64,000 bases of DNA, taken from Geobacteraceae bacterium (GTDB lineage Bacteria > Desulfobacterota > Desulfuromonadia > Geobacterales > Pseudopelobacteraceae). The stretch is from assembly GCA_025355965.1 (NCBI GenBank), contig JANXYR010000060.1:62001-126000 (forward strand). The letters are read 5' to 3'. The notes beneath the pieces were generated by a model. The model was not told the origin of the DNA. It was given only the letters and a program-made list of their open reading frames with translations, and ran no database searches. The position numbers and the translations under genes are program-made. Shown here piece after piece: positions 1 to 64,000 of this stretch. Numbering within the stretch: the first letter of the stretch is position 1; every line of letters starts with the position of its first letter.

Positions 1-22
1 GCAATTTGAACGGGAGAAACGT

Positions 23-886
23 ATGAACGCCATTGAGATAGCAGGGTTGTGCAAGCAGTTTTCCGGAAAGCGCATGACAAAAGTTGATGCCTTGAAAGGG
101 CTTACCTTAACTATTACAGCCGGTGAGGTGTTTGGTTTTCTGGGTCCTAATGGTGCCGGCAAGAGTACCACAATCAAATTGGTAATGGGGCTTTTACGAC
201 CAACCTCCGGCACTGCTATGATCATGGGGGTGGATGTCAGCCAGGCAAAATCCCGACAAAAGGTCGGTTTTCTACCGGAAAATCCAGCTTTCTACGATTA
301 TCTGAGTGCAGAGGAGTACATTGCTTTTGTCGGGTCACAATTTGGAATGGAGAGTGTCCTGCTGGCACAGCGTTCAGAAGAGGTTCTGAAATGTCTTGAT
401 CTATGGGAAGCACGTAAACGGTCAATGCGCGGCTATAGTAAGGGCATGGTGCAGCGGGTTGGATTGGCACAGGCGCTAGTTCATGATCCGGATGTTTATA
501 TCCTCGATGAGCCGATGAGCGGCCTGGATCCGATTGGCCGGGCACTGGTAAAGGATATTATTCTGGACCTGAAGAAGCGGGGCAAGTGCGTCTTTTTTAG
601 TACGCATATTACCGATGATGTGGAGAAGGTCTGTGACCGTGTGGGCGTAATAAACAAGGGGGAACTGCTTGTTGTGGAAAATGTTGAAACTATTCTGCAG
701 CGAGGCGTGGGAGGGTATAGCGTACTTGTTATGAATCCAGACGGTAAAAAGGAAGAACAATTTGTTGATAATGCCGACTTGCAGGCTTTTATACAGCAGT
801 CAAGCAGTAATCATCAATCTATAGAGCAGATCGTTCCTCGCCGTAAAGACATGGAGTCCTTCTTCCTTGAAATCGTTGCACAGTAA
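23..886 (+). CDS. ABC transporter ATP-binding protein
   Basis: Nucleotide-binding subunit of an ABC transporter, 287 residues, cytoplasmic. The Walker A motif GPNGAGKST lies near residue 41, the signature YSKGMVQRVGLAQAL near 138 and the Walker B VYILDEPMSGLDP near 157. The order and the short C-terminal tail resemble ABC-2 type exporters (CcmA family). A GGGAG ribosome site lies 7 bases before the ATG. No permease is visible; it is probably just upstream, outside the window. The 3' end overlaps the next gene by 20 bp, which suggests one transcript with the polysaccharide cluster. The substrate cannot be read from the sequence. Confidence 0.9.
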   Translation: MNAIEIAGLCKQFSGKRMTKVDALKGLTLTITAGEVFGFLGPNGAGKSTTIKLVMGLLRPTSGTAMIMGVDVSQAKSRQKVGFLPENPAFYDYLSAEEYIAFVGSQFGMESVLLAQRSEEVLKCLDLWEARKRSMRGYSKGMVQRVGLAQALVHDPDVYILDEPMSGLDPIGRALVKDIILDLKKRGKCVFFSTHITDDVEKVCDRVGVINKGELLVVENVETILQRGVGGYSVLVMNPDGKKEEQFVDNADLQAFIQQSSSNHQSIEQIVPRRKDMESFFLEIVAQ

Positions 887-2585
887 CAATCTGCTGCAGC
901 ACCCTTTATCAGTGCCATTACTGCTCATTGCAGTGATTCTGGCAGTTTATTATCCTGCGCTTCTCGGTGGCATACACCCGGTTGATGATCCAGGCATCGT
1001 TGCCAAATACTCTGCTCCACAATCTTTCTCAAGTCTTCTGTTTCCAGGCAAAGGCTATTATTATCGGCCGATAGTCGAACTTTCCTTTTACCTTGATAAT
1101 CTGCTGTGGGGGATGGAACCAGGCATCATGCACCTGGAAAACATCCTGATACATTGTGCCAACAGCCTGATGGTTTTACTGCTGGCCCGCAGATATTTCG
1201 TCAGACAAGAAAACAAAACCATGGAGATTCCCCTGCTGGTCGCGCTGCTGTTTGCTCTGCATCCCCTCAATGTAGAGGCAGTCGCCTGGATAGCTGGAAG
1301 GACTGATCCACTGCTTGCCCTGTTTGTACTCTCTTCCTTTTTTTACATTTTGCGCTGGCTTGATAAACCTTGCTGGCAGGATATGGCCGCCGCCCTACTT
1401 ATGTTTTGTGCTGCTCTTCTGACCAAGGAGACGGCGCTTGCATTTGGAGTTGTTGTGATACTTATTGTCATGACTTGCTCCGGGTCGGCGACAGTAAGGC
1501 AGCGCTTGACCGCGGCTGGCATTCTGGTTGGCCCCGCACTGCTGCTGGTGATATTTGCACTGCTGTTTCGAAGTGGCGCAAGCGGATTAAACAGGTTTTT
1601 ATCAGGCACAGATCTACAGGCTGTGCATATTGCTTGGCAGGCTCTGATAGCCTTGGGTTTTTATGCCAAAAAACTGATTTTCCCCTTTCCTCTTAACTTT
1701 GCCATAAACAATGTACATCCTCTGAATGTATTGTTTGCTTTGGCGCTTTTTCCGTTACTCTGGTGGGCGGTACGTCGATATCGGCGATCCGGAGTTCTTT
1801 TTATAGCTGCTCTGCTCCTTGTTATGCCTGCCCTGCTGGTCGCCGTAAAGCAGGTCGCCTGGACTCTGTTTGCCGAACGCTATATGTACCTGCCATCGGC
1901 TTTTCTTGTTCTCGGTCTGGTTGGAGTTTGTGAAAATTGGCAAAGGAAATACCCTGCAATAGTAAGATCAGCCTTTGTTATTATGCTTTGTGGCTCAGCT
2001 CTGGTTGGTTTTCAGAGGAACCTCCTTTGGAAAGATCCATTTTCCTTCTTTGAAGATGCCGTTACCAAGTCACCGGAATTTGGGTCAGTATACTATTCTC
2101 TTGGTGGGCTTCTTATACAAAAGGGTGATATTGGGCGGGCGACCGAGGCATTTGCCATCGCCGATCGCTTAAATAAGCGTGATTCGATGCGTTATCCAAT
2201 CAAATCAGCTGTTATGGGAACAATGTTGGCTAAAGGTAATTACCTTGAGGCAAGAACTTATTATTTTCAACTTTTCAATAATAAAAAAGATGCCCCTGAT
2301 TATTTTTTGGAATTATTATTTAAAGCAGACAACATAAGATTTGAGTCATTGGAAAAGGATGGGAAAATATTATTGGCACAGGATCTGCTGGATACTCTCG
2401 GATTGCTCTATCTTAAAAATCCGGATCCATTCTGGCTCTATCGGAGCGGACAGATAGCGCTTGCTGCCGGGGATAAAAAAGCTGCTGTTGCTTCCTTTCG
2501 AAATGCGTATACTGCTGCCCCAGTGGATTCTCATTACAAGGACGCAGCAAAAACGTATTACCTGAGACTGGAAACGGAAAAATGA
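867..2585 (+). CDS. Polytopic membrane protein with C-terminal TPR, GT-C/TMTC-like
   Basis: A 572-residue integral membrane protein with many hydrophobic segments over roughly residues 1-370, followed by a soluble tail. The tail contains at least one TPR-like unit (SVYYSLGGLLIQKGDIGRAT, near residue 410) and a second helical repeat near the C-terminus. An early acidic motif (PVDDP) and GRTDPLLALF resemble the lumenal acidic loops of GT-C glycosyltransferases that use polyprenyl-phosphate sugars. A role in moving sugar onto a glycan or protein on the periplasmic side is therefore inferred. The start is a TTG overlapping the ABC gene, with GGAG ten bases upstream; a later start is possible. The stop overlaps the next ATG by 4 bp. 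Confidence 0.8.
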   Translation: MKSLHSNNLLQHPLSVPLLLIAVILAVYYPALLGGIHPVDDPGIVAKYSAPQSFSSLLFPGKGYYYRPIVELSFYLDNLLWGMEPGIMHLENILIHCANSLMVLLLARRYFVRQENKTMEIPLLVALLFALHPLNVEAVAWIAGRTDPLLALFVLSSFFYILRWLDKPCWQDMAAALLMFCAALLTKETALAFGVVVILIVMTCSGSATVRQRLTAAGILVGPALLLVIFALLFRSGASGLNRFLSGTDLQAVHIAWQALIALGFYAKKLIFPFPLNFAINNVHPLNVLFALALFPLLWWAVRRYRRSGVLFIAALLLVMPALLVAVKQVAWTLFAERYMYLPSAFLVLGLVGVCENWQRKYPAIVRSAFVIMLCGSALVGFQRNLLWKDPFSFFEDAVTKSPEFGSVYYSLGGLLIQKGDIGRATEAFAIADRLNKRDSMRYPIKSAVMGTMLAKGNYLEARTYYFQLFNNKKDAPDYFLELLFKADNIRFESLEKDGKILLAQDLLDTLGLLYLKNPDPFWLYRSGQIALAAGDKKAAVASFRNAYTAAPVDSHYKDAAKTYYLRLETEK

Positions 2586-3424
2586 CCCCGGTTTATCTGA
2601 CAATGCTACGTCCTAACCAGTGGCTAAAAAATTTGATGTTATACTTTCCGCCATTTCTGGCGGGTAATATATTGATGCCAGGGGTCATCACAAGTGGAGT
2701 GATGCCATTCATCGCGTTTTGCTTGGTTTCCAGTGCCGGATATATCTTCAACGATCTGCTGGATCGGAATCGAGATATTTATCATCCCCAAAAACGCTTG
2801 CGTCCGATACCTTCCGGTATGGTCAGTTTGGCTGGTGCGACTCTGCTTTCGGCGTTTCTACTATTGAGTGGTTTGCTGCTCTCAGGCATTATTTCATTAC
2901 CATTTCTGTCGTTACTTGTACTTTACGCAATTATTACTATTGCATACTCCATAAAACTAAAAACCTTCCCGATTATTGATATCTTCTGTATTGCAACAGG
3001 TTTTCTGATCCGTCTGCAGGCAGGCAGTGAACTGTTTAAGGTTCCCATCTCGCCATGGTTATTTTTAACGGTTTTTCTGTTGGCAGTTTTCCTCAGCACT
3101 GGAAAACGTTTAAGTGAATCACACTCTCTGGGAAATATGGCCGGAGAACATCGCATAAGTCTGACACATTATCCCCCCGGTTTTCTGTATGGCACGATGT
3201 TTATGACCGCTGGAGCTGTGCTGGTTACCTACGTCATGTATGCGTTGAACCGCCAGACGCTTATTTATAGCGTTCCGCTCTGCCTCTTTGGGTTGATACG
3301 CTATATGTTTCGGGTAAGTTCGGGAAAGGGTGGCGATCCGACCGAATCATTACTTAAGGATCGTCTGCTTTTTGTTGTGGGGCTGTTGTGGGTACTCATG
3401 GTTGTCTGGAGCATCTACTCGTGA
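2582..3424 (+). CDS. UbiA-family prenyltransferase, decaprenyl-phosphate phosphoribosyltransferase-like
   Basis: A 280-residue membrane enzyme of the UbiA superfamily. The first Asp-rich motif NDLLDRNRD lies near residue 58 and is followed by HPQKRLRPIPSG, the arrangement seen in 5-phosphoribosyl-1-pyrophosphate:decaprenyl-phosphate phosphoribosyltransferases, where it binds metal and pyrophosphate. About eight membrane helices are evident. It would make a lipid-linked pentose precursor for the surface glycan built by the neighbouring glycosyltransferases. No epimerase or reductase of the arabinose pathway was identified next to it, so the exact donor is open. It overlaps both neighbours by 4 bp (ATGA and GTGA). 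Confidence 0.85.
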   Translation: MTPVYLTMLRPNQWLKNLMLYFPPFLAGNILMPGVITSGVMPFIAFCLVSSAGYIFNDLLDRNRDIYHPQKRLRPIPSGMVSLAGATLLSAFLLLSGLLLSGIISLPFLSLLVLYAIITIAYSIKLKTFPIIDIFCIATGFLIRLQAGSELFKVPISPWLFLTVFLLAVFLSTGKRLSESHSLGNMAGEHRISLTHYPPGFLYGTMFMTAGAVLVTYVMYALNRQTLIYSVPLCLFGLIRYMFRVSSGKGGDPTESLLKDRLLFVVGLLWVLMVVWSIYS

Positions 3425-4392
3425 ACCGGGTCTATATTATTATTGTTAACTGGAATGGTTGGCAAGACACTATTGAATGCCTGGAAAGTCTGCTGCACCT
3501 TGATTACAATGATTTCCGGATTGTGGTATGTGATAATGATTCCAGTGATGACTCATTACTAAAGATAAAAAGCTGGGCTGAGCGGCGTAATGTAAGGTAC
3601 GTTGATTATCTGCGTGCCGAAGCTGAAGCTGCTGGTTCATTGCCTGCTGAATGCCTGCTTACACTTATACGTAATAATGACAATCTGGGCTTTGCCGGCG
3701 GCAACAACGTGGGACTGCGTTATGCTATGGTACGCGATGATAGTGACTACTGCTGGCTTCTGAATAATGATACAGTCGTTGAACCTGATGCCCTGACTTA
3801 CCTGGTTAACAGAATGCAGCAGCAACCAGCGATTGGGATCTGTGGTTCAACCATTCTTTTATATCACAATCATAAACGTATTCAGGCGTTAGGTGGCGGC
3901 CATTATTTCAGCTGGATCGGGCTTCCGTGGCATTACGGACGCTTTACCCGGTGGGGTGGGGAGGTCAACCATCAGCGAGCCGAAGCCTGTATGAATTATG
4001 TTGAGGGTGCTTCGATGCTTGTATCGCGGCAGTTTCTTAACGAGGTCGGACTCTTGTCAGAGGATTATTTTTTATATTTTGAAGAGGCGGATTGGGCAAT
4101 TCGGGCTGGGAGGCGCTTCCAATTGGGGTATGCACCAAAGAGTATTATATATCACAAGGTTGGCAGCAGCATCGGCACGAGCAGTAATCCTGCAGCAATG
4201 AGTTATACAAGTGACTATTTCAACATTCGTAATCGCTTATTGTTTACCAGACGGTTTTATCCGGTTGCATTGCCAACCGTTTGGCTGGTTGTTGTCGGGG
4301 CGCTATTGTTACGACTTTGTCTCGGAAAATGGGATCGGGCGGCTATGATTTTCCGATTGTTATTCAACAGTAGCACCTACACAAAATCATGA
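3421..4392 (+). CDS. Glycosyltransferase family 2, rhamnosyltransferase-like
   Basis: A 323-residue GT2 enzyme. The N-terminus VYIIIVNWNGWQDTIECLES is the nucleotide-sugar fold. DNDSSDDS follows, then a LLNNDTVVEPDAL segment carrying the DxD-type metal site, and EGASMLVSRQFLNEVG before the acceptor region with YFEEADWAIRAGRR. This pattern is typical of WbbL-type rhamnosyltransferases. A hydrophobic stretch near the C-terminus (PTVWLVVVGALLLRLCLG) may anchor it to the membrane. An upstream in-frame ATG exists at 3388, but the GTG at 3421, which overlaps the preceding stop as GTGA, begins exactly at the fold and fits the coupling seen across the cluster. Confidence 0.9.
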   Translation: MNRVYIIIVNWNGWQDTIECLESLLHLDYNDFRIVVCDNDSSDDSLLKIKSWAERRNVRYVDYLRAEAEAAGSLPAECLLTLIRNNDNLGFAGGNNVGLRYAMVRDDSDYCWLLNNDTVVEPDALTYLVNRMQQQPAIGICGSTILLYHNHKRIQALGGGHYFSWIGLPWHYGRFTRWGGEVNHQRAEACMNYVEGASMLVSRQFLNEVGLLSEDYFLYFEEADWAIRAGRRFQLGYAPKSIIYHKVGSSIGTSSNPAAMSYTSDYFNIRNRLLFTRRFYPVALPTVWLVVVGALLLRLCLGKWDRAAMIFRLLFNSSTYTKS

Positions 4393-5117
4393 ACAGCGCT
4401 AATGGTAAAATATCTGTTATCACAGTTGTCAAAAATGACGATTATTATCTTGAAGAAACCATTATCAGCGTGATTGAAAAAAAGAAAACCGCTGACATTG
4501 ACTACATTATTATAGATGGCGGTTCAACTGATGGTACTCTTGATATAATTAAAAAATATGCCGAGTATATATCATGCTGGGTAAGTGAAGCAGATAACGG
4601 TATTTATGATGCCATGAACAAGGGGTGGGAAATTGCTGCGGATAATAGCTTTATTTTGTTTCTGGGCGCCGGTGACATAATTCTCTCACTGCCTGCTGAT
4701 ATGAACTGCTACCGTCAGGATGATGTTGTATATGGTTTCGTCCAGATGGGTGAAACAGTGGTTTTTAATTCCAGGGCTGATTTTCATTTGAAGCTTTATA
4801 ATGCGCTTCATCATCAGGCACTTCTGGTTAACAAGGCACTTTATCCTTCTCCTCCTTTTAACTGCCGTTATCAAGTGTACGCTGACTTTGATTTCAATCA
4901 GCGGCTTATGAAAAGCGGGGCACATTTTGTTTATGCGTCAGAACTTATTGGTTATGCACATCCAGGTGGTGTGAGTGACCGGCACTGTTTTCCAGAGTCG
5001 TTGCAAATTATTATGGCAAATTACGGATTCTCATGGGCATTACTGGCATTTGCAGGCTATTATGCAATGAAAATACTTCCATTTCTGAAACGGTTGCGAC
5101 CGTATCAGTATACATGA
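4389..5117 (+). CDS. Glycosyltransferase family 2 (WcaA/colanic-acid type)
   Basis: A 242-residue GT2 enzyme. The sequence starts SVITVVKNDDYYLEETIISV, continues with YIIIDGGSTDGT and WVSEADNGIYDAMNKGWEIA. The last is the hallmark segment of a GT2 subgroup found in colanic-acid and EPS clusters. In place of the usual DDD/NDD there is LGAGD, which is normal for this subgroup. The ATG overlaps the previous stop (ATGA) and its own stop overlaps the ATG of the exporter permease. Donor and acceptor sugars cannot be deduced. Confidence 0.9.
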   Translation: MNSANGKISVITVVKNDDYYLEETIISVIEKKKTADIDYIIIDGGSTDGTLDIIKKYAEYISCWVSEADNGIYDAMNKGWEIAADNSFILFLGAGDIILSLPADMNCYRQDDVVYGFVQMGETVVFNSRADFHLKLYNALHHQALLVNKALYPSPPFNCRYQVYADFDFNQRLMKSGAHFVYASELIGYAHPGGVSDRHCFPESLQIIMANYGFSWALLAFAGYYAMKILPFLKRLRPYQYT

Positions 5118-5971
5118 AGCAGAAAGCGAATATGGCCAGAGAAGAAACAGCACAACAAGAGCTCCTGATTGAGCCTAACCGTCCGGTGCTCCATTATTGG
5201 CGTGATGTCTGGCGATATCGGGAACTGTTCTGGTTTCTTGTCTGGCGCGATATTCTGGTACGCTACAAACAAACGGTGATCGGTGTTGCCTGGAGTGTCA
5301 TTCGGCCTCTTGTGACGATGATCGTTTTCACGGTCATTTTTGGAGTGCTGGCCAAACTACCGTCAGATGGTGTCCCATATCCGCTTTTAGTCTTTGCGGC
5401 GATGCTCCCTTGGAACTTTTGTGCTAATGCTCTCTCTGAAAGTTCCGGTTCTTTGATTGGTAATTCAAACCTGCTTACAAAGGTTTACTTCCCTCGCATC
5501 ATCATTCCAGTTAGCAGTATCATTGTCAGTTTGATAGATTTTGCCATTTCACTGTTAATTATTGCGGGAGTCATGCTCTGGTATGGATATTTACCTGACT
5601 GGCGAATTATCACATTACCTCTGTTTCTGCTACTGGCATTTATTCCGGTTGCCGGTGCAGGGCTCTGGTTTGCGGCTTTAAATGTCAAGTATCGTGATTT
5701 CCGCTATATCGTGCCGTTTTTGTTGCAGCTTGGCCTGTATGTTTCTCCGGTTGGTTTTGCCAGCAGCATTGTTCCTGAAAAATGGCGGTTACTGTATTCT
5801 CTGAACCCGATGGTAGCAGTGATTGATGGATTCAGGTGGGCATTGCTGAATGGGAGTGTCAAATTGTACTGGCCGGGTATGGCAATTTCAACTGCTTTGT
5901 CCGTGGTGCTTCTTTCAACAGGACTGTGGTTCTTTCGGAAAGCTGAGCGGATATTAGCTGATGTGATTTGA
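5114..5971 (+). CDS. wzm: Polysaccharide ABC exporter permease (Wzm/TagG type)
   Basis: A 285-residue ABC-2 type permease with six predicted membrane helices. The amphipathic entry segment before the first helix (FLVWRDILVRYKQTVIGVAW) is characteristic of Wzm, TagG and KpsM proteins, which move undecaprenyl-linked polysaccharide across the inner membrane. The open frame extends back to 5033, but the ATG at 5114 overlaps the preceding stop as ATGA and gives the usual length. Its partner ATPase (wzt) lies 0.8 kb downstream, separated by a methyltransferase gene; the two are normally adjacent. Confidence 0.92.
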   Translation: MKQKANMAREETAQQELLIEPNRPVLHYWRDVWRYRELFWFLVWRDILVRYKQTVIGVAWSVIRPLVTMIVFTVIFGVLAKLPSDGVPYPLLVFAAMLPWNFCANALSESSGSLIGNSNLLTKVYFPRIIIPVSSIIVSLIDFAISLLIIAGVMLWYGYLPDWRIITLPLFLLLAFIPVAGAGLWFAALNVKYRDFRYIVPFLLQLGLYVSPVGFASSIVPEKWRLLYSLNPMVAVIDGFRWALLNGSVKLYWPGMAISTALSVVLLSTGLWFFRKAERILADVI

Positions 5972-5988
5972 TTCTAACAACGGTTTAC

Positions 5989-6069
5989 ATGTCAAAACGA
6001 AGGCAGTTGTCTGAAAAACTGTCTGTTGCTACTAGTAGGTTGAGTTTGAATGAGGGTAATAAGTTGTGA
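5989..6069 (+). CDS. Possible 26-residue ORF before the methyltransferase
   Basis: A 26-codon frame (ATG 5989, stop 6067-6069) fills the wzm-methyltransferase gap and stops as GTGA over the methyltransferase start. It begins MSKRRQLSEK and has no recognisable domain or membrane segment. No clear ribosome site precedes it. It may be a coupling leader, a remnant of an older gene between wzm and wzt, or chance. Any gene starting GTGA supplies a stop codon in this frame, so the overlap alone is weak evidence. Confidence 0.2.
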   Translation: MSKRRQLSEKLSVATSRLSLNEGNKL

Positions 6070-6737
6070 TTGAAGCCTATTTGCGAACATTGGTACATCT
6101 GCTTAGAAAAAAAGGTAAATTTTTTTTTCTTAAAAGTATTAAAAAAAACGCGTTGTTACTGGACGTGGGGTGCGGAAATAGTTCACCCGCAATTTGTAAG
6201 TTGTTGAGACCAGATATCTATTATGTTGGTATAGATATTGGAGACTACAACCAGCATAAGAATCCTAATGATGTAGCAGACAAATATGTACTTACAACAC
6301 CGGATATGTTTTCGAATACAATAGCAAATTTTCAAAATAAATTTGATGCAGTAATTAGCAGTCACAACCTTGAACACTGTGATGCTCCAAATCCTGTTCT
6401 TAAAGCTATGTTAAGGGCGTTGAAGCTTGGTGGTCGCTTTTATCTATCATTTCCATGTGAGGCTAGTATTGCTTTTCCAAAACGCCGTGGCCTGAACTTT
6501 TTTGATGATGATACCCATAAAAATATTCTTCATTTAAATGATTTATTGGAAATTATAAAGTCAGAGGGGTTTACTATTGACTTTGCTGTAGAACGTAATA
6601 GGCCTGTCCTGTTGACTTTTATAGGTTTATTGCTTGAACCCTTAAGTATAACTTTCAGAAAAATAATGATTGGAACTTGGGAGTTATATGGTTTTGAGTC
6701 AATAATTTGGGCCACAAAAACAACAGAGGATTGTTGA
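6066..6737 (+). CDS. Class I SAM-dependent methyltransferase
   Basis: A 223-residue methyltransferase. Motif I is LLDVGCGNSSP near residue 31, motif II YYVGIDIGDY near 53, and a post-motif FDAVISSHNLEHCDAPNPVL lies near 97, as in Methyltransf_11-type enzymes. It probably methylates a sugar of the exported glycan; chain-terminating methylation is known for Wzm/Wzt exporters but is only an inference here. The start is a GTG. The gene is visibly AT-rich, with runs of T and A at 6120-6150, and it separates wzm from wzt, so it may have been inserted by transfer. Confidence 0.85.
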   Translation: MIEAYLRTLVHLLRKKGKFFFLKSIKKNALLLDVGCGNSSPAICKLLRPDIYYVGIDIGDYNQHKNPNDVADKYVLTTPDMFSNTIANFQNKFDAVISSHNLEHCDAPNPVLKAMLRALKLGGRFYLSFPCEASIAFPKRRGLNFFDDDTHKNILHLNDLLEIIKSEGFTIDFAVERNRPVLLTFIGLLLEPLSITFRKIMIGTWELYGFESIIWATKTTEDC

Positions 6738-6738
6738 T

Positions 6739-6807
6739 ATGATTAGTGTTACCAGGATTGAGAAAAGTATTCACCAAGAAGACAGAACAGAAAAAGTTCA
6801 CTCTTGA
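6739..6807 (+). CDS. Possible 22-residue ORF upstream of wzt
   Basis: A 22-codon frame starts one base after the methyltransferase stop (ATG 6739) and ends TGA at 6805-6807, sharing its last base with the preferred wzt ATG (TGATG). It begins [10 protein letters not shown] and has no recognised domain. It could be a translational coupler or a leftover of the sequence that once joined wzm to wzt. Coding potential is unproven. Confidence 0.2.
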
Positions 6808-8126
6808 TGTCCACCGTTATTACTGTAGAAAATATTGGTAAGAAATATACCATTTCCCACCAGAATCGTGAGGAGTGTTCTTCCTTGCGTGAAGCCATTA
6901 CCAGCAGCGTTGTATCTTTGAGTAAAAAGTTGGTTAACCCTTTTCGAATTATTTTGCCATCTGTTTCAAATCGTCTACTCCCTGAAACTGAGGACTTTTG
7001 GGCTCTCAAGGATGTCTCTTTTGAAGTCAAGCAGGGCGAGCGGGTCGGTATTATTGGCCGCAATGGAGCTGGTAAGTCAACACTACTGAAGATTCTTTCC
7101 CGTATTACTGAACCAACGACAGGCAGCATAAGAATTAAGGGCAGGGTAGCAAGTTTATTGGAAGTCGGTACAGGTTTTCATCCGGAACTAACCGGGCGAG
7201 AGAATATTTTTTTGAATGGTGCAATTCTTGGTATGCACCGGGAAGAGATTCGGCGGAAGTTCGATGAAATAGTTGATTTTGCAGAGATAGAAAAGTTTCT
7301 GGATACGCCGGTTAAACGATATTCTTCAGGAATGTATGTGCGCTTGGCATTTGCTGTAGCGGCGCATCTGGAACCGGAGATACTGATAGTTGATGAAGTG
7401 CTGGCCGTGGGAGATGCCCAATTTCAGAAGAAGTGTCTTGGTAAGATGGAGGATGTGTCGGCGAACGATGGCCGGACTGTACTCTTCGTAAGTCATAGTA
7501 TGGAGTCTGTATTCAAGTTATGCAATAAAGCTATTTTGTTACAAAACGGAACCAGGGCTTTTTATGGTGCAACAGAATCTGCTGTAACAAACTATCTGCA
7601 ACAAGATCACGGTGGGTTATCTAAAAAAAAATGGGGAGCAGAGCAACCAGGAAATAACCTTGTTCGTTTACGCGAACTTTATTGTCATGATTCTAATTAT
7701 AATATCAGGGATGTTTTTGAGGTGTCAGAATCAATAGGAATAAGTATGGAATATGAGGTGTTAGAGTCAGGACATGTTCTTATTCCAGCCTTTAAGATTA
7801 TTGATGGTTTCGATACAAATATATTTGATGTACATGATGTAACTCCGAGTAGAAAAAGAAATATAAAAGAAAAAGGAATATATATTTCGACAGTTTGGAT
7901 CCCGAATAATTTAATGGCTGAAGGAATAATCAATATAAGTGCTGCAATAGTTACGCACAAACCATTCCATGTTCATGTATTTGAAAAGAATGTTTTGTCT
8001 CTTCATATAAACGAGTCAATTTCTGCAGACTCTGCGCGAGGAGATTTTTCCGGTCATTTCCCGGGAATTATTCGCCCACTTCTTTCATGGGACTTGAAAA
8101 AAATTACGCCTGAATCAGGAGATTAG
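6807..8126 (+). CDS. wzt: Polysaccharide ABC exporter ATPase with C-terminal carbohydrate-binding domain (Wzt)
   Basis: A 439-residue ATPase partner of Wzm. Walker A is GRNGAGKST near residue 82, the signature [14 protein letters not shown] near 171 and Walker [14 protein letters not shown] near 192. The insert before the Walker A (roughly 30-70) is typical of Wzt/TagH. Residues from about 260 to the end form an extra domain of the Wzt C-terminal type. In known systems this domain recognises the modified non-reducing end of the glycan, so it implies a capped O-antigen-like polymer. A TTG at 6804 directly precedes the chosen ATG and is an alternative start. Confidence 0.93.
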
Positions 8127-8128
8127 CA

Positions 8129-8764
8129 GTGATCAGTCTATTTACTCCAGCCAGTGAGAAAGTTAAATTCGATGCTAAAAGCATTTACCTCGGTCATCAT
8201 GCTACTACATACCGGGGAATAGAGGCTATTAGATGCCCATTTGATTACGTCATATATCAAATGATTCTTTTTGAAGTAAAGCCTGACCTTGTTATTGAGT
8301 TGGGTACTAATTCAGGAGGAGGAGCATTATATATTGCAGATTTAATGAACATAATCGGACACGGTATGATTCATACAATCGATATTGATCGTCGCTCGAA
8401 GGAGATGGTCGCAGAACATCATAGAATTAAATTATTCACCGATGGATGGCAAGGCTATGACTTGTCTGAAACAGATGGGTATTCGACGATTATGCTCATT
8501 GATGATGCTTCACATCTGTACAGTGAAACATTTGATGCCCTTGGAAAGTTTTCCTCATTGGTCACAGTTGGCTCTTATTACATAGTAGAAGATGGAATCA
8601 TTAACGAGCTAGGCTTTAAAAAAGAATATGATGGAGGCCCACTCCGTGCAATAAAACAATTTATAGATCAGGATGATAGTTTTGAAATTGACAGGCGATG
8701 GTGTGATTTTTTTGGTAAAAATGCAACTTTTAATGTCAACGGATATTTGAAGAGAATTAAATAG
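8129..8764 (+). CDS. Cephalosporin-hydroxylase-family (CmcI-like) methyltransferase
   Basis: A 211-residue protein with VIELGTNSGGGALYIADLM near residue 55, then TIDIDRR and a LIDDASHLY segment. This is the pattern of the CmcI/rhamnosyl O-methyltransferase family (Pfam CmcI). Despite the family name, most members in polysaccharide clusters are thought to act as SAM- and metal-dependent sugar O-methyltransferases. The D-D/H pairing in LIDDASHLY fits a metal site. It starts 2 bases after the wzt stop. AT-rich codon use resembles the methyltransferase at 6.1 kb rather than the transporter genes. Confidence 0.85.
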   Translation: MISLFTPASEKVKFDAKSIYLGHHATTYRGIEAIRCPFDYVIYQMILFEVKPDLVIELGTNSGGGALYIADLMNIIGHGMIHTIDIDRRSKEMVAEHHRIKLFTDGWQGYDLSETDGYSTIMLIDDASHLYSETFDALGKFSSLVTVGSYYIVEDGIINELGFKKEYDGGPLRAIKQFIDQDDSFEIDRRWCDFFGKNATFNVNGYLKRIK

Positions 8765-8807
8765 TTACTTCTACGTTATAAAACCTGAGCATTGGGGTTA
8801 TTTTAAA

Positions 8808-11597
8808 ATGCATTCTATACTAGACAACAACGATGTCGATATGCTGACATCTACTGGTGAGCGGTATATGCCGGGCATTCATGGTGACGTTGAGCTTGAA
8901 CACCGCCATCGCTACCTTTTTGCTTGCAGAGTCGTAGCTGGTAAATGCGTGCTTGATATTGCAAGTGGTGAAGGGTATGGCAGTGCCATGCTTGCCAGGG
9001 TTGCAGACAAAGTTACTGGTGTTGATATCTCACCTGAGGCGGTATTGCACGCTCAAAAGATGTATCAAGCTGATAATCTTGAATATTTAACTGGCTCGTG
9101 TGCTGCTATTCCCCTTGCGGATTCTAGTGTTGATGTTGTTGTCAGTTTTGAGACTATTGAACATCATTATGAACATGACAATATGATGCGGGAAATTAAA
9201 AGGGTTATGCGACCCGGTGGTGTTTTTGTTATATCCAGTCCAGATAAGCTGGAATACTCGGATAAACCGCGTTTTTGTAACGAATTTCATCTCAAAGAAC
9301 TGTATCGTGATGAATTCGAAAAACTTCTGGGGTTATATTTTAAAAACTATAGTATCTACGGTCAACGAGTCGTATATGGTTCTGCAATTTTTTGTGAGGA
9401 CCGTAACGGCTGCATGGAAAGTTACGAAATTGCAGACAATGCATTACCACCTGTTTCTGGTTTGCCGCATTCTCGTTATTTGATCGCTGTTGCCTCTGAT
9501 GCTGATCTGCCCTTGTTGGGGAGCGGTTTGCTTGAACAGAATGTTAACGAAGCTGATGAGGTGAAAAATATAGTGGCGGAGCGAGACCGGCAGGTAGCTA
9601 ATCGCGACTGGATGATCAATGCATTGCAGGAAACATACAGCTGGCGGCTTACAAAACCATTGAGATTTCTTGGACAACAGGCAAGTAGGGGAAGTCATAA
9701 TATTCGTATGCTGCTTGGTGTAATAAAACAAGGTGGAGGTCCCAAACCCTTCTTGCTGAATGCTCTGCAGGTGATTAAGGAGGAAGGACTCAAAGGGGTC
9801 AAACTCCGGCTATTTAACCTCCGAGAAACATTGTTAGGATATCTGCTAATTCCGACACCAGATGGTTCGCATGTCGGAAGAAACGATTATCAGGAATGGG
9901 TTCGTCGTTACGATACGATCGATGATGAGAAGCGTCGGGACATTAAGAATAAAATCGATGCGATGAAGTCTCAGCCCAAAATATCTATAGTCATGCCAGT
10001 TTATGATCCTCCTCTCCATCTTCTGGAAGAAGCTATTCTATCCGTTCGTAAGCAACTTTACCCTGAATGGGAGTTGTGCATTGCTGATGATGCCTCAAAA
10101 AATGATGCTGTACGGGACTTGTTGAGAGGATATGCAGCAGAAGATTCGAGGATAAAGATTGTTTATAGAACTGAAAATGGCCATATTTCCGTTGCCTCAA
10201 ACTCGGCACTTAAGCTTGCTACTGGTGAATATGTTGCGTTTATGGACAATGATGATCTATTACCCGAACATGCTCTTTTCTGGGTGGCTCAAGCGATTAT
10301 AGACAACCCTGATGTTGGATTGATCTATTCAGACGAAGACAAAATAAATGAAATTGGAGAACGCTACGATCCTTATTTCAAATGTGATTTAAACTATGAG
10401 CTGCTATTAGCTCAAAATATGATTTGTCATCTTGCTGTTTACCGGCGTGATTTGATTGAAGCCGTTGGGGGCTTTCGTGTTGGATTTGAAGGCTCCCAAG
10501 ATTATGACATGGCATTACGTGTCACTGAGCAAATTTCTGTTTCCAGGGTGGTGCATATCCCCCGCGTCCTTTACCATTGGCGTGCAATAGCCGGCAGTAC
10601 CGCTTTGTCTAGTTATGAAAAAGACTATGCTGCTACAGCAGGACGCAGAGCTGTTAATGAACATTTACAACGAAAGAGAGTGTCTGCCGTAGTAGAACCT
10701 GCCCCAGAAATGCCTGCCATGAATCGTGTGCGCTATGCCTTACCACATTCGCTGCCGCTGGTGAGCATAATCATTCCCACGCGGGACCAGGCAGAGCTGC
10801 TGGAGCTCTGTATCAATTCGATTCTTCAACATACCACGTATTCTGCTTACGAAATAGTTGTTATCGATAACGGAAGTGTCGAACCTAAAACAGTGCAGCT
10901 ATTTGCGAGACTTCCCAAGGATAAGGTTACGGTTGTCTCTGATAATTCGCCTTTCAATTATTCCGCACTTAACAACCATGGTGCCAGGATTGCCCGAGGC
11001 GAGTTTCTCTGTCTTATGAACAACGACATTGAAATCCTTACACCTGATTGGCTGGAGGAAATGCTCTCATTTGCAATACGTCCTGAGGTGGGGTGTGTCG
11101 GAGCGAGGCTATGGTACCCAAATGGTCTCCTTCAACACGGCGGGGTTATATTGGGGATAGGAATTGCAGGGCATATATATAAAAGATCAGTACGCGGCCA
11201 TAATGGTCATAAGTATCGGGCTGTGCTCCATCAGAACTTAAGTGCTGTTACCGGTGCCTGTCTCTTGGTTGGACGTCATGTTTTTGAAAAAGTCGGTGGG
11301 CTTGACGAAACTTTTGTCGTTGCTTTAAACGATGTGGATTTTTGCCTTCGAGTGCGCGAAGCTGGATACCGAAATGTTTGGACTCCGTATGCCGAGATGA
11401 TTCACCATGAATCTGCCTCGCGCGGGTTAGATGACACGCCGGAAAAACAGGATCGATTCCATGGAGAATTCCTTCGTATGCAAAAGCGTTGGGGAAATAT
11501 TTTACTGAATGACCCGGCTTACAGTCCGAACCTGACCGTTGATTTTGAAGATTGTAGTCTTGCATGGCCGCCTCGAGTAAACAAAATGTACCCGTAA
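8808..11597 (+). CDS. Three-domain methyltransferase / double GT2 glycosyltransferase fusion
   Basis: A 929-residue multidomain enzyme. Residues about 20-200 are a class I methyltransferase (VLDIASGEGYGSAML, then VVSFETIEHH). Residues about 245-300 form a helical linker containing the TYSWRLTKPLR segment common in surface-glycan GTs. A first GT2 domain starts near 389 (ISIVMPVYDPPLHLLEEAI, metal site MDNDD). A second starts near 650 (LVSIIIPTRDQAELLELC, with CLMNNDIEIL). Such proteins can alternate sugar addition and methylation on one chain, which would fit chain extension and termination for the Wzm/Wzt exporter. An ATG start was chosen; 43 bases separate it from the gene before. Confidence 0.9.
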   Translation: MHSILDNNDVDMLTSTGERYMPGIHGDVELEHRHRYLFACRVVAGKCVLDIASGEGYGSAMLARVADKVTGVDISPEAVLHAQKMYQADNLEYLTGSCAAIPLADSSVDVVVSFETIEHHYEHDNMMREIKRVMRPGGVFVISSPDKLEYSDKPRFCNEFHLKELYRDEFEKLLGLYFKNYSIYGQRVVYGSAIFCEDRNGCMESYEIADNALPPVSGLPHSRYLIAVASDADLPLLGSGLLEQNVNEADEVKNIVAERDRQVANRDWMINALQETYSWRLTKPLRFLGQQASRGSHNIRMLLGVIKQGGGPKPFLLNALQVIKEEGLKGVKLRLFNLRETLLGYLLIPTPDGSHVGRNDYQEWVRRYDTIDDEKRRDIKNKIDAMKSQPKISIVMPVYDPPLHLLEEAILSVRKQLYPEWELCIADDASKNDAVRDLLRGYAAEDSRIKIVYRTENGHISVASNSALKLATGEYVAFMDNDDLLPEHALFWVAQAIIDNPDVGLIYSDEDKINEIGERYDPYFKCDLNYELLLAQNMICHLAVYRRDLIEAVGGFRVGFEGSQDYDMALRVTEQISVSRVVHIPRVLYHWRAIAGSTALSSYEKDYAATAGRRAVNEHLQRKRVSAVVEPAPEMPAMNRVRYALPHSLPLVSIIIPTRDQAELLELCINSILQHTTYSAYEIVVIDNGSVEPKTVQLFARLPKDKVTVVSDNSPFNYSALNNHGARIARGEFLCLMNNDIEILTPDWLEEMLSFAIRPEVGCVGARLWYPNGLLQHGGVILGIGIAGHIYKRSVRGHNGHKYRAVLHQNLSAVTGACLLVGRHVFEKVGGLDETFVVALNDVDFCLRVREAGYRNVWTPYAEMIHHESASRGLDDTPEKQDRFHGEFLRMQKRWGNILLNDPAYSPNLTVDFEDCSLAWPPRVNKMYP

Positions 11598-11620
11598 ATA
11601 CTATCCGTTAGGGATGCCGA

Positions 11621-12535
11621 TTGAGTTGGATGGAGTCGTTGTATATGGATAGAAAAGCAAAGGCTTTATTGCAGGTTGACCCAAACGCGTACGGCATTGA
11701 AATTGGTCCCAGTCACAACCCAATAGCCCCTAAGAAAGATGGCTATAAGGTTCATATTATTGACCATATGAGTTGTGAACAATTGATAACTAAGTATACG
11801 AATCACAACGTAAATCTGAATAATATTGAAGAAGTTGATTTTGTATGGAATGGCGAAAGTTTCTCGGAACTGACAGGCAAAAGTAAATATTACGATTGGA
11901 TTATTGCATCACATCTGATAGAGCATACCCCTGACTTAATTGCTTTTATTAATAATTGTGATACGATCTTGAAAGATAACGGTGTGATATCTCTTGTTAT
12001 TCCTGATAAACGATTCTGTTTTGATCATTTTCGCCCAATAACTGGAATTTCAAGGATCATAGATAGTCATTTCCAGAAGCCTATCATTCACTCCCCAGGG
12101 ACAGTAGCAGAGTATTATCTGAATGTAGTTGCAAAATCTGGAGGTATTGCATGGGATGCGTATACTGCCGGAACATATCGTTTTGTTCATACTTTAGAGG
12201 ACGCACTTCGAGGTGTTGAGTCTGTAATTAATGATAAGGCATATTTAGATGTTCATGCATGGTGCTTTACCCCCCATTCATTCCGATTGATTATTCATGA
12301 CCTTTTTAATCTTGGTTTTATTCCATTCCAAGAACTGAGCTTTTCCCCTACAGTCGGATGTGAATTTTTTGTGACATTAAGCCGAAAAGGGAGCGGTGTC
12401 GACAAGTCACGATTAGAGATGTTGGAACTTATAGAATCAGAACTAAAACATGAAGTGTCTTCATTAGAGGAAAGTGAAACAATGGTAGCAAAATGTAGGG
12501 GTGTTATTAAACGAATAATCAGCAAATTGACCTAA
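11621..12535 (+). CDS. SAM-dependent methyltransferase-like protein
   Basis: A protein of about 304 residues. An early GIEIGPSHNPIAPKK segment near residue 25 resembles a glycine-rich SAM motif, and WIIASHLIEHTPDLIAFINN near 90 matches the post-I acidic/His region of methyltransferases found beside glycosyltransferases. The C-terminal third has no recognised domain. The start is uncertain: TTG 11621 lies 8 bases after an AGGGA site, while ATG 11630 is in frame 9 bases later. The gene is AT-rich like the membrane-protein gene that follows. Confidence 0.75.
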   Translation: MSWMESLYMDRKAKALLQVDPNAYGIEIGPSHNPIAPKKDGYKVHIIDHMSCEQLITKYTNHNVNLNNIEEVDFVWNGESFSELTGKSKYYDWIIASHLIEHTPDLIAFINNCDTILKDNGVISLVIPDKRFCFDHFRPITGISRIIDSHFQKPIIHSPGTVAEYYLNVVAKSGGIAWDAYTAGTYRFVHTLEDALRGVESVINDKAYLDVHAWCFTPHSFRLIIHDLFNLGFIPFQELSFSPTVGCEFFVTLSRKGSGVDKSRLEMLELIESELKHEVSSLEESETMVAKCRGVIKRIISKLT

Positions 12536-12566
12536 TTTGGGTGCTGCGAATGGGAATATAATTATA

Positions 12567-13832
12567 ATGCAAACCAATATAAAACAAAAACTCCCCGAAG
12601 GTTTGCTTTTGCTATTGGTAGTTTTTGTTGTTTTTGCATTTAGGCGACCTGACCAATTATTAAATCCATATATGTGGGTAGAAGAAGGGACCGTTTTTCT
12701 CCCACAGTATAATTCTTACGGTTCATTATCTCTCTTTGCACCTGTTTCGGGCTACCTGGTTATTCCTGCTAAAATTATTTTTATAATTGCGACGAAGATG
12801 TCATTTCTTCATCAACCAGATATAAGTTACTGGTTGACTTATCTATTCACATTTGGAGTGGTTGCCAGCATTGCTTTTTCACCATTACAATTAAAATCGC
12901 CGACTCTATGTGCCATTGCCACATTACTCATACCTACAGATTCAGAAGTATTTGCTGTTTCTGAATATGTTTTTTGGTGGAGCAGTTTGCTCTGTGTTGT
13001 TCCGCTACTTTGGACTGAAAATGATAAGGATGAGTACCCTAAAACACGTGTGTTGATGGTTTTAGTGGGTGGCCTTTCATCGCCGATAATTGTAGGCCTT
13101 TCAACACTATATGCCTTACGCTTATGGAGATATAGAACCTATGCAGATGTTGCTGCTTTTGTGGCATCGCTTGCCGCTTCGGTGATTCAAATTGTCTCAA
13201 TCCTTTATGCAGGTAATTTATCTCGTTCGCCAGGAGTTAAGCTTGACGTACTGTTGGTGTTAGAGAAGTTTTTTGGATATTTCATATATATGCCGATAAA
13301 AAATGATATTTTATGGGAAAGCGTACCATTGTGCTTGGGTCTGGGTCTTTGTTTGTTTTTAATTATAATAATAGCTTCATTTTATTATCGCCAAACGCTT
13401 GATTATGGTTATTGGTTACTTTTAGGATGTCTATTGTTAGTAATAGTGACTTCTGTATCGCGAATTTCGGTTGATTTTATTCATCCAACTATTGCTGGTC
13501 CTAGATATTTCTTTTTCCCCTATATTTTTCTTTCCTGGATACTTATTCAGCTTGCTAATTCTGGAAGAACTATATTGCGTATAGCAGTTTCTTTGGTGTT
13601 CGTATTGTCTCTACGGCAAACTATTTCTTACGGTCAACGATTCCACGACAAAATTGACTGGAAATCTGAGGTTCTTGCTTGTGCAGGGTCAGAATTGTAT
13701 GATTTGCCAGTTCATTATGATGGTAATCGTGAACGGGTTTTGCATCTCCAGCTGTCAGGTGCTGTTTGTCGCGACTTGATTAAACAAAGTATTTATGATT
13801 CTTCGGTGGAAATCTCAGCATTAAATAAATGA
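12567..13832 (+). CDS. Polytopic membrane protein, unknown function
   Basis: A 421-residue integral membrane protein with about ten hydrophobic helices and a short charged N-terminus. After the first helix comes the periplasmic-looking segment YMWVEEGTVFLPQYNSYG. An acidic first loop of this kind is a feature of GT-C type transferases, but no family-specific motif was recognised. The frame is open to TTG 12537; the ATG at 12567 is preferred as it directly precedes the first charged residues and helix. It is AT-rich. It may be a polyprenyl-sugar transferase or a ligase-like protein. Confidence 0.7.
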   Translation: MQTNIKQKLPEGLLLLLVVFVVFAFRRPDQLLNPYMWVEEGTVFLPQYNSYGSLSLFAPVSGYLVIPAKIIFIIATKMSFLHQPDISYWLTYLFTFGVVASIAFSPLQLKSPTLCAIATLLIPTDSEVFAVSEYVFWWSSLLCVVPLLWTENDKDEYPKTRVLMVLVGGLSSPIIVGLSTLYALRLWRYRTYADVAAFVASLAASVIQIVSILYAGNLSRSPGVKLDVLLVLEKFFGYFIYMPIKNDILWESVPLCLGLGLCLFLIIIIASFYYRQTLDYGYWLLLGCLLLVIVTSVSRISVDFIHPTIAGPRYFFFPYIFLSWILIQLANSGRTILRIAVSLVFVLSLRQTISYGQRFHDKIDWKSEVLACAGSELYDLPVHYDGNRERVLHLQLSGAVCRDLIKQSIYDSSVEISALNK

Positions 13833-13872
13833 AATTGACATCTCATAAAATAAGACAGCGGAGCAAATCATA

Positions 13873-14934
13873 ATGTCAGCAATTCTCGTCACCGGCTCAT
13901 CCGGTCTCATCGGTTCTGAAGTAGTCACCTTTTTCCATGGCAAAGGGTTTGACGTACATGGATTGGACAGTAACCAACGAGCAATTTTTTTTGGCCCACA
14001 GGGAGACACCCGCTGGAGACAGCAGCAACTTATTGATACGCTCCCCAACTTCAGGCATCACGAATTGGATATTCGTAACCGTCTGGGGGTGCTTGACCTT
14101 GTTAAGGTGTTAAAACCATCCGGAATAATCCACACTGCCGCTCAACCCTCCCATGATCTGGCAGCCGACATACCGTTCGACGATTTCGATACGAATGCTG
14201 TCGGAACCATGAATCTGCTTGAAGCTGCCCGCCAGGCATGCCCTGAATCACCGTTCATTCACATGTCCACCAATAAGGTATACGGTGATCTGCCCAACTT
14301 GATCAAACTAACCGAAATGGAAACTCGATGGGATTACGCCGACTCGGCGTATACTAATGGTATTAGTGAGAGCTTTTCTATTGACCAGTCCAAGCATTCT
14401 ATCTTTGGTGCATCAAAAGTGGCTGCAGACGTAATGGTTCAGGAATATGGCCGTTATTTCAATATGCCAACCTGCTGCCTTCGCGGAGGCTGCCTTACTG
14501 GCCCGAACCACGCGGGAGTGGAACTGCATGGCTTTTTGAGCTATCTTGTCAAGTGTAACCTTGAAGCCCGCGAATACAGTGTCTTTGGCTACAAAGGGAA
14601 GCAGGTGCGGGACAATATCCACTCCAAAGACGTTGCCAGTTTCATTCACGAGTTCTACCTGAATCCGCGTTGTGGGGAAGTATACAATCTTGGTGGTGGC
14701 AAGGGCAATTCCTGCTCTATACTTGAAGCATTTAAACTCGTTGAAGAGTTAAGCGGTAAAAAACAGCTTTACCGCTATGTCGATGAAAATCGTATCGGCG
14801 ATCATATCTGCTATTACAGCGATCTGACCAAAATGAAAACTCATTATCCCACGTGGAATATAACTAAGTCATTAAAGCAGACGGTAAATGAAATTGTTCA
14901 GTCATGGCAGCAGAATATGCGGAGTCAAGGTTAA
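13873..14934 (+). CDS. NAD-dependent epimerase/dehydratase, CDP-paratose 2-epimerase-like
   Basis: A 353-residue extended short-chain dehydrogenase/reductase. The NAD motif GSSGLIG is at residues 8-14 and [12 protein letters not shown] near 133. An insert [17 protein letters not shown] follows, of the kind seen in CDP-tyvelose/paratose epimerases. The catalytic YxxxK position reads F178-G-A-S-K182, so the usual Tyr is Phe. This was read directly from codon TTT at 14404-14406. The enzyme may use another base, catalyse a different step, or work with its intact paralogue 2.6 kb downstream. The C-terminal [10 protein letters not shown] is typical for substrate binding. Confidence 0.85.
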
Positions 14935-16439
14935 TGATACAGATGCAGGATCTTTCCAGTAAGGTTTTACCTGATTTTGGTCAGCGTTTGATCCTGGCAA
15001 TGGGTGTATTTCTTATTATTCTTGGCGTCCGCCTTAGTCTTATCAACTCATTCAGTACCGATATCCCTTATTGGGATCAGTGGGATGGCGAGGCGATGAA
15101 CTTATACGTCCCGTATTTTGAAGGTAAATTAAGCTGGAACAACTGGTTACAGCCTCATAACGAACACCGTATTGTCCTGACCCGTATAGCCATGTTCGCC
15201 TTATTTCTTATCAATGGTCAATGGGATGTACAGTTACAGATGGTTATGAATGCTATTGTCTACTCCGGTGTTGGTATGATGCTGTTCTGGGTACTGATGC
15301 CGGATAAAGTTGTTCGTATTTTCTGGGGGGGGGCAGTTGTAGTTATATTTTCTCTTCCATTTGGGTGGGAGAATACACTTTTTGGTTTTCAGCTTCAGTT
15401 TTACCTGATGATTGGCTTGTCAATTGCGACGCTATGGCTATTGCCCAGAGCGAAATTTGGCACAAAGCGATGGTGTCTGGGTGGATTTTGTGCACTGCTT
15501 TCTCTGTTTACCATGGCCTCCGGCTTTCTGGTGTGTGCGGTTGTGTTGGTGATACTTCTTGTTGAAATGGTTAGGGAGAGAGAAAAGTCCAAGCGTTTAG
15601 ATTGCTTGCCGACTGTGCTGCTGTCCCTGTTAATCGTTATTTCTGGTATGCTCCTTAAAGGGCATGTCCCTGCCCATCATGTGCTACAGGCACACTCGAT
15701 AGGGACATTTTTACTGGCTTTGGCCGCCAATCTCTCGTGGCCGATTCAAGGCGTTACTTTCTGGGCTTTACTGCAATGGTTGCCCTTTGTCCTCTACTTG
15801 GGCACATATCTCTGGACGGGCGAACTTTCTAATAAAATGACCTTTATCGTCGGTCTTGGTCTACTGGTTGTACTCCAGGCGGCTGCAACTGCGTATGCCC
15901 GTGGAGGTGGTTCAATTCAGCCCGCATCACGCTATCTGGATATTTTTTCCTTGGGAGTGCTGATAAACTTGTATGCTATGTTGGAGCTTCTTAGCAAGTA
16001 TTGGAAGCGCATCAGACTACGTGTAGTATGGGGCTTATGTATCGTCTGGATCATGACGAATTGCACCGGCTTTTTTGTGTGTACCCGCTTTAATGTCATC
16101 TTGCACCTTCCCGAAGTACATTCTTCGCAGCAGGCCGCCTTGGAAAATGTAAGTAAGTATATCAAGGCGAGGCGTATAAATTCACTTGCCAGCTTGCCGA
16201 ATCACGACTTACCATACCCTGATCGCAAGCGGCTTGAGCTGATACTTGATAATCCAAGCGTCTTGAAAATATTACCACCAAGCCTGGTGCCGGAAAACAA
16301 GGACGGAAGATTGCGTATCATCTCCAAAGGGTTGCTATCAACGAGCCGCATTATATTTTTCTGTGGTCTGAGTTGTTTCCTGATCGGGATCATTCGTATA
16401 GCAGGCCTGAATATGAGGCGTGAGAAATTGATGTCATAA
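14934..16439 (+). CDS. Polytopic membrane protein, GT-C-like
   Basis: A 501-residue integral membrane protein with roughly ten to twelve helices. The first large loop contains TDIPYWDQWDGEAMNLYVPY and then HNEHRIVLTR. Acidic residues in the first periplasmic loop and a conserved HNEH segment recall uncharacterised GT-C/PMT-like proteins of O-antigen clusters. The ATG at 14934 overlaps the epimerase stop (TAATG) and is preferred to the in-frame upstream ATG at 14904. A run of nine G residues at 15325-15333 lies inside the coding region. The substrate is unknown. Confidence 0.75.
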   Translation: MIQMQDLSSKVLPDFGQRLILAMGVFLIILGVRLSLINSFSTDIPYWDQWDGEAMNLYVPYFEGKLSWNNWLQPHNEHRIVLTRIAMFALFLINGQWDVQLQMVMNAIVYSGVGMMLFWVLMPDKVVRIFWGGAVVVIFSLPFGWENTLFGFQLQFYLMIGLSIATLWLLPRAKFGTKRWCLGGFCALLSLFTMASGFLVCAVVLVILLVEMVREREKSKRLDCLPTVLLSLLIVISGMLLKGHVPAHHVLQAHSIGTFLLALAANLSWPIQGVTFWALLQWLPFVLYLGTYLWTGELSNKMTFIVGLGLLVVLQAAATAYARGGGSIQPASRYLDIFSLGVLINLYAMLELLSKYWKRIRLRVVWGLCIVWIMTNCTGFFVCTRFNVILHLPEVHSSQQAALENVSKYIKARRINSLASLPNHDLPYPDRKRLELILDNPSVLKILPPSLVPENKDGRLRIISKGLLSTSRIIFFCGLSCFLIGIIRIAGLNMRREKLMS

Positions 16440-16518
16440 AAGCAATTGTGTTGGCGGTGTTTCAGTGAAATCAAGCAGGCACGGCCTAGTTTTCTATGAT
16501 GCGCAAAGGAGTTTAGGT

Positions 16519-17595
16519 TTGGGTAAGAAGGTACTTATAACTGGCATCTGTGGTTTTGTAGGGAGTACACTGGCAAAGTCTTGGCTTGACGCTGAGGCTG
16601 GTCTTGAGATCTGCGGGATTGACAACTTCATCAGGCAGGGCAGCGAAAATAACAGAGTTGAACTTCAAAAACTTGGAATAAAGCTTTTCCACGGTGACAT
16701 TCGCACTGCTTCCGATTTTGAATCACTGCCGCCGGTTGATTGGGTGATTGACGCCGCCGCTAATCCGAGTGTTCTTGCTGGTATTGACGGTCAAACAAGC
16801 AGCCGCCAGCTTGTCGAGCATAATCTTTTTGGTACCGTGAACATTCTGGAATACTGCAAGCGCTGCAACGCCGGATTTATACTCATAAGTACCAGCAGGG
16901 TACACTCTATATCTGCGCTGTCAGAAATTAAAGTAGAGCCGTACGATAAAGCATTCCGACTTATTCAAGGTCAGGATTTTCCGGTCGGACTTACCAATGC
17001 AGGAATTAGTGAATCTTTTAGTACTGCACCTCCGATATCTCTTTATGGTAGCACTAAACTGGCATCGGAAGCATTGGCGCTGGAATATGGTGAAACTTTC
17101 GGATTCCCGGTATGGATAAACCGATGCGGCGTTCTCGCAGGAGCCGGACAGTTCGGCAGACCAGACCAAGGGATATTTGCTTTCTGGATCAATTCCTGGC
17201 TCAGGCAAAAGCCACTCAGATATATCGGGTTCGGAGGCAAGGGTCATCAGGTTCGTGATGCCCTGCATCCACGCGATCTGATTCCTCTGTTGCGGAAGCA
17301 GACGACTCCAGGTGCTTCAGCGCCTGCCAGGGTTGTGAATATTGGTGGTGGAGAAGAAAATGCGATGTCCCTGGCTGAACTAAGCTCTTGGTGCAGGAGT
17401 AGATACGGAGAGCGCTTCCTTGGCTGCGATCCTGAGTTACGCCGCTTTGATATCCCTTGGCTGATCATGGATTCAACCGTTGCCGGGGATATTTGGGGGT
17501 GGCGCCCAGAGACATGCATTGAAGACATTCTTGATGAGATCGCGGTTCATGCTGAGAATCACCCTGATTGGCTTGAACTTTCGGGTTGTATATGA
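16519..17595 (+). CDS. NAD-dependent epimerase/dehydratase, CDP-paratose 2-epimerase-like
   Basis: A 358-residue extended SDR enzyme. The dinucleotide motif GICGFVG spans residues 9-15, and a complete YGSTK catalytic motif has Tyr176 and Lys180. The insert NAGISESF just before it is shared with the paralogue at 13.9 kb. The frame is open to GTG 16465, but TTG 16519 sits 7 bases after a strong AAAGGAG site and places the Rossmann motif at the N-terminus, so it is the better start. It likely interconverts a nucleotide sugar used by the cluster. The stop overlaps the next ATG as ATGA. Confidence 0.87.
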   Translation: MGKKVLITGICGFVGSTLAKSWLDAEAGLEICGIDNFIRQGSENNRVELQKLGIKLFHGDIRTASDFESLPPVDWVIDAAANPSVLAGIDGQTSSRQLVEHNLFGTVNILEYCKRCNAGFILISTSRVHSISALSEIKVEPYDKAFRLIQGQDFPVGLTNAGISESFSTAPPISLYGSTKLASEALALEYGETFGFPVWINRCGVLAGAGQFGRPDQGIFAFWINSWLRQKPLRYIGFGGKGHQVRDALHPRDLIPLLRKQTTPGASAPARVVNIGGGEENAMSLAELSSWCRSRYGERFLGCDPELRRFDIPWLIMDSTVAGDIWGWRPETCIEDILDEIAVHAENHPDWLELSGCI

Positions 17596-18356
17596 ATGGT
17601 GCGCCAGAAAATATAAAAAAGTTGCAGCTCCTTTCAATAGTTCTCCCTGCGCGTGACGAAGAGGGTTGCATTTGTTCCACTGTCGAGCATCTTCATCTGG
17701 AACTTCGTCTGCAGGGGGTTCCGCACGAAATAATCGTTGTTGATGACGGTAGCACAGATCGTACCTGGGAACTTCTGCAGGACCTGCGGCAGCATCTGCC
17801 TAATCTGAAACCGATTCAGAATAATGGGCTGCATGGTTTCGGGCGGGCAATTATTTGCGGGCTCGACAATATGTGCGGGGATGCTGTTGTTGTCATGATG
17901 GCTGACGAATCAGACGATTGCCGCGATGTTGTACGTTATTGGGAAGAGTTGAACAGAGGAGTAGATTGCGTATTTGGCAGCCGTTTCATAAGGGGAGGCG
18001 GAACCATCGATTACCCTGTTGTAAAAATGGTTTTCAACCGGATTGCGAACAAATTTTTGCAGCTGCTATTCGGGATAAAGCTCAATGACACTACCAATGC
18101 TTTCAAAGCATACCGCGTAGAAGTTATCGAAGGTTGTCGCCCGCTTATAGCACCGCATTTCAACCTGACGGTAGAGTTGCCGTTAAAGGCAATTGTACGC
18201 GGGTTCAGTTGGAACGTCATGCCGATAACCTGGCGTAATCGCAGATCCGGTGTTGCAAAACTGAAGATCAAGGAGATGGGGAGCCGGTATCTTTTTATCT
18301 GCCTCTATATCTGGCTAGAAAAATATTTTTCATGTGGTGATTACAGGAAACACTGA
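17592..18356 (+). CDS. Glycosyltransferase family 2, dolichol-phosphate-mannose-synthase-like
   Basis: A 254-residue soluble GT2 enzyme. LSIVLPARDEEGCICSTVEH leads the fold, then VVDDGSTDRTWELL, the DxD-type MMADESDDC, FGSRFIRGGG and LNDTTNAFKAYR. The last element matches polyprenol-phosphate sugar synthases, where the acceptor is the lipid phosphate. It would make a lipid-linked sugar for the GT-C-like membrane proteins of the cluster. The ATG at 17592 overlaps the epimerase stop; the TTG at 17586 is an alternative. Confidence 0.9.
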   Translation: MNGAPENIKKLQLLSIVLPARDEEGCICSTVEHLHLELRLQGVPHEIIVVDDGSTDRTWELLQDLRQHLPNLKPIQNNGLHGFGRAIICGLDNMCGDAVVVMMADESDDCRDVVRYWEELNRGVDCVFGSRFIRGGGTIDYPVVKMVFNRIANKFLQLLFGIKLNDTTNAFKAYRVEVIEGCRPLIAPHFNLTVELPLKAIVRGFSWNVMPITWRNRRSGVAKLKIKEMGSRYLFICLYIWLEKYFSCGDYRKH

Positions 18357-18408
18357 TGGCCATGGAAGGGCCTGCTTCAGAGCTTATTTTTGAATATGTT
18401 GCTCTCGT

Positions 18409-19338
18409 ATGATTCAAACGGACATCTTTCCTATGACAAGTCGAAATCCATTACTAAGTGTAGTTATGCCTGCTTACAATCATGCGGCGTACATTGGCGA
18501 GGCTATTGAAAGTGTTCTTGGCCAAACGTATTCTGATTTTGAGTTTATTATTATCAATGATGGATCAAAAGACGATACAGAACGTGTGATCCATAGTTTT
18601 ACCGATTGCAGGATTCGATATTACAGCCAGAAAAACAGCGGAGCTCACAATGCCCTCAACTTTGGCATTTCTCGCGCTGAAGGTAAATATATATCAATCC
18701 TGAATTCAGACGATATATACACTTCTGAACGTCTCTTCAGGCTTTTCCATTATGCCGAATCTGAATGTTTTGACTTCATTTTTACGGCCATAGAGCATAT
18801 CGACAGTAAATCAATGCCTATCAGCCCTGATGACGGCAGGAGGGCCGGGTACGAAAAACTTCTTGAAAGCTACAAGGAAACTGGTGATCTTCTGGGTATC
18901 AGCCTAGTTGAAAATACTGCGCTCACCTCTTCTAATTTTTTCTTTAGAAAGTCGCTCTTAGATAGGGTCGGGAACTTTTCATCTTACCGCTACGCGCATG
19001 ATTACGATTTTCTATTGCGGGTATTAAAAGCATGTGGTCCGGCTGGTGTAGCCATGCTGCCGGAAAGGCTTCTTAAATATAGGCGACATGGGAACAACAC
19101 GATAACTGAGGATGCCTGTCTAGTGTCTCTTGAAACGAATGAAATTCTAATGAACCATCTTGCTGAATTCATTTACTGCGATGCGGACAGGAAAAGGTTT
19201 GAACCGGTACTACGTAATCTACTTCTCAAAGCAAATGAAGATATTTCTAGGCTCATGAGGACAAGGAGCTGGAAGCTGACTGCACCTCTGAGATCGCTGG
19301 CTGAGGCAATTAAGCTCCCTCCAAAGTCAGGCCAATAG
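18409..19338 (+). CDS. Glycosyltransferase family 2
   Basis: A 309-residue GT2 enzyme. LLSVVMPAYNHAAYIGEAIE and IIINDGSKDDTERV begin the fold, the metal site is SILNSDDIYTSERL, and YAHDYDFLLRVLKACG with LLKYRRHGNNTI make up the acceptor half. The C-terminal RTRSWKLTAPLRSLAEAI segment is the same type of helical tag found in the 929-residue fusion protein. Such tags recur in surface-glycan GTs and may mediate membrane or complex contact. A second in-frame ATG lies at 18433. Confidence 0.9.
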   Translation: MIQTDIFPMTSRNPLLSVVMPAYNHAAYIGEAIESVLGQTYSDFEFIIINDGSKDDTERVIHSFTDCRIRYYSQKNSGAHNALNFGISRAEGKYISILNSDDIYTSERLFRLFHYAESECFDFIFTAIEHIDSKSMPISPDDGRRAGYEKLLESYKETGDLLGISLVENTALTSSNFFFRKSLLDRVGNFSSYRYAHDYDFLLRVLKACGPAGVAMLPERLLKYRRHGNNTITEDACLVSLETNEILMNHLAEFIYCDADRKRFEPVLRNLLLKANEDISRLMRTRSWKLTAPLRSLAEAIKLPPKSGQ

Positions 19339-19342
19339 AACA

Positions 19343-20296
19343 ATGCTGCCGCCTACGGAAATCTGCATAGTTGTTTCAGCTGACAACACGTATGCTAAGC
19401 ACATGGGTGTAATGCTATATTCATTACTTTCCAGAGCGGATTGCAAAAGTAAATTTATCATACATGTTTTTGATGGAGGTATTTCTAAGGAGAACATTCA
19501 AAAAATTGGAAATTTAGTTAGCGGGTTTGGTTCAACTGTGTATTTCATTGCTATGGGTAAGAGTATTTACGATAACTATCCTGTAAGTAATCATATTAGT
19601 CTATCTACGTACTACAGAATATCAATACAATACTTACTCAGCCATTCATATAGTAAAGCAATATATCTGGATTGCGATGTGATTGTTAAGGAAGATATTT
19701 CAAAGCTCTGGGAAATCGACGTTTCAAATCAGATTCTATTCGCAGTTGAGGATTCAGGATTTGAGAACAATGATAGATTGTTTATGCCCAATGACGCATT
19801 GTATTTTAATGCCGGAGTGCTGTTAATTAATTTGGACAATTGGAGAAAGGCCGATATCAGTGGAAGGGCGCATAAATTCATTCAAGACTACCCTGATAGA
19901 CTGCTTCTACATGATCAGGACGCACTAAACGCTGTCTTTTGCGGTAGTTGGCAACAGTTGCACCCCCGGTGGAATCAGCAGACCAAAATGTTCAGGTTAC
20001 ACCAGGGGGAAGCTACTTTTTCTGAGCTGGAGTTGTCAGAAGCGTTACATTCTCCGGCTATTATTCATTTTACAGAGGCTTCAAAACCGTGGCATTACAT
20101 GAACGAACATCCATATCGAGATGAATATTTTCAGGTACTGCAATATACTAAATGGAAATATAGATTTCCTGAAATACGAAGTTTTTTTGTTTTAATTGTG
20201 AAGCCTTTTATTGGGATAGCATACAACATATTGGATAGTTTGAAGATGTGTTATGTCGGCGCAAAAAAAGTTCTTAACAGTCGGGATAATAAATGA
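19343..20296 (+). CDS. Glycosyltransferase family 8
   Basis: A 317-residue retaining GT8 enzyme. ICIVVSADNTYAKHMGVMLY opens the fold, LSTYYRISI and IYLDCDVIV carry the DxD metal-binding motif near residue 113, and the distal IIHFTEASKPWHYM is the family HxxxxxKPW signature. It probably adds an alpha-linked glucose or galactose from UDP-sugar to the glycan or lipopolysaccharide core. The gene starts 4 bases after the previous stop and its own stop overlaps the next ATG (ATGA). Confidence 0.92.
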   Translation: MLPPTEICIVVSADNTYAKHMGVMLYSLLSRADCKSKFIIHVFDGGISKENIQKIGNLVSGFGSTVYFIAMGKSIYDNYPVSNHISLSTYYRISIQYLLSHSYSKAIYLDCDVIVKEDISKLWEIDVSNQILFAVEDSGFENNDRLFMPNDALYFNAGVLLINLDNWRKADISGRAHKFIQDYPDRLLLHDQDALNAVFCGSWQQLHPRWNQQTKMFRLHQGEATFSELELSEALHSPAIIHFTEASKPWHYMNEHPYRDEYFQVLQYTKWKYRFPEIRSFFVLIVKPFIGIAYNILDSLKMCYVGAKKVLNSRDNK

Positions 20297-21246
20297 GTTC
20301 TTCAAACTTTAATCTTGATACCCCGATTGCTCTGCTGGTTTTCAATAGGCCAGATACGACAGCGAAAGTATTTGCTGCAATACGCGCAGCGCGTCCGAAA
20401 CAGTTGTTCCTTGTTGCTGACGGTCCGCGTCTGGATCATGCAGATGATGATGCCCTTTGTGTTGAAGTTCGTCACATAGTCGAGCAAGTTGACTGGCCGT
20501 GCGAGGTGTTCAAAAATTACTCTGATAAAAATCTGGGATGCAGCGTTCGTCCAGCAACAGGGATTACATGGGTTTTTGAGCAGGTTAATGAAGCCATAAT
20601 TCTTGAAGATGACTGTCTGCCGGAACCGTCATTTTTTCGCTATTGTCAGGAACTTTTGCAGGTGTATCGTCATGACGAGAGGATTGCAGTGATTCGAGGC
20701 GACAACTGGCCTGCTTCGGTAGAGGGGCAAGAAGCGAGTTACCGTTTTTCACATTATCCGAGTACTTGGGGGTGGGCAACCTGGCGCCGAGTTTGGAACA
20801 ATTACGATATTAAACTCGCTGTCTGGTCCGGAGAGTCTCGAATCACCTGGCTGAAGTCGATACTTGGTACATATGCTATGGCGTGGTACTGGAAGAGGAT
20901 CTTTGACAGGACGATACGGTTGACTGAGTGCTCATGGTGGGATTATCAGTTTGTCTTCAGTTGCTGGCTCCGGGGACAGCTTTCCATTGTCCCAAGGGAC
21001 AATCTGGTGAGCAACATTGGCAGCGGATTTTCTGCAACTCACACTACGGTCAAGGATGATCCCCGTCTTGGCCGACAACTGACACCAATGACCTTTCCGT
21101 TGCATCACCCCGAAATGGTGCGTCGTGATCTGAATAATGAAATTAGTGGAGATATCGCTCTGGCTCGCTACGAATGGTGGCTGAGGAAAAACACTGCCCG
21201 TTTTATTAGGAGGGTGATGATTGATGATTATGGTAGAACGGTTTAA
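20293..21246 (+). CDS. Nucleotide-diphospho-sugar transferase, HlpA-like
   Basis: A 317-residue protein with an N-terminal PIALLVFNRPDTTAKVFAAI and QLFLVADGPR, then AIILEDDCLPEPSFFRYCQE as the metal-binding region and FSHYPSTWGWATWRRVW. These features match a GT-A family often annotated as hemolytic protein HlpA-like or sugar transferase and common in O-antigen loci. A glycosyltransferase role is likely; the sugar specificity is unknown. It is translationally coupled to the GT8 gene. Confidence 0.85.
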   Translation: MSSSNFNLDTPIALLVFNRPDTTAKVFAAIRAARPKQLFLVADGPRLDHADDDALCVEVRHIVEQVDWPCEVFKNYSDKNLGCSVRPATGITWVFEQVNEAIILEDDCLPEPSFFRYCQELLQVYRHDERIAVIRGDNWPASVEGQEASYRFSHYPSTWGWATWRRVWNNYDIKLAVWSGESRITWLKSILGTYAMAWYWKRIFDRTIRLTECSWWDYQFVFSCWLRGQLSIVPRDNLVSNIGSGFSATHTTVKDDPRLGRQLTPMTFPLHHPEMVRRDLNNEISGDIALARYEWWLRKNTARFIRRVMIDDYGRTV

Positions 21247-21952
21247 ACAGCTGCGAGTGGTTAAAGCCCTACACAGTGGAATGTGGAAAGCAATAGGACT
21301 TTTAGTGACTGGAAGTCGGCATCGTGGGTTCCTTAATATACCTGGATTCAAAGGGTTGCATGTTGGGTGCGGGCATAATATTTTGCCGGGATGGTTCAAT
21401 ACCGACTTGTTTACGAGTAAGATAGTGACCCGCTTGGATATAAAGAAACCGTTGAAGTTCCCAAATAATTGTCTTGATGCCCTGTACTCCGAGCATGTGA
21501 TTGAACACCTTTCGCGCGAGGAGTGTTCCCAGTTTTTGCGTGAAGCAAACAGAATGTTGAAACCTGGTGGAATTCTGCGCCTGGTGACACCGGATCTTGG
21601 TTTTTTTCTAAAAATGGTGGCAGATCCTTTCAAACATGATGCTGCGGTTTATCTCAACTGGTTTGCCGCGGATGAATGTACGAGAGAGTATGCTGCAGAG
21701 ATGGCATTGAATGTCATTATTGGTGAACATGGTCATGTGCATGTATATTCCGAGGGAACATTGACAGCCAAATTGCAGGGTGCTGGATTTGTCGAAGTAA
21801 AGCGCTTTCCTGTTGGAGAGAGCAATCATCCCTTTCTGTTTGGAATTGAAGGTCACGGGAAGCTGCCCGGAATCGGTGTTGAAATAAACCGTTTCGAATC
21901 TATGGTTCTGGAAGCTGTAAGATCCGAGAGTCTGAAACATGCGAGTAATTAA
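21224..21952 (+). CDS. SAM-dependent methyltransferase (Methyltransf_11 type)
   Basis: A 242-residue protein. LHVGCGHNILPGWFNTDLF near residue 45 is a variant motif I, LDALYSEHVIEHLSREECSQ the post-I helix, and MLKPGGILRLVTPDLGF the motif III region. Proteins with this layout sit beside glycosyltransferases and are annotated as methyltransferases or SAM-binding glycan-cluster proteins. AGGAGGG at 21208-21214 precedes three possible starts (TTG 21221, ATG 21224, ATG 21230); ATG 21224 gives the best compromise. It overlaps both the preceding and following genes. Confidence 0.85.
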   Translation: MIMVERFKQLRVVKALHSGMWKAIGLLVTGSRHRGFLNIPGFKGLHVGCGHNILPGWFNTDLFTSKIVTRLDIKKPLKFPNNCLDALYSEHVIEHLSREECSQFLREANRMLKPGGILRLVTPDLGFFLKMVADPFKHDAAVYLNWFAADECTREYAAEMALNVIIGEHGHVHVYSEGTLTAKLQGAGFVEVKRFPVGESNHPFLFGIEGHGKLPGIGVEINRFESMVLEAVRSESLKHASN

Positions 21953-22931
21953 CGTGGAGCCGCTTCCTCAAATATCAATAATCATCTGTACAAACCGGGC
22001 TCCCAAAACGTTCGATGAACTCTTCCTCTCAATACAACATCAGTCAGAGCTCAATAAATGTGAAGTTATTCTGGTGGATAACGGCATTGTTGCGTCAGAG
22101 GTTGAGAATATTCGTCGTCAGCTTACGCAACTCCCCTGTAGTTCTTTTTATCTGGATGAACCGCGTCCAGGGCTCTGGCATGCCAGGAGGTCTGCTTTTG
22201 CCAAGGCTCGTGGCGAATGGATGCTGTTGTTGGACGACGACAATGAATTGGCAGAGATGGCAATAAAACATCTTCTGGCTTTTGTTGCAAAACATCATGG
22301 TGTGGGAGGAATCTCTCCTCGTGTAGTAGCGCGGTGGGAGTGTCACCCCGCTACCTGGCTGCAACGTTTTGGCACCTGCTGCCTTAGTTTCACCGAATCG
22401 GGCCTCTATTCTCCACGTTACGGTGAAACGATCTGGACTCATCCCTGTGTACCAGGAATTCGTCCACCCGGGGGAGGGATGATTATCCACCGGAAAATTG
22501 CCGAGGCATTCTTAATTGATTTTTCACTGTTACCGTCCGAAATTACTCAACCGTCAGTTCCTTGTGAAGATCATGCTATTTACTGCGAAGTCGGCCATCA
22601 TTCTATGGCAACGGCCTACGTGCCGACGATAGTAGTCTATCACAACTTGGATGCGTCGAGAACTTCGCTTGCGGCACTTACTCGATTGAATTTCCGGATG
22701 ATCCGCGGATACGGAGTGTTCACTCCTTTCGAATTGTTGTTCTCTGGTTACTACAAGGGATGGTTGCGCCTGATTGCTGGGGTTGTTGTGGGACAATTAC
22801 GTCTGGCAATACTTCACCCGAAGACATGGTGGCTGGTGTTGGTGCGTGTAGTGGCTTTTTTTGTAGGAGTTGCACATGGGGTGGCGTTGCGCAATGTTGC
22901 CGGTAGAAGAGGTGCCGGTCAAGATGATTAG
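21939..22931 (+). CDS. Glycosyltransferase family 2 with C-terminal membrane segment
   Basis: A 330-residue GT2 protein. ISIIICTNRAPKTFDELFLS begins the fold, VILVDNG and LLLDDDNELAEMAI give the nucleotide and metal sites, and IWTHPCVPGIRPPGGGMIIH the acceptor region. One or two hydrophobic helices near residues 265-315 (LIAGVVVGQLRLAI, LVLVRVVAFFVGVAHGVA) suggest attachment to the inner membrane. It overlaps the previous gene by 14 bp and the next by 8 bp. Confidence 0.87.
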   Translation: MRVINVEPLPQISIIICTNRAPKTFDELFLSIQHQSELNKCEVILVDNGIVASEVENIRRQLTQLPCSSFYLDEPRPGLWHARRSAFAKARGEWMLLLDDDNELAEMAIKHLLAFVAKHHGVGGISPRVVARWECHPATWLQRFGTCCLSFTESGLYSPRYGETIWTHPCVPGIRPPGGGMIIHRKIAEAFLIDFSLLPSEITQPSVPCEDHAIYCEVGHHSMATAYVPTIVVYHNLDASRTSLAALTRLNFRMIRGYGVFTPFELLFSGYYKGWLRLIAGVVVGQLRLAILHPKTWWLVLVRVVAFFVGVAHGVALRNVAGRRGAGQDD

Positions 22932-24111
22932 TGCACTCAGCAGAGTATTTACTGCTTGTTGGTTAGTCTCACTGTTGTTCCTTGATCTTCTTTGCCTCAT
23001 CATTCCTCGCCACAGAAATGATTCCTCTTGCGAAAAGATCCTGGTGGTACGGCTGGATGCAGTTGGCGATTTTGTTCTATGGACGGCCAGTCTACAGCAA
23101 CTGATTACCCCATATCTGTCTGAAAATTACCCTGTTTCACTGCTGGGCAATGCGAGTTGGATTTCTGTCGCGGATCGTCTTGCCTCTTTTAGTGAAGTAC
23201 TTCCGCTGGACCGCGACCGTTTTATTTCCAATATCTCTTACAGGCTACGCACACTCTTGAGGATACGTCAAGCCCGTTACACTACTGTGATAGTCCCGGC
23301 TTACTCACGTGAGCTGCTTTTTGGTGATGCTATCATAAGGTTGAGCGGGGCTCGTAACCGGATTGGCTCGATGGGTGACTGCACAAACATCCGGCCATGG
23401 TTGAAAAAAATGGCCGACACCTGGTACACCCAGCTTCTCCCTGCAGATCCTGCAATATGTTATGAATTGCAGAGGAATGCTGAATTTGTCAGCCGGTTCT
23501 GGGGGACCGACGTTCCTCTCATAATGCCTTCTCTGCCGATTCAGTCATCTATCCCGGAGGAACTCCGGGGAATTGAATACTTCGTTGTTGCTCCTGGTGC
23601 CCAGGTGAGAGGCAAACGGTGGCCCCTCCATAACTTCCGTGAGGTTATAGATAGGATCCATCAGGTGAGCGGCTTGACGGGCGTTATCTGCGGAGCAACT
23701 GGCGAAGAGTGGATGGGAGTTGTGTTATCCAGCGCCAGTCGTGGAGACATTCTAGACTACGTGGGTCGTACTACACTCATGGAACTTATTGCTCTGATAG
23801 CCGGTGCCAAGCTGGTTTTGTCGAATGACAGCGCTGCCGTTCATATCGCTACTGCAGTGTTTACTCCGTCGGTATGCGTATTGGGTGGACAGCACTTCGG
23901 CCGATTTTTACCATACCGGCGGATAGCTGGCGAAAAACGACCTCTGCCGGTTGCCCTGTTCCATGCCATGCCATGTTTTCAATGTAACTGGAACTGCCTT
24001 AACAAAACCTCTGCAGAAGCTCCGTTACCCTGTGTAAATGTGGTCACTTCGGAGGAAATGTGGCAGGAAGCCAAATCGATCTTGTTGCAAGAGTCTCTCC
24101 CCGAAAAATAA
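22924..24111 (+). CDS. Glycosyltransferase family 9 (heptosyltransferase-like)
   Basis: A 395-residue GT9 enzyme of the GT-B fold. An N-terminal hydrophobic segment precedes KILVVRLDAVGDFVLWTASL, the family acceptor-site motif. FVVAPGAQVRGKRWPLHNF marks the start of the second Rossmann domain, and LVLSNDSAAVHIATAV is the nucleotide-sugar site. The window contains a second GT9 enzyme next door. They resemble lipopolysaccharide core heptosyltransferases, though GT9 members in O-antigen loci can use other sugars. The ATG at 22924 is preferred over TTG 22870 because it follows an AGAGGTG site. Confidence 0.9.
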   Translation: MISALSRVFTACWLVSLLFLDLLCLIIPRHRNDSSCEKILVVRLDAVGDFVLWTASLQQLITPYLSENYPVSLLGNASWISVADRLASFSEVLPLDRDRFISNISYRLRTLLRIRQARYTTVIVPAYSRELLFGDAIIRLSGARNRIGSMGDCTNIRPWLKKMADTWYTQLLPADPAICYELQRNAEFVSRFWGTDVPLIMPSLPIQSSIPEELRGIEYFVVAPGAQVRGKRWPLHNFREVIDRIHQVSGLTGVICGATGEEWMGVVLSSASRGDILDYVGRTTLMELIALIAGAKLVLSNDSAAVHIATAVFTPSVCVLGGQHFGRFLPYRRIAGEKRPLPVALFHAMPCFQCNWNCLNKTSAEAPLPCVNVVTSEEMWQEAKSILLQESLPEK

Positions 24112-24161
24112 CAGGAAGTATAGTCCATTTTGAATGCATAGTATGGCAGGGGTAATTTGCT

Positions 24162-25286
24162 TTGAAGATCAAGCTGCTTAAATTTATAGACAAAATAGTG
24201 GGAGTTATTGTCTCTGTCTGCCCCCGCTCTGTACAGGAATGCCAATTTCCTACTCCAAGACGTATTCTGCTGATACGCCCTGGAGGCATTGGCGATGCAG
24301 CACTCCTTGCCCCGTCAATAATTAATATTAAAAAGTTATTCCCTGATTCTCACATTACAATTTTGGCAGAGCGTCGCAATTCCGGTGTTTTTACTCTGTT
24401 TCCTAACGTAGATAAGATGCTTTGCTATGATCGAGCTGGAGAGTTTGCCAGAGTACTTTGCGGAAAATATGATTTTGTAATTGACACGGAACAGAGCCAT
24501 TGCTTGTCAGCGGTGGTGGCTAGATTAGTGCGAGCCCCGGTTAAGATCGGTTTTGACACCAACGACCGACGAAGGATGTTCACTCATAGCGTACGGTACG
24601 ATCAAAGTGCCTATGAAGCTGATAATTTTCTCGCACTGCTGAAGCCGTTGGGAATTGATTGTCAGCGGGATAATGGAATAGTAGTTTTATCATTGCCGCC
24701 ACAAGCCGTGTCCAGATCAAATAAACTGCTGCAACATCTCTGCACTGAATCGTTTGTTGCGATATTCCCAGGTGCGTCAATTCCTGAAAAGCGATGGGGT
24801 GCTGACTGTTTCCGGCGTGTGGCTGAAATGTTATCCGCTTTTGGAGTAAAGGTGGTTGTCGTAGGAGGAAAAGAGGATCGCCATCAGGGAGAGGTCATTG
24901 CTGGTAGAGGATTGGGACTTAACCTTGCCGGTTTAACTTCTTTGTCTGAGACCGCGGCTGTTATTCAAAAGAGTTCTCTGTTGCTGAGCGGTGATTCCGG
25001 TGTGCTGCATATTGCTGCTGGCTTTGGTGTGCCTACAGTCTCTCTTTTTGGACCGGGAAATATTAAAAAATGGGCTCCACAAGGAGATCGTCATATAGTG
25101 ATCAACAAAGAAATACCTTGTTCTCCATGTACTGTTTTTGGAACTACGCCACCGTGCCCGAATGGCAATCGATGCATGAGCGATATAACTGTTGATGAGG
25201 TTGTCAATTCTGTAACCATGCTGCTAACCAGCGTGGGAGCCGTGCCATCCCGCTGCTGCAAGCGGGATTGGATAGAAACCAGGTAA
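24162..25286 (+). CDS. Glycosyltransferase family 9 (heptosyltransferase-like)
   Basis: A 374-residue GT9 enzyme. The acceptor-site motif ILLIRPGGIGDAALLAPSI is near residue 35, FVAIFPGASIPEKRWGADCF near 200, LLLSGDSGVLHIAAGFGVPT near 275 and FGPGNIKKWAP just after. It is distinct from its GT9 neighbour but of the same fold, so the pair probably adds successive residues. The start is TTG after an AGGGG site. The last gene of the polysaccharide cluster, it faces metG with a 9-base gap. A perfect 8-bp hairpin (25247-25268) lies in its 3' end but has no T tract. Confidence 0.9.
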   Translation: MKIKLLKFIDKIVGVIVSVCPRSVQECQFPTPRRILLIRPGGIGDAALLAPSIINIKKLFPDSHITILAERRNSGVFTLFPNVDKMLCYDRAGEFARVLCGKYDFVIDTEQSHCLSAVVARLVRAPVKIGFDTNDRRRMFTHSVRYDQSAYEADNFLALLKPLGIDCQRDNGIVVLSLPPQAVSRSNKLLQHLCTESFVAIFPGASIPEKRWGADCFRRVAEMLSAFGVKVVVVGGKEDRHQGEVIAGRGLGLNLAGLTSLSETAAVIQKSSLLLSGDSGVLHIAAGFGVPTVSLFGPGNIKKWAPQGDRHIVINKEIPCSPCTVFGTTPPCPNGNRCMSDITVDEVVNSVTMLLTSVGAVPSRCCKRDWIETR

Positions 25287-25295
25287 CTGTCCTGT

Positions 25296-26816
25296 TTACT
25301 CCTCAATCCTCGGAAAAAGCGCATCAGCTTTGGTAATAATGGTTCCCTCTTTCAACCCGCCCCACACCAGCCCCTCTTTAGAAACCGCTTCATTCCACCC
25401 CAGAGAAGCTAGTGCCTTCTCCGACGTGGCTGGCAGAAATGCCGACAGGATGCATTGCGTGATGCGCTGCGATTCGAGCAAGGTGTACATGACCGTGGCT
25501 AGACGGTCGCGGTTGGCCGGGTCTTTGGCCAGACTCCATGGGGCTGTGTCATCAATGTATTTGTTGCCGGCGGATATGACTTCCCAAATTGCCTGCAATG
25601 CCTTGCTGAAAGCCATCTCATCGATAAATCTATCTACAACAGTTACCATCTCTTCTGTTTTTTGCTTCAGAGCTTGATCAATTTCCGCCATCTCGCTAAC
25701 CGCAGGAAGGATTCCACTGAAGTATTTAACCGCCATTGCGGTGGAGCGACTGAGCAGGTTGCCGATGTCGTTTGCCAGGTCGGAGTTGATCCGCTGGACG
25801 AGGGCGGTGTGGGAGAAGTCGCCGTCCAGGCCGAAGGGGACTTCACGCAGCAGGAAGTATCTGACTGCGTCTACGCCGTATTTGTCTATCAGCATGTTTG
25901 GTTCGACTACGTTCTGAAGGCTCTTGCTCATCTTTTGCCCTTCTACCGTCCACCAGCCGTGAGCAAAAACTTTCTTTGGCAGTGGCAAGCCAGCTGCCAT
26001 AAGAAAGGTCGGCCAGTAGACAGCATGAAAGCGGAGGATGTCCTTACCGATAAGATGGACATCAACAGGCCAATAACGACCGTAATTGCCGGTTTCATCA
26101 GGATAGCCGAGAGCAGTGATGTAGTTGGTCAGGGCGTCGAACCATACGTAGATGATGTGACGGTCGTTACCGGGTACTGGAATTCCCCAGGTAAAGGTGG
26201 TACGCGAAACTGACAGATCCCGCAGACCCTCCTTGATAAAGGAGATGATTTCGTTACGTTTGCTCTTTGGTTGGATGAAGTCAGGATTGGCCTCGATATG
26301 CGCTACCAATTGCTCCTGATATTTGCTCATGCGGAAGAAGTATGATTCTTCTTTGAGTTTTTCTACAGGGCGGTTGCAGTCGGGGCAGCGCCCTTCGATT
26401 ATCTGGGTTTCGGTCCAGAATGTTTCACAGGGGGTGCAGTACCAATCTTCATATTCGCCTAGATAGATATCACCTTTGTCGAGAATATCCTTAAAAATCC
26501 GGCTGACTCCGTTTTTGTGGCGTTCCTGGGTGGTGCGAATAAAGTCGTTGTTGGATATTCCCAGCCTCTCCCAGAGTGCTTGAAAACGTTTGACCACACG
26601 GTCAGCCAACTCCAATGGCGTTTCACCTGCAGTAGTAGCGGCTTTTTCCACCTTTTGACCATGTTCGTCACTGCCGGTAAGAAAATATACATCAAAGCCC
26701 ATCAACCGCTTGTAGCGAGCAAGGACATCACCGGCTACCGTGGTGTAGGCGTGGCCGATGTGCGGCACGTCATTCACATAATATATCGGGGTGGTTACAT
26801 AAAAGGTCGGTTTCAT
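25296..26816 (-). CDS. metG: Methionyl-tRNA synthetase
   Basis: A 506-residue class I aminoacyl-tRNA synthetase that charges tRNA-Met. HIGH is near residue 18, the zinc-binding CTPCETFW...CPDC knuckle near 127-148 and KMSKS near 296. No C-terminal tRNA-binding (Trbp111) domain is present, which is common for the shorter bacterial form. The frame extends upstream to 26885, but ATG 26816 follows an AGGAG site and starts at the conserved KPTFYVTTPIYYVND. It is the last gene of the leftward tmk operon, one base from the PSP1 stop. Confidence 0.97.
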   Translation of the reverse strand: MKPTFYVTTPIYYVNDVPHIGHAYTTVAGDVLARYKRLMGFDVYFLTGSDEHGQKVEKAATTAGETPLELADRVVKRFQALWERLGISNNDFIRTTQERHKNGVSRIFKDILDKGDIYLGEYEDWYCTPCETFWTETQIIEGRCPDCNRPVEKLKEESYFFRMSKYQEQLVAHIEANPDFIQPKSKRNEIISFIKEGLRDLSVSRTTFTWGIPVPGNDRHIIYVWFDALTNYITALGYPDETGNYGRYWPVDVHLIGKDILRFHAVYWPTFLMAAGLPLPKKVFAHGWWTVEGQKMSKSLQNVVEPNMLIDKYGVDAVRYFLLREVPFGLDGDFSHTALVQRINSDLANDIGNLLSRSTAMAVKYFSGILPAVSEMAEIDQALKQKTEEMVTVVDRFIDEMAFSKALQAIWEVISAGNKYIDDTAPWSLAKDPANRDRLATVMYTLLESQRITQCILSAFLPATSEKALASLGWNEAVSKEGLVWGGLKEGTIITKADALFPRIEE

Positions 26817-26817
26817 A

Positions 26818-27927
26818 TCAGACTCCTGATGATGGTGTCGGTGTGCCACTATCCGTTGTGGTGCCGGACTGTTTGCGGTTGCCATGTTTGCGGGAACGAT
26901 GCTTCTTGCGCGGTTGCCCGGTTTTGGGTGTGTCAGTTGGAGTGGTTACCGTCGTGTTCTCCTGGCGTGCGGGTGGGGCAGGCGCTGCTTTCGCTGCGCT
27001 TTCAGCTTGAGTGTAAGATTCGAGTGAAGTCTTTTCCTGCTTGCGGCGCTGCTCAGGTCGCCGTTCACGAGTTTGTTGTGGAGCCCGAGGAACTGTCGGG
27101 ACAGTAGCAGCTGTCGGAGCTGCCACAGGAGCGCCATCTCCCAGAATTTCATCACGCTTGATGACTATTATCTTGTTGTCGTCAAGTTTGAGTGTGATGT
27201 TTCCGGTCAGGATATTGACTTTATCGACCACTCCGACTGCGTTAACGGTGCGGACCCGTTTGCCTGATTTAGGGAAGTTTTTGCGCAGGCAGCAATAGGT
27301 TTCGTATTCATAATCAAGGCAGCAGAGCAGCCGCCCGCACTGTCCGGATATTTTATTGGGGTTAAGTGCCAGATTCTGCTCTTTTGCCATTTTTACTGAA
27401 ACTGGCTGAAATTCGCGCAGGAACGAGCTGCAGCAGAGTTCGCGACCGCAGATGCCGATGCCTCCGGTCATCTTGGCTTCATCTCGCACCCCGATCTGAC
27501 GCATTTCAATCCTGGTATGGAAAGAGTGGGCCAGATCTTTTACCAGATCACGGAAATCGACCCGGCCATCGGCAGTGAAGAAAAAGACCGCCTTGCTGCT
27601 GTCGAACTGATATTCTACCTTTACCAGCTTCATTGGCATGGAGCGTTCAATAATCCGATTAACGCAGAAACGGTATGCCTCCTGCTCCTTCAGGAAAATT
27701 CGTTCAACCGTTGCCATGTCTTCGACAGTTGCCTTGCGCTTGACAAGCGTCAGAGAGGCTGTTGCCACAGCCTCTTTTTCCACAGGTGGTTTGACGAGCT
27801 GTCCGACTCCTACGCCCCGTTCAGTTTCGACGACAACGTAATCTCCCTTGGCAAGTTCAAGCGAACCGGCATCAAAATCATACATTTTACCGGCTTTTGT
27901 AAATTGGATGGTTGCAATATGTGACAA
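26818..27927 (-). CDS. ricT: PSP1 domain protein (RicT/YaaT-like)
   Basis: A 369-residue cytoplasmic protein. The PSP1 region includes GGIGICGRELCCSSFLREF and SGQCGRLLCCLDYEYETYCC, the cysteine clusters that in Bacillus RicT help hold iron-sulfur clusters in a complex affecting RNA cleavage. TTG 27927, 5 bases after AGGAGG, is preferred to the upstream start at 27954. The C-terminal third (from about residue 270) is Pro/Thr/Gln-rich and ends in a basic stretch (RKKHRSRKHGNRKQSG), not part of the PSP1 fold and possibly RNA-binding. It sits between holB and metG; holB and yaaT are also linked in Bacillus. Confidence 0.88.
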   Translation of the reverse strand: MSHIATIQFTKAGKMYDFDAGSLELAKGDYVVVETERGVGVGQLVKPPVEKEAVATASLTLVKRKATVEDMATVERIFLKEQEAYRFCVNRIIERSMPMKLVKVEYQFDSSKAVFFFTADGRVDFRDLVKDLAHSFHTRIEMRQIGVRDEAKMTGGIGICGRELCCSSFLREFQPVSVKMAKEQNLALNPNKISGQCGRLLCCLDYEYETYCCLRKNFPKSGKRVRTVNAVGVVDKVNILTGNITLKLDDNKIIVIKRDEILGDGAPVAAPTAATVPTVPRAPQQTRERRPEQRRKQEKTSLESYTQAESAAKAAPAPPARQENTTVTTPTDTPKTGQPRKKHRSRKHGNRKQSGTTTDSGTPTPSSGV

Positions 27928-27955
27928 AAAGACCTCCTGAAATATAGGGAACAAC

Positions 27956-28936
27956 TTACCTGCTGCCGTCGGCCATGTTCATAAATAAATGATCCAGAGA
28001 CAGCTTGGGATTTGCATTGCGCTGGACGGCGCGTCTTGTTTCGTAAATACGTTCCAGCAGTTCCAGATTGCGCGGCAATGACCGCTTGGATGCAATTGAT
28101 TCAATCGCTGGCCTGACTAAACTATTGACGATTTCTCCGCTACCAGCTCCAAGATGAACCGCGTCACGGAAGAAGGAGAGTAACATATCAAGCAGCTCAA
28201 GTGTTGCGTCCCGGTTGCCGGATAACTCCTCGGCGGCATCAAAAACAGTTGCTATCCGATTGATATTCATCTGACCAACTCCGGATAACACCGCCTCACG
28301 GCGCGTGGCCAATGATTCATTGTCGAGCTCCAGGGCTTTCTGTAGACTGCCGCCACACATGGGTGCGACAAGCGCGGCTGTTTCAGACGCCATGCCGCTT
28401 CGCTCAAGGAGTGACAGTACATGCTCCGGAGAGAGGGGAGCAAATCTGATCAGTTGACAACGCGAACGAACCGTTGAAAGCAGCATCCCGGCATTTTCGG
28501 TCAGCAGGATAATCAGAGCGTTGCCGGGCGGCTCTTCAAGCGTTTTTAGCAGAGAATTAGCGGAACTAATATTCAACCGCTCGGCCGGATCTATTATGCA
28601 TGCCTTACGAGGAGCTTCATAGGGGCGTAATGATAATTCACGCTGCATTTCCCGTAATTGATCTACACTGATGTCTCGTTTATCAGGCAGTGGTGAAAGC
28701 AGATGTATATCAGGGTGGTTGCCGCCTTCAATTTTGCGGCATGAAGGGCAGACCCCGCAGGCATCGTCCGGCAGAGCCGAGCAGAAAAGTGCTTGAATCA
28801 GTGCCAATGCGGTTTTTTTTCGCCCACATCCCGGAACACCTTCAAACAGATAGGAATGTGCGGTTTTGCCACCTCTAAGAGAGCGCCGCATAACCTCAAT
28901 AATCCTGTCATGCCCCAAGATATCAGCAAATGGCAC
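27956..28936 (-). CDS. holB: DNA polymerase III delta-prime subunit
   Basis: A 326-residue clamp-loader subunit. The P-loop GVPGCGRKKT is at residues 33-42 and a zinc module CGVCPSCRK near 60. The sensor region LLKTLEEPPGNALIILLTE and RSRCQLIRF follow, as in delta-prime/HolB. It works with gamma/tau and delta to load the sliding clamp. The ATG overlaps the tmk 3' end by 14 bp, so the two are co-translated. The C-terminal domain is helical and less conserved, as usual. Confidence 0.94.
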   Translation of the reverse strand: MPFADILGHDRIIEVMRRSLRGGKTAHSYLFEGVPGCGRKKTALALIQALFCSALPDDACGVCPSCRKIEGGNHPDIHLLSPLPDKRDISVDQLREMQRELSLRPYEAPRKACIIDPAERLNISSANSLLKTLEEPPGNALIILLTENAGMLLSTVRSRCQLIRFAPLSPEHVLSLLERSGMASETAALVAPMCGGSLQKALELDNESLATRREAVLSGVGQMNINRIATVFDAAEELSGNRDATLELLDMLLSFFRDAVHLGAGSGEIVNSLVRPAIESIASKRSLPRNLELLERIYETRRAVQRNANPKLSLDHLFMNMADGSR

Positions 28937-29579
28937 GCAGCGCCTCCGGAATACGAGTTAACACTTGCTTCGAAATAGTAGCATAGATATTTTTGATACT
29001 ATCAGAACCGTCGATGACCAAAAAACGGTCCGGCTGGTCAGCTGCAAGTTGTCGGTAACCGTCGCGAACTCGATGATGGAAAGCCAGTGCCTCCAACTCG
29101 AAGCGCTCTTCGCGGGGGCCTCTGGTTGCTTCTATTCTGCGGCGTGCTCGTTCCAGGCCAACGGATGGGTCACAATCAACAAGGACTGTCAGGTCGGGTG
29201 ACACCCCTTGGCATGCCTGAGTGTTAAGATTATCGATAACGCTACGATCGATGCCGCGCCCGAAGCTTTGATACGCAACCGTTGCATCGCAGAAACGGTC
29301 ACAAAGCACGATTTTCCCGGATTCCAAGGCTGGATATATAACCTCGGTGACATGCTGGGCTCTGGCGGCGGCATACAGCATCAGTTCGGCCAGAGGAGAC
29401 ATAGACCGGTTTTCTGCATCCAGAAGGATTGCGCGGATTTTATCAGCAATAGGGCAGCCGCCAGGCTCGCGTGTCAAAACTGTGCTTATTCCACGAGTTG
29501 TGAGCAACTCTGACAGGAGCTTGATCTGGGTGGTTTTGCCACACCCTTCAACACCTTCAAATGTAATAAAATAGCCCAC
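28923..29579 (-). CDS. tmk: Thymidylate kinase
   Basis: A 218-residue enzyme that phosphorylates dTMP to dTDP. The P-loop EGVEGCGKTT is at residues 8-17, TREPGG is the DRX-type substrate motif, and DRFCDATVAYQSFGRGID is the dTMP-binding region. GTG 29579 follows an AGGA site with 8-base spacing and starts at GYFITFEG; two ATG codons directly upstream (29588, 29585) are too close to that site but cannot be excluded. First gene of the tmk-holB-PSP1-metG operon, driven by the promoter at 29631-29659. Confidence 0.95.
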   Translation of the reverse strand: MGYFITFEGVEGCGKTTQIKLLSELLTTRGISTVLTREPGGCPIADKIRAILLDAENRSMSPLAELMLYAAARAQHVTEVIYPALESGKIVLCDRFCDATVAYQSFGRGIDRSVIDNLNTQACQGVSPDLTVLVDCDPSVGLERARRRIEATRGPREERFELEALAFHHRVRDGYRQLAADQPDRFLVIDGSDSIKNIYATISKQVLTRIPEALRAIC

Positions 29580-29630
29580 GTGCATCATCCTGATGTGTAT
29601 GGTAAGTTTTGAGGCTGATTTAAAAAGGGA

Positions 29631-29659
29631 ATTATAGGGAAGCGCCCCTAAATTATCAA
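29631..29659 (-). promoter_or_regulatory. Sigma-70-type promoter of the tmk operon
   Basis: On the minus strand, TTGATA (29659-29654) and a perfect TATAAT (29636-29631) are separated by 17 bases. This promoter points leftward to tmk, about 50 bases away, and is back to back with the rnc promoter. Confidence 0.7.
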
Positions 29660-29699
29660 CTTAAATTCCCACAGTGGTTCTTTGCACCGCGACTTTCGG

Positions 29700-29728
29700 T
29701 TGCCAAATCCGGACCGTGTGGCTATAGT
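29700..29728 (+). promoter_or_regulatory. Sigma-70-type promoter of the rnc operon
   Basis: TTGCCA (29700-29705) and TATAGT (29723-29728) are 17 bases apart. Transcription would start near 29735, giving a leader of only about 15 bases before the rnc ATG at 29750. Confidence 0.65.
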
Positions 29729-29749
29729 CTGGAAGCTTTGAGGTGCATT

Positions 29750-30460
29750 ATGACAACAAATATACAACAACTTGAACAGCTGCTGGAATACACGTTTCAT
29801 GACCGGACTCTTCTTGTTCAGGCGCTGACGCATCCATCTTATCTGAATGAAGCCGGTGGAAATAATGGGGGGGACTACCAGCGACTTGAATTTTTGGGAG
29901 ATGCGGTATTGGGTCTGCTGTTGGCTGAAATGTTGTATATTCGATATCCGGATTGGGATGAAGGCGCACTGTCGCAACTGCGCTCTCGTCTGGCCGGTCA
30001 GGACGTACTGGCTGATCGAGCGCGAATGTTGGGAATCGGGAACTACTTCCTGCTTGGTCGTGGGGAGGAACATACAGCAGGTCGGGAGAAAGATTCGATT
30101 CTTGCTGATGTTATGGAGTCTCTGATTGCAGCTCTTTATCAGGATGGCGGTCTTCAAACAGCTCGTACTTTCGTCGTTAGACTTTTTGAAAAGTTGGTGG
30201 GCGACCCGGAGATGATTGCTTTAGGTCGAGATTCAAAGAGTGAACTGCAGGAATATCTCTCATCAAACGACTATCCTGCTCCGGAATACCGTTTGATGGA
30301 GCAGTCTGGCCCGCCTCATGATCGTACTTTTGTTTTTCAGCTTCTGGTCGGTGACAAGGCTGTCGGCTTTGGCCAGGGAAAGTCGAAGAAAATAGCTCAG
30401 CAGGCAGCAGCTGCCAAGGCGCTGGATAAACTTCAGTCGGTAGCTGGACATCCATTGTGA
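29750..30460 (+). CDS. rnc: Ribonuclease III
   Basis: A 236-residue double-strand-specific endoribonuclease for rRNA and mRNA processing. The signature RLEFLGDAVLGLLLAEMLY near residue 43 holds the catalytic Glu and Asp, and KDSILADVMESLIAALYQDG near 110 holds the second Asp/Glu pair. A dsRNA-binding domain (DSKSELQEYLSSNDYPAPEY) fills about 158-228. ATG 29750 follows a GAGGTG site and is preferred to TTG 29738. The stop overlaps the GTG of the radical SAM gene. Confidence 0.95.
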   Translation: MTTNIQQLEQLLEYTFHDRTLLVQALTHPSYLNEAGGNNGGDYQRLEFLGDAVLGLLLAEMLYIRYPDWDEGALSQLRSRLAGQDVLADRARMLGIGNYFLLGRGEEHTAGREKDSILADVMESLIAALYQDGGLQTARTFVVRLFEKLVGDPEMIALGRDSKSELQEYLSSNDYPAPEYRLMEQSGPPHDRTFVFQLLVGDKAVGFGQGKSKKIAQQAAAAKALDKLQSVAGHPL

Positions 30461-31506
30461 AACCGGTCACGATTCCTTTTTTCATCAGCCATCATGGATG
30501 TCCGCACAGATGCGTCTTTTGCGATCAGCGTGCAATTTCCGGATCGAGTGGTGCTCTTCCTACAGCGGAACAGATTTATGGCAAAATTGATCTCTGGCGG
30601 TCAACAGCGGGAGATCGCCCTCTGGAGATAGCTTTTTTCGGCGGCACCTTTACTGCGCTTCCTGAAGAAATTCAAGCGGGGCTACTGGCTCCCCTGCAGC
30701 CATTTTTGGATGAAAGGACACTTGATTCGGTTAGAATATCAACTCGCCCCGATTGTATAGACGCTGAACGTGTAGCGTGGCTGTCAGAAAGGGGCGTTCG
30801 TACGATTGAGCTTGGAGTGCAGTCAATGGATGACACTGTCCTTGCGGCATCCGGGCGGGGTCATTCTGCGGTAGATTCACTCGCCGCTATTCGCTGTATC
30901 AAAGAGTATGGACTAATGGTCGGAGCACAGTTGATGCCGGGTCTGCCTGGCGATACGCCGATCTCTTCACTCGCCTCTCTTGAACAGGTGATTTCTGTTG
31001 GTGCCGATTTTATTCGTATTTATCCGACGGTAGTGCTTCAGGGAACGGAGTTAGCATGGCGTTATGAGGCGGGTGAGTTCATCCCATTGTCACTTGAACG
31101 TGGGGTGGCTCTCTGCAAGATCCTGCTGCAGCGTTCCATGCGGGCTGGCACACCGGTTATCCGCATCGGTCTGCAGGCAGATCATGGCCTTAACGCTGAA
31201 AGTGTGCTGGCCGGTTGCTGGCACCCGGCATTAGGACAACTGGTCCGTTCGCAGCTTTATGCTGACCTTATCAGCCATGTTGTACCACCAGGCCGGCTTG
31301 TTACAGTGTATTGCCACCCGGCGAGGCTGTCTGATGTGGTTGGAATAAACCGTACTAATCTACAGAGTCAACTTGAGCGCGGGGTCCAGATGTTGATTGT
31401 CCCGGATGCCACTCTTCAGAAAGAAGAACTTAAAGTGCATACAGAAGAATCATCTATAACATGTTCAATTATCAAAGATATTAACTATTCAATTCACGAG
31501 GTGTAA
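30457..31506 (+). CDS. Radical SAM protein (Elp3/MiaB/NifB-like fold)
   Basis: A 349-residue radical SAM enzyme. The [4Fe-4S] cysteines are C15, C19 and C22 in GCPHRCVFCDQ, and FFGGTFTALP near 67 is the SAM-binding GGT-type motif. RISTRPDCIDAERV and TIELGVQSMDD are typical of the Elp3-like group. No extra TRAM, UPF0004 or acetyltransferase domain is visible, so it is a stand-alone enzyme of unknown substrate, probably RNA- or cofactor-related. The GTG start overlaps rnc and the stop overlaps the peptidase gene as TAATG. Confidence 0.85.
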   Translation: MKPVTIPFFISHHGCPHRCVFCDQRAISGSSGALPTAEQIYGKIDLWRSTAGDRPLEIAFFGGTFTALPEEIQAGLLAPLQPFLDERTLDSVRISTRPDCIDAERVAWLSERGVRTIELGVQSMDDTVLAASGRGHSAVDSLAAIRCIKEYGLMVGAQLMPGLPGDTPISSLASLEQVISVGADFIRIYPTVVLQGTELAWRYEAGEFIPLSLERGVALCKILLQRSMRAGTPVIRIGLQADHGLNAESVLAGCWHPALGQLVRSQLYADLISHVVPPGRLVTVYCHPARLSDVVGINRTNLQSQLERGVQMLIVPDATLQKEELKVHTEESSITCSIIKDINYSIHEV

Positions 31507-32594
31507 TGATGCGTAAAGAGTCACTGAAATTTCTTGAACAGCTGCTTGACGCCCCCAGCCCTTCCGGTTATGAACAGCCGGCCCAGCGTGTTTTTCGCGA
31601 CTATGTTGCCCCGTTTTGTGACGAACTGACAACAGATGTCATGGGCAATGTTTTTGGCTATATTAGTGGTAAGGGCAGCGGTAAAGGGAAGAATCTTCCA
31701 AGGGTGATGATTGTCGGTCATACCGATGAGATCGGTCTGCAAATCAAGTATATTGACGACAAGGGTTTTCTCTATTTCGCCGCAGTCGGTGGGGTGGATG
31801 CCCATCTGACTCCTGGCAAGCGGGTTGCGGTACATACGGCAAATGGAGCAATTCCGGGAGTGATCGGTAAAAAGCCGATTCATCTGATGGATACCAAAGA
31901 TCGCGAAACGGTCGTAAAGTTGGAATCGCAGTATATAGACATCGGTGCGGCAGATAAAAAGGAAGCACAGAAGCTTGTCAGGGTAGGGGACGCGGTGACT
32001 TTTGATAGTGCATTTACCCGCCTGCAGGGTGACCGCGTAGCATCACGCGGTTTTGACGACAAGGCTGGCTGCTTTGTCGTCGCAGAAGTACTGCGACTGG
32101 TTGCCGCTTCCGGCAAAAAACTTGACGTTGACTTGTATGGTGTCTCTTCGGTTCAGGAGGAAATTGGACTGCGCGGGGGTACAACCAGCTGCTACACGGT
32201 CAACCCCGATGTTGGCATCTGTGTTGAAGTTGATTTTGCCACCGATCAACCGGACGTGGAGAAAAAACACAACGGTGAGGTTTCACTGGGCAAAGGGCCT
32301 ATTCTTGCTCGAGGTGCCAATATCAATCCGCACCTGTTTGAACTGTTGTCAAAAACGGCAGAGAAAGAAAAAATTGCGATTCAGCACACCGCTACTCCGC
32401 GTGCAACTGGAACCGACGCCAATGTCATGCAGATTTCGCGTGGTGGAGTTGCCACTGCGCTGGTTAAAATACCACTTCGCTATATGCATACGCCGGTCGA
32501 GACCCTTTCTCTGGCTGATCTTGAAGATGCCGCCAAATTGATTGTAGCAACGCTCCGGCGAATTACATCCAGGGAAGAGTTTATACCGCAATAG
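31506..32594 (+). CDS. M42 family metallo-aminopeptidase
   Basis: A 362-residue dinuclear-metal peptidase of the M42 (glutamyl aminopeptidase/cellulase M) family. The visible ligand motifs are VGHTDEIGL, RGFDDKAGC, QEEIGLRGG, CVEVDFATDQP and a late RYMHTPVE. All metal and catalytic residues therefore appear present. It probably forms a tetrahedral oligomer that trims short peptides in the cytoplasm. The start may be ATG 31506 (overlapping the previous stop) or ATG 31509, which is better spaced from GAGGTG. Confidence 0.92.
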   Translation: MMRKESLKFLEQLLDAPSPSGYEQPAQRVFRDYVAPFCDELTTDVMGNVFGYISGKGSGKGKNLPRVMIVGHTDEIGLQIKYIDDKGFLYFAAVGGVDAHLTPGKRVAVHTANGAIPGVIGKKPIHLMDTKDRETVVKLESQYIDIGAADKKEAQKLVRVGDAVTFDSAFTRLQGDRVASRGFDDKAGCFVVAEVLRLVAASGKKLDVDLYGVSSVQEEIGLRGGTTSCYTVNPDVGICVEVDFATDQPDVEKKHNGEVSLGKGPILARGANINPHLFELLSKTAEKEKIAIQHTATPRATGTDANVMQISRGGVATALVKIPLRYMHTPVETLSLADLEDAAKLIVATLRRITSREEFIPQ

Positions 32595-32775
32595 CGCGCA
32601 GAGGGATCTTTACGGAGAGGAACCAGGTCATGATACTCCGATAAATTACTTGACAACCTTACTACAATTACGTCAAATCAAACGTTGGAATTGTTTTGCA
32701 TTGTTTCGACCAACAAAAAATGTTTCAGTTAATAGTTTATGCCGTAAAGGCAATTTTTCCAGGAGGTAAAGTTCT

Positions 32776-33972
32776 ATGCTAAAACAGTGGCGTTTTATTT
32801 TGGTGGCGCTGATGGCCATGATAGTTATGGTTGTGGGGGGCTGCGGTGGTGGAGGTGGTGGTGGAACTGCGTCTAATAGTGGTGGAACTACCTATTATTC
32901 TGTTTCAGGCACTGTCACACTTAATAGTGTTCCTCTTGCCGGGGTTACCGTCAGCACCGGTAGCTCATATGCAACTACTGACAACAGCGGCAATTACACT
33001 ATCACTCAAATAGCCAACGGGAGTTATACTCTAACCCCGTCCCTGTCGGGTTATACTTTTACACCGCCAAATCAGGCTGTAACCGTCAACGGTGGGAACC
33101 TTACCGGAAAGAATTTTAGTGCTACCGTATCCGGAAGTTCCACTACATACAGCATCTCAGGGACGGTTACCTCCGGTGGTGTCCCCATGGAAAATGCAAC
33201 TGTATTGCTGACAGGAAGCGGTACAACATCTGTAACGACGAACAGCAGTGGTAACTATACCTTTACTGCTGCTCAGAACGGTACCTATACCATTACACCA
33301 ACAAAAAGCGGCTACACCTTCACCCCGGCGACTCTTTCTGTTACAGTCAGCGGGGCGAACCTTACCGGCAAGAATTTTACCGCAACAACTGGCAGTTTTG
33401 GCACAATCACCGGTACTATTCAGCTTCCCAAAACCGGCCAGACTCTCGTTTATGCCGCTAATGACGATGGCTCTTTGCAAAAGGGTGTTGCTTGGCCGAG
33501 TCCACGTTTCACGAATAACAGCAACGGCACAGTAACTGATAACCTTACTGGATTGATATGGCTGTTAAATACCGATTGTACCGAAACAGTCGGAAGTGTT
33601 ACCCCGTCATCAGGCCTGACCTGGGTCAATGCCTTGACCTGGAGTAACAACCTGGCAACGACAAAATGCGGATTATCCGACGGTTCCACTGTCGGTCAGT
33701 GGCGCTTGCCGAACGTCCTTGAACTGGATAGTCTTGTTGATATTGGACGTAATAATCCTGCGCTTACTTCCGGCTATCCATTTACCGGCGTCCAGTCAAC
33801 AGTCAGTGGCAGTTCAATATCAAAAACTTTCTGGTCATCCAGTCGCTCCGTATTTGTTGATCCGACTTCCACTGATTTTTTAGCCTGGAGTGTTGATATG
33901 GAACACGGCTATGTATACAGCGACTATAATACTACCAAGCACTATGTTTGGCCTGTTCGCGGCGGACAGTAG
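32776..33972 (+). CDS. Exported lipoprotein with two carboxypeptidase-regulatory-like repeats and DUF1566
   Basis: A 398-residue putative lipoprotein. A hydrophobic signal ends in VVGGC at about residue 23, followed by a Gly-rich spacer. Two repeats of about 80 residues, starting near 41 (YSVSGTVTLNSVPLAGVTVS) and 124 (YSISGTVTSGGVPMENATVL), each end in LTGKNF and look like Ig-like carboxypeptidase-regulatory domains. The C-terminal half (from about 235) is a DUF1566 (Lcl) domain ending VWPVRGGQ. AGGAGG lies just before the ATG. A surface role in adhesion or glycan binding is inferred. A weak promoter candidate (TTGACA 32650-32655) is upstream. Confidence 0.85.
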   Translation: MLKQWRFILVALMAMIVMVVGGCGGGGGGGTASNSGGTTYYSVSGTVTLNSVPLAGVTVSTGSSYATTDNSGNYTITQIANGSYTLTPSLSGYTFTPPNQAVTVNGGNLTGKNFSATVSGSSTTYSISGTVTSGGVPMENATVLLTGSGTTSVTTNSSGNYTFTAAQNGTYTITPTKSGYTFTPATLSVTVSGANLTGKNFTATTGSFGTITGTIQLPKTGQTLVYAANDDGSLQKGVAWPSPRFTNNSNGTVTDNLTGLIWLLNTDCTETVGSVTPSSGLTWVNALTWSNNLATTKCGLSDGSTVGQWRLPNVLELDSLVDIGRNNPALTSGYPFTGVQSTVSGSSISKTFWSSSRSVFVDPTSTDFLAWSVDMEHGYVYSDYNTTKHYVWPVRGGQ

Positions 33973-34097
33973 ATTGTGCCCGGTCATTATGCCTCTGCTT
34001 CATGGACTGAACAGGCGTTATGTTGCCATTACCGAGGTGTCTGACTATTAACTTGAATCGAATAAACAGTAACCATATGAGACAGGAGGAGACGCAA

Positions 34098-34673
34098 ATG
34101 AAGAAAATGAGTTATGTATTCGGCGTGCTATGTCTTGCCGCCGCAGTTGTTTATGCTGCAGGAACCGGCACGATTACGCTCCCAAAAACCGGCGTAACTA
34201 ACGCTTATACAACAGGGGATGATGGCTATCTCAAGAAAGGCGTTGCATGGCCCACCCCACGTTTTATCGATAATGCCAATGGTACTGTTACTGATATGCT
34301 GACCGGGTTGGTATGGTTGAAGAGGGGTGATTGTTTTCCGGCCCAGACTTGGACCTCAGCCGTAAATAGTTCCAGCGCATTGGCTTCTGGCGCCTGCGGT
34401 CTCAATGACGGTTCAAGTGCCGGCATGTGGCGCTTGCCAAACCGCAAAGAGTTGCAGAGCCTGGTTGATTTATCCAAAAGCCACCCCGCACTTGCGACCG
34501 GTAACCCATTTATCAACGTCTATTCAGCTGCTACAGACCTTGCTTACTGGTCGTCCAGCAGTTTTACAGGCTTGGATTTTTACGCCTATAATATCGATAT
34601 GTACCTTGGTGGCGTAGGTGGCAACAGTATGTTCAACGACGGTTATGTCTGGCCTGTTCGCGGTGGGCAGTAA
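34098..34673 (+). CDS. Secreted DUF1566 protein
   Basis: A 191-residue exported protein. A signal peptide (YVFGVLCLAAAVVYA, cleavage probably after AAVVYA) is followed by a single DUF1566 domain (ITLPKTG, VTDMLTGLVWLKRGDC, WRLPNRKELQSLVDLS, VWPVRGGQ). It is a paralogue of the C-terminal half of the lipoprotein before it. The ATG at 34098 lies 7 bases after AGGAGGA; the frame is open to 34020, but that region does not encode the signal peptide. A strong terminator follows. Confidence 0.88.
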   Translation: MKKMSYVFGVLCLAAAVVYAAGTGTITLPKTGVTNAYTTGDDGYLKKGVAWPTPRFIDNANGTVTDMLTGLVWLKRGDCFPAQTWTSAVNSSSALASGACGLNDGSSAGMWRLPNRKELQSLVDLSKSHPALATGNPFINVYSAATDLAYWSSSSFTGLDFYAYNIDMYLGGVGGNSMFNDGYVWPVRGGQ

Positions 34674-34705
34674 AATATTAGTAAATTTATTTTTCCAGCT
34701 AATAC

Positions 34706-34742
34706 ACCCCCGTTTGGCATCTGCCGGACGGGGGTTTTAATT
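34706..34742 (+). terminator. Rho-independent terminator after DUF1566 gene
   Basis: CCCCCGT (34707-34713) pairs with ACGGGGG (34728-34734) around a 14-base loop, followed by TTTTAATTT. It ends the DUF1566 transcript just before the guaB promoter. Confidence 0.85.
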
Positions 34743-34780
34743 TAAAAGTGCCAGAATCCATTGTGGCCATTTTCCTTGAC

Positions 34781-34811
34781 TTGACAGGTACACTGTACTA
34801 ACTTCTATAAA
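34781..34811 (+). promoter_or_regulatory. Promoter candidate for guaB
   Basis: TTGACA at 34781-34786 and TATAAA at 34806-34811 are 19 bases apart, a little longer than ideal. It lies 25 bases from the guaB start and after a terminator, where a promoter is expected. Confidence 0.5.
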
Positions 34812-34835
34812 ATTTTCATCAGCAAGGAGTTGTTC

Positions 34836-36305
34836 ATGCACTATGACAAATTAACCGAAGGGCTGACCTTCGACGATGTCCTGCTTGTTCCCGCCCATTC
34901 ATTGATTCTCCCCCGTGACGCTAATATTACAACTCGAATTTCCAGAAACATACTGTTAAATATTCCGCTGGTGAGCGCGGCCATGGATACTGTTACCGAG
35001 GCCCGTACCGCCATCTGTATGGCTCGTGAGGGCGGGCTTGGCATTATTCACAAGAACCTCTCTATCGCGGCTCAGGCATACGAAGTCGACAAGGTGAAAA
35101 AAAGTGAGTCAGGCATGATCGTTGATCCAATCACCATGCGCCCGACGCAGAAAATCAGCGAAGCGCTTGATATCATGCAGCGCTATCGTATATCTGGTGT
35201 GCCTGTCACCAAGGCCAACGGTAAGCTGGTCGGTATTCTGACCAATCGTGATCTGCGTTTTGAGACCGAGTTTGATCTTCCGATCTCAGCCCGCATGACC
35301 AAGCGCAATCTGGTGACCGTGGCGGTTGGAACTACGCTGGAGCAGGCCAAGGAAATCCTCAAACATACCCGAGTAGAGAAGTTGCTGGTGGTCGATAATG
35401 ACCGTTTCCTCAAGGGGTTGATCACCATCAAGGACATTGAGAAGGTCAAAAAGTATCCATTTGCTTGCAAGGACAGTCTTGGTCGTTTGCGGGTCGGTGC
35501 GGCGGTCGGGCCTACTGATGAGATGGAAGCACGTATGGAGGCCTTGATCAAAGCCGGAGTGGATGTGATCGTTATTGATACCGCGCATGGCCATTCTCAG
35601 GGGGTCATTGACGCGGTACTGCGGGCGAAGTCAACCTTCCCAGGTTGTGAAATTATTGCCGGTAATATTGCCACTGCTGAGGCGGCTGAGGCTTTGATTA
35701 AAGCTGGTGTTGATGGTATAAAAGTTGGTATTGGGCCCGGCTCAATCTGTACGACCCGTATCGTTGCCGGTGTTGGGGTGCCGCAGATTACCGCTATTCA
35801 TGAATGTGCCCGTATGGCTCATAAATATGGTGTTCCGGTTATTGCCGATGGTGGTATCAAATATTCCGGTGATCTTCCCAAAGCTGTAACTGCCGGTGCC
35901 GACTGCATCATGATCGGTTCGCTGTTTGCCGGTACTGAAGAATCGCCCGGCGATACGGTTCTGTATCAGGGGCGTACCTATAAAAGTTATCGAGGTATGG
36001 GTTCAATCGGGGCCATGAAAGATGGCAGCAAGGATCGTTATTTCCAGTCTGATGTTGGTGAGGATGTCAAGCTGGTTCCTGAGGGGATCGAAGGGATGGT
36101 CCCGCTGCGAGGACCACTCTCGGCCAATATCCACCAATTACTCGGAGGTTTGCGCTCCGGAATGGGCTATACCGGTTGCGGTACTATCAAAGAACTACAG
36201 GACAAGGGACGCTTTATTCGCATTACCGGTGCCGGTCTCAAAGAGTCTCATGTTCACGATGTTACCATTACAAAAGAGGCGCCAAATTATAGAGTTGGCA
36301 ACTAA
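34836..36305 (+). CDS. guaB: IMP dehydrogenase
   Basis: A 489-residue enzyme oxidising IMP to XMP, the committed step of GMP synthesis. A TIM barrel is split by two CBS domains (about 95-210). The active-site loop GPGSICTTR has the catalytic Cys near 305, and [13 protein letters not shown] and RGMGSIGAM are the phosphate and flap regions. ATG 34836, 6 bases after AAGGAG, is preferred to TTG 34830. It has its own promoter and terminator, so it is not co-transcribed with guaA by default. Confidence 0.97.
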
Positions 36306-36318
36306 AATGCCTGAATGG

Positions 36319-36356
36319 AAATGCCCCGGGTAGTACAACCGGGGCATTTCTTATAG
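36319..36356 (+). terminator. Rho-independent terminator after guaB
   Basis: AAATGCCCCGG (36319-36329) and CCGGGGCATTT (36339-36349) form a perfect 11-bp stem with a 9-base loop, followed by a T-rich stretch. Confidence 0.85.
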
Positions 36357-36374
36357 TTGTTTCGTTTTAGATGG

Positions 36375-36402
36375 TTGACATCTAATGAGCAGCGGGTATA
36401 AC
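36375..36402 (+). promoter_or_regulatory. Sigma-70-type promoter of guaA
   Basis: A perfect TTGACA (36375-36380) and TATAAC (36397-36402) are separated by 16 bases. This gives guaA a separate transcript with a leader of about 90 bases. Confidence 0.7.
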
Positions 36403-36500
36403 AAAACAATGCAAACGAAATCTTATTGTTCTCTCCTATTCAATGAACACATTTCCAGTCTGATTAACCTAATAAATCAATTTAATACAAAGGTACCATT

Positions 36501-38060
36501 ATGTCTGATATCCACAGTCAAAAAATTCTGATTCTCGACTTCGGTTCTCAATACACCCAACTAATCGCCCGCCGTGTTCGTGAAGCGCATGTTTATTGCG
36601 AGCTGCACCCTTTCGATATGGATCTTACTGCAATACGCGCCTTTGCCCCAAGTGGTATCATTCTTTCTGGTGGTCCATGTTCGGTGTATGACGAAGGGGC
36701 TCCTTCCGTTGCAGAGGAATTGTTTGAACTCAACGTACCGGTGCTTGGAATCTGCTACGGCATGCAGTTGATGAGTCGCCATTTTGGTGGTGAGGTCGTG
36801 CCTGCTGGCAAGCGTGAATTTGGTCATGCTGAACTGCAATCTGTCGGGCAGCCGGGGCCTCTTTTTGACGGTTTCTTCTTAGATGGCGTCAGCCCTGTCT
36901 GGATGAGCCATGGTGACCATGTCTCCCGTGTTCCGGACAGTTTTGAGATCGTTGCAGAAACAGCAAATGCTCCGGTCTGTGCTATTCAGAATGTCAGCAG
37001 AAATCTTTACGGAGTACAGTTTCATCCCGAAGTCAATCACACGCCGCGCGGCGAACAGTTTATCGATACTTTTGTGCGGTGCGTCTGCGGTTGCAGTGGA
37101 CAATGGACTCCCGGCCAGATTATCGAAAATTCTATTGAACGTATTCGTCAGCAGGTAGGTGGTGATACGGTTATTCTCGGACTTTCCGGAGGTGTTGACT
37201 CTTCCGTTGCTGCGGCTTTGATCCATCGAGCCATTGGAGACCAGTTAGTCTGCGTTTTTGTCGATAATGGTCTACTACGTCTGGGGGAGGGGGACCAGGT
37301 TATGGCCACCTTTGCTCAGAACCTTGGTGTCAAGGTAATCAGGGTTGACGCTGAAAAACGTTTTCTGATCGCTCTTGCTGGAGAAAGTGATCCAGAAAAA
37401 AAACGTAAGATAATCGGAGGCCTATTTGTTGATATATTTGAAGAACAGTCTAAACTGATAAAAGATGCCAACTGGCTGGCTCAGGGAACCATCTACCCGG
37501 ATGTCATTGAATCAGCAGGCGCTAAAACAGGTAAGGCTCAAAATATAAAAAGTCATCACAATGTTGGCGGTTTGCCGGATTATATGAAACTCAAGCTTCT
37601 TGAACCACTCAGGGAGCTTTTCAAGGATGAGGTTCGGGCCATCGGAGAAGAACTTGGGCTGCCTCGTCAGATGGTTTGGCGTCATCCATTTCCTGGCCCA
37701 GGTCTTGGTGTGAGAATCCTTGGTGATGTAAAAAAAGAGTATTGTGACATCTTGCGCCGGGCCGATGCCATCTATATCGAGGAACTCTATGCCTCAGGGC
37801 ATTACGATAAGATCAGCCAGGCCTTTGCGGTGTTTCTGCCGGTCAAGAGTGTCGGTGTTATGGGTGATGGCCGTACCTATGAGTACGTCGTTGCGTTACG
37901 AGCGGTGGAAACCAAAGATTTTATGACCGCCGGATGGTATCCGATGCCGTATGAAGATCTTGCCCGAATCAGCGGTCGCATAATCAATGAGGTAAAGGGC
38001 ATCAACCGGGTCGTCTATGATATTTCCAGCAAGCCACCGGCAACAATTGAGTGGGAATAA
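36501..38060 (+). CDS. guaA: GMP synthase (glutamine-hydrolysing)
   Basis: A 519-residue enzyme converting XMP to GMP. An N-terminal class I amidotransferase domain has the nucleophile in GICYGMQL near residue 85 and the His/Glu pair in QFHPEVNHT near 174. The ATP pyrophosphatase P-loop is [15 protein letters not shown] near 229, and a C-terminal dimerisation domain ends in KPPATIEWE, the universal GuaA terminus. Full length. It completes the guanine branch begun by guaB. Confidence 0.97.
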
Positions 38061-38081
38061 CATTTGTCTACGTGATTTATG

Positions 38082-38097
38082 CTATCCGTACGGATAG
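38082..38097. promoter_or_regulatory. 16-bp perfect palindrome upstream of the cyd promoter
   Basis: CTATCCGTACGGATAG is a perfect inverted repeat ending 15 bases before the -35 box of the cyd operon. The position and dyad symmetry suggest an operator for an oxygen- or redox-responsive regulator. It does not match FNR/CRP, ArcA or Rex sites as I know them. No U tract follows, so a guaA terminator is unlikely. Confidence 0.45.
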
Positions 38098-38112
38098 TTT
38101 ATGAAAAATAAC

Positions 38113-38140
38113 TTGACATGGCAGGTACCTTCCATATAAA
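38113..38140 (+). promoter_or_regulatory. Sigma-70-type promoter of the cytochrome bd operon
   Basis: TTGACA (38113-38118) and TATAAA (38135-38140) with a 16-base spacer, 44 bases before the DUF4492 ATG. Confidence 0.7.
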
Positions 38141-38183
38141 ACGGAGCAATAGGATCAATTTAGTCTGATGTTGAAAGGCATAT

Positions 38184-38399
38184 ATGAGTTTACTGCCTAA
38201 ACAGCTGTATTTATTTTATCGTGACGGTTTCCGCTCTATGGTTGTAGGTAGAACGTTATGGAAAATAATAGCTATAAAATTATTCGTAATCTTCGCAGTC
38301 CTCAAGTTTTTTTTGTTCCCAAATTATCTCAACAAAAATTTTAATACCGAGCACGAACGAGCCGGACATGTTCTGGAAAACCTAACTAAAGCTCCTTAA
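38184..38399 (+). CDS. DUF4492 small membrane protein preceding cydA
   Basis: A 71-residue protein. An N-terminal LFYRDGFRSMVVGRTLWKII segment is followed by one hydrophobic helix (IAIKLFVIFAVLKFFLF) and PNYLNKNF. I recognise this as the DUF4492 family, found directly upstream of cytochrome bd genes in Bacteroidota and Campylobacterota. A role in assembly or stability of the bd oxidase is inferred from position only. The last codons form the left arm of a 14-bp hairpin that separates this gene from cydA. Confidence 0.8.
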   Translation: MSLLPKQLYLFYRDGFRSMVVGRTLWKIIAIKLFVIFAVLKFFLFPNYLNKNFNTEHERAGHVLENLTKAP

Positions 38400-38427
38400 T
38401 TTTAGTTAGGTTTTAACTCGTTTTTTT
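38377..38427 (+). terminator. Hairpin with downstream T run between DUF4492 gene and cydA
   Basis: AAAACCTAACTAAA (38377-38390) pairs perfectly with TTTAGTTAGGTTTT (38401-38414) around a 10-base loop; seven T residues follow nine bases later. The left arm includes the final codons of the DUF4492 ORF, so a ribosome reaching the stop would block the hairpin. It may be a partial terminator, attenuator or mRNA-stability element before cydA. Confidence 0.55.
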
Positions 38428-38489
38428 CATTATTCTATCAATAATGGCGGAAGTACAAACTTGCCGCCAACATTCATAAGGAGGATATT

Positions 38490-40019
38490 TTGGGAGATCA
38501 AATCTTGACCACGGTGGATTGGGCCAGGGCGCAATTTGCGCTGACCGCCATGTATCATTGGATTTTTGTACCGTTGACTCTGGGGCTGTCTTTTCTTATC
38601 GCTTTTTTTGAATCTATCTACGTCAAAACAGGTAACGAAGAATGGAAAAAGCTGACCAAATTCTGGATGACTATCTTTGGCATTAACTTCGCTATTGGAG
38701 TGGCAACCGGCATCATTATGGAGTTTGAGTTCGGGACTAACTGGTCAAATTACTCCTGGATGGTAGGAGATATATTTGGCGCTCCTTTAGCCATTGAGGG
38801 AATCTTCGCCTTTTTTATTGAAGCCACATTTTTTGCCGTGATGTTTTTCGGATGGCAGCGTGCTTCCAAGGGGTTTCACCTCTTTTCCACATGGATGGTG
38901 GCTGTTGGCTCCAACCTCTCAGCGGTCTGGATTCTTGTGGCCAATGGTTGGATGCAGTATCCTGCCGGTATGGCCTTTAATCCTGATAAGGCTCGTTTTG
39001 AAATGCAGAATTTCTGGGAAGTTGCTCTTTCGCCGGTGGCAGTTCATAAGTTCACTCACACTACCAGTTCAGCCTTCCTGCTTGCCTCACTATTCGTTGT
39101 GGGTGTCTCTGCGCTTTTCCTTTTACAGAAACGGCATCAGAAAATGGCCAAGCGTAGTATGGTCGTAGCTGCCGTCTTTGGTTTCATCGCTTCCATATTT
39201 GTTGCTTTTACCGGAGACGAGGCGGCTTTCAACGTAGCTCACCGGCAACCTATGAAACTGGCTGCCATGGAAGGGCTCTTTGTTGGCCAGGAAAAAGCCC
39301 CCATCATCGCCATGGGTATAATTAACCCCAACAAAAAAGCGGGTGACAACCTACCTGCATTCTATCAGGAAACAAAAATCCCAGGTCTGCTTTCACTCCT
39401 GGCTTACCGGGATTTTAACAGCTTTGTTCCCGGAGTAAACGATCTGGTTTTTGGAAATACCGAGCGCAATATTATCGGTGCTGAACAGCGTATGGTAACC
39501 GGCAAAATTGCCGTTGCCGAATTGACCCGCTACAAGCTGGCAAAGAAAAGTGGTGATGAGACCGCTGCCGCCTCCGCTCTGGCTATATTTAACCAGCATA
39601 AGGGTGATCTTGGCTACGGATATCTAATAAGCCCGACTCAGGCCGTGCCACCAGTTGCTGCTACATTCTACAGTTTTCATATTATGGTGGTGCTGGGTAC
39701 AATGTTCCCACTTATCTTTCTGCTGGTCCTCTATTTTGCCTTCAAGGGTACCATCGAAAATCAGCGCTGGCTGAATCTGATATGCCTATTCTCTATCTTT
39801 TTAGGCTATGTGGCACAACAGGCTGGATGGGTTGTGGCTGAAGTCGGTCGCCAGCCGTGGGCTATTCAGGGTTTGCTGCCGGTTAATGTGGCAAACACCA
39901 ATATTGCCACTAGCAACGTACAGATCACGTTTTTTATCTTCCTGGCCATTTTTACTGCACTGCTGCTGGCGGAGATTCGTATTATTCTGAAGCAAATCAA
40001 GACCGGACCGGAGGCATAA
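38490..40019 (+). CDS. cydA: Cytochrome bd ubiquinol oxidase subunit I
   Basis: A 509-residue heme-bearing subunit of the quinol oxidase that reduces oxygen to water without proton pumping. The high-spin heme ligand region is TAMYHWIFVPLTLG (His23), the low-spin His is in VAVHKFTHTTSS near 186, and the conserved GWVVAEVGRQPWAIQG is near 450. The quinol loop is of moderate length. The start is TTG with AAGGAGG 6 bases upstream. Co-transcribed with cydB, 3 bases downstream. In an otherwise anaerobic-looking organism it would serve oxygen detoxification or microaerobic growth. Confidence 0.95.
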   Translation: MGDQILTTVDWARAQFALTAMYHWIFVPLTLGLSFLIAFFESIYVKTGNEEWKKLTKFWMTIFGINFAIGVATGIIMEFEFGTNWSNYSWMVGDIFGAPLAIEGIFAFFIEATFFAVMFFGWQRASKGFHLFSTWMVAVGSNLSAVWILVANGWMQYPAGMAFNPDKARFEMQNFWEVALSPVAVHKFTHTTSSAFLLASLFVVGVSALFLLQKRHQKMAKRSMVVAAVFGFIASIFVAFTGDEAAFNVAHRQPMKLAAMEGLFVGQEKAPIIAMGIINPNKKAGDNLPAFYQETKIPGLLSLLAYRDFNSFVPGVNDLVFGNTERNIIGAEQRMVTGKIAVAELTRYKLAKKSGDETAAASALAIFNQHKGDLGYGYLISPTQAVPPVAATFYSFHIMVVLGTMFPLIFLLVLYFAFKGTIENQRWLNLICLFSIFLGYVAQQAGWVVAEVGRQPWAIQGLLPVNVANTNIATSNVQITFFIFLAIFTALLLAEIRIILKQIKTGPEA

Positions 40020-40022
40020 ACA

Positions 40023-41159
40023 ATGATAGGAAACCTGGATTACGCAACCCTACAGCAACTCTGGTGGCTGATTACTTCTGTAGTCGGATCGCTCTTTCTT
40101 TTCCTGACTTTTGTTCAGGGCGGCCAGACCCTTATTTTCACAACAGCGACCACTGAAGAAGAAAAATCCCTGATAATTAACACTATGGGGCGTAAATGGG
40201 AGCTTACCTTTACGACGCTGGTGCTCTTCGGTGGCGCATTGTTCGCGGCTTTTCCGCTCTTTTACGCGACCAGCTTCGGCGGGGCTTACTGGGTGTGGAT
40301 GCTCATTCTGTTTACATTTATTATTCAAGCGGTCAGTTATGAATACCGCAAAAAACCTGATAATTTTCTCGGGGCCAGAACGTATGAAGTATTCATGTTT
40401 ATCAACGGCAGCGTGGGGATACTTCTAATCGGCGCAGCAGTGGGCACCTTCTTTACCGGTTCCCGTTTTAGTCTGAATATGTTTAACTCGGTAACTTGGG
40501 GTACTTCGTATCATGGTCTGGAAGCGGCACTTAACTTGTTTAATCTTTCCTTTGGCCTGTTTCTCGTATTTCTTGCTCGAACACTCGGAGCGATGTATAT
40601 CGTCAACCACGTTGACCATGAAGCCCTGGTGAAGAGAGCACGTAAAGCGACCTGGATAAACCTAGTCCTGGCATTGCCCTTTCTGCTGATAATCCTGATC
40701 AGTCTTGTGACAATGGACGGCTTTGCTGTTGATCCAACTACCGGTACAATTTTTATGGAGAAGGGTAAATATCTTCATAACCTTTTGGGGATGCCTGCTG
40801 TGGTTGTTCTCTTGCTTGGCGGACTGGTCTCTGTGATTTACGGTGTGATTGCCACCGGTTTTCTTGGTAAGAACTGCGGTATTTGGTTTGGTGGTCTCGG
40901 CACCGTGCTTGTCGGTTTGGCCATTTTTTCCCTGGCCGGATATAACAACACCGCCTTTTATCCATCCATGACTGACCTGCAATCAAGTCTCACTATATAC
41001 AATGCTTCAAGCAGTAAATACACACTTACGGTTATGAGTTATGTGGCTATCGCCGTTCCTTTTGTCCTCGCCTACGTTGCATATGTATGGAAGGTCATGG
41101 ATTCTAAAAAACTTACTCTCGCCGAACTTGCCGGTGAAGATGCAAATGAAATGTACTAA
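40023..41159 (+). CDS. cydB: Cytochrome bd ubiquinol oxidase subunit II
   Basis: A 378-residue polytopic partner of CydA with about eight or nine helices. The N-terminal DYATLQQLWWLITSVVGSLF, GRKWELTFTTLVLFGGALF and YHGLEAALNLFNLSFGLFLV segments are typical of CydB. It binds no heme itself but stabilises the heme cluster in CydA. The length and spacing fit the family. It is followed by a 30-residue membrane peptide before the terminator. Confidence 0.93.
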   Translation: MIGNLDYATLQQLWWLITSVVGSLFLFLTFVQGGQTLIFTTATTEEEKSLIINTMGRKWELTFTTLVLFGGALFAAFPLFYATSFGGAYWVWMLILFTFIIQAVSYEYRKKPDNFLGARTYEVFMFINGSVGILLIGAAVGTFFTGSRFSLNMFNSVTWGTSYHGLEAALNLFNLSFGLFLVFLARTLGAMYIVNHVDHEALVKRARKATWINLVLALPFLLIILISLVTMDGFAVDPTTGTIFMEKGKYLHNLLGMPAVVVLLLGGLVSVIYGVIATGFLGKNCGIWFGGLGTVLVGLAIFSLAGYNNTAFYPSMTDLQSSLTIYNASSSKYTLTVMSYVAIAVPFVLAYVAYVWKVMDSKKLTLAELAGEDANEMY

Positions 41160-41180
41160 ACTAAAAAAGGGAGTACGACC

Positions 41181-41273
41181 ATGAATACAATTCTGCTCAT
41201 AAGTTGGCTACTGGTATTGGTTGTCTCGTACCAAGGCGCCATAGTTATACTCAAAAAAACAGATCTGCTGTAA
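41181..41273 (+). CDS. 30-residue single-helix peptide, candidate third bd-oxidase subunit
   Basis: An ORF of 30 codons beginning 21 bases after cydB, with GGGAG 7 bases before its ATG, and lying before the operon terminator. The peptide begins MNTILLISWLLVLVVSYQGA, contains one hydrophobic helix with a Trp at position 9, and ends with a short basic tail (ILKKTDLL). The size, topology and position match CydX/CydS-type accessory subunits, but it lacks the CydX pattern (WYFAW...) I know. It is probably the third subunit in this lineage; proof requires conservation or proteomics. Confidence 0.65.
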   Translation: MNTILLISWLLVLVVSYQGAIVILKKTDLL

Positions 41274-41296
41274 TACGTAGCGATCTACGGTGGCTC

Positions 41297-41335
41297 AGAC
41301 AGGCGCAGAAAAATTTCTGTGCCTGTCTTTTTATT
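41297..41335 (+). terminator. Rho-independent terminator of the cyd operon
   Basis: AGACAGGCGCAGAAA (41297-41311) and TTTCTGTGCCTGTCT (41314-41328) form a long stem with one G-U pair, followed by TTTTATTTG. It places the 30-residue ORF inside the cyd transcript. Confidence 0.85.
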
Positions 41336-41426
41336 TGTATGAGACTCTTTGTTAATCTGCTGAGGAAAATCCAGTTAGCTACCTCTTACATAGATATATT
41401 AAATTTCAAGTAATTTAAAAGTCTAG

Positions 41427-41455
41427 TTGAATTTGTGCTCACTCTGAAATAGAAT
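41427..41455 (+). promoter_or_regulatory. Sigma-70-type promoter of cheX
   Basis: TTGAAT (41427-41432) and TAGAAT (41450-41455) with a 17-base spacer, 40 bases before the cheX start. Confidence 0.6.
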
Positions 41456-41494
41456 GCCGCCATAAACATACAATTTTCTCAGGAGGGTACCCGT

Positions 41495-41992
41495 TTGGCT
41501 GCTATTTCGTTTGAAGAAATCATGTTTACCATCATGTCCGCTACTCAGGATACGTTCAAAAGTTATATGAATATTGACCTGCTAGCCGGCAAGGTTGAAA
41601 AAAAGGTTGAACCTGTTGATTCGGACGTGACCGGTATCGTTGGTATTGCCGGTGACCGCGTTGGATACATCATCATCTCCACCGATAAAGCAAGTGCCCA
41701 GTGTGTTGCCAAGGAACTGCTGATGGTGGATGAAGCGGATGAAGAGTGTATCCGTGATGCTATGGGCGAACTAGCAAACAATATAGCTGGGGTTTTTAAA
41801 ACTAAATATCATGAACAGTACGGAAGTGTGGCTCTTGGTTTGCCATTGGTTGTTTCTGGCCAACTTCGCGCCATTTCGGAACCTCCCGATTTGTCGCCAA
41901 CAGCAAGCCTCAATGTGCAGTGCAAAGGGGTGACAATACCTTTCAAGACGGCCGATGGTACAATTTCTATTACCGTCATGGTGTATATGTAG
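41495..41992 (+). CDS. cheX: CheX-like CheY-P phosphatase
   Basis: A 165-residue protein of the CheC/CheX family. A single phosphatase signature, AMGELANNIAG near residue 90, carries the Glu and Asn of the ExxN motif that attacks CheY-P. CheX proteins have one such helix and act as dimers. The start is TTG after AGGAGGG. No other che genes are adjacent, but a chemoreceptor lies 1.6 kb away. It may dephosphorylate receiver domains in chemotaxis or other two-component pathways. Confidence 0.85.
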   Translation: MAAISFEEIMFTIMSATQDTFKSYMNIDLLAGKVEKKVEPVDSDVTGIVGIAGDRVGYIIISTDKASAQCVAKELLMVDEADEECIRDAMGELANNIAGVFKTKYHEQYGSVALGLPLVVSGQLRAISEPPDLSPTASLNVQCKGVTIPFKTADGTISITVMVYM

Positions 41993-41996
41993 TCCC

Positions 41997-42671
41997 ATGA
42001 GCGCAATATTGGACCGTTATGGTGCATTATTAGGTGAAGTGGACGCCTGGTTTCGGGGCTGCCTTGAACAGCATCCAGACATGATTGCGTGTTGCAATGG
42101 TTGCTCTGAATGTTGTCGTGGTCTCTTTGATATTACCCTGCTGGATGCATTCTACCTCAAATTTGGTTTTGACAAGCTTCCGGAATCATTGAAATCAGAA
42201 ATTGTGAAGGTGGCATCCCGGCGTCTGGAGCCGCTCTCGCGTGAGAATACTGATTTTGTAGAACCATGGCTGTTAAACGGGATTCCTGAGGATGATTGGG
42301 ATGCGCTTATGCCTGAAGATGATGATACACCCTGTCTGTTGCTGTCACAAACCGGTGAATGTCTGCTATATGAATATCGACCGATGACCTGTCGTCTGAA
42401 TGGTATTCCTTTGATAGATGTTTCCGGGGAAGAGTTGTTCGATGAGTGGTGTTCCATGAATTTTACCAAAGAAGACCCTCGGCAACTTGACGATTTGCGT
42501 TTTGGTTTCACCGATTTATTTACCCGTGAACTGCTCCTGTTTCGGGAACTTGTCAACAGCCTGACCGGCACCGCACTAAATGAGGTTGATCTGTTTATAC
42601 CTGCAGCAATTGTTATGGATAATAAAAAGATTGTATCTGCAATTAAGTCGTTAAACCCATATAGCGAATGA
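41997..42671 (+). CDS. YkgJ-family cysteine cluster protein
   Basis: A 224-residue protein. CCNGCSECCRGLFDITLLDA near residue 32 and CLLLSQTGECLLYEYRPMTC near 108 provide the cysteine ligands of the YkgJ family, thought to bind zinc or an iron-sulfur cluster. The function is not known. ATG 41997 comes 4 bases after the cheX stop; the frame is open to 41955 within cheX. The stop overlaps the nudC ATG (ATGA). Confidence 0.85.
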   Translation: MSAILDRYGALLGEVDAWFRGCLEQHPDMIACCNGCSECCRGLFDITLLDAFYLKFGFDKLPESLKSEIVKVASRRLEPLSRENTDFVEPWLLNGIPEDDWDALMPEDDDTPCLLLSQTGECLLYEYRPMTCRLNGIPLIDVSGEELFDEWCSMNFTKEDPRQLDDLRFGFTDLFTRELLLFRELVNSLTGTALNEVDLFIPAAIVMDNKKIVSAIKSLNPYSE

Positions 42672-43555
42672 GCGATATGTCTAATTCGTTGCCGTTTAAT
42701 TCATCCATTATATGTGGCTTTTTTACGCCACTACCGCCTGAACAGGCGCCGGACGATACTCCCGGATTCTGGGCTGTTTTGCAAGGATCTTCTCTTATGG
42801 TACTTGCCGGATTGCAGCAGGCGCAGCTTCCTGAGGGATCACTGCCGGCAGATATTATCCCGCAAACTGAGCCAATGAGGATCGGTATATGGCAAGGAAA
42901 ACCGCTGCGTGCGGTTCGAATTGCTCCAGATGCAATATTGCCCGTGAAGTACGAGGCGCTTCCGTTTCAGGGACCGGATATTCGATTGGACAATACTTTG
43001 GCAACCATAGCTGGTCGGGCCGCTCAGATCCTGCATTGGGAAAGGCGCAGCTGTTACTGTTCTCATTGTGGGTGTGGATTGGTCAGAATTGTGGCCAACT
43101 GGGGGAAACATTGTCCGTCGTGCGGTGAAGACCATTTTCCTCATATTCACCCATGCATCATCGTATTGGTAAGGCGCGGCACCGAACTGCTTCTGATACG
43201 CAATGCCGCCTGGAATCCCGGGCGTTTTAGTCTAGTCGCCGGTTTTCTTGATTTTGGTGAATCTCTGGAAGAGTGTGTACAACGGGAAGTTCGTGAGGAG
43301 GCTGGGATAGAAGTGGCTAATATCCGTTATGTGGGGAGCCAGTGTTGGCCCTTTCCCAGCCAGCAGATGATCGGTTTTCTAGCCGACTATGCCGGTGGAG
43401 AAGTCAAACCTGACGGTGTAGAAGTTGTCGAGGCAGACTGGTTTAGTGTAGATGCTCTTCCAGCGTCACCTGGTAGCAAACGTAGTATTTCCCGTTGGAT
43501 TATGGATACCTACGGGGTAGATGTTACAGCAGCACATTCAGTAATCAAACCTTGA
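42668..43555 (+). CDS. nudC: NADH pyrophosphatase (RNA NAD-decapping hydrolase)
   Basis: A 295-residue Nudix enzyme that hydrolyses NAD(H) and removes NAD caps from RNA. A zinc ribbon (CYCSHCGC, then [14 protein letters not shown], about 128-160) precedes the Nudix box [20 protein letters not shown] beginning near 194. The downstream [13 protein letters not shown] is a variant of the SQPWPFPxS motif that marks NADH specificity, with Pro replaced by Cys. It overlaps the ykgJ-like gene by 4 bp and the convergent chemoreceptor by 11 bp. Confidence 0.93.
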
Positions 43556-45221
43556 ACCGCCCCATTTCATTCTGAAGTACATCGATCTGCTGGGCAAGTT
43601 TAACCAGAACCTCATCTATGACCAGGGTTGAGGTAACGTGTACGTCTGTTGATTCTTCGATATCTTTGAGTGATTCGCCGATCCGTTCGGCACTGGTTGA
43701 CTGTAGTAAGGAAGCGTCGCAAATTTCTGTAACCATGACATTGATCTCTTCATTGGCGTTAACAACCTGGGAGGCTGAATTTTGGTGGGTGCTGATAGAA
43801 TGCATAACCTCCCGGGTTAGTTTTCTCATGCGCTCAACCGCCGTGGTTATCAACTCGCTGCCATCACTCTGCTCCTGAGTTGTGCGAGCGATCTGTTCCA
43901 CCATTTCGGCAACATTGTCCATTGCCAGTCTCATGGCCTTGCTTGCTTCCGTCTGGTTTACTGCCGTAGTGTTGATTTCTATCATCTGACTGCTTGCTGC
44001 CTGAATGCCGTCAACAATTTTTAGTAGAGCTTCGCCGGATCTTTGCGATAGAGCACTACCTTCGGAAATACGCTTTTCGGAAATTGTGATGGCCTTTACA
44101 GCTCGCTCAGTATCTTCCCTCACACCCAAAATTATATCGGATATCTCCCTGGTGTTGCTTCCGGTACGCTTAGCCAGATTTTTAATTTCCATGGCAACCA
44201 CTGAAAAGCTTTTGCCCCTTTCTCCGGCCTGAGCGGCGATTATTGATGCGTTAAGAGCCAGAAGGTTGGTCTGTTCGGCAACCTCATCTATTACAGAGAG
44301 GATCGTGCCTATATTTGCCACCCTTTTGGATAGATTTTCAATGGCGTCAAAGGTAATGGCAGATGATGAGCGTATTTCATTGATACCGGTAATAGTTGCA
44401 TCGACCGCCTTCCAACCTTCCTCAGCATCGTTTTTGACCGCTTCAGCTATACGGGAAGTGTCGGCAGCCTGGAACCCAATCTGTTTGATGGCCCTGTCCA
44501 TCTCGCTGACAAGCTCGGCAGTTCTGGTGGTGTCTGTCGCAAGGATGGCAGCATTTTCCTCGATCTGACGAACGGCCGACGCCATTTCAATTATTGAGGA
44601 ACTGACCTCTTCTACAGATAGCACAAGAGATTCCAAGTGTGACGTAGTAGATTCAAGGCTTTGCGACATACCGGTCATTGATGCTGTGTTACTTGACGAG
44701 AGACTGGAGAGGGTGACGACCGATTCAGAGATGTCAGTGATGGAACGGTTAATTTCCCGTATCTCTGTGGACGTTCGCTTGAGACCCTCGGATTGTATGG
44801 CTGCCGAGGAGACCCCATTTTCGGAGAGTTGTCTGATGGTTCCGGAGATGTTCCTGAGTTCAAACAGTGATAAATGTACTTTGGTGATGGCCCCGGCCAA
44901 TCGCTCCATCATGGAGTTGAAGTTTTCAGCCAGCAGGGACATTTCAGATTCACCCATAAAATTGACACGTTCCGTCAGTTCTCCTTCGGCGGCCTTGTTC
45001 ATTGCGCCGGCAATCTGCCTGATGCGGACAACCAGTTTGCGGGCAACCAATATCCAGACGACCGCCACCATGAAGATGGCGTTAAACGCGTAGAGAGCAG
45101 CAAGAAAAATTCGATTGGACGTGTCCAGCCACAGTGTAGCGAAGAGGCCAATAAGGGAAAGGGTAATCCCAAGCGCAAGGAGCGTTCGGATAAGATTTGT
45201 CCCTGTTTTCAGCTTCTTCAT
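43545..45221 (-). CDS. Methyl-accepting chemotaxis protein without periplasmic sensor domain
   Basis: A 558-residue receptor. Two hydrophobic helices (about 10-31 and 38-60) are joined by only a few residues (DTSNR), so there is no extracytoplasmic ligand domain. A HAMP-like segment (about 58-112) and a long helical signalling domain follow, with the kinase-contact tip [20 protein letters not shown]. It must sense membrane state, a cytoplasmic cue or a partner. AGGAGG lies 8 bases before the ATG. The nearby cheX supports a chemotaxis-type role. The 3' end overlaps nudC. Confidence 0.92.
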
Positions 45222-45351
45222 GTTGCATTCCTCCTGTAATCAGGAATTATTTTCTGAATTTTTGACGGATATTCGTGTGACTCTAATTAAAACTACCGCT
45301 ACGCAATATCACCTATTCTGCAATTGTAACCAAGTAAAAAATGTTTGTTCT

Positions 45352-45363
45352 CACAAATTTGTG
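45352..45363. promoter_or_regulatory. 12-bp palindrome upstream of the chemoreceptor gene
   Basis: CACAAATTTGTG is a perfect inverted repeat about 130 bases before the chemoreceptor start. It is a possible operator; the regulator is unknown. Confidence 0.3.
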
Positions 45364-45381
45364 CATATTTTGAGGGAGTGC

Positions 45382-45399
45382 TGATTAATGGATTAATCA
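45382..45399. promoter_or_regulatory. Inverted repeat with GG centre
   Basis: TGATTAAT and ATTAATCA are separated by GG (45382-45399), about 160 bases upstream of the chemoreceptor and 20 bases beyond the stop of the DUF294 gene. It is a possible regulator site or weak hairpin. Confidence 0.3.
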
Positions 45400-45418
45400 C
45401 AAGATGTTTTTTACCGGA

Positions 45419-46621
45419 TTACACTATATGAAAGTTAGTATGAATTATTTTTTGCAGTTCTTCTATTTTGGTCATGGCGTGACGGATTTGTTCACGCTCC
45501 ACCGTTGAAAGTAGATAGGGGTTGAGGTAATGTGAGTCATTCTGGATTCCTTTAAGGGCCTTGATCTGGATCAGTATGCGCTGTTTGGTGAGGACGTGAT
45601 AGGCATCGATCAGATCGCGTGCAAAAGATGAAGAAAAACTCCCTTCCGTTTCCAGAAGTGAAATGCGCTCCAAGGTACTTGTTGCCGGAATGCTCTGGTT
45701 TATGGCGAGAATACGGACATTCATTACAAGTGGGGCCCAAGCAAGTAATTTAACATTAAATTCACCTTTATGTTGGCCGCTCCCCTCCGTCCAGATGCGC
45801 TTCATAAAACCGAGAGCCAGTTTCATCTCCGTTGCAGCCTTGGCCATCCCCCATAAAACCTGAAAATAGTCCCGTTCCATAGATCGGATCATTTCAATCA
45901 ATTCAGACGCCAACCCCTTATCGCCGACCACATATCGGGCATCTGACATCACAATCAGATCCATGACATTCTTGCCAATGTCCTCAACTTCATATCGGAC
46001 TATTGAAAATAGGCGCTTACGCCATTGGCTGTACGAGCCGCGCCATGTTTGATTGGTTGGCATGATATCGCCTGTGCACCGCATGAAACCGGCCTCTTCC
46101 AATCCGTCAACCAAACGAGTTGAAAATTCTTTGAAATAGACATCAGCTGCTTCACCTCCACCATCGCCATAAACAATCAGGTTATCTTGGTCTGTGATAA
46201 GGGTCTGCTCTTCGCGGCCGTCACTTCCCATGCTGATAAGTGCAAATGGTACTGTCGGGCGCACGAACCCTGCCGCGTCCATATCTGCAATAACAGTATC
46301 CATAACCCTCGATGACAGAATATCGCGATAGTGTGTACATGACCGGTGAAGTTCGTTTACAGAGGGGGTTAGCAGGAAGCGTTCCAGTTCTATCTGGTTA
46401 AGGCTTTCATGAATAATTTTGAGTTCTGGACCTTCAGTTTGTTCGATAGATGCAACAAGCTGCTCTTTCTTGCTTCTCCACTCGACAATTCTGTTGCGAT
46501 CCGATTTGACAGCAACCGAAATCATCTGCAGGAACGGTTCAATATCTTCAATACGGCAATATCGTGTAATATCTGTCAGGTCGGGTAATACAGGGGGAGT
46601 TATGTACGTAGCCACGCTCAT
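45419..46621 (-). CDS. DUF294 nucleotidyltransferase-like protein
   Basis: A 400-residue protein. The segment ALISMGSDGREEQTLITDQD near residue 145, followed by NLIVY, has the GS-x9-DxD pattern of the pol-beta nucleotidyltransferase fold as in GlnD. The C-terminal part (from about 230) fits the DUF294 substrate-binding domain. No CBS or cNMP-binding domain is attached, unlike many relatives. It may modify a signalling protein, but the target is unknown. ATG 46621 follows GGAG and is preferred to the upstream frame opening at 46639. Confidence 0.83.
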   Translation of the reverse strand: MSVATYITPPVLPDLTDITRYCRIEDIEPFLQMISVAVKSDRNRIVEWRSKKEQLVASIEQTEGPELKIIHESLNQIELERFLLTPSVNELHRSCTHYRDILSSRVMDTVIADMDAAGFVRPTVPFALISMGSDGREEQTLITDQDNLIVYGDGGGEAADVYFKEFSTRLVDGLEEAGFMRCTGDIMPTNQTWRGSYSQWRKRLFSIVRYEVEDIGKNVMDLIVMSDARYVVGDKGLASELIEMIRSMERDYFQVLWGMAKAATEMKLALGFMKRIWTEGSGQHKGEFNVKLLAWAPLVMNVRILAINQSIPATSTLERISLLETEGSFSSSFARDLIDAYHVLTKQRILIQIKALKGIQNDSHYLNPYLLSTVEREQIRHAMTKIEELQKIIHTNFHIV

Positions 46622-46803
46622 ATCTTTTTGACTCCACAAAATATATAGAAACTGTCGAAGCTGTGCCGACTATATCACAATCTTCGATTAATTTAATGTC
46701 TTTAGTTGCTTTATTCAGGTATCAAATTATCTTACATAACATATTTTTTCCCACTTGACTCATCTGTCTACCCGTGTTATCTAAAAAACCTGTAAATACG
46801 TTA

Positions 46804-46812
46804 TGTTATACT
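46804..46812 (+). promoter_or_regulatory. Extended -10 promoter candidate for the acyl-CoA synthetase
   Basis: TGTTATACT forms an extended -10 element 46 bases before the start. No good -35 is seen at standard spacing. A weaker pair, TTGACT (46755) with TTATCT (46777), lies further up. Assignment is tentative. Confidence 0.35.
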
Positions 46813-46857
46813 TATTATATCTATTTATATATTGAACAATATTTAATGGAGGTTCTC

Positions 46858-48516
46858 ATGCCCCAACAACTCACTCACACAGTAGGCTCCCTTCTGGACG
46901 AAATGGCTCGCCGCTATCCTGATAACGAAGCATTGGTATACCCTGAGCGCGGCCTGCGCTACAGTTACAAACAGTTTAACGACAGATGCCGTCAGATAGC
47001 CAAAGGGCTATTCCGGCTTGGCATCAAAAAAGGGGACAACATCGCCATTTGGGCCTATAACGTCCCGGAATGGGTTCTGCTGCAATTCGCTTCCGCAAAA
47101 ATAGGTGCCGTCCTTGTTACAGTCAACACCAGCTACAAATCAGCCGAACTTGAATATATCCTTGGGCAGTCCGACTCCACCTCACTCTTTATGGTCGACT
47201 CCTTCAAAGGCACGGACTACGTAGAAACACTCTCCAGCATCGTCCCTGAAATGACGGCATCAGAACCGGGCAAACTCAACAGCCCCAAACTGCCATTCCT
47301 TAAAAATATCATCTTTATTGGCGATGAAACACCCGTTGGCATGCTCAACTTTGACAGCATCATAAAAATGGGTGAGGGAGTGGCAGATTCTGAGTTGGAT
47401 GTCATAGAAGCATCTCTGGATTGCCATGAAACCATCAACATGCAATACACCTCCGGAACCACCGGTTTTCCTAAAGGGGTTATGTTGACTCACTATAATC
47501 TAGTAAACAACGGTTTTCAGATTGGTGAATGTATGAAGTTTACCGAACATGACCGGCTATGTATTCCAGTGCCGTTTTTTCACTGTTTTGGATGTGTGCT
47601 CGGGGTAATGGTATGTGTTACTCATGGTTCAACTATGGTGCCGGTGGAGATATTCGATCCGCTTAAAGTTCTGCAGACCATCGAAAAAGAGAAATGCACA
47701 GCTGTTCACGGTGTCCCAACTATGTTTATTGCCGAGTTGGAACATCCGGACTTTGCGAAATTCGATCTCTCCAGTATGCGTACCGGTATTATGGCTGGCT
47801 CGGTCTGCCCGATCGAGGTGATGAAGCGTGCCGTCAAAGATATGCATGTCACCGAGATTACAAGTGTCTACGGGCAGACCGAGTCGTCACCTGGTATTAC
47901 CCAGACCCGGACCGATGATGCAATCGAACTTCGGGTGGCGACGGTAGGGCGTGCTCTTCCAGGCGCAGAGGTGAAAATTGTCGATATCGAGACCGGAGCG
48001 ACTTTGCCTCCGGGGAAGCAGGGGGAACTCTGTGCTCGTGGCTATATGGTGATGAAAGGTTACTACAAGATGCCGGAGGAAACTGCCAATGTGATTGACC
48101 TTGACGGCTGGTTGCACACCGGCGATCTTGCTATCATGGACGAAAACGGCTACTGCAAAATTACCGGTCGCATAAAGCAGATGATTATCCGCGCCGGCGA
48201 AAACATCTACCCGCGCGAAATTGAAGAATTCCTTTATACTCATCCAAAAGTTTCTGATATTCAGGTCTACGGCGTCCCGGACAGGAAATATGGAGAACAG
48301 GTAATGGCCGCTATTATTCTTAAAAAAGGGATGGAGATGAGCGAAGAAGAGGTTCGTGATTTCTGCCGAGACAAAATAGCCAACTATAAAATCCCCAAAT
48401 ATGTCAAATTTGTTGACGGATATCCGATGACCGCCTCCGGCAAGATCCAAAAATTCAAAATGAGGGAAATGGCGATCAAGGAGTTGCAGTTGGAGGATGT
48501 GGGGGAATCAGCGTAG
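46858..48516 (+). CDS. AMP-binding acyl-CoA synthetase
   Basis: A 552-residue adenylate-forming enzyme that activates a carboxylic acid, most likely a medium- or long-chain fatty acid, to its CoA thioester. The ATP motif [11 protein letters not shown] is near residue 197, and [11 protein letters not shown] is the core A5 motif. [16 protein letters not shown] and [19 protein letters not shown] carry the hinge, and the catalytic Lys lies in [12 protein letters not shown] 46858 follows GGAGG with 5-base spacing; the open frame extends to 46774 through an AT-rich leader. It is transcribed alone. Confidence 0.92.
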
Positions 48517-48550
48517 ATATTTAATGTGCAGATAAGATGATTTGCGAAGA

Positions 48551-48590
48551 GGAGACGAGCTGTCAGCATTTATTGTGACAGTTCGCCTCC
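48551..48590. terminator. Long hairpin between convergent genes
   Basis: GGAGACGAGCTGTCA (48551-48565) pairs with TGACAGTTCGCCTCC (48576-48590) with one mismatch and one G-U around a 10-base loop. It lies between the convergent acyl-CoA synthetase and response-regulator genes. There is no clear T tract on either side, so the terminator call is tentative. Confidence 0.45.
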
Positions 48591-48617
48591 GTATAAATGC
48601 TTTACCGTTGAATGTGA

Positions 48618-50009
48618 TCAGTACTCTTCCTTCCTAATACCATACCTCTTTATTTTTCGATACATTGTAACCATATTCATACCGGCTTCGCGCGCTGCCG
48701 AGTCGATATTACCTGCATGCCGTTTTAAAAGACCTTTTAGCAGATCCGCTTCAAAGTGCTCCAGAGCGGTACTGTAGGGGATGTCAAGGCTGATCTGGCC
48801 TACTTCTTCTGAAGCAGGGTTCCTAATCAGATCGGCGTCGATAAACTGTGCCAATGTATCTCTGGATATATATTCTCCTGTTTCAATTGCCATACAGGCT
48901 TCAACAATATTTTTGAGCTGCCGGATATTACCCGGCCATTCGCATGCGCATAACATATGCAGAGCTTCGCTTTCAAACCCGGCGATTACAGTTTTGAACT
49001 TCTGGTTCTGAAGCGTTATAAAGTGGGCAGCGAGCAACGGAATGTCGCTGCATCGTTCCCGAAGTGGGGGAAGGTGAATGTTGACAACATTCAGGCGATA
49101 GTAAAGATCTTCACGAAACGCACCGCTCTTGATAGCTTCTTTCAGATCAGAGTTAGTAGCCGATAGAACCCGTACGTCTACTCGTGTAGGGCTTGTATCT
49201 CCCAGACGGTGAAATTCCTTTTCCTGGAGAAAACGGAGCAGTGTCTTTTGGACATTCATCGGTAAGTTGCCAACTTCATCCAGAAAGAGAGTGCCACCAC
49301 TGGCTGTTTCCAGTAGTCCGCTACGGCTCTCAGTCGCTCCGGTGAAGGCTCCCTTTTTATAGCCGAATAGTTCGCTTTCCAGCAGGTTCTCAGGTAATGC
49401 ACCGCAATTAATGGCAACAAATCGTTTTTCACGGCGAGGAGAGTTATAATGAATTGCCTGAGCAATCAGCTCCTTACCAGTCCCTGATTCACCCGTGACA
49501 AGGATTGATGTGTCCCGGACAGCAACTTTACCAACACGTTCCAGTACACTTTTCAGCCCCTCGCAGGCTCCAATGATATTTTCAAAGCGGAATTTTTCTT
49601 CAAGTTCCGCACGCAGTTCGCGGTTTTCTTCGAGCAGCTGCCGTTGCTGGAGGGCATTTTTTACTCGATAGACAAGCTCATCAGGTTCGAACGGTTTGGT
49701 CAGCATATCGTATGCGCCTTTACGGAGCGCCTGAATCGACATCTCAACTGTTGCGTACGCTGTAATCATAATGACAGGAATGTCATTCTGCTTGGCTTTA
49801 ATCGCCTGCAATACCTCCAGACCGCTCATGCCAGGCATTTTAATGTCACTGATGACCAGATCCCAAGCAGATGCCTTAAATTCTTCGACAGCTTGGCGGG
49901 GTGATGTGAAAGATCGTGGAAGATAGCCGTGATCTAACAGAATCTGCTCCATCATCCGGCAGAGTCCTGCTTCATTGTCAATAAGTAAAATACGTTTTTT
50001 ATCAGCCAC
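48618..50009 (-). CDS. Sigma-54-dependent response regulator (NtrC family)
   Basis: A 463-residue regulator. An N-terminal receiver has the phosphoacceptor Asp55 in LVISDIKMPGMSG and the Lys in LTKPFEPDEL; its acidic pocket reads D11-N12-E13. The AAA+ domain has Walker A GESGTGKE near 168, GAFTGA for sigma-54 contact near 220, and FREDLYYRLNVV. A C-terminal Fis-type helix-turn-helix (AAREAGMNMVTMYRKIKRYG) binds DNA. It starts directly after the stop of the histidine kinase with no gap. The target promoters are unknown. Confidence 0.95.
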   Translation of the reverse strand: MADKKRILLIDNEAGLCRMMEQILLDHGYLPRSFTSPRQAVEEFKASAWDLVISDIKMPGMSGLEVLQAIKAKQNDIPVIMITAYATVEMSIQALRKGAYDMLTKPFEPDELVYRVKNALQQRQLLEENRELRAELEEKFRFENIIGACEGLKSVLERVGKVAVRDTSILVTGESGTGKELIAQAIHYNSPRREKRFVAINCGALPENLLESELFGYKKGAFTGATESRSGLLETASGGTLFLDEVGNLPMNVQKTLLRFLQEKEFHRLGDTSPTRVDVRVLSATNSDLKEAIKSGAFREDLYYRLNVVNIHLPPLRERCSDIPLLAAHFITLQNQKFKTVIAGFESEALHMLCACEWPGNIRQLKNIVEACMAIETGEYISRDTLAQFIDADLIRNPASEEVGQISLDIPYSTALEHFEADLLKGLLKRHAGNIDSAAREAGMNMVTMYRKIKRYGIRKEEY

Positions 50010-51965
50010 TTACAGCTCCTCCTGCTCAGTGGGCAATGTAACTGTGACACATGTCCCACTGCCTACAGTGCTTTCAATATGGATCTCGCCATGGTGCTGT
50101 TCTATGATCTGTCGGGTGATGGCAAGACCAAGTCCAGTGCCACGGGCTTTGGTGGTGTAGAATGGTTCGAATATCTTTTCTAGAATCTCTGTAGGAATAC
50201 CGTAGCCACTGTCACTGAATGTTATGCACACATGTGTGGCGTCAACCGCCTTGGTGCCTACAGTCAGGTTCCCCCCATCCGGCATGGCTCCACCGGCATT
50301 CAGGATAAGATTTATCGTGACCTGACGCATCTGGTCACCATCCAGTTCAACCAGAGGCAGGCCGCTTGCAAACTCGGTATTGATCATTATACCGCGCATA
50401 TCGGTATGATTGGCGGAAAAATCGACAATCTGCTGCAGAAGATCATTGAGATCGGTTGGTTCTAAGGTCGGGCGTGGCGTACGGGCGTAGGAGAGCAGAT
50501 CCTGAACAATTTTCTTGCAGCGTTTGCTTTCCCGCTTGATTTCGTGGATGTATTGGTAGTTTGGGTCATCTTCACTCATTTTGCTTTCCAGATAGCCAGC
50601 ATAGCCCAGAATAACACCCAACGGGTTGTTTATCTCATGGGCGACCCCTGATGACAGTACGCCCAGGGATGCCATCTTCCCCTGCTGGGCAAGATTCGAT
50701 TCAATATCCTTGTTGCGTTGAATAATTTCGGTCATACGATTAAAGGCACTCCCCAGTTCGGCAAGTTCGTCTTCACCGTTGACAGTGATCCGTTCGTCCA
50801 GATTGCCTCGTTTGATACTCTTTATGACCGACATCATATGTGTGATCGGGCTGGTGATAACTGTTGAGGCCCGAACAACCAGAGACGTAGCTGCCGCCCC
50901 TACCACCAGTATCAATAGCGTCATAATGAACAGGATATGACTTTTGATCTTGTTTGCTTCCTGATAAAATTCGTCCTCGTATGATCCGACAGCTACGATC
51001 CAGTCCCATGGTTCAAAGTATTCATAGTGTACAATTTTCATCCTGGCTGTAGTATCGGTGCTGTTTTTCCAGGGATATCGTATCCAGCCGTTTTTATTGC
51101 TGCACATCTCCCTGATGAAGCTGTTTCCATCCAAATCCTTCACGCCGATTAAGTTTTTCCCTTCCGAATCGGGGTGGATCGTAAAAGTACCTTTACTGTC
51201 CATGCAAAATATGTAGCCGGTCGTACCGACTTTTTTGGCTCTTATGCTCTCTTTCAGTTTAGTAAATGCCTGCCGCTCAAAGGCGGCATCTCCGACCGTT
51301 TCATCCGGATAACTGCCAGATGCAATTATCCAGTCCCATTCACGGAAATATTTGTACGCAACCACTTTGGTGCGAGGCTTTGTATCTCCCAGGACCGCGT
51401 TGCGCCAGGGGTAGGTTGTGAATAGTGTTTCGCCCGGTTTGCTGGCCCGGGCGGCCGCACACATTTCACGGATGAAGTAGCGGCCGTTCTCATCCCGCTC
51501 GTCAAATACGTTTTCACCCTCTCTGGCAATGTGAGCTTGAAGTTCGCCTCGGGTTGTCATGGCATATATATAACCGCTTTCGCCGACGTTTATTTTTTTC
51601 AACGCTTGCCGTGCTTCGTTCTTGGCGGTTTCGAGATCAATTTTCCCTTGCAAATGCAGATTTTGCTCGGCGGCAACAAGGTTGTAGGAAAGTGCGGTCA
51701 ATGTGGCCAATTCATTGTTGAGATGGCGCGCTTTATCCTGCTTGTAAACCTGAAACTGCTGATAATGGGAATTAAGAAGGTCAATACAGAATGCGGAAAG
51801 GTGTTGCAGATCATCCTTGCTGGTTTTGGTAATGCCCAGATATGCTTGTTGGTTGGCAATGAGGCCAATTACTCCGGCTACAACAAATATTGGAATTATT
51901 ACCAGCGGTAAGACCAGTGCCAGCAGTTTTCCGCGAAGTTTCAGTTTGTTAAGGAATGAATTCAT
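50010..51965 (-). CDS. Sensor histidine kinase with two tandem Cache domains
   Basis: A 651-residue membrane kinase. The first helix (about 13-36) leads to a periplasmic region with two similar Cache units. One ends WDWIIASGSYPDE (about 130-235), the other WDWIVAVGSYEDE (about 240-340), each with GYIYAM or GYIFCM and an R/K-YPW segment. A second helix (about 345-368) is followed by HAMP (about 370-420). HisKA has the phospho-His in GVAHEINNPLG and HATPase_c has DSGYGIP and GTGLGLAI. The ligand is probably a small carboxylate or other metabolite, by analogy. It pairs with the adjacent sigma-54 regulator. Confidence 0.94.
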   Translation of the reverse strand: MNSFLNKLKLRGKLLALVLPLVIIPIFVVAGVIGLIANQQAYLGITKTSKDDLQHLSAFCIDLLNSHYQQFQVYKQDKARHLNNELATLTALSYNLVAAEQNLHLQGKIDLETAKNEARQALKKINVGESGYIYAMTTRGELQAHIAREGENVFDERDENGRYFIREMCAAARASKPGETLFTTYPWRNAVLGDTKPRTKVVAYKYFREWDWIIASGSYPDETVGDAAFERQAFTKLKESIRAKKVGTTGYIFCMDSKGTFTIHPDSEGKNLIGVKDLDGNSFIREMCSNKNGWIRYPWKNSTDTTARMKIVHYEYFEPWDWIVAVGSYEDEFYQEANKIKSHILFIMTLLILVVGAAATSLVVRASTVITSPITHMMSVIKSIKRGNLDERITVNGEDELAELGSAFNRMTEIIQRNKDIESNLAQQGKMASLGVLSSGVAHEINNPLGVILGYAGYLESKMSEDDPNYQYIHEIKRESKRCKKIVQDLLSYARTPRPTLEPTDLNDLLQQIVDFSANHTDMRGIMINTEFASGLPLVELDGDQMRQVTINLILNAGGAMPDGGNLTVGTKAVDATHVCITFSDSGYGIPTEILEKIFEPFYTTKARGTGLGLAITRQIIEQHHGEIHIESTVGSGTCVTVTLPTEQEEL

Positions 51966-52095
51966 TTTGCCTCGGTATTTGAAATTTGCCTCTACTATGC
52001 ATTTCGGTTTATAAGGTAAGTCAGTGCTAAATGCAATAGTGACTGGTTATGACGCGTTTTGCTACGATTCAAATCTGCTGCCAAGGGAGTATGAT

Positions 52096-52170
52096 ATGTC
52101 CAAAAAACGTGTTGTTATAGCCGGAATTTGTTCCATGAACGGCATCGACTTATTACGGCTAAAAACCTAG
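52096..52170 (+). pseudogene. 24-codon ORF with strong ribosome site, possible gene remnant
   Basis: ATG 52096 follows AAGGGAG by 6 bases. The product starts MSKKRVVIAGICSMNGID and ends at TAG after 24 residues. The N-terminus loosely resembles the opening of a dinucleotide-fold or 3-oxoacyl-ACP synthase II protein (RRVVVTGxG type). It is possibly the 5' remnant of a lost gene, or a short leader peptide. No downstream continuation was found. Confidence 0.3.
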
Positions 52171-52225
52171 GGCAGTCGTAATGCGGTAAATATTGATGAA
52201 TCTGTTAGGAAAGTCCCTGTTGGCC

Positions 52226-52255
52226 TTGACTTTTGTTGTTTAAATTCTATATAAT
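52226..52255 (+). promoter_or_regulatory. Sigma-70-type promoter before the dpm-like gene
   Basis: TTGACT (52226-52231) and a perfect TATAAT (52250-52255) with an 18-base spacer; transcription would begin near 52262. It may also drive the secretion operon downstream, as no other clear promoter was found before gspF. Confidence 0.65.
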
Positions 52256-52333
52256 CTTTCGGATTTATTTAAACGTGTTGGAATATCGAGACTTGGAGTA
52301 TTTGGCCCTTAAATGAGGCCAAGCGGAGATATT

Positions 52334-53056
52334 TTGAAGGCATTTGTTATCATACCAACCTACAATGAGAAGGATAATGTCAGCTCTTTGACAAGTGCTG
52401 TCCTTGCTCAACATCCCGACCTCCAAGTCCTATTTGTCGATGATAATTCTCCGGATGGTACCGGCACTCTAATTGATGATCTGGTTGCAGGTAACGACCG
52501 GGTTCATGTACTGCATCGCTCAGGAAAACTCGGCTTGGGTTCTGCGTATCGTGAGGGTTTTAAAGCGGCACTTGCGAAGGATGCGGACTATATACTGGAA
52601 ATGGATGCTGACTTTTCGCACGATCCGGGGACATTGCCGCTTTTTCTCTCTGCGATCAAAGAAAACGATCTGGTTATCGGTTCCCGCTACCTTAATGGGG
52701 TCAGTGTCGTCAACTGGCCGATAAGGCGCTTGATTTTAAGCTATTTTGCGAGTGTTTATGCCCGGTTGGTTACCGGCTTACAGCTGCGTGACTGTACTAG
52801 CGGGTTTAAATGTTTCCGCCGCTCTACCATCGAAGCAATCGATTTGTCACGTGTAACATCTGATGGCTATTCGTTCCAGATTGAGATGAATTATCTCTGT
52901 ATGGAAAAAGGGTTTAGAATTGCCGAAATACCAATAATTTTTATTGATCGTCATTCCGGTAGCTCAAAAATGTCTGGCTCCATTGTCCGGGAAGCGGTAA
53001 TAATGGTCTGGAAGCTTCGTCTTCGCTCAATTCTTTTAAGACTTTTGGGGAAATAA
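52334..53056 (+). CDS. Polyprenol-monophosphate mannose/glucose synthase-like GT2
   Basis: A 240-residue GT2 enzyme of the Dpm1 type. KAFVIIPTYNEKDNVSSLTS begins the fold. FVDDNSPDGTGTLI, EMDADFSHDPGTLP and VIGSRYLNG follow, then LRDCTSGFKCFRRS and FQIEMNYLCMEKGFRIAEIP. The last part is diagnostic for polyprenol-phosphate sugar synthases. No membrane domain is attached. TTG 52334, 5 bases after GGAG, gives the usual MKAFVIIPTYNE start and is preferred over ATG 52313. It supplies lipid-linked sugar to periplasmic GT-C enzymes. Confidence 0.9.
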   Translation: MKAFVIIPTYNEKDNVSSLTSAVLAQHPDLQVLFVDDNSPDGTGTLIDDLVAGNDRVHVLHRSGKLGLGSAYREGFKAALAKDADYILEMDADFSHDPGTLPLFLSAIKENDLVIGSRYLNGVSVVNWPIRRLILSYFASVYARLVTGLQLRDCTSGFKCFRRSTIEAIDLSRVTSDGYSFQIEMNYLCMEKGFRIAEIPIIFIDRHSGSSKMSGSIVREAVIMVWKLRLRSILLRLLGK

Positions 53057-53063
53057 TATATTT

Positions 53064-53249
53064 ATGTGGCGCGATGTCTGGTCAGTTATTCTTATATCTG
53101 GTTTGATTTGTTGGCTGTTCAGTAGCATCATGCTGATGTTAAGGGCATTTCCACAAAGAAATGTTTTTGTGGCTTCGAGCGGAATTCGGTGGGGTTCGGC
53201 AGCAGTAATTGCGTTTTTTATATGGGTTGTTGGTATGCTAAATGCCTGA
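53064..53249 (+). CDS. Small two-helix membrane protein
   Basis: A 61-residue protein starting 7 bases after the Dpm-like gene. Two hydrophobic helices (about 6-27 and 43-60) are joined by the polar loop RAFPQRNVFVASSGIRW. No family was recognised. A GGGGAA site lies about 14 bases upstream, further than ideal. The position suggests co-expression with the sugar synthase, possibly as its membrane partner. Confidence 0.55.
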   Translation: MWRDVWSVILISGLICWLFSSIMLMLRAFPQRNVFVASSGIRWGSAAVIAFFIWVVGMLNA

Positions 53250-53334
53250 ACTTTTAATTGAATATAGTCATATAAACCACATGCCCCCTTCGTTGATGTC
53301 TCTGCATTGCAGTCTGTGGTATTAAGCTAAAACT

Positions 53335-54543
53335 ATGGCGCTTTATTCTTGCAAACTTGGTGCATCAGATGGAAAAGTTCTCATCAAGGATTTTGAGGCT
53401 TCGGATAGTAGCGTCTTACGCAAAAACCTTGAAGATCAGGGTTTTTTTGTATTTGAAGTAAAAAAGAAGCCGTTTCAGTTTTTGTTTGATAAGGGTATTA
53501 AGCGCAGAAAAATTGATAACAAATCTCTCCTGACATTTAATCAGGAGATGCTCGTGCTGATTAAAGCCGGTATGCCGATCATGCAGGTACTTGATGCAAT
53601 TCTTGAGCGTCATGATTCAGGTGCATTGTATGAAGTTCTGGTTCAGGTGCGTGACGATGTTAAGGCAGGTGCTGCACTATCAGTTGCGATGGAAAAGCAT
53701 GGCCGGGCTTTTCCGCATCTATATGTTGCCTCTATTCGTGCAGGTGAGCGGACAGGCGATCTTCCGCAAACTATCAGGAGATATATTGAATATTTGAAAC
53801 GGGTCGGCACGCTCAGGAAAAAAATAGTAGCAGCCGTATTTTATCCTACCATTCTTGTCGTTTTTGCCTTTCTAGCTGTTACGCTTTTGCTGGTTTATGT
53901 TGTTCCTACTTTTAGCCAGGTATACAAAGATTCAGGGTCGCAACTCCCCGCACTGACTCAGTTGTTGATTACATTCACTTCGTTGCTCCGGCGTTATTTT
54001 GTTTTTGGGATCATCGTCTGTATCGGCTTGTTTGCGGCATTCAGATCATGGAAAAGCAGTGAAGCGGGTCGATATGCGCTTGATCGATTTAAGCTGACTG
54101 TCCCGGTGGCCGGGGATGTTTTTAACAAGTATTCGGTGGCTGCTTTCACACGTACCTTGGCTACTGTTCTGGGCAGCGGTATTCCGATCATTGAATCACT
54201 GCGCATGTCAATCGGGACCTTGGATAATGTATTTATGGAGAAACGTCTGTTCGAGGCGGTCCGTTTTGTTGAGGAGGGGGGGCGGCTTTCAGTTGCGCTT
54301 GAACGTATCCATATTATGCCCCCGCTGGCGCTACGCATGATGGGAGTTGGTGAAACTACCGGGTCGCTCGAAGATATGTTGCTTGATATTTCTAATTATC
54401 TTGAAGATGAACTCGAAGAGCGGATGCATCTTTTGACTACTGCCATCGAACCTGCCATTATGCTGATTATGGGGGTAGTTATTGGTATTATAATTATTGC
54501 GATGTACCTTCCAATTTTCAAAATTGCCGGCACGGTAGGATAA
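53335..54543 (+). CDS. gspF: Type II secretion/type IV pilus inner-membrane platform protein
   Basis: A 402-residue GspF/PilC family protein. Two repeated cytoplasmic helical domains (about 60-170 and 265-375) alternate with three hydrophobic segments (near 170-195, 220-240 and 375-398). FNQEMLVLIKAGMPIMQVLD and AFTRTLATVLGSGIPIIESL are the repeat signatures. It is the platform on which the ATPase acts to add or remove pseudopilin subunits. First gene of the secretion operon; the ATPase follows after 4 bases. Confidence 0.93.
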   Translation: MALYSCKLGASDGKVLIKDFEASDSSVLRKNLEDQGFFVFEVKKKPFQFLFDKGIKRRKIDNKSLLTFNQEMLVLIKAGMPIMQVLDAILERHDSGALYEVLVQVRDDVKAGAALSVAMEKHGRAFPHLYVASIRAGERTGDLPQTIRRYIEYLKRVGTLRKKIVAAVFYPTILVVFAFLAVTLLLVYVVPTFSQVYKDSGSQLPALTQLLITFTSLLRRYFVFGIIVCIGLFAAFRSWKSSEAGRYALDRFKLTVPVAGDVFNKYSVAAFTRTLATVLGSGIPIIESLRMSIGTLDNVFMEKRLFEAVRFVEEGGRLSVALERIHIMPPLALRMMGVGETTGSLEDMLLDISNYLEDELEERMHLLTTAIEPAIMLIMGVVIGIIIIAMYLPIFKIAGTVG

Positions 54544-54547
54544 AAGG

Positions 54548-56272
54548 ATGACGATGCAACCTTTCAGAAGGAAAAATATCGGTGTAATTCTGATTGATAG
54601 AGGAAGTCTGAATCCTGATCAACTACCGGTTATTGTTGAAAAACTGTCAACAACCAGGCAGCGGTTTGGTGAAATTGCAATTCATGAAGGGTTTATTACT
54701 GAAGAAGATCTGGCACGTGCGTTGGCAGAACAGTTCAACCTTGAATACGTGGATCTGCATAATTTCAAGATGGACTCCGAACTTCTTAACCAATTGCCGC
54801 CGGATGCAATTTACCGTTTTCATTTTGTGCCGCTCGAGATGCAGTCGCATGCTATAGTTATTGCTGTGGCTGATCCTACTGATGTTGTAAGGCTGGATGA
54901 GCTTGAACTGTTACTGGACCGGCAGGTTCAGATTCGAGTTACAACAGAATCTGCAATTGCAGCGGTAACAAAAGCCGGTGAGGGAACGCGCCGGGTTTTG
55001 CGAGAAGTTTCTGAAGATTTTATGCTTCAGCTAGTCAAAGAAACTGACCGGGGCGAAGAGGTATTGTCTGTTGAAACTCTGTCCGATGATACCAGTCCGA
55101 TCATCAAGCTGATCAATACTACCATTCTTGACGCGCTGAGCCGTAGAGCTAGTGATATACATATTGAAACCGGTGTAGATGGAGTCGACATCAAGTATCG
55201 TATTGATGGTGTGTTGTATAAAGCTAACGATACGATAGATCAGCATTTTCAGGCTCCAATTATTTCACGGTTGAAAGTTATGAGCGAGCTGGATATTTCC
55301 GAGCGGCGTATTCCGCAGGATGGACGTTTTAAAATCCGCTTTGGAGAAAAATCGATCGACTTCCGCGTTTCGATTATGCCAAGCTCTTTGGGTGAGGATG
55401 CCGTTATACGTATTCTCGACAAGGAGAGCATCGCCAGTGATCTGAAGGGATTAACGCTGGAAAATCTGGGCGTCAGCGAGCGGGAGATCAAGAGGCTGCG
55501 GAAAAAAATTCGCGAGCCATACGGCATGGTACTGGTGACCGGCCCGACTGGCTCCGGAAAAACAACTACGCTTTACGCCGCGTTGACTGAGATTCATACC
55601 GGAGAGGATAAAATAATCACGATTGAAGATCCGGTTGAATACATGCTGCGTGGCGTGCTACAGATTCCGGTTAATGAAAAAAAAGGACTGACATTTGCCA
55701 AGGGATTGCGCTCAATTCTGCGCCATGATCCGGACAAGATAATGGTTGGAGAAATTCGAGATTCGGAGACTGCACAGATTGCGGTACAGTCTGCCCTGAC
55801 AGGGCACCTGGTTTTTACAACGGTTCATGCTAACAACGTTTTTGACGTTATCGGCCGTTTCATTCATATGGGTATTGATCCATATAATTTTGTATCTTGC
55901 CTTAACTGTGTTCTGGCGCAAAGATTGGTGAGGAAAGTTTGTGCCGCCTGCCGCCGTCCGGTAAAGTACAGTGACGAACAGTTAGTTGATGGTGGTGTTG
56001 ATCCTGAACGTTTTCGGGGTATGACGCTATATGAATCGCATGGATGTGATGAATGTCATGGCACAGGCTATAGGGGGCGTGTTGCTATTGTTGAGCTATT
56101 GGAACTAAATGACCAGATTCGTGATCTGATTATTGCCAAAGTCCCTGCTACTCAGTTAAAAAAAGCCGCTCGCGATGCCGGTGTTATGTTTTTACGAGAT
56201 TCAGCCGAAGAGAAGTTTGCGGCTGGTATAACGACACTCAAAGAGATAAACCGCGTCACTTTTGTTGAATGA
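54548..56272 (+). CDS. gspE: Type II secretion/type IV pilus assembly ATPase (GspE/PilB)
   Basis: A 574-residue hexameric assembly ATPase. An N-terminal MshEN-like domain (about 15-160) may bind cyclic di-GMP in some relatives; this was not verified here. ASDIHIETG and the Walker A GPTGSGKTTTLYAAL near 331 follow. The Asp/His-box region TIEDPVEYML and Walker B KIMVGEIRDSETA come next, then a tetracysteine zinc site (CAACRRP near 465, CDECHGTGYRGR near 500). The ATG at 54554, 5 bases after AAGGA, may be the true start. Confidence 0.94.
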   Translation: MTMQPFRRKNIGVILIDRGSLNPDQLPVIVEKLSTTRQRFGEIAIHEGFITEEDLARALAEQFNLEYVDLHNFKMDSELLNQLPPDAIYRFHFVPLEMQSHAIVIAVADPTDVVRLDELELLLDRQVQIRVTTESAIAAVTKAGEGTRRVLREVSEDFMLQLVKETDRGEEVLSVETLSDDTSPIIKLINTTILDALSRRASDIHIETGVDGVDIKYRIDGVLYKANDTIDQHFQAPIISRLKVMSELDISERRIPQDGRFKIRFGEKSIDFRVSIMPSSLGEDAVIRILDKESIASDLKGLTLENLGVSEREIKRLRKKIREPYGMVLVTGPTGSGKTTTLYAALTEIHTGEDKIITIEDPVEYMLRGVLQIPVNEKKGLTFAKGLRSILRHDPDKIMVGEIRDSETAQIAVQSALTGHLVFTTVHANNVFDVIGRFIHMGIDPYNFVSCLNCVLAQRLVRKVCAACRRPVKYSDEQLVDGGVDPERFRGMTLYESHGCDECHGTGYRGRVAIVELLELNDQIRDLIIAKVPATQLKKAARDAGVMFLRDSAEEKFAAGITTLKEINRVTFVE

Positions 56273-56289
56273 CCGGATCAGGATGAACC

Positions 56290-57216
56290 ATGTTTTTTGC
56301 AAGTGATCTAATCGGAGTAGAAATAAACCCTCAAGGGGTGACATGTGCCTTGACTGGTGGCAGCGCTACTTCTCCGCGTGTCGAACGGGTGTCTTTCACC
56401 CCATTTCCTCCAAATACACTTCAGAGTTCAATTCGTGAGCAGAACATCCTTGATCCCGAAGCATTTGTTGCCACTTTGAAGTCAGCATACAATCTTTTGC
56501 TTTGCCGATCAGAGAGGGTTGCAGTGTCTCTGCCTGATGCGGCCTGCAGGATTACACTGCTCGATCTTGAGGGACGTTTCAAAAACCGCGCAGAGGCTCT
56601 GGACCTAATCCGCTGGAAACTGAAGAAAAACATACCGATAGACAGTGCCGATACACTTGTTGATTATCAGAAATTGACTGTTCGGGAGAATGGTGATTTG
56701 GCGCTTTTGGCAACAATTGCATCGCGTTCAGTGGTCTCCCAATATGAAGATCTGATTATGCAGGCTGGGCTTTCTCCTGCACGTATTGATTGTAACACAT
56801 TCAATATCTGCCGACTTTTTGATCGTCGCCTGTCGCTTCAGGAGGATTGCATCCTTATATCGTTTTACGGCAGTACCTTGTCGATAGTAGCCTTTGCAGA
56901 AGGAATTCCCGAATTTTTCAGAGTTAAGGACCTATCCGGAACGTTGGCCACTGACAGTCGCGTTTATATGGAGATTAACAGCTCTCTGCTGGTTTATAAG
57001 GAACGCTTTCCTGAACAGTCAGTGCAGACAGTTTTCTGTGTTGCTGCACCAGATGTAGCTCAAGATTTTCAGGCGATGGTTGCCGAAGCGGCAGAAATAA
57101 CGCCGACCCTGCTTGAGACAAAAGGTGCTGTAATACCGGGAAATTCTGCGCCGGGTGATGAGGTGAGGTTGTTTCCTTGCACTGCTGCCATTGGTGCAGC
57201 TTTGAGGAGTGCTTAG
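56290..57216 (+). CDS. pilM: PilM-like actin-fold assembly protein
   Basis: A 308-residue cytoplasmic protein of the PilM/GspL-N type. The N-terminal DLIGVEINPQGVTCALTGG strand-turn and the paired-domain layout are those of actin-like PilM. It would bind the N-terminal tail of the PilN-like protein and couple the ATPase to the inner-membrane platform. It is somewhat shorter than the typical PilM (about 350). PilN follows directly, with no gap. Confidence 0.8.
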   Translation: MFFASDLIGVEINPQGVTCALTGGSATSPRVERVSFTPFPPNTLQSSIREQNILDPEAFVATLKSAYNLLLCRSERVAVSLPDAACRITLLDLEGRFKNRAEALDLIRWKLKKNIPIDSADTLVDYQKLTVRENGDLALLATIASRSVVSQYEDLIMQAGLSPARIDCNTFNICRLFDRRLSLQEDCILISFYGSTLSIVAFAEGIPEFFRVKDLSGTLATDSRVYMEINSSLLVYKERFPEQSVQTVFCVAAPDVAQDFQAMVAEAAEITPTLLETKGAVIPGNSAPGDEVRLFPCTAAIGAALRSA

Positions 57217-57753
57217 ATGCGTTTCACTATAAATCTTGCGACACGTACCTTTCTTGATCATCGCTTGCTCAACAGGCTTGCCTATTGCATCATCACTCTG
57301 CTTTTAGTTATCGCCGGGTGGAATGTCAGCCGGGTATCATCAAATATTGGTGAGCAAAGTCGACTGAGTGCCGAAATTGCCACTATTGAAAGTAGGTTTG
57401 GAACTAAGCCGAGTGATATTTCTGAGTCTGATTTCAGCCGTCAGAAGGTTCGTATTCGCTTTTATAATGAAATTATTGAGCGCAAGAATACAAACTGGAT
57501 TAATCTGCTTGAGCTATTTGAAAATGTTACACCCGAAGGGATATCACTGGCGTCTCTCTCTCCGGGAAAGGGTCATGAAGATTGGAAGCTGGATGGGCGA
57601 GCCAGATCTTTTAAGGTTGTACAGCAGTATCTTGAGAAGTTGGAAGCATCTAAAAACTTTTCAAATATTTTGCTGCTATCCCATCAAAATTTCGATGCAG
57701 GTGAAAAAGGGCGTGGCGTACAGTTTTCTATCTCCTGCAAGGTAGTGAATTGA
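57217..57753 (+). CDS. pilN: PilN-like inner-membrane assembly protein
   Basis: A 178-residue protein with a short cytoplasmic N-terminus carrying INLATRTFLD (the INLxP-type PilM-binding segment of PilN is INLL). One membrane helix follows (about 24-44, LAYCIITLLLVIAGW), then a periplasmic coiled region and a ferredoxin-like fold. It fits PilN/GspL-C in size and topology. It overlaps the PilO-like gene by one base (TGATG). Confidence 0.78.
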   Translation: MRFTINLATRTFLDHRLLNRLAYCIITLLLVIAGWNVSRVSSNIGEQSRLSAEIATIESRFGTKPSDISESDFSRQKVRIRFYNEIIERKNTNWINLLELFENVTPEGISLASLSPGKGHEDWKLDGRARSFKVVQQYLEKLEASKNFSNILLLSHQNFDAGEKGRGVQFSISCKVVN

Positions 57754-58298
57754 TGAAACAGTATTTTTTAGAAATAGTTCGTCAAAAATGGCGCCTTCTG
57801 ACGGTTGTACTGTCTCTGCTTATGCTCAATATATCCCTCGGCATTTTGGTATCATCTTATCAGCTACCTTCTCTTATCGATCAGCAAACGAAGTGGAGCG
57901 CCCTGCGCCAGAAGGCTGCACGTTCAGGACAGATGGATGCAACTGCTCTTCATCAGCTGGGTTCAACTGATCTTGAAAAGCTTAGGGCCAGTATTCCTGA
58001 AAGAAGTCAATTTGCCAGGATATTGGGTGATTTACTTGAAGCTGCGTCAAGTAGCGCAGTCGAAGTTGGTACTATTAACTATAAACCGGTACAGATCAAA
58101 GAAGAAGCTCTCCTTTCCTATCAATTGTCGCTTTCAGTCAGTGGCAGTTATGCTGCGGTAAAAAGTTACCTTGCTGATCTCCAGAAAAATTCGGAATTGA
58201 TAGTGGTAGACTCAGTCAATTTTTCAAATAGTGATATTTTATTCGAAAATGTGGTTATGGATATGCATCTTACGGTTTATCTCCGGGAGGGTGCATGA
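57753..58298 (+). CDS. pilO: PilO-like inner-membrane assembly protein
   Basis: A 181-residue protein. One N-terminal membrane helix (LLTVVLSLLMLNISLGILVS) leads to a coiled linker and a C-terminal alpha/beta domain (YQLSLSVSGSYAAVKSYLAD), as in PilO/GspM. It would pair with the PilN-like protein. The ATG at 57753 shares its first base with the PilN stop. TTG 57750 is an alternative. The stop overlaps the next ATG (ATGA). Confidence 0.78.
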   Translation: MKQYFLEIVRQKWRLLTVVLSLLMLNISLGILVSSYQLPSLIDQQTKWSALRQKAARSGQMDATALHQLGSTDLEKLRASIPERSQFARILGDLLEAASSSAVEVGTINYKPVQIKEEALLSYQLSLSVSGSYAAVKSYLADLQKNSELIVVDSVNFSNSDILFENVVMDMHLTVYLREGA

Positions 58299-58882
58299 AT
58301 CGCCAGCGTTTGATTCTATTCATCCTGGTAATACTTTTTGCTATTGCCGCTCTCTGGAGTTACAGCGCGATGCCGCAACCAAAAACGGTTAGCACTCTGA
58401 CTTACACGTCGGGTCGGCAGGCGAAGACGAATGTAACTGCCACTGCCAAATCAACCGGTAATACGGATGATGGAACTCGATTAAAAGTCAATCTGTGTGA
58501 TCAGGAACAGTCTAACTTCAAAGGTTATCGCCGCAATCTATTTAAGCCTATTTTTATCGATAAGCTGAAAGTAGTTAAACAACAAGCAGTAGCAATCAAG
58601 CCGCCGCAAGTAGTAGCCCCCCCCCCCCCGGTGATAATACAACCTGTAGCCGCTCCTCTGGCACGATTCACGTTTTTGGGTTTTTTAAAAAAGGGGTCTG
58701 TAAAAACAATTTTTCTGGCGAAAGATAATGATATTCTGCTGGTCAAAAAAGGGGACAAAATTGCCATCCGTTATGAAGCAACTGATATTTCAGATCAGTC
58801 GTTAACCCTGACGGTCACTGATACCGGTGAAAAAATTGTCATTCCTTTGATCGAAAACCGGTCGCTTGCTGCGACGAGATAA
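58295..58882 (+). CDS. PilP/GspC-like periplasmic linker protein with a poly-C tract
   Basis: A 195-residue protein. One membrane helix (about 4-22) leads to a disordered Pro-rich linker (IKPPQVVAPPPPVIIQPVAA) and a C-terminal beta domain (RFTFLGFLKKGSVKTIFLAK, about 125-190) resembling the homology region of PilP/GspC. That region contacts the secretin N0 domain. The linker is encoded across an uninterrupted run of 13 C residues (58617-58629); a one-base change there would remove the beta domain. Translationally coupled to the PilO-like gene. Confidence 0.78.
   Translation: MNRQRLILFILVILFAIAALWSYSAMPQPKTVSTLTYTSGRQAKTNVTATAKSTGNTDDGTRLKVNLCDQEQSNFKGYRRNLFKPIFIDKLKVVKQQAVAIKPPQVVAPPPPVIIQPVAAPLARFTFLGFLKKGSVKTIFLAKDNDILLVKKGDKIAIRYEATDISDQSLTLTVTDTGEKIVIPLIENRSLAATR
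58617..58629. repeat. Homopolymeric run of 13 C inside a coding region
   Basis: Thirteen consecutive C bases encode Pro codons in the linker of the PilP-like protein. Runs of this length are prone to slipped-strand length changes. In the given length the frame is open. Confidence 0.85.
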
Positions 58883-58906
58883 ATATATCCCAAGGAGACG
58901 CACTCA

Positions 58907-61390
58907 ATGCGCTACCTGAGTCTGATTTCACATATTACTTTATTACTTGCTCTTTTCCTGCTCTCGGCTTGTGCTTCCACCGCTACCCGTTCTTTCAAGG
59001 CTGCAGAAAAACTTGAGGCAGAGGGTAAATACGAAGAGGCAATGTATAGTTATGCAGAGTCTTTTAAGAGCGATCCAACGGTTAATGAACCAAGGATCAG
59101 ATTCTTGAAAACTCGCCAGAAAGCGGCTGACCAGCGTTTCAAACTGGGGATGGCGTTTGCGGCAAAAGGGAATTATATCGATGCATTGCCTGAATTTCAG
59201 GCCGCTCAGGGCATTGATCCAACTCAGGACCGCTTCAAACAGCAGGTAGAAATCTCGACCCGGTTCAAAGATGCTCAGCGGGTGTTCGAGGATGGGCGTG
59301 AATTTGAAAAGGGGAACAAGCTGAAGGATGCCCTTCGTCAATACATCAAAGCTGCTGAGCTTTTCCCTGAAAACAGAGAGTATCAGGCCGCCATCGAGCG
59401 GATTAGCCAACTACGCAAGAGCAAGTTGGATGGTTATGAACTGCGCTTGAAATCAGCTAAACCGATCACACTAAAGTTTAAAGAAGCAAAAATGAAAGAT
59501 GTGTTCAATATTCTGACTCAGCTTTCGGGGATAAATTTTGTTTTTGACGAAGGTATCAAGGATTCACCCGTTTCCATACATCTCGAAAATGCCTCGTTCC
59601 AGCAGGCACTCGATCTGCTCTGCAACATGAACAAACTCAGCACAAAAAACCTCAATGAATCAACTGTGCTGCTTTATATGAATACGGCCGAGAAAAGCAA
59701 ACAGTACGATGATATGGTTCTGCGCACCTTTCATCTCAATTACATGGATGCAAAAAAAGCCATTAATCTGATCCGTACTATGATTCAGGTGCGCAAGGTG
59801 TTTGTGAACGAAGATTCAAACTCGATTGTAGTGAGGGATACGGAAGATGTAGTATCAGTTGTTGAAAAGATCCTTGATGCTAACGACATGCCCGAGGCAG
59901 AGGTCGTGCTTGATGTCGAGGTGATTGAGGTCAGTGATAAAAATGCTGAAAATGTCGGCTTGTTGCTGAGTAATTATAATGTGCAGTTGGGTGTGTTTTC
60001 TCCGGATAACAAACTGATGGCGACGTCACTGACAGGAGCCTCTACTACAGTTGCAACAGGGTCAACACAGGTAACAACAGGTGGTGGAGATATATCAAAT
60101 CTGTTAAAAGCCTTCTCCATGAAGGGTTTTGGCGGCTATGTCACAGTACCGAATGCAACCTACAATCTTGGGAAAACCCTTGCCAAGGGAGAAGTACTTT
60201 CGAATCCAAAAATACGCGTAAAGAACAAGGAAAAAGCCAAATTTAATGTCGGTACCAGGGTACCGATTACAACTACAACTCTAAATGGCACTGTGTCGCA
60301 GGTTAATGTCCAGTATGTAGACGTCGGTGTAAAGGTAAATGTTGAGCCGACGATTCAACTTAATAACGAAATATCCATCAAGCTCAATCTTGAGGTCAGC
60401 TCAATTATTACTAAAGAGACTGTTGGAGGTAAGGACAGCGCAACTACTGTTGTGACAATAGGCACCAGAAATGTTGAAACTGTACTCAGTCTCAAGGATA
60501 ACGAGACCAGTATCATCGGCGGCCTTATATCGAATAGCAGCAATAATGATAAAACCAAGCTGTATCTGTTGAGCGACATACCGCTCATCGGGCCGCTCTT
60601 TACCAACTCTAATACATCCAAAGACAAGTCAGAACTTATGCTGGCGATTACCCCACGCCTAGTTAGGGGACTTTCGGTCCCACTCTCAGGTCTCGCTTCG
60701 TTTGCGTCTGGTAAAGAGGACCATCCGTCGCTGGTTAGGCCTATGTCGTCTTTTGATGTGGAGCCAGTTTTTAATGGAGAAGTCCAGCCTGTCGGAATTG
60801 AAAAGAAAAAGGTCACTCCTGTTACACCTGTTATTCCTGACAAAAAAACAGATTTGCCTGCTTCTGGGGCAGTGGCTCCATTACCTTTGCCAATCACGAT
60901 AATACCCGAACCGGCTGTTATCCTGCCAGCTACTGTACCACCAGCAGCAATTATACCGGCAATTGCTGCTCCAATTAAGCGCAGTCTCCTGCAAATTGCC
61001 GCACCTTCGTCAGTATCAGTTGGTCAACAGTTCAGTCTGGATATAAAAGTCAGTGACGTGGATGATCTTGCTATTGCGCCGTTTGTACTCACTTATGATC
61101 CTGTTCTTGTGGATTTTGTAGAGATTAGTGAAGGGTCTTTCATGAAGCAGGATGGCAAGCCGACCATTTTTGGTAGCACGGCCGATCCTGTTGCTGGTAG
61201 AGTGACTGTCACATTTGAGCGGGCGTCAGGAAATATTGGCATATCAGGTGGAGGCTTGCTTGCAACGGCATCATTCAAGGCAAAAAAACAGGGGCCTGTA
61301 AATTTTGCTTTTAGAAGCACGGTATTCAAATCGTCAACCGGTTCTGCTCTAAACATTCTCCCATTCAGTACGGCGGTGGATATTCGCTGA
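58907..61390 (+). CDS. gspD: Secretin with N-terminal TPR and C-terminal cohesin domain
   Basis: An 827-residue outer-membrane secretin. A lipobox LLSAC (Cys22) ends the signal. TPR-type repeats span about 30-175, and an STN/N0-like domain (KPITLKFKEAKMKDVFNILT) and an N1 region follow to about 330. The secretin core (about 360-610) contains VPNATYNLGKTLAKGEVLSN, VGVKVNVEPTIQLNN and VETVLSLKDNETSIIGGL. After a Pro/Ile-rich linker (about 640-700), residues about 705-827 resemble a cohesin domain (LQIAAPSSVSVGQQFSLDI, LVDFVEISEGSFM, GGGLLATASFKAK). The cohesin tail is not part of standard GspD/PilQ. The stop overlaps the next ATG (TGATG). Confidence 0.88.
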   Translation: MRYLSLISHITLLLALFLLSACASTATRSFKAAEKLEAEGKYEEAMYSYAESFKSDPTVNEPRIRFLKTRQKAADQRFKLGMAFAAKGNYIDALPEFQAAQGIDPTQDRFKQQVEISTRFKDAQRVFEDGREFEKGNKLKDALRQYIKAAELFPENREYQAAIERISQLRKSKLDGYELRLKSAKPITLKFKEAKMKDVFNILTQLSGINFVFDEGIKDSPVSIHLENASFQQALDLLCNMNKLSTKNLNESTVLLYMNTAEKSKQYDDMVLRTFHLNYMDAKKAINLIRTMIQVRKVFVNEDSNSIVVRDTEDVVSVVEKILDANDMPEAEVVLDVEVIEVSDKNAENVGLLLSNYNVQLGVFSPDNKLMATSLTGASTTVATGSTQVTTGGGDISNLLKAFSMKGFGGYVTVPNATYNLGKTLAKGEVLSNPKIRVKNKEKAKFNVGTRVPITTTTLNGTVSQVNVQYVDVGVKVNVEPTIQLNNEISIKLNLEVSSIITKETVGGKDSATTVVTIGTRNVETVLSLKDNETSIIGGLISNSSNNDKTKLYLLSDIPLIGPLFTNSNTSKDKSELMLAITPRLVRGLSVPLSGLASFASGKEDHPSLVRPMSSFDVEPVFNGEVQPVGIEKKKVTPVTPVIPDKKTDLPASGAVAPLPLPITIIPEPAVILPATVPPAAIIPAIAAPIKRSLLQIAAPSSVSVGQQFSLDIKVSDVDDLAIAPFVLTYDPVLVDFVEISEGSFMKQDGKPTIFGSTADPVAGRVTVTFERASGNIGISGGGLLATASFKAKKQGPVNFAFRSTVFKSSTGSALNILPFSTAVDIR

Positions 61391-61935
61391 TGAAAATCAT
61401 CGCGAATAGGAATGGTTTCACCTACATTTTTGCCCTGACAGCTGTGATGATCATGGGGATAATGCTTGGCATGGTGGGGCAATCGTGGAAAACAATTAAA
61501 CAGCGGGAACTTGAAGAGGAACTGATTTTTAGGGGGGATCAGGTTGCTGAGATTGTTTATCAAATGTCACTCACTACAATGACTAATGTAAAACCCCCTT
61601 ATTGGCCGATTAATTCAACCCCTAAAGGAATTCTTGATGAACTCGTAAACATGAAGACAGTGCCACCCAGTGGCAACACGCCTGAAAAAAAATATCGCCT
61701 TAGGCCGTCCGCAATAATTGATCCAATGACAAATAAACCGTGGAAAATTGTATCTCCTGTCGGTGATACTAACAGCTTTGCAGGTGTTATGAGCGAAAGC
61801 ACAGAAGAACCATTTAGAAAAAGTTTCAAGGGGATATACGATTCAAAATCACTTGATGAAAAAAATCACTATAGTGACTGGCAATTTACGGCGGAATTAA
61901 AAACTTCAGCTACTCCAAAAAAGAATATACCGTGA
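61390..61935 (+). CDS. Minor pseudopilin lacking Glu5
   Basis: A 181-residue protein with a type III signal: a short basic leader ending in RNG, then FTYIFALTAVMIMGIMLG. The position normally holding Glu (fifth after the cleavage site) is Phe, as seen in GspK-type tip pseudopilins, but the size is smaller than GspK. It is translationally coupled to the secretin. It is probably a tip or priming subunit. Confidence 0.75.
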   Translation: MKIIANRNGFTYIFALTAVMIMGIMLGMVGQSWKTIKQRELEEELIFRGDQVAEIVYQMSLTTMTNVKPPYWPINSTPKGILDELVNMKTVPPSGNTPEKKYRLRPSAIIDPMTNKPWKIVSPVGDTNSFAGVMSESTEEPFRKSFKGIYDSKSLDEKNHYSDWQFTAELKTSATPKKNIP

Positions 61936-61939
61936 TGAT

Positions 61940-62443
61940 ATGTTTAGTCTGCTAAAACTTTGCAAAGGCATTTCGCTCATAGAGTTGGTTGTAACAATGA
62001 CAATTCTTGGTATTCTGGCAGCCGGAATTGTCCCGTTGATTCACATGACCGCTCAACGGACGAAAGAAATCGAGCTTCGCAGAAATCTTCGTACAATCAG
62101 AATGGCTATTGATGAATTTAAGAAAAAGTGCGACAAAGTGCCTGCGAATGCACCACCACCTGAAAGTTGCATGCCGAATAAATATCCAAAAACACTTCAA
62201 GTTTTGCTTGATGGCGCAGATTTTGGCGATGCAAAAGCGGGAAAAATAAAATTTTTACGTCGTAAAATATATGATCCGTTCCACTCGCCTGAAAGTGACA
62301 GCGATGATATGTGGGGCTGGAATTTACGCTCATCTGTAGACAAGCCTGATTCATCCAATTGGGGCAAAGAGGATGTGTTTGATATTTACTCGATGAGTGA
62401 AGGAACCGCACTTGATGGTAAAGCAAAATATAATGAATGGTAA
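61940..62443 (+). CDS. Pseudopilin (GspG-like)
   Basis: A 167-residue pseudopilin. The leader MFSLLKLCKG is cleaved before ISLIELVVTMTILGILAAGI, with Glu5 present. The mature part has a GspG-like helix and a C-terminal region ending DGKAKYNEW, close to the end of its neighbour (TTPYNEW). It has two Cys (in KKCDKVPANAPPPESC) that may form a disulfide. It overlaps the next gene by about 11 bp. Confidence 0.85.
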   Translation: MFSLLKLCKGISLIELVVTMTILGILAAGIVPLIHMTAQRTKEIELRRNLRTIRMAIDEFKKKCDKVPANAPPPESCMPNKYPKTLQVLLDGADFGDAKAGKIKFLRRKIYDPFHSPESDSDDMWGWNLRSSVDKPDSSNWGKEDVFDIYSMSEGTALDGKAKYNEW

Positions 62444-62933
62444 TAATCCGGTGCAGTCTGATCTTGTACCACTTTCCAGAGCAGGTAGGAAATCTGATTC
62501 ACGGGGCTTCACCTTGATTGAATTGTTGATTGTCGTTACGATCATTGGCATTCTGGCCGCTATCGCCGTGCCAAACTACCAATGGGGAGTAATAAAGGCG
62601 AGAGAAGCCGTTTTGCGTGAAGATCTATATAATTTCAGGTCAATCATTGATCAATTTTACGCAGATCAGGGCAGATATCCAGATTCTATTTTAGAGATAA
62701 AAGAAAAAAGGTATATGAGGGATATTCCCAAAGATCCATTTACCAGTACGTCAGACTCCTGGGTTATTGTCCCCCCTCCACCAGAAATAACTCCTGTTCA
62801 ATCCGGATCAGCACCTGCGTCATCATCAGGAGGGGGAAACAGTAATATTGCTTCCCCAGGAAACGTGTATGACGTTCATAGTGGTTCGAACCGTATTAGT
62901 TCGGATGGAACCACCCCATATAATGAATGGTGA
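62433..62933 (+). CDS. gspG: Major pseudopilin (GspG-like)
   Basis: A 166-residue pseudopilin. A 25-residue leader ends RG before FTLIELLIVVTIIGILAAIA, with Glu5. The helix continues into the GspG-type YPDSILEIKEKRYMRDIPKD and the C-terminal YDVHSGSNR / YNEW pattern. A Ser/Gly/Pro-rich insert (about 125-145) is unusual. ATG 62433 is chosen; the frame is open to GTG 62397. It is followed 3 bases later by ftsE. Confidence 0.87.
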   Translation: MNGNNPVQSDLVPLSRAGRKSDSRGFTLIELLIVVTIIGILAAIAVPNYQWGVIKAREAVLREDLYNFRSIIDQFYADQGRYPDSILEIKEKRYMRDIPKDPFTSTSDSWVIVPPPPEITPVQSGSAPASSSGGGNSNIASPGNVYDVHSGSNRISSDGTTPYNEW

Positions 62934-62936
62934 TCT

Positions 62937-63629
62937 ATGATTCAGCTGCATAACGTATCACTTGCGTACCAACAGGATGCTTCGGCACTAAATAATATTG
63001 ATCTCAAAATCGGCAAAGGGGAGTTTGTCTTTCTTACCGGACCCTCCGGAGCAGGAAAAACATCTCTGTTGCGTCTGCTGTACGGAGCGTTGGCTCCGAA
63101 TCGTGGGCAAGTTTTGATAGATGGGCAGAATATAACCCGTTTGTCTGTATCTCAGATTCCGCTTCTGCGGCGATCGATCGGAGTTGTCTTCCAGGATTTC
63201 AAGCTGCTGCAAAATCGCACTGTATTCGAAAATGTAGCTATAACACTGGAAGTTTTGGGATGGGGCAGGGCGGATATCGGCAAGAAGACGATGCACATTC
63301 TCAAACAGATGGGTATAGAGTCTAAATATAACCTTGTGACCCAGCGCCTTTCCGGTGGAGAACAGCAGCGAGTCGCACTGGCACGTGCCTTGGTGAATGA
63401 TCCCAAAATACTTCTTGCGGACGAGCCCACCGGAAACCTTGATGATGCAAATAAAAACCAGATACTTAACATATTTAAAGAAGCTAATATTCGCGGTACA
63501 ACAGTAGTTGTAGCTACTCATGATCGTCGTCTTATTGAACAGAGTTATAAACGCCTGGTTACATTAAATAAAGGGGAAATCGTTGAACAAGTGGAAAAAG
63601 AAACAGCCAGCGACGACCAAGACCTTTAA
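62937..63629 (+). CDS. ftsE: Cell division ATPase FtsE
   Basis: A 230-residue ABC ATPase. Walker A is GPSGAGKTS near 35, the signature LSGGEQQRVALARAL near 138 and Walker B ILLADEPTGNLDD near 157. With FtsX it controls periplasmic murein hydrolases at the septum. The layout and length are typical of FtsE. It starts 3 bases after gspG, suggesting read-through from the secretion operon. Confidence 0.95.
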   Translation: MIQLHNVSLAYQQDASALNNIDLKIGKGEFVFLTGPSGAGKTSLLRLLYGALAPNRGQVLIDGQNITRLSVSQIPLLRRSIGVVFQDFKLLQNRTVFENVAITLEVLGWGRADIGKKTMHILKQMGIESKYNLVTQRLSGGEQQRVALARALVNDPKILLADEPTGNLDDANKNQILNIFKEANIRGTTVVVATHDRRLIEQSYKRLVTLNKGEIVEQVEKETASDDQDL

Positions 63630-64000
63630 GCGCCCGACGCTTGCCGGTGATGGGTTTGGCGGCAGAGCGGGTTTTTTTCTTTCTCGTGCCTTAACCAATA
63701 TTCGTCAAAATGTTTTTGTTAACGTTGTAACGGTAGGTACGATCACGCTTGCACTGTTGATTGTTTCCCTGTTTCTACTTGTTTTTGTAAATCTTGAAAG
63801 TGCCGCAGAAAACTGGAGTGAGAGGGTACAGGTAACCGTCTATTTTGATAAGGACCTGACAATACAGGACCAGAGCACATTTCGTGAAAAGATTTCTATG
63901 CTCCCCGGAGTTTCACATGTCAGTTATGTAACGCGTGATGAAGCCTTTAAACGGTTTAAAAACCGTTTAAAAGGTCAGGAAACTCTTTTGGATGGAGTGA
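63583..64000 (+). CDS. ftsX: Cell division permease FtsX, partial (cut by window end)
   Basis: The frame from TTG 63583 (6 bases after AAGGGG) runs to the window edge, at least 139 codons, overlapping the ftsE 3' end by 47 bp. The visible part has a basic cytoplasmic N-terminus with FLSRALTNIRQNVFVNVVTV, the first membrane helix (GTITLALLIVSLFLLVFV) and the start of the periplasmic loop (WSERVQVTVYFDKDLT, SHVSYVTRDEAFKRFK). These are FtsX hallmarks. The C-terminal part lies outside. Confidence 0.88.
   Translation, partial: MNKWKKKQPATTKTFKRPTLAGDGFGGRAGFFLSRALTNIRQNVFVNVVTVGTITLALLIVSLFLLVFVNLESAAENWSERVQVTVYFDKDLTIQDQSTFREKISMLPGVSHVSYVTRDEAFKRFKNRLKGQETLLDGV

Follow-up and report, generated by a model that had tools for sequence, protein, structure and literature searches.

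A probable CydY subunit gene closing a DUF4492-type cytochrome bd operon in a Geobacteraceae genome

Introduction

In the cytochrome bd-I oxidase of Escherichia coli, the di-haem site needs the small subunit CydX in order to assemble. In the available structures the helix of CydX lies on CydA helices 1, 5 and 6 with its C-terminus in the cytoplasm, and the same helix makes up the interface between the monomers of the E. coli bd-I dimer (PMC6853902, PMC13189123); CydX clamps the helices of CydA (PMC6853902). Another single-helix small ORF, found 3' of cydB in 15 species, was named CydY by Allen et al. in 2014 (PMC4325964). The carriers were epsilon- and deltaproteobacteria with a long-Q-loop CydA and no CydX, the peptide had an invariant Trp and was preceded by a good ribosome-binding site, and a small hydrophobic protein was encoded 5' of cydA in every CydY operon (PMC4325964); by its position, this upstream protein would be DUF4492. 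The gene in that upstream position in Porphyromonas gingivalis, cydW, is co-transcribed with cydAB, and no cydY was found in this bacterium (PMC4668044). The CydY of Campylobacter jejuni, CioY, was found by Ribo-seq, co-immunoprecipitated with CioA in detergent and was modelled in the CydX site (PMC11955535, 2025). The name CydY has also been applied to the unrelated YnhF/CydH of E. coli (PMC6853902, PMC8951039).

Results

Layout of the operon

The window, which is the whole stretch of 64,000 nt of Geobacteraceae DNA analysed here, carried the gene order DUF4492-cydA-cydB-cydY. The features of the operon were as follows.

38184..38399, + strand: DUF4492 gene, first gene of the operon, 71 aa (PF14899, E 5.9e-29)
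38490..40019, + strand: cydA, TTG start, 509 aa, long-Q-loop type (PF01654, E 2.4e-161)
40023..41159, + strand: cydB, 378 aa (PF02322, E 3.3e-69; TIGR00203 above cut-off)
41169..41173, + strand: ribosome-binding site GGGAG, about 7 nt 5' of the ATG, read from the sequence
41181..41273, + strand: cydY, 30-aa single-helix membrane peptide MNTILLISWLLVLVVSYQGAIVILKKTDLL, with conserved frame, purifying selection and a fixed place 3' of cydB
41297..41328, + strand: intrinsic terminator at the operon end, with a 14-bp stem, a 4-nt loop and a T-rich tail

The 30-codon ATG ORF of cydY (41181-41273, +) and its product were taken from a program-made ORF list, and the letters ahead of the start codon were AAAAAAGGGAGTACGACC-ATG. 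The gap between the end of cydB (41159) and the start of cydY (41181) was 21 nt, with both genes in one frame, and 23 nt separated the end of cydY from the terminator. The 17-residue Kyte-Doolittle mean of the peptide reached 2.1, and its C-terminal tail (KKTDLL) was mildly Lys-rich. The ORF list, the sequence and the terminator stem thus agreed with the earlier note, which had described a 30-codon ORF with a GGGAG site between cydB and a terminator, encoding one hydrophobic helix with a short Lys-rich tail. The DUF4492 gene stood 5' of cydA in every locus compared, the same operon position as that of cydW in P. gingivalis.

Conservation and selection of the small ORF

The occurrence of such an ORF was evaluated against shuffled sequence. 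An ATG ORF of 25-45 aa with a comparable hydrophobic core appeared in 0.04% of shuffles of the stretch, and one that also had an RBS-like motif in 0 of 5000, while the whole window contained only two such hydrophobic ORFs with an RBS-like motif, one on each strand. The peptide was carried by six other genomes of the same genus (E 5e-11 or better, 83-97% identity), and in 12 operons read 3' of cydB, the window included, it was present in frame in all 12 with a length of 27-30 aa.

The operon sample was made up of 80 DUF4492 loci from records with organism titles, 40 further stretches, the earlier loci and five plasmid records. Retaining those in which the cydB stop was followed by 130 nt or more left 114 distinct operons, 83 of which were non-Bacteroidota. 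Each of the 83 non-Bacteroidota DUF4492-cydA-cydB operons carried the peptide 3' of cydB: 81 were matched at E<0.01 by a profile built from ten of the operons, and in the remaining two the peptide lay at +367 and +411 nt, outside the scanned stretch. Reverse-strand and shuffled controls gave no match to the same profile at E<0.01. The gap between cydB and cydY was 130-410 nt in several operons (L047, L051, L070, L079, L084, L104, L185). Retention of the peptide despite a displacement of 100-400 nt argues that the protein, not the spacing, matters.

Among 17 close relatives the pooled pN was 0.083 and pS 0.40, a ratio of 0.2, and 12, 5 and 26 of the 29 columns were variable at the first, second and third codon positions. 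Majority-base identity was 89% within the ORF vs 47% in the 3' flank, and an RBS-like motif preceded the peptide in 68 of 72 homologues. The consensus was MxxxLLxxWxxLIxVSYxGAxxxLxKxxLL, in which Trp9, Ser16, Leu24 and Lys26 were found in 65, 64, 69 and 65 of 70 homologues, respectively. Tyr occupied position 9 in 4 of the 70, so Trp is not absolute in this lineage.

Given the very short ORF and the lack of a database family for its product, two alternatives had to be considered, an ORF arisen by chance and a translated leader whose product has no function. Purifying selection, variation concentrated at third positions and conservation in 83/83 operons contradict both, and a leader would have no downstream gene to regulate ahead of the terminator. 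The chance ORF was rejected on the empty controls, the selection and the rarity in shuffles; this explanation is already refuted by the sequence evidence and keeps practically no probability. cydY is a protein-coding gene under purifying selection, and conservation of the reading frame in relatives, on which the earlier note had staked its proposal, held in every checkable non-Bacteroidota operon.

Comparison with published CydY and CioY

The window peptide was compared with CydY and CioY by description. The small ORF bore an RBS, lay directly 3' of cydB, encoded a predicted transmembrane helix and occurred in deltaproteobacteria; homologous loci were found in Desulfobulbus, Desulfuromusa, Geomonas and other deltaproteobacterial records. 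The CydA of the window is of the long-Q-loop type, CydX above cut-off was absent from the genome, and Trp at the helix start was present in 65/70 homologues. The published peptides share the place directly 3' of cydB, the long-Q-loop CydA without CydX, the single helix with Trp near its start, the good RBS, the distribution in delta- and epsilonproteobacteria, and the small hydrophobic protein 5' of cydA. The lineage of the window has peptides of 27-31 aa with the pattern W-x6-SYxGA-x3-LxK, whereas in epsilonproteobacteria Trp, Pro and Tyr have been reported as conserved. Judged on these sequence features, the window peptide can almost certainly be identified with the helper subunit of CydX type for which the name CydY exists; what it lacked was an annotation, and it does not represent a novel kind of protein. 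The earlier note had called it overlooked, which stands in that neither Pfam nor NCBIfam has a model for it, but not as regards the literature, where CydY (PMC4325964) and CioY (PMC11955535) had already been described.

Linkage to the DUF4492-type oxidase

Profiles of DUF4492, CydA and the peptide were searched in one draw of 395 genomes of the phylum. DUF4492 was above cut-off in 23 of them, and 22 of these 23 matched the peptide profile at E 2e-8 or better. In the exception (G316), DUF4492 was at contig position 2385 and pointed to the contig start, coordinates from which the operon appears truncated. CydA was present in 170 of the 395 genomes, and an intact peptide copy was absent from all genomes of the draw without DUF4492. 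The link between the peptide and the DUF4492-type bd oxidase is therefore almost one-to-one.

A match at E 7e-7 in a genome without DUF4492 (G290, of the same class) was rejected as an independent gene and represents a deletion relic. This decayed cyd operon (L251, 1355-1554) consisted of a piece of the cydA start, followed by a mid-cydA piece that ran straight into the C-terminal half of cydY (IVVSYFGAVKLLKRWNLL); the remaining cydA and the whole of cydB were gone.

The CydA match spanned about 497 residues in the DUF4492 type vs about 426-435 in the others of the same phylum, and among the matches listed every long-span CydA belonged to a genome that also had DUF4492 and the peptide. The CydA of the window aligned end to end, Q-loop included, with E. 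coli CydA (bd-I) and AppC (bd-II), and on the basis of this alignment and the match span of about 497 residues it was assigned to the long-Q-loop type. Distances between peptides tracked those between CydAs (r 0.81; CydA-CydB, r 0.86), a correlation that shared descent alone would also produce.

Bacteroidota forms

A Bacteroidales form of 34-46 aa with the motif ILWxLSWPxLIxxSY was detected 3' of cydB in 17 of the 31 Bacteroidota DUF4492 operons checked; the CydY-like peptides were in Bacteroidales MAG loci L100, L102, L109, L112, L114, L115, L201-L205, L207, L208 and L212-L215. We found no literature report of this WxxxSWPxLIxxSY peptide. No such ORF was present near cydB in the other 14 operons, and in records of Bacteroides, Parabacteroides and Prevotella the peptide was not found after cydB, which indicates that some such oxidases can do without it at that place. 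DUF4492 occurred only in the starting genome in a Bacteroidota-wide draw of 118 genomes, and in 34 of 60 genomes in an order-level draw. The plasmid collection yielded Bacteroidales only, with no Campylobacterota locus, and the viral contigs yielded nothing.

The Bacteroidota operons without the peptide would agree with a transient role, in which the peptide would bind CydA during assembly or maturation and would not stay in the complex in stoichiometric amounts. Such a role is quite improbable, since CydX and CydS occur in solved complexes (PMC6853902, PMC8951039) and CioY is recovered together with CioA in detergent (PMC11955535).

Relation to CydX and other small subunits

The peptide and 38 homologues had no credible match in Pfam or NCBIfam, and single-sequence and profile searches of the PDB returned no match for the family, including no CydX, CydS or CydH chain. 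PF08173 (CydX) matched neither the peptide nor any of the 38 homologues, while the positive controls, E. coli CydX and AppX, scored 53.9 and 45.4 bits; the earlier proposal of a sequence unlike classical CydX was thereby supported. PF10617 (CydZ, DUF2474) likewise gave no match for the peptide or its homologues. Direct profile-profile comparison with CydX produced no link (0.7%). The Bacteroidales form, by profile comparison, was connected to the family of the window with 94% probability and to CydX with 69%, which ties CydY tentatively to CydX through an intermediate. Since false matches arise easily when single hydrophobic helices are compared, descent from a common ancestor with CydX is plausible, not proven.

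CydX/AppX (PF08173, YbgT_YccB) shares with the peptide its operon place, size, single helix, Trp at the helix start and long-Q-loop CydA. However, the CydX start MWYF(A/S)WxLG is absent from the peptide, and the tail is short and basic, whereas that of CydX is longer and often acidic. CydS of Geobacillus thermodenitrificans is also a single helix beside CydA with a structural role (PMC8951039), but it belongs to short-Q-loop enzymes and no sequence similarity was detected. CydZ (DUF2474, PF10617) is a single helix encoded 3' of cydB and has a Trp; unlike the window's enzyme, its CIO-type oxidases have a short Q-loop. CydH (YnhF) is likewise a tiny single-helix subunit, of E. coli bd-I, but, unlike cydY, its gene lies apart from the cyd operon, and the protein binds in a different CydA cleft.

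A placement like that of CydH was weighed on this basis: the peptide would sit in the cleft of CydA helices 1 and 9 and block oxygen access to haem b595, leaving DUF4492 or nothing in the CydX groove. E. coli bd-I does have two single-helix subunits at different sites (PMC8951039), the operon of the window also encodes two small membrane proteins, DUF4492 and the peptide, and the similarity to CydX is detectable only via an intermediate. On the other hand, the peptide resembles CydX in its place 3' of cydB, in the Trp where the helix starts and in the link to a long Q-loop, and CydX is also the best remote profile link; CioY was modelled in the CydX site (PMC11955535), and CydH of E. coli lies outside its cyd operon (PMC6853902). 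The CydH-like placement is unlikely, and the place of CydX is preferred.

Discussion

Based on sequence and on analogy with CydX, cydY, the last gene of the operon, probably encodes a single-helix accessory subunit of a long-Q-loop bd quinol oxidase in which it replaces CydX; we give this a probability of roughly 85%. That the peptide is the CydX equivalent of a DUF4492-type oxidase had been proposed in the earlier note, and the 83/83 conservation, the pN/pS of 0.2 and the almost one-to-one DUF4492 link support the proposal. By analogy, the helix would pack along CydA in the groove filled by CydX in E. coli (TM helices 1, 5 and 6), the N-terminal end with the Trp facing the periplasm and the Lys-rich tail lying in the cytoplasm. 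Such a tail fits the orientation of CydX, whose C-terminus is cytoplasmic. In this position it may clamp the haem-holding helix bundles and thereby allow the di-haem site to assemble and remain stable.

It is conceivable, although we regard it as somewhat less probable than the opposite, that CydX, CydY/CioY and the Bacteroidales WxxxSWPxLIxxSY peptides form one ancient CydA-clamp family predating the Proteobacteria. In the lineage studied the clamp would then always work with DUF4492, giving a four-part long-Q-loop enzyme with a make-up unlike that of the E. coli and Geobacillus enzymes.

The gene adds an unannotated member to a subunit family that had been described before, and the modest new information concerns its distribution. 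New here are the tight DUF4492 linkage, the Bacteroidales form and the tentative profile chain between CydY and CydX. A DUF4492-type oxidase expressed, purified or solved from cydAB alone would probably lack a subunit. Presumably, the bd oxidase helps sulfate- and metal-reducing 'anaerobes' to cope with oxygen. Neither Pfam nor NCBIfam models the family, so cydY is apt to be missed in annotation; a model could be seeded with the two alignments built in this analysis (A2, A3).

Several further features were observed around the operon. A 15-bp A/T-rich stem-loop followed by T's at 38377-38414 of the window overlapped the end of the DUF4492 gene ahead of cydA; it is possibly an attenuator or processing site, which would separate DUF4492 from cydAB-cydY. 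A CheX-like chemotaxis phosphatase gene lay 3' of the terminator on the same strand (41495-41992; PF13690, E 5.7e-21), and the same CheX-like neighbour sequence was found 3' of cydY in several congeneric genomes. The window's own genome also contained a second, weak CydA-like match (E 2.7e-11) in a 594-codon open frame on another contig (C35:32705-33355, L145), which is apparently a different kind of membrane protein related to CydA.
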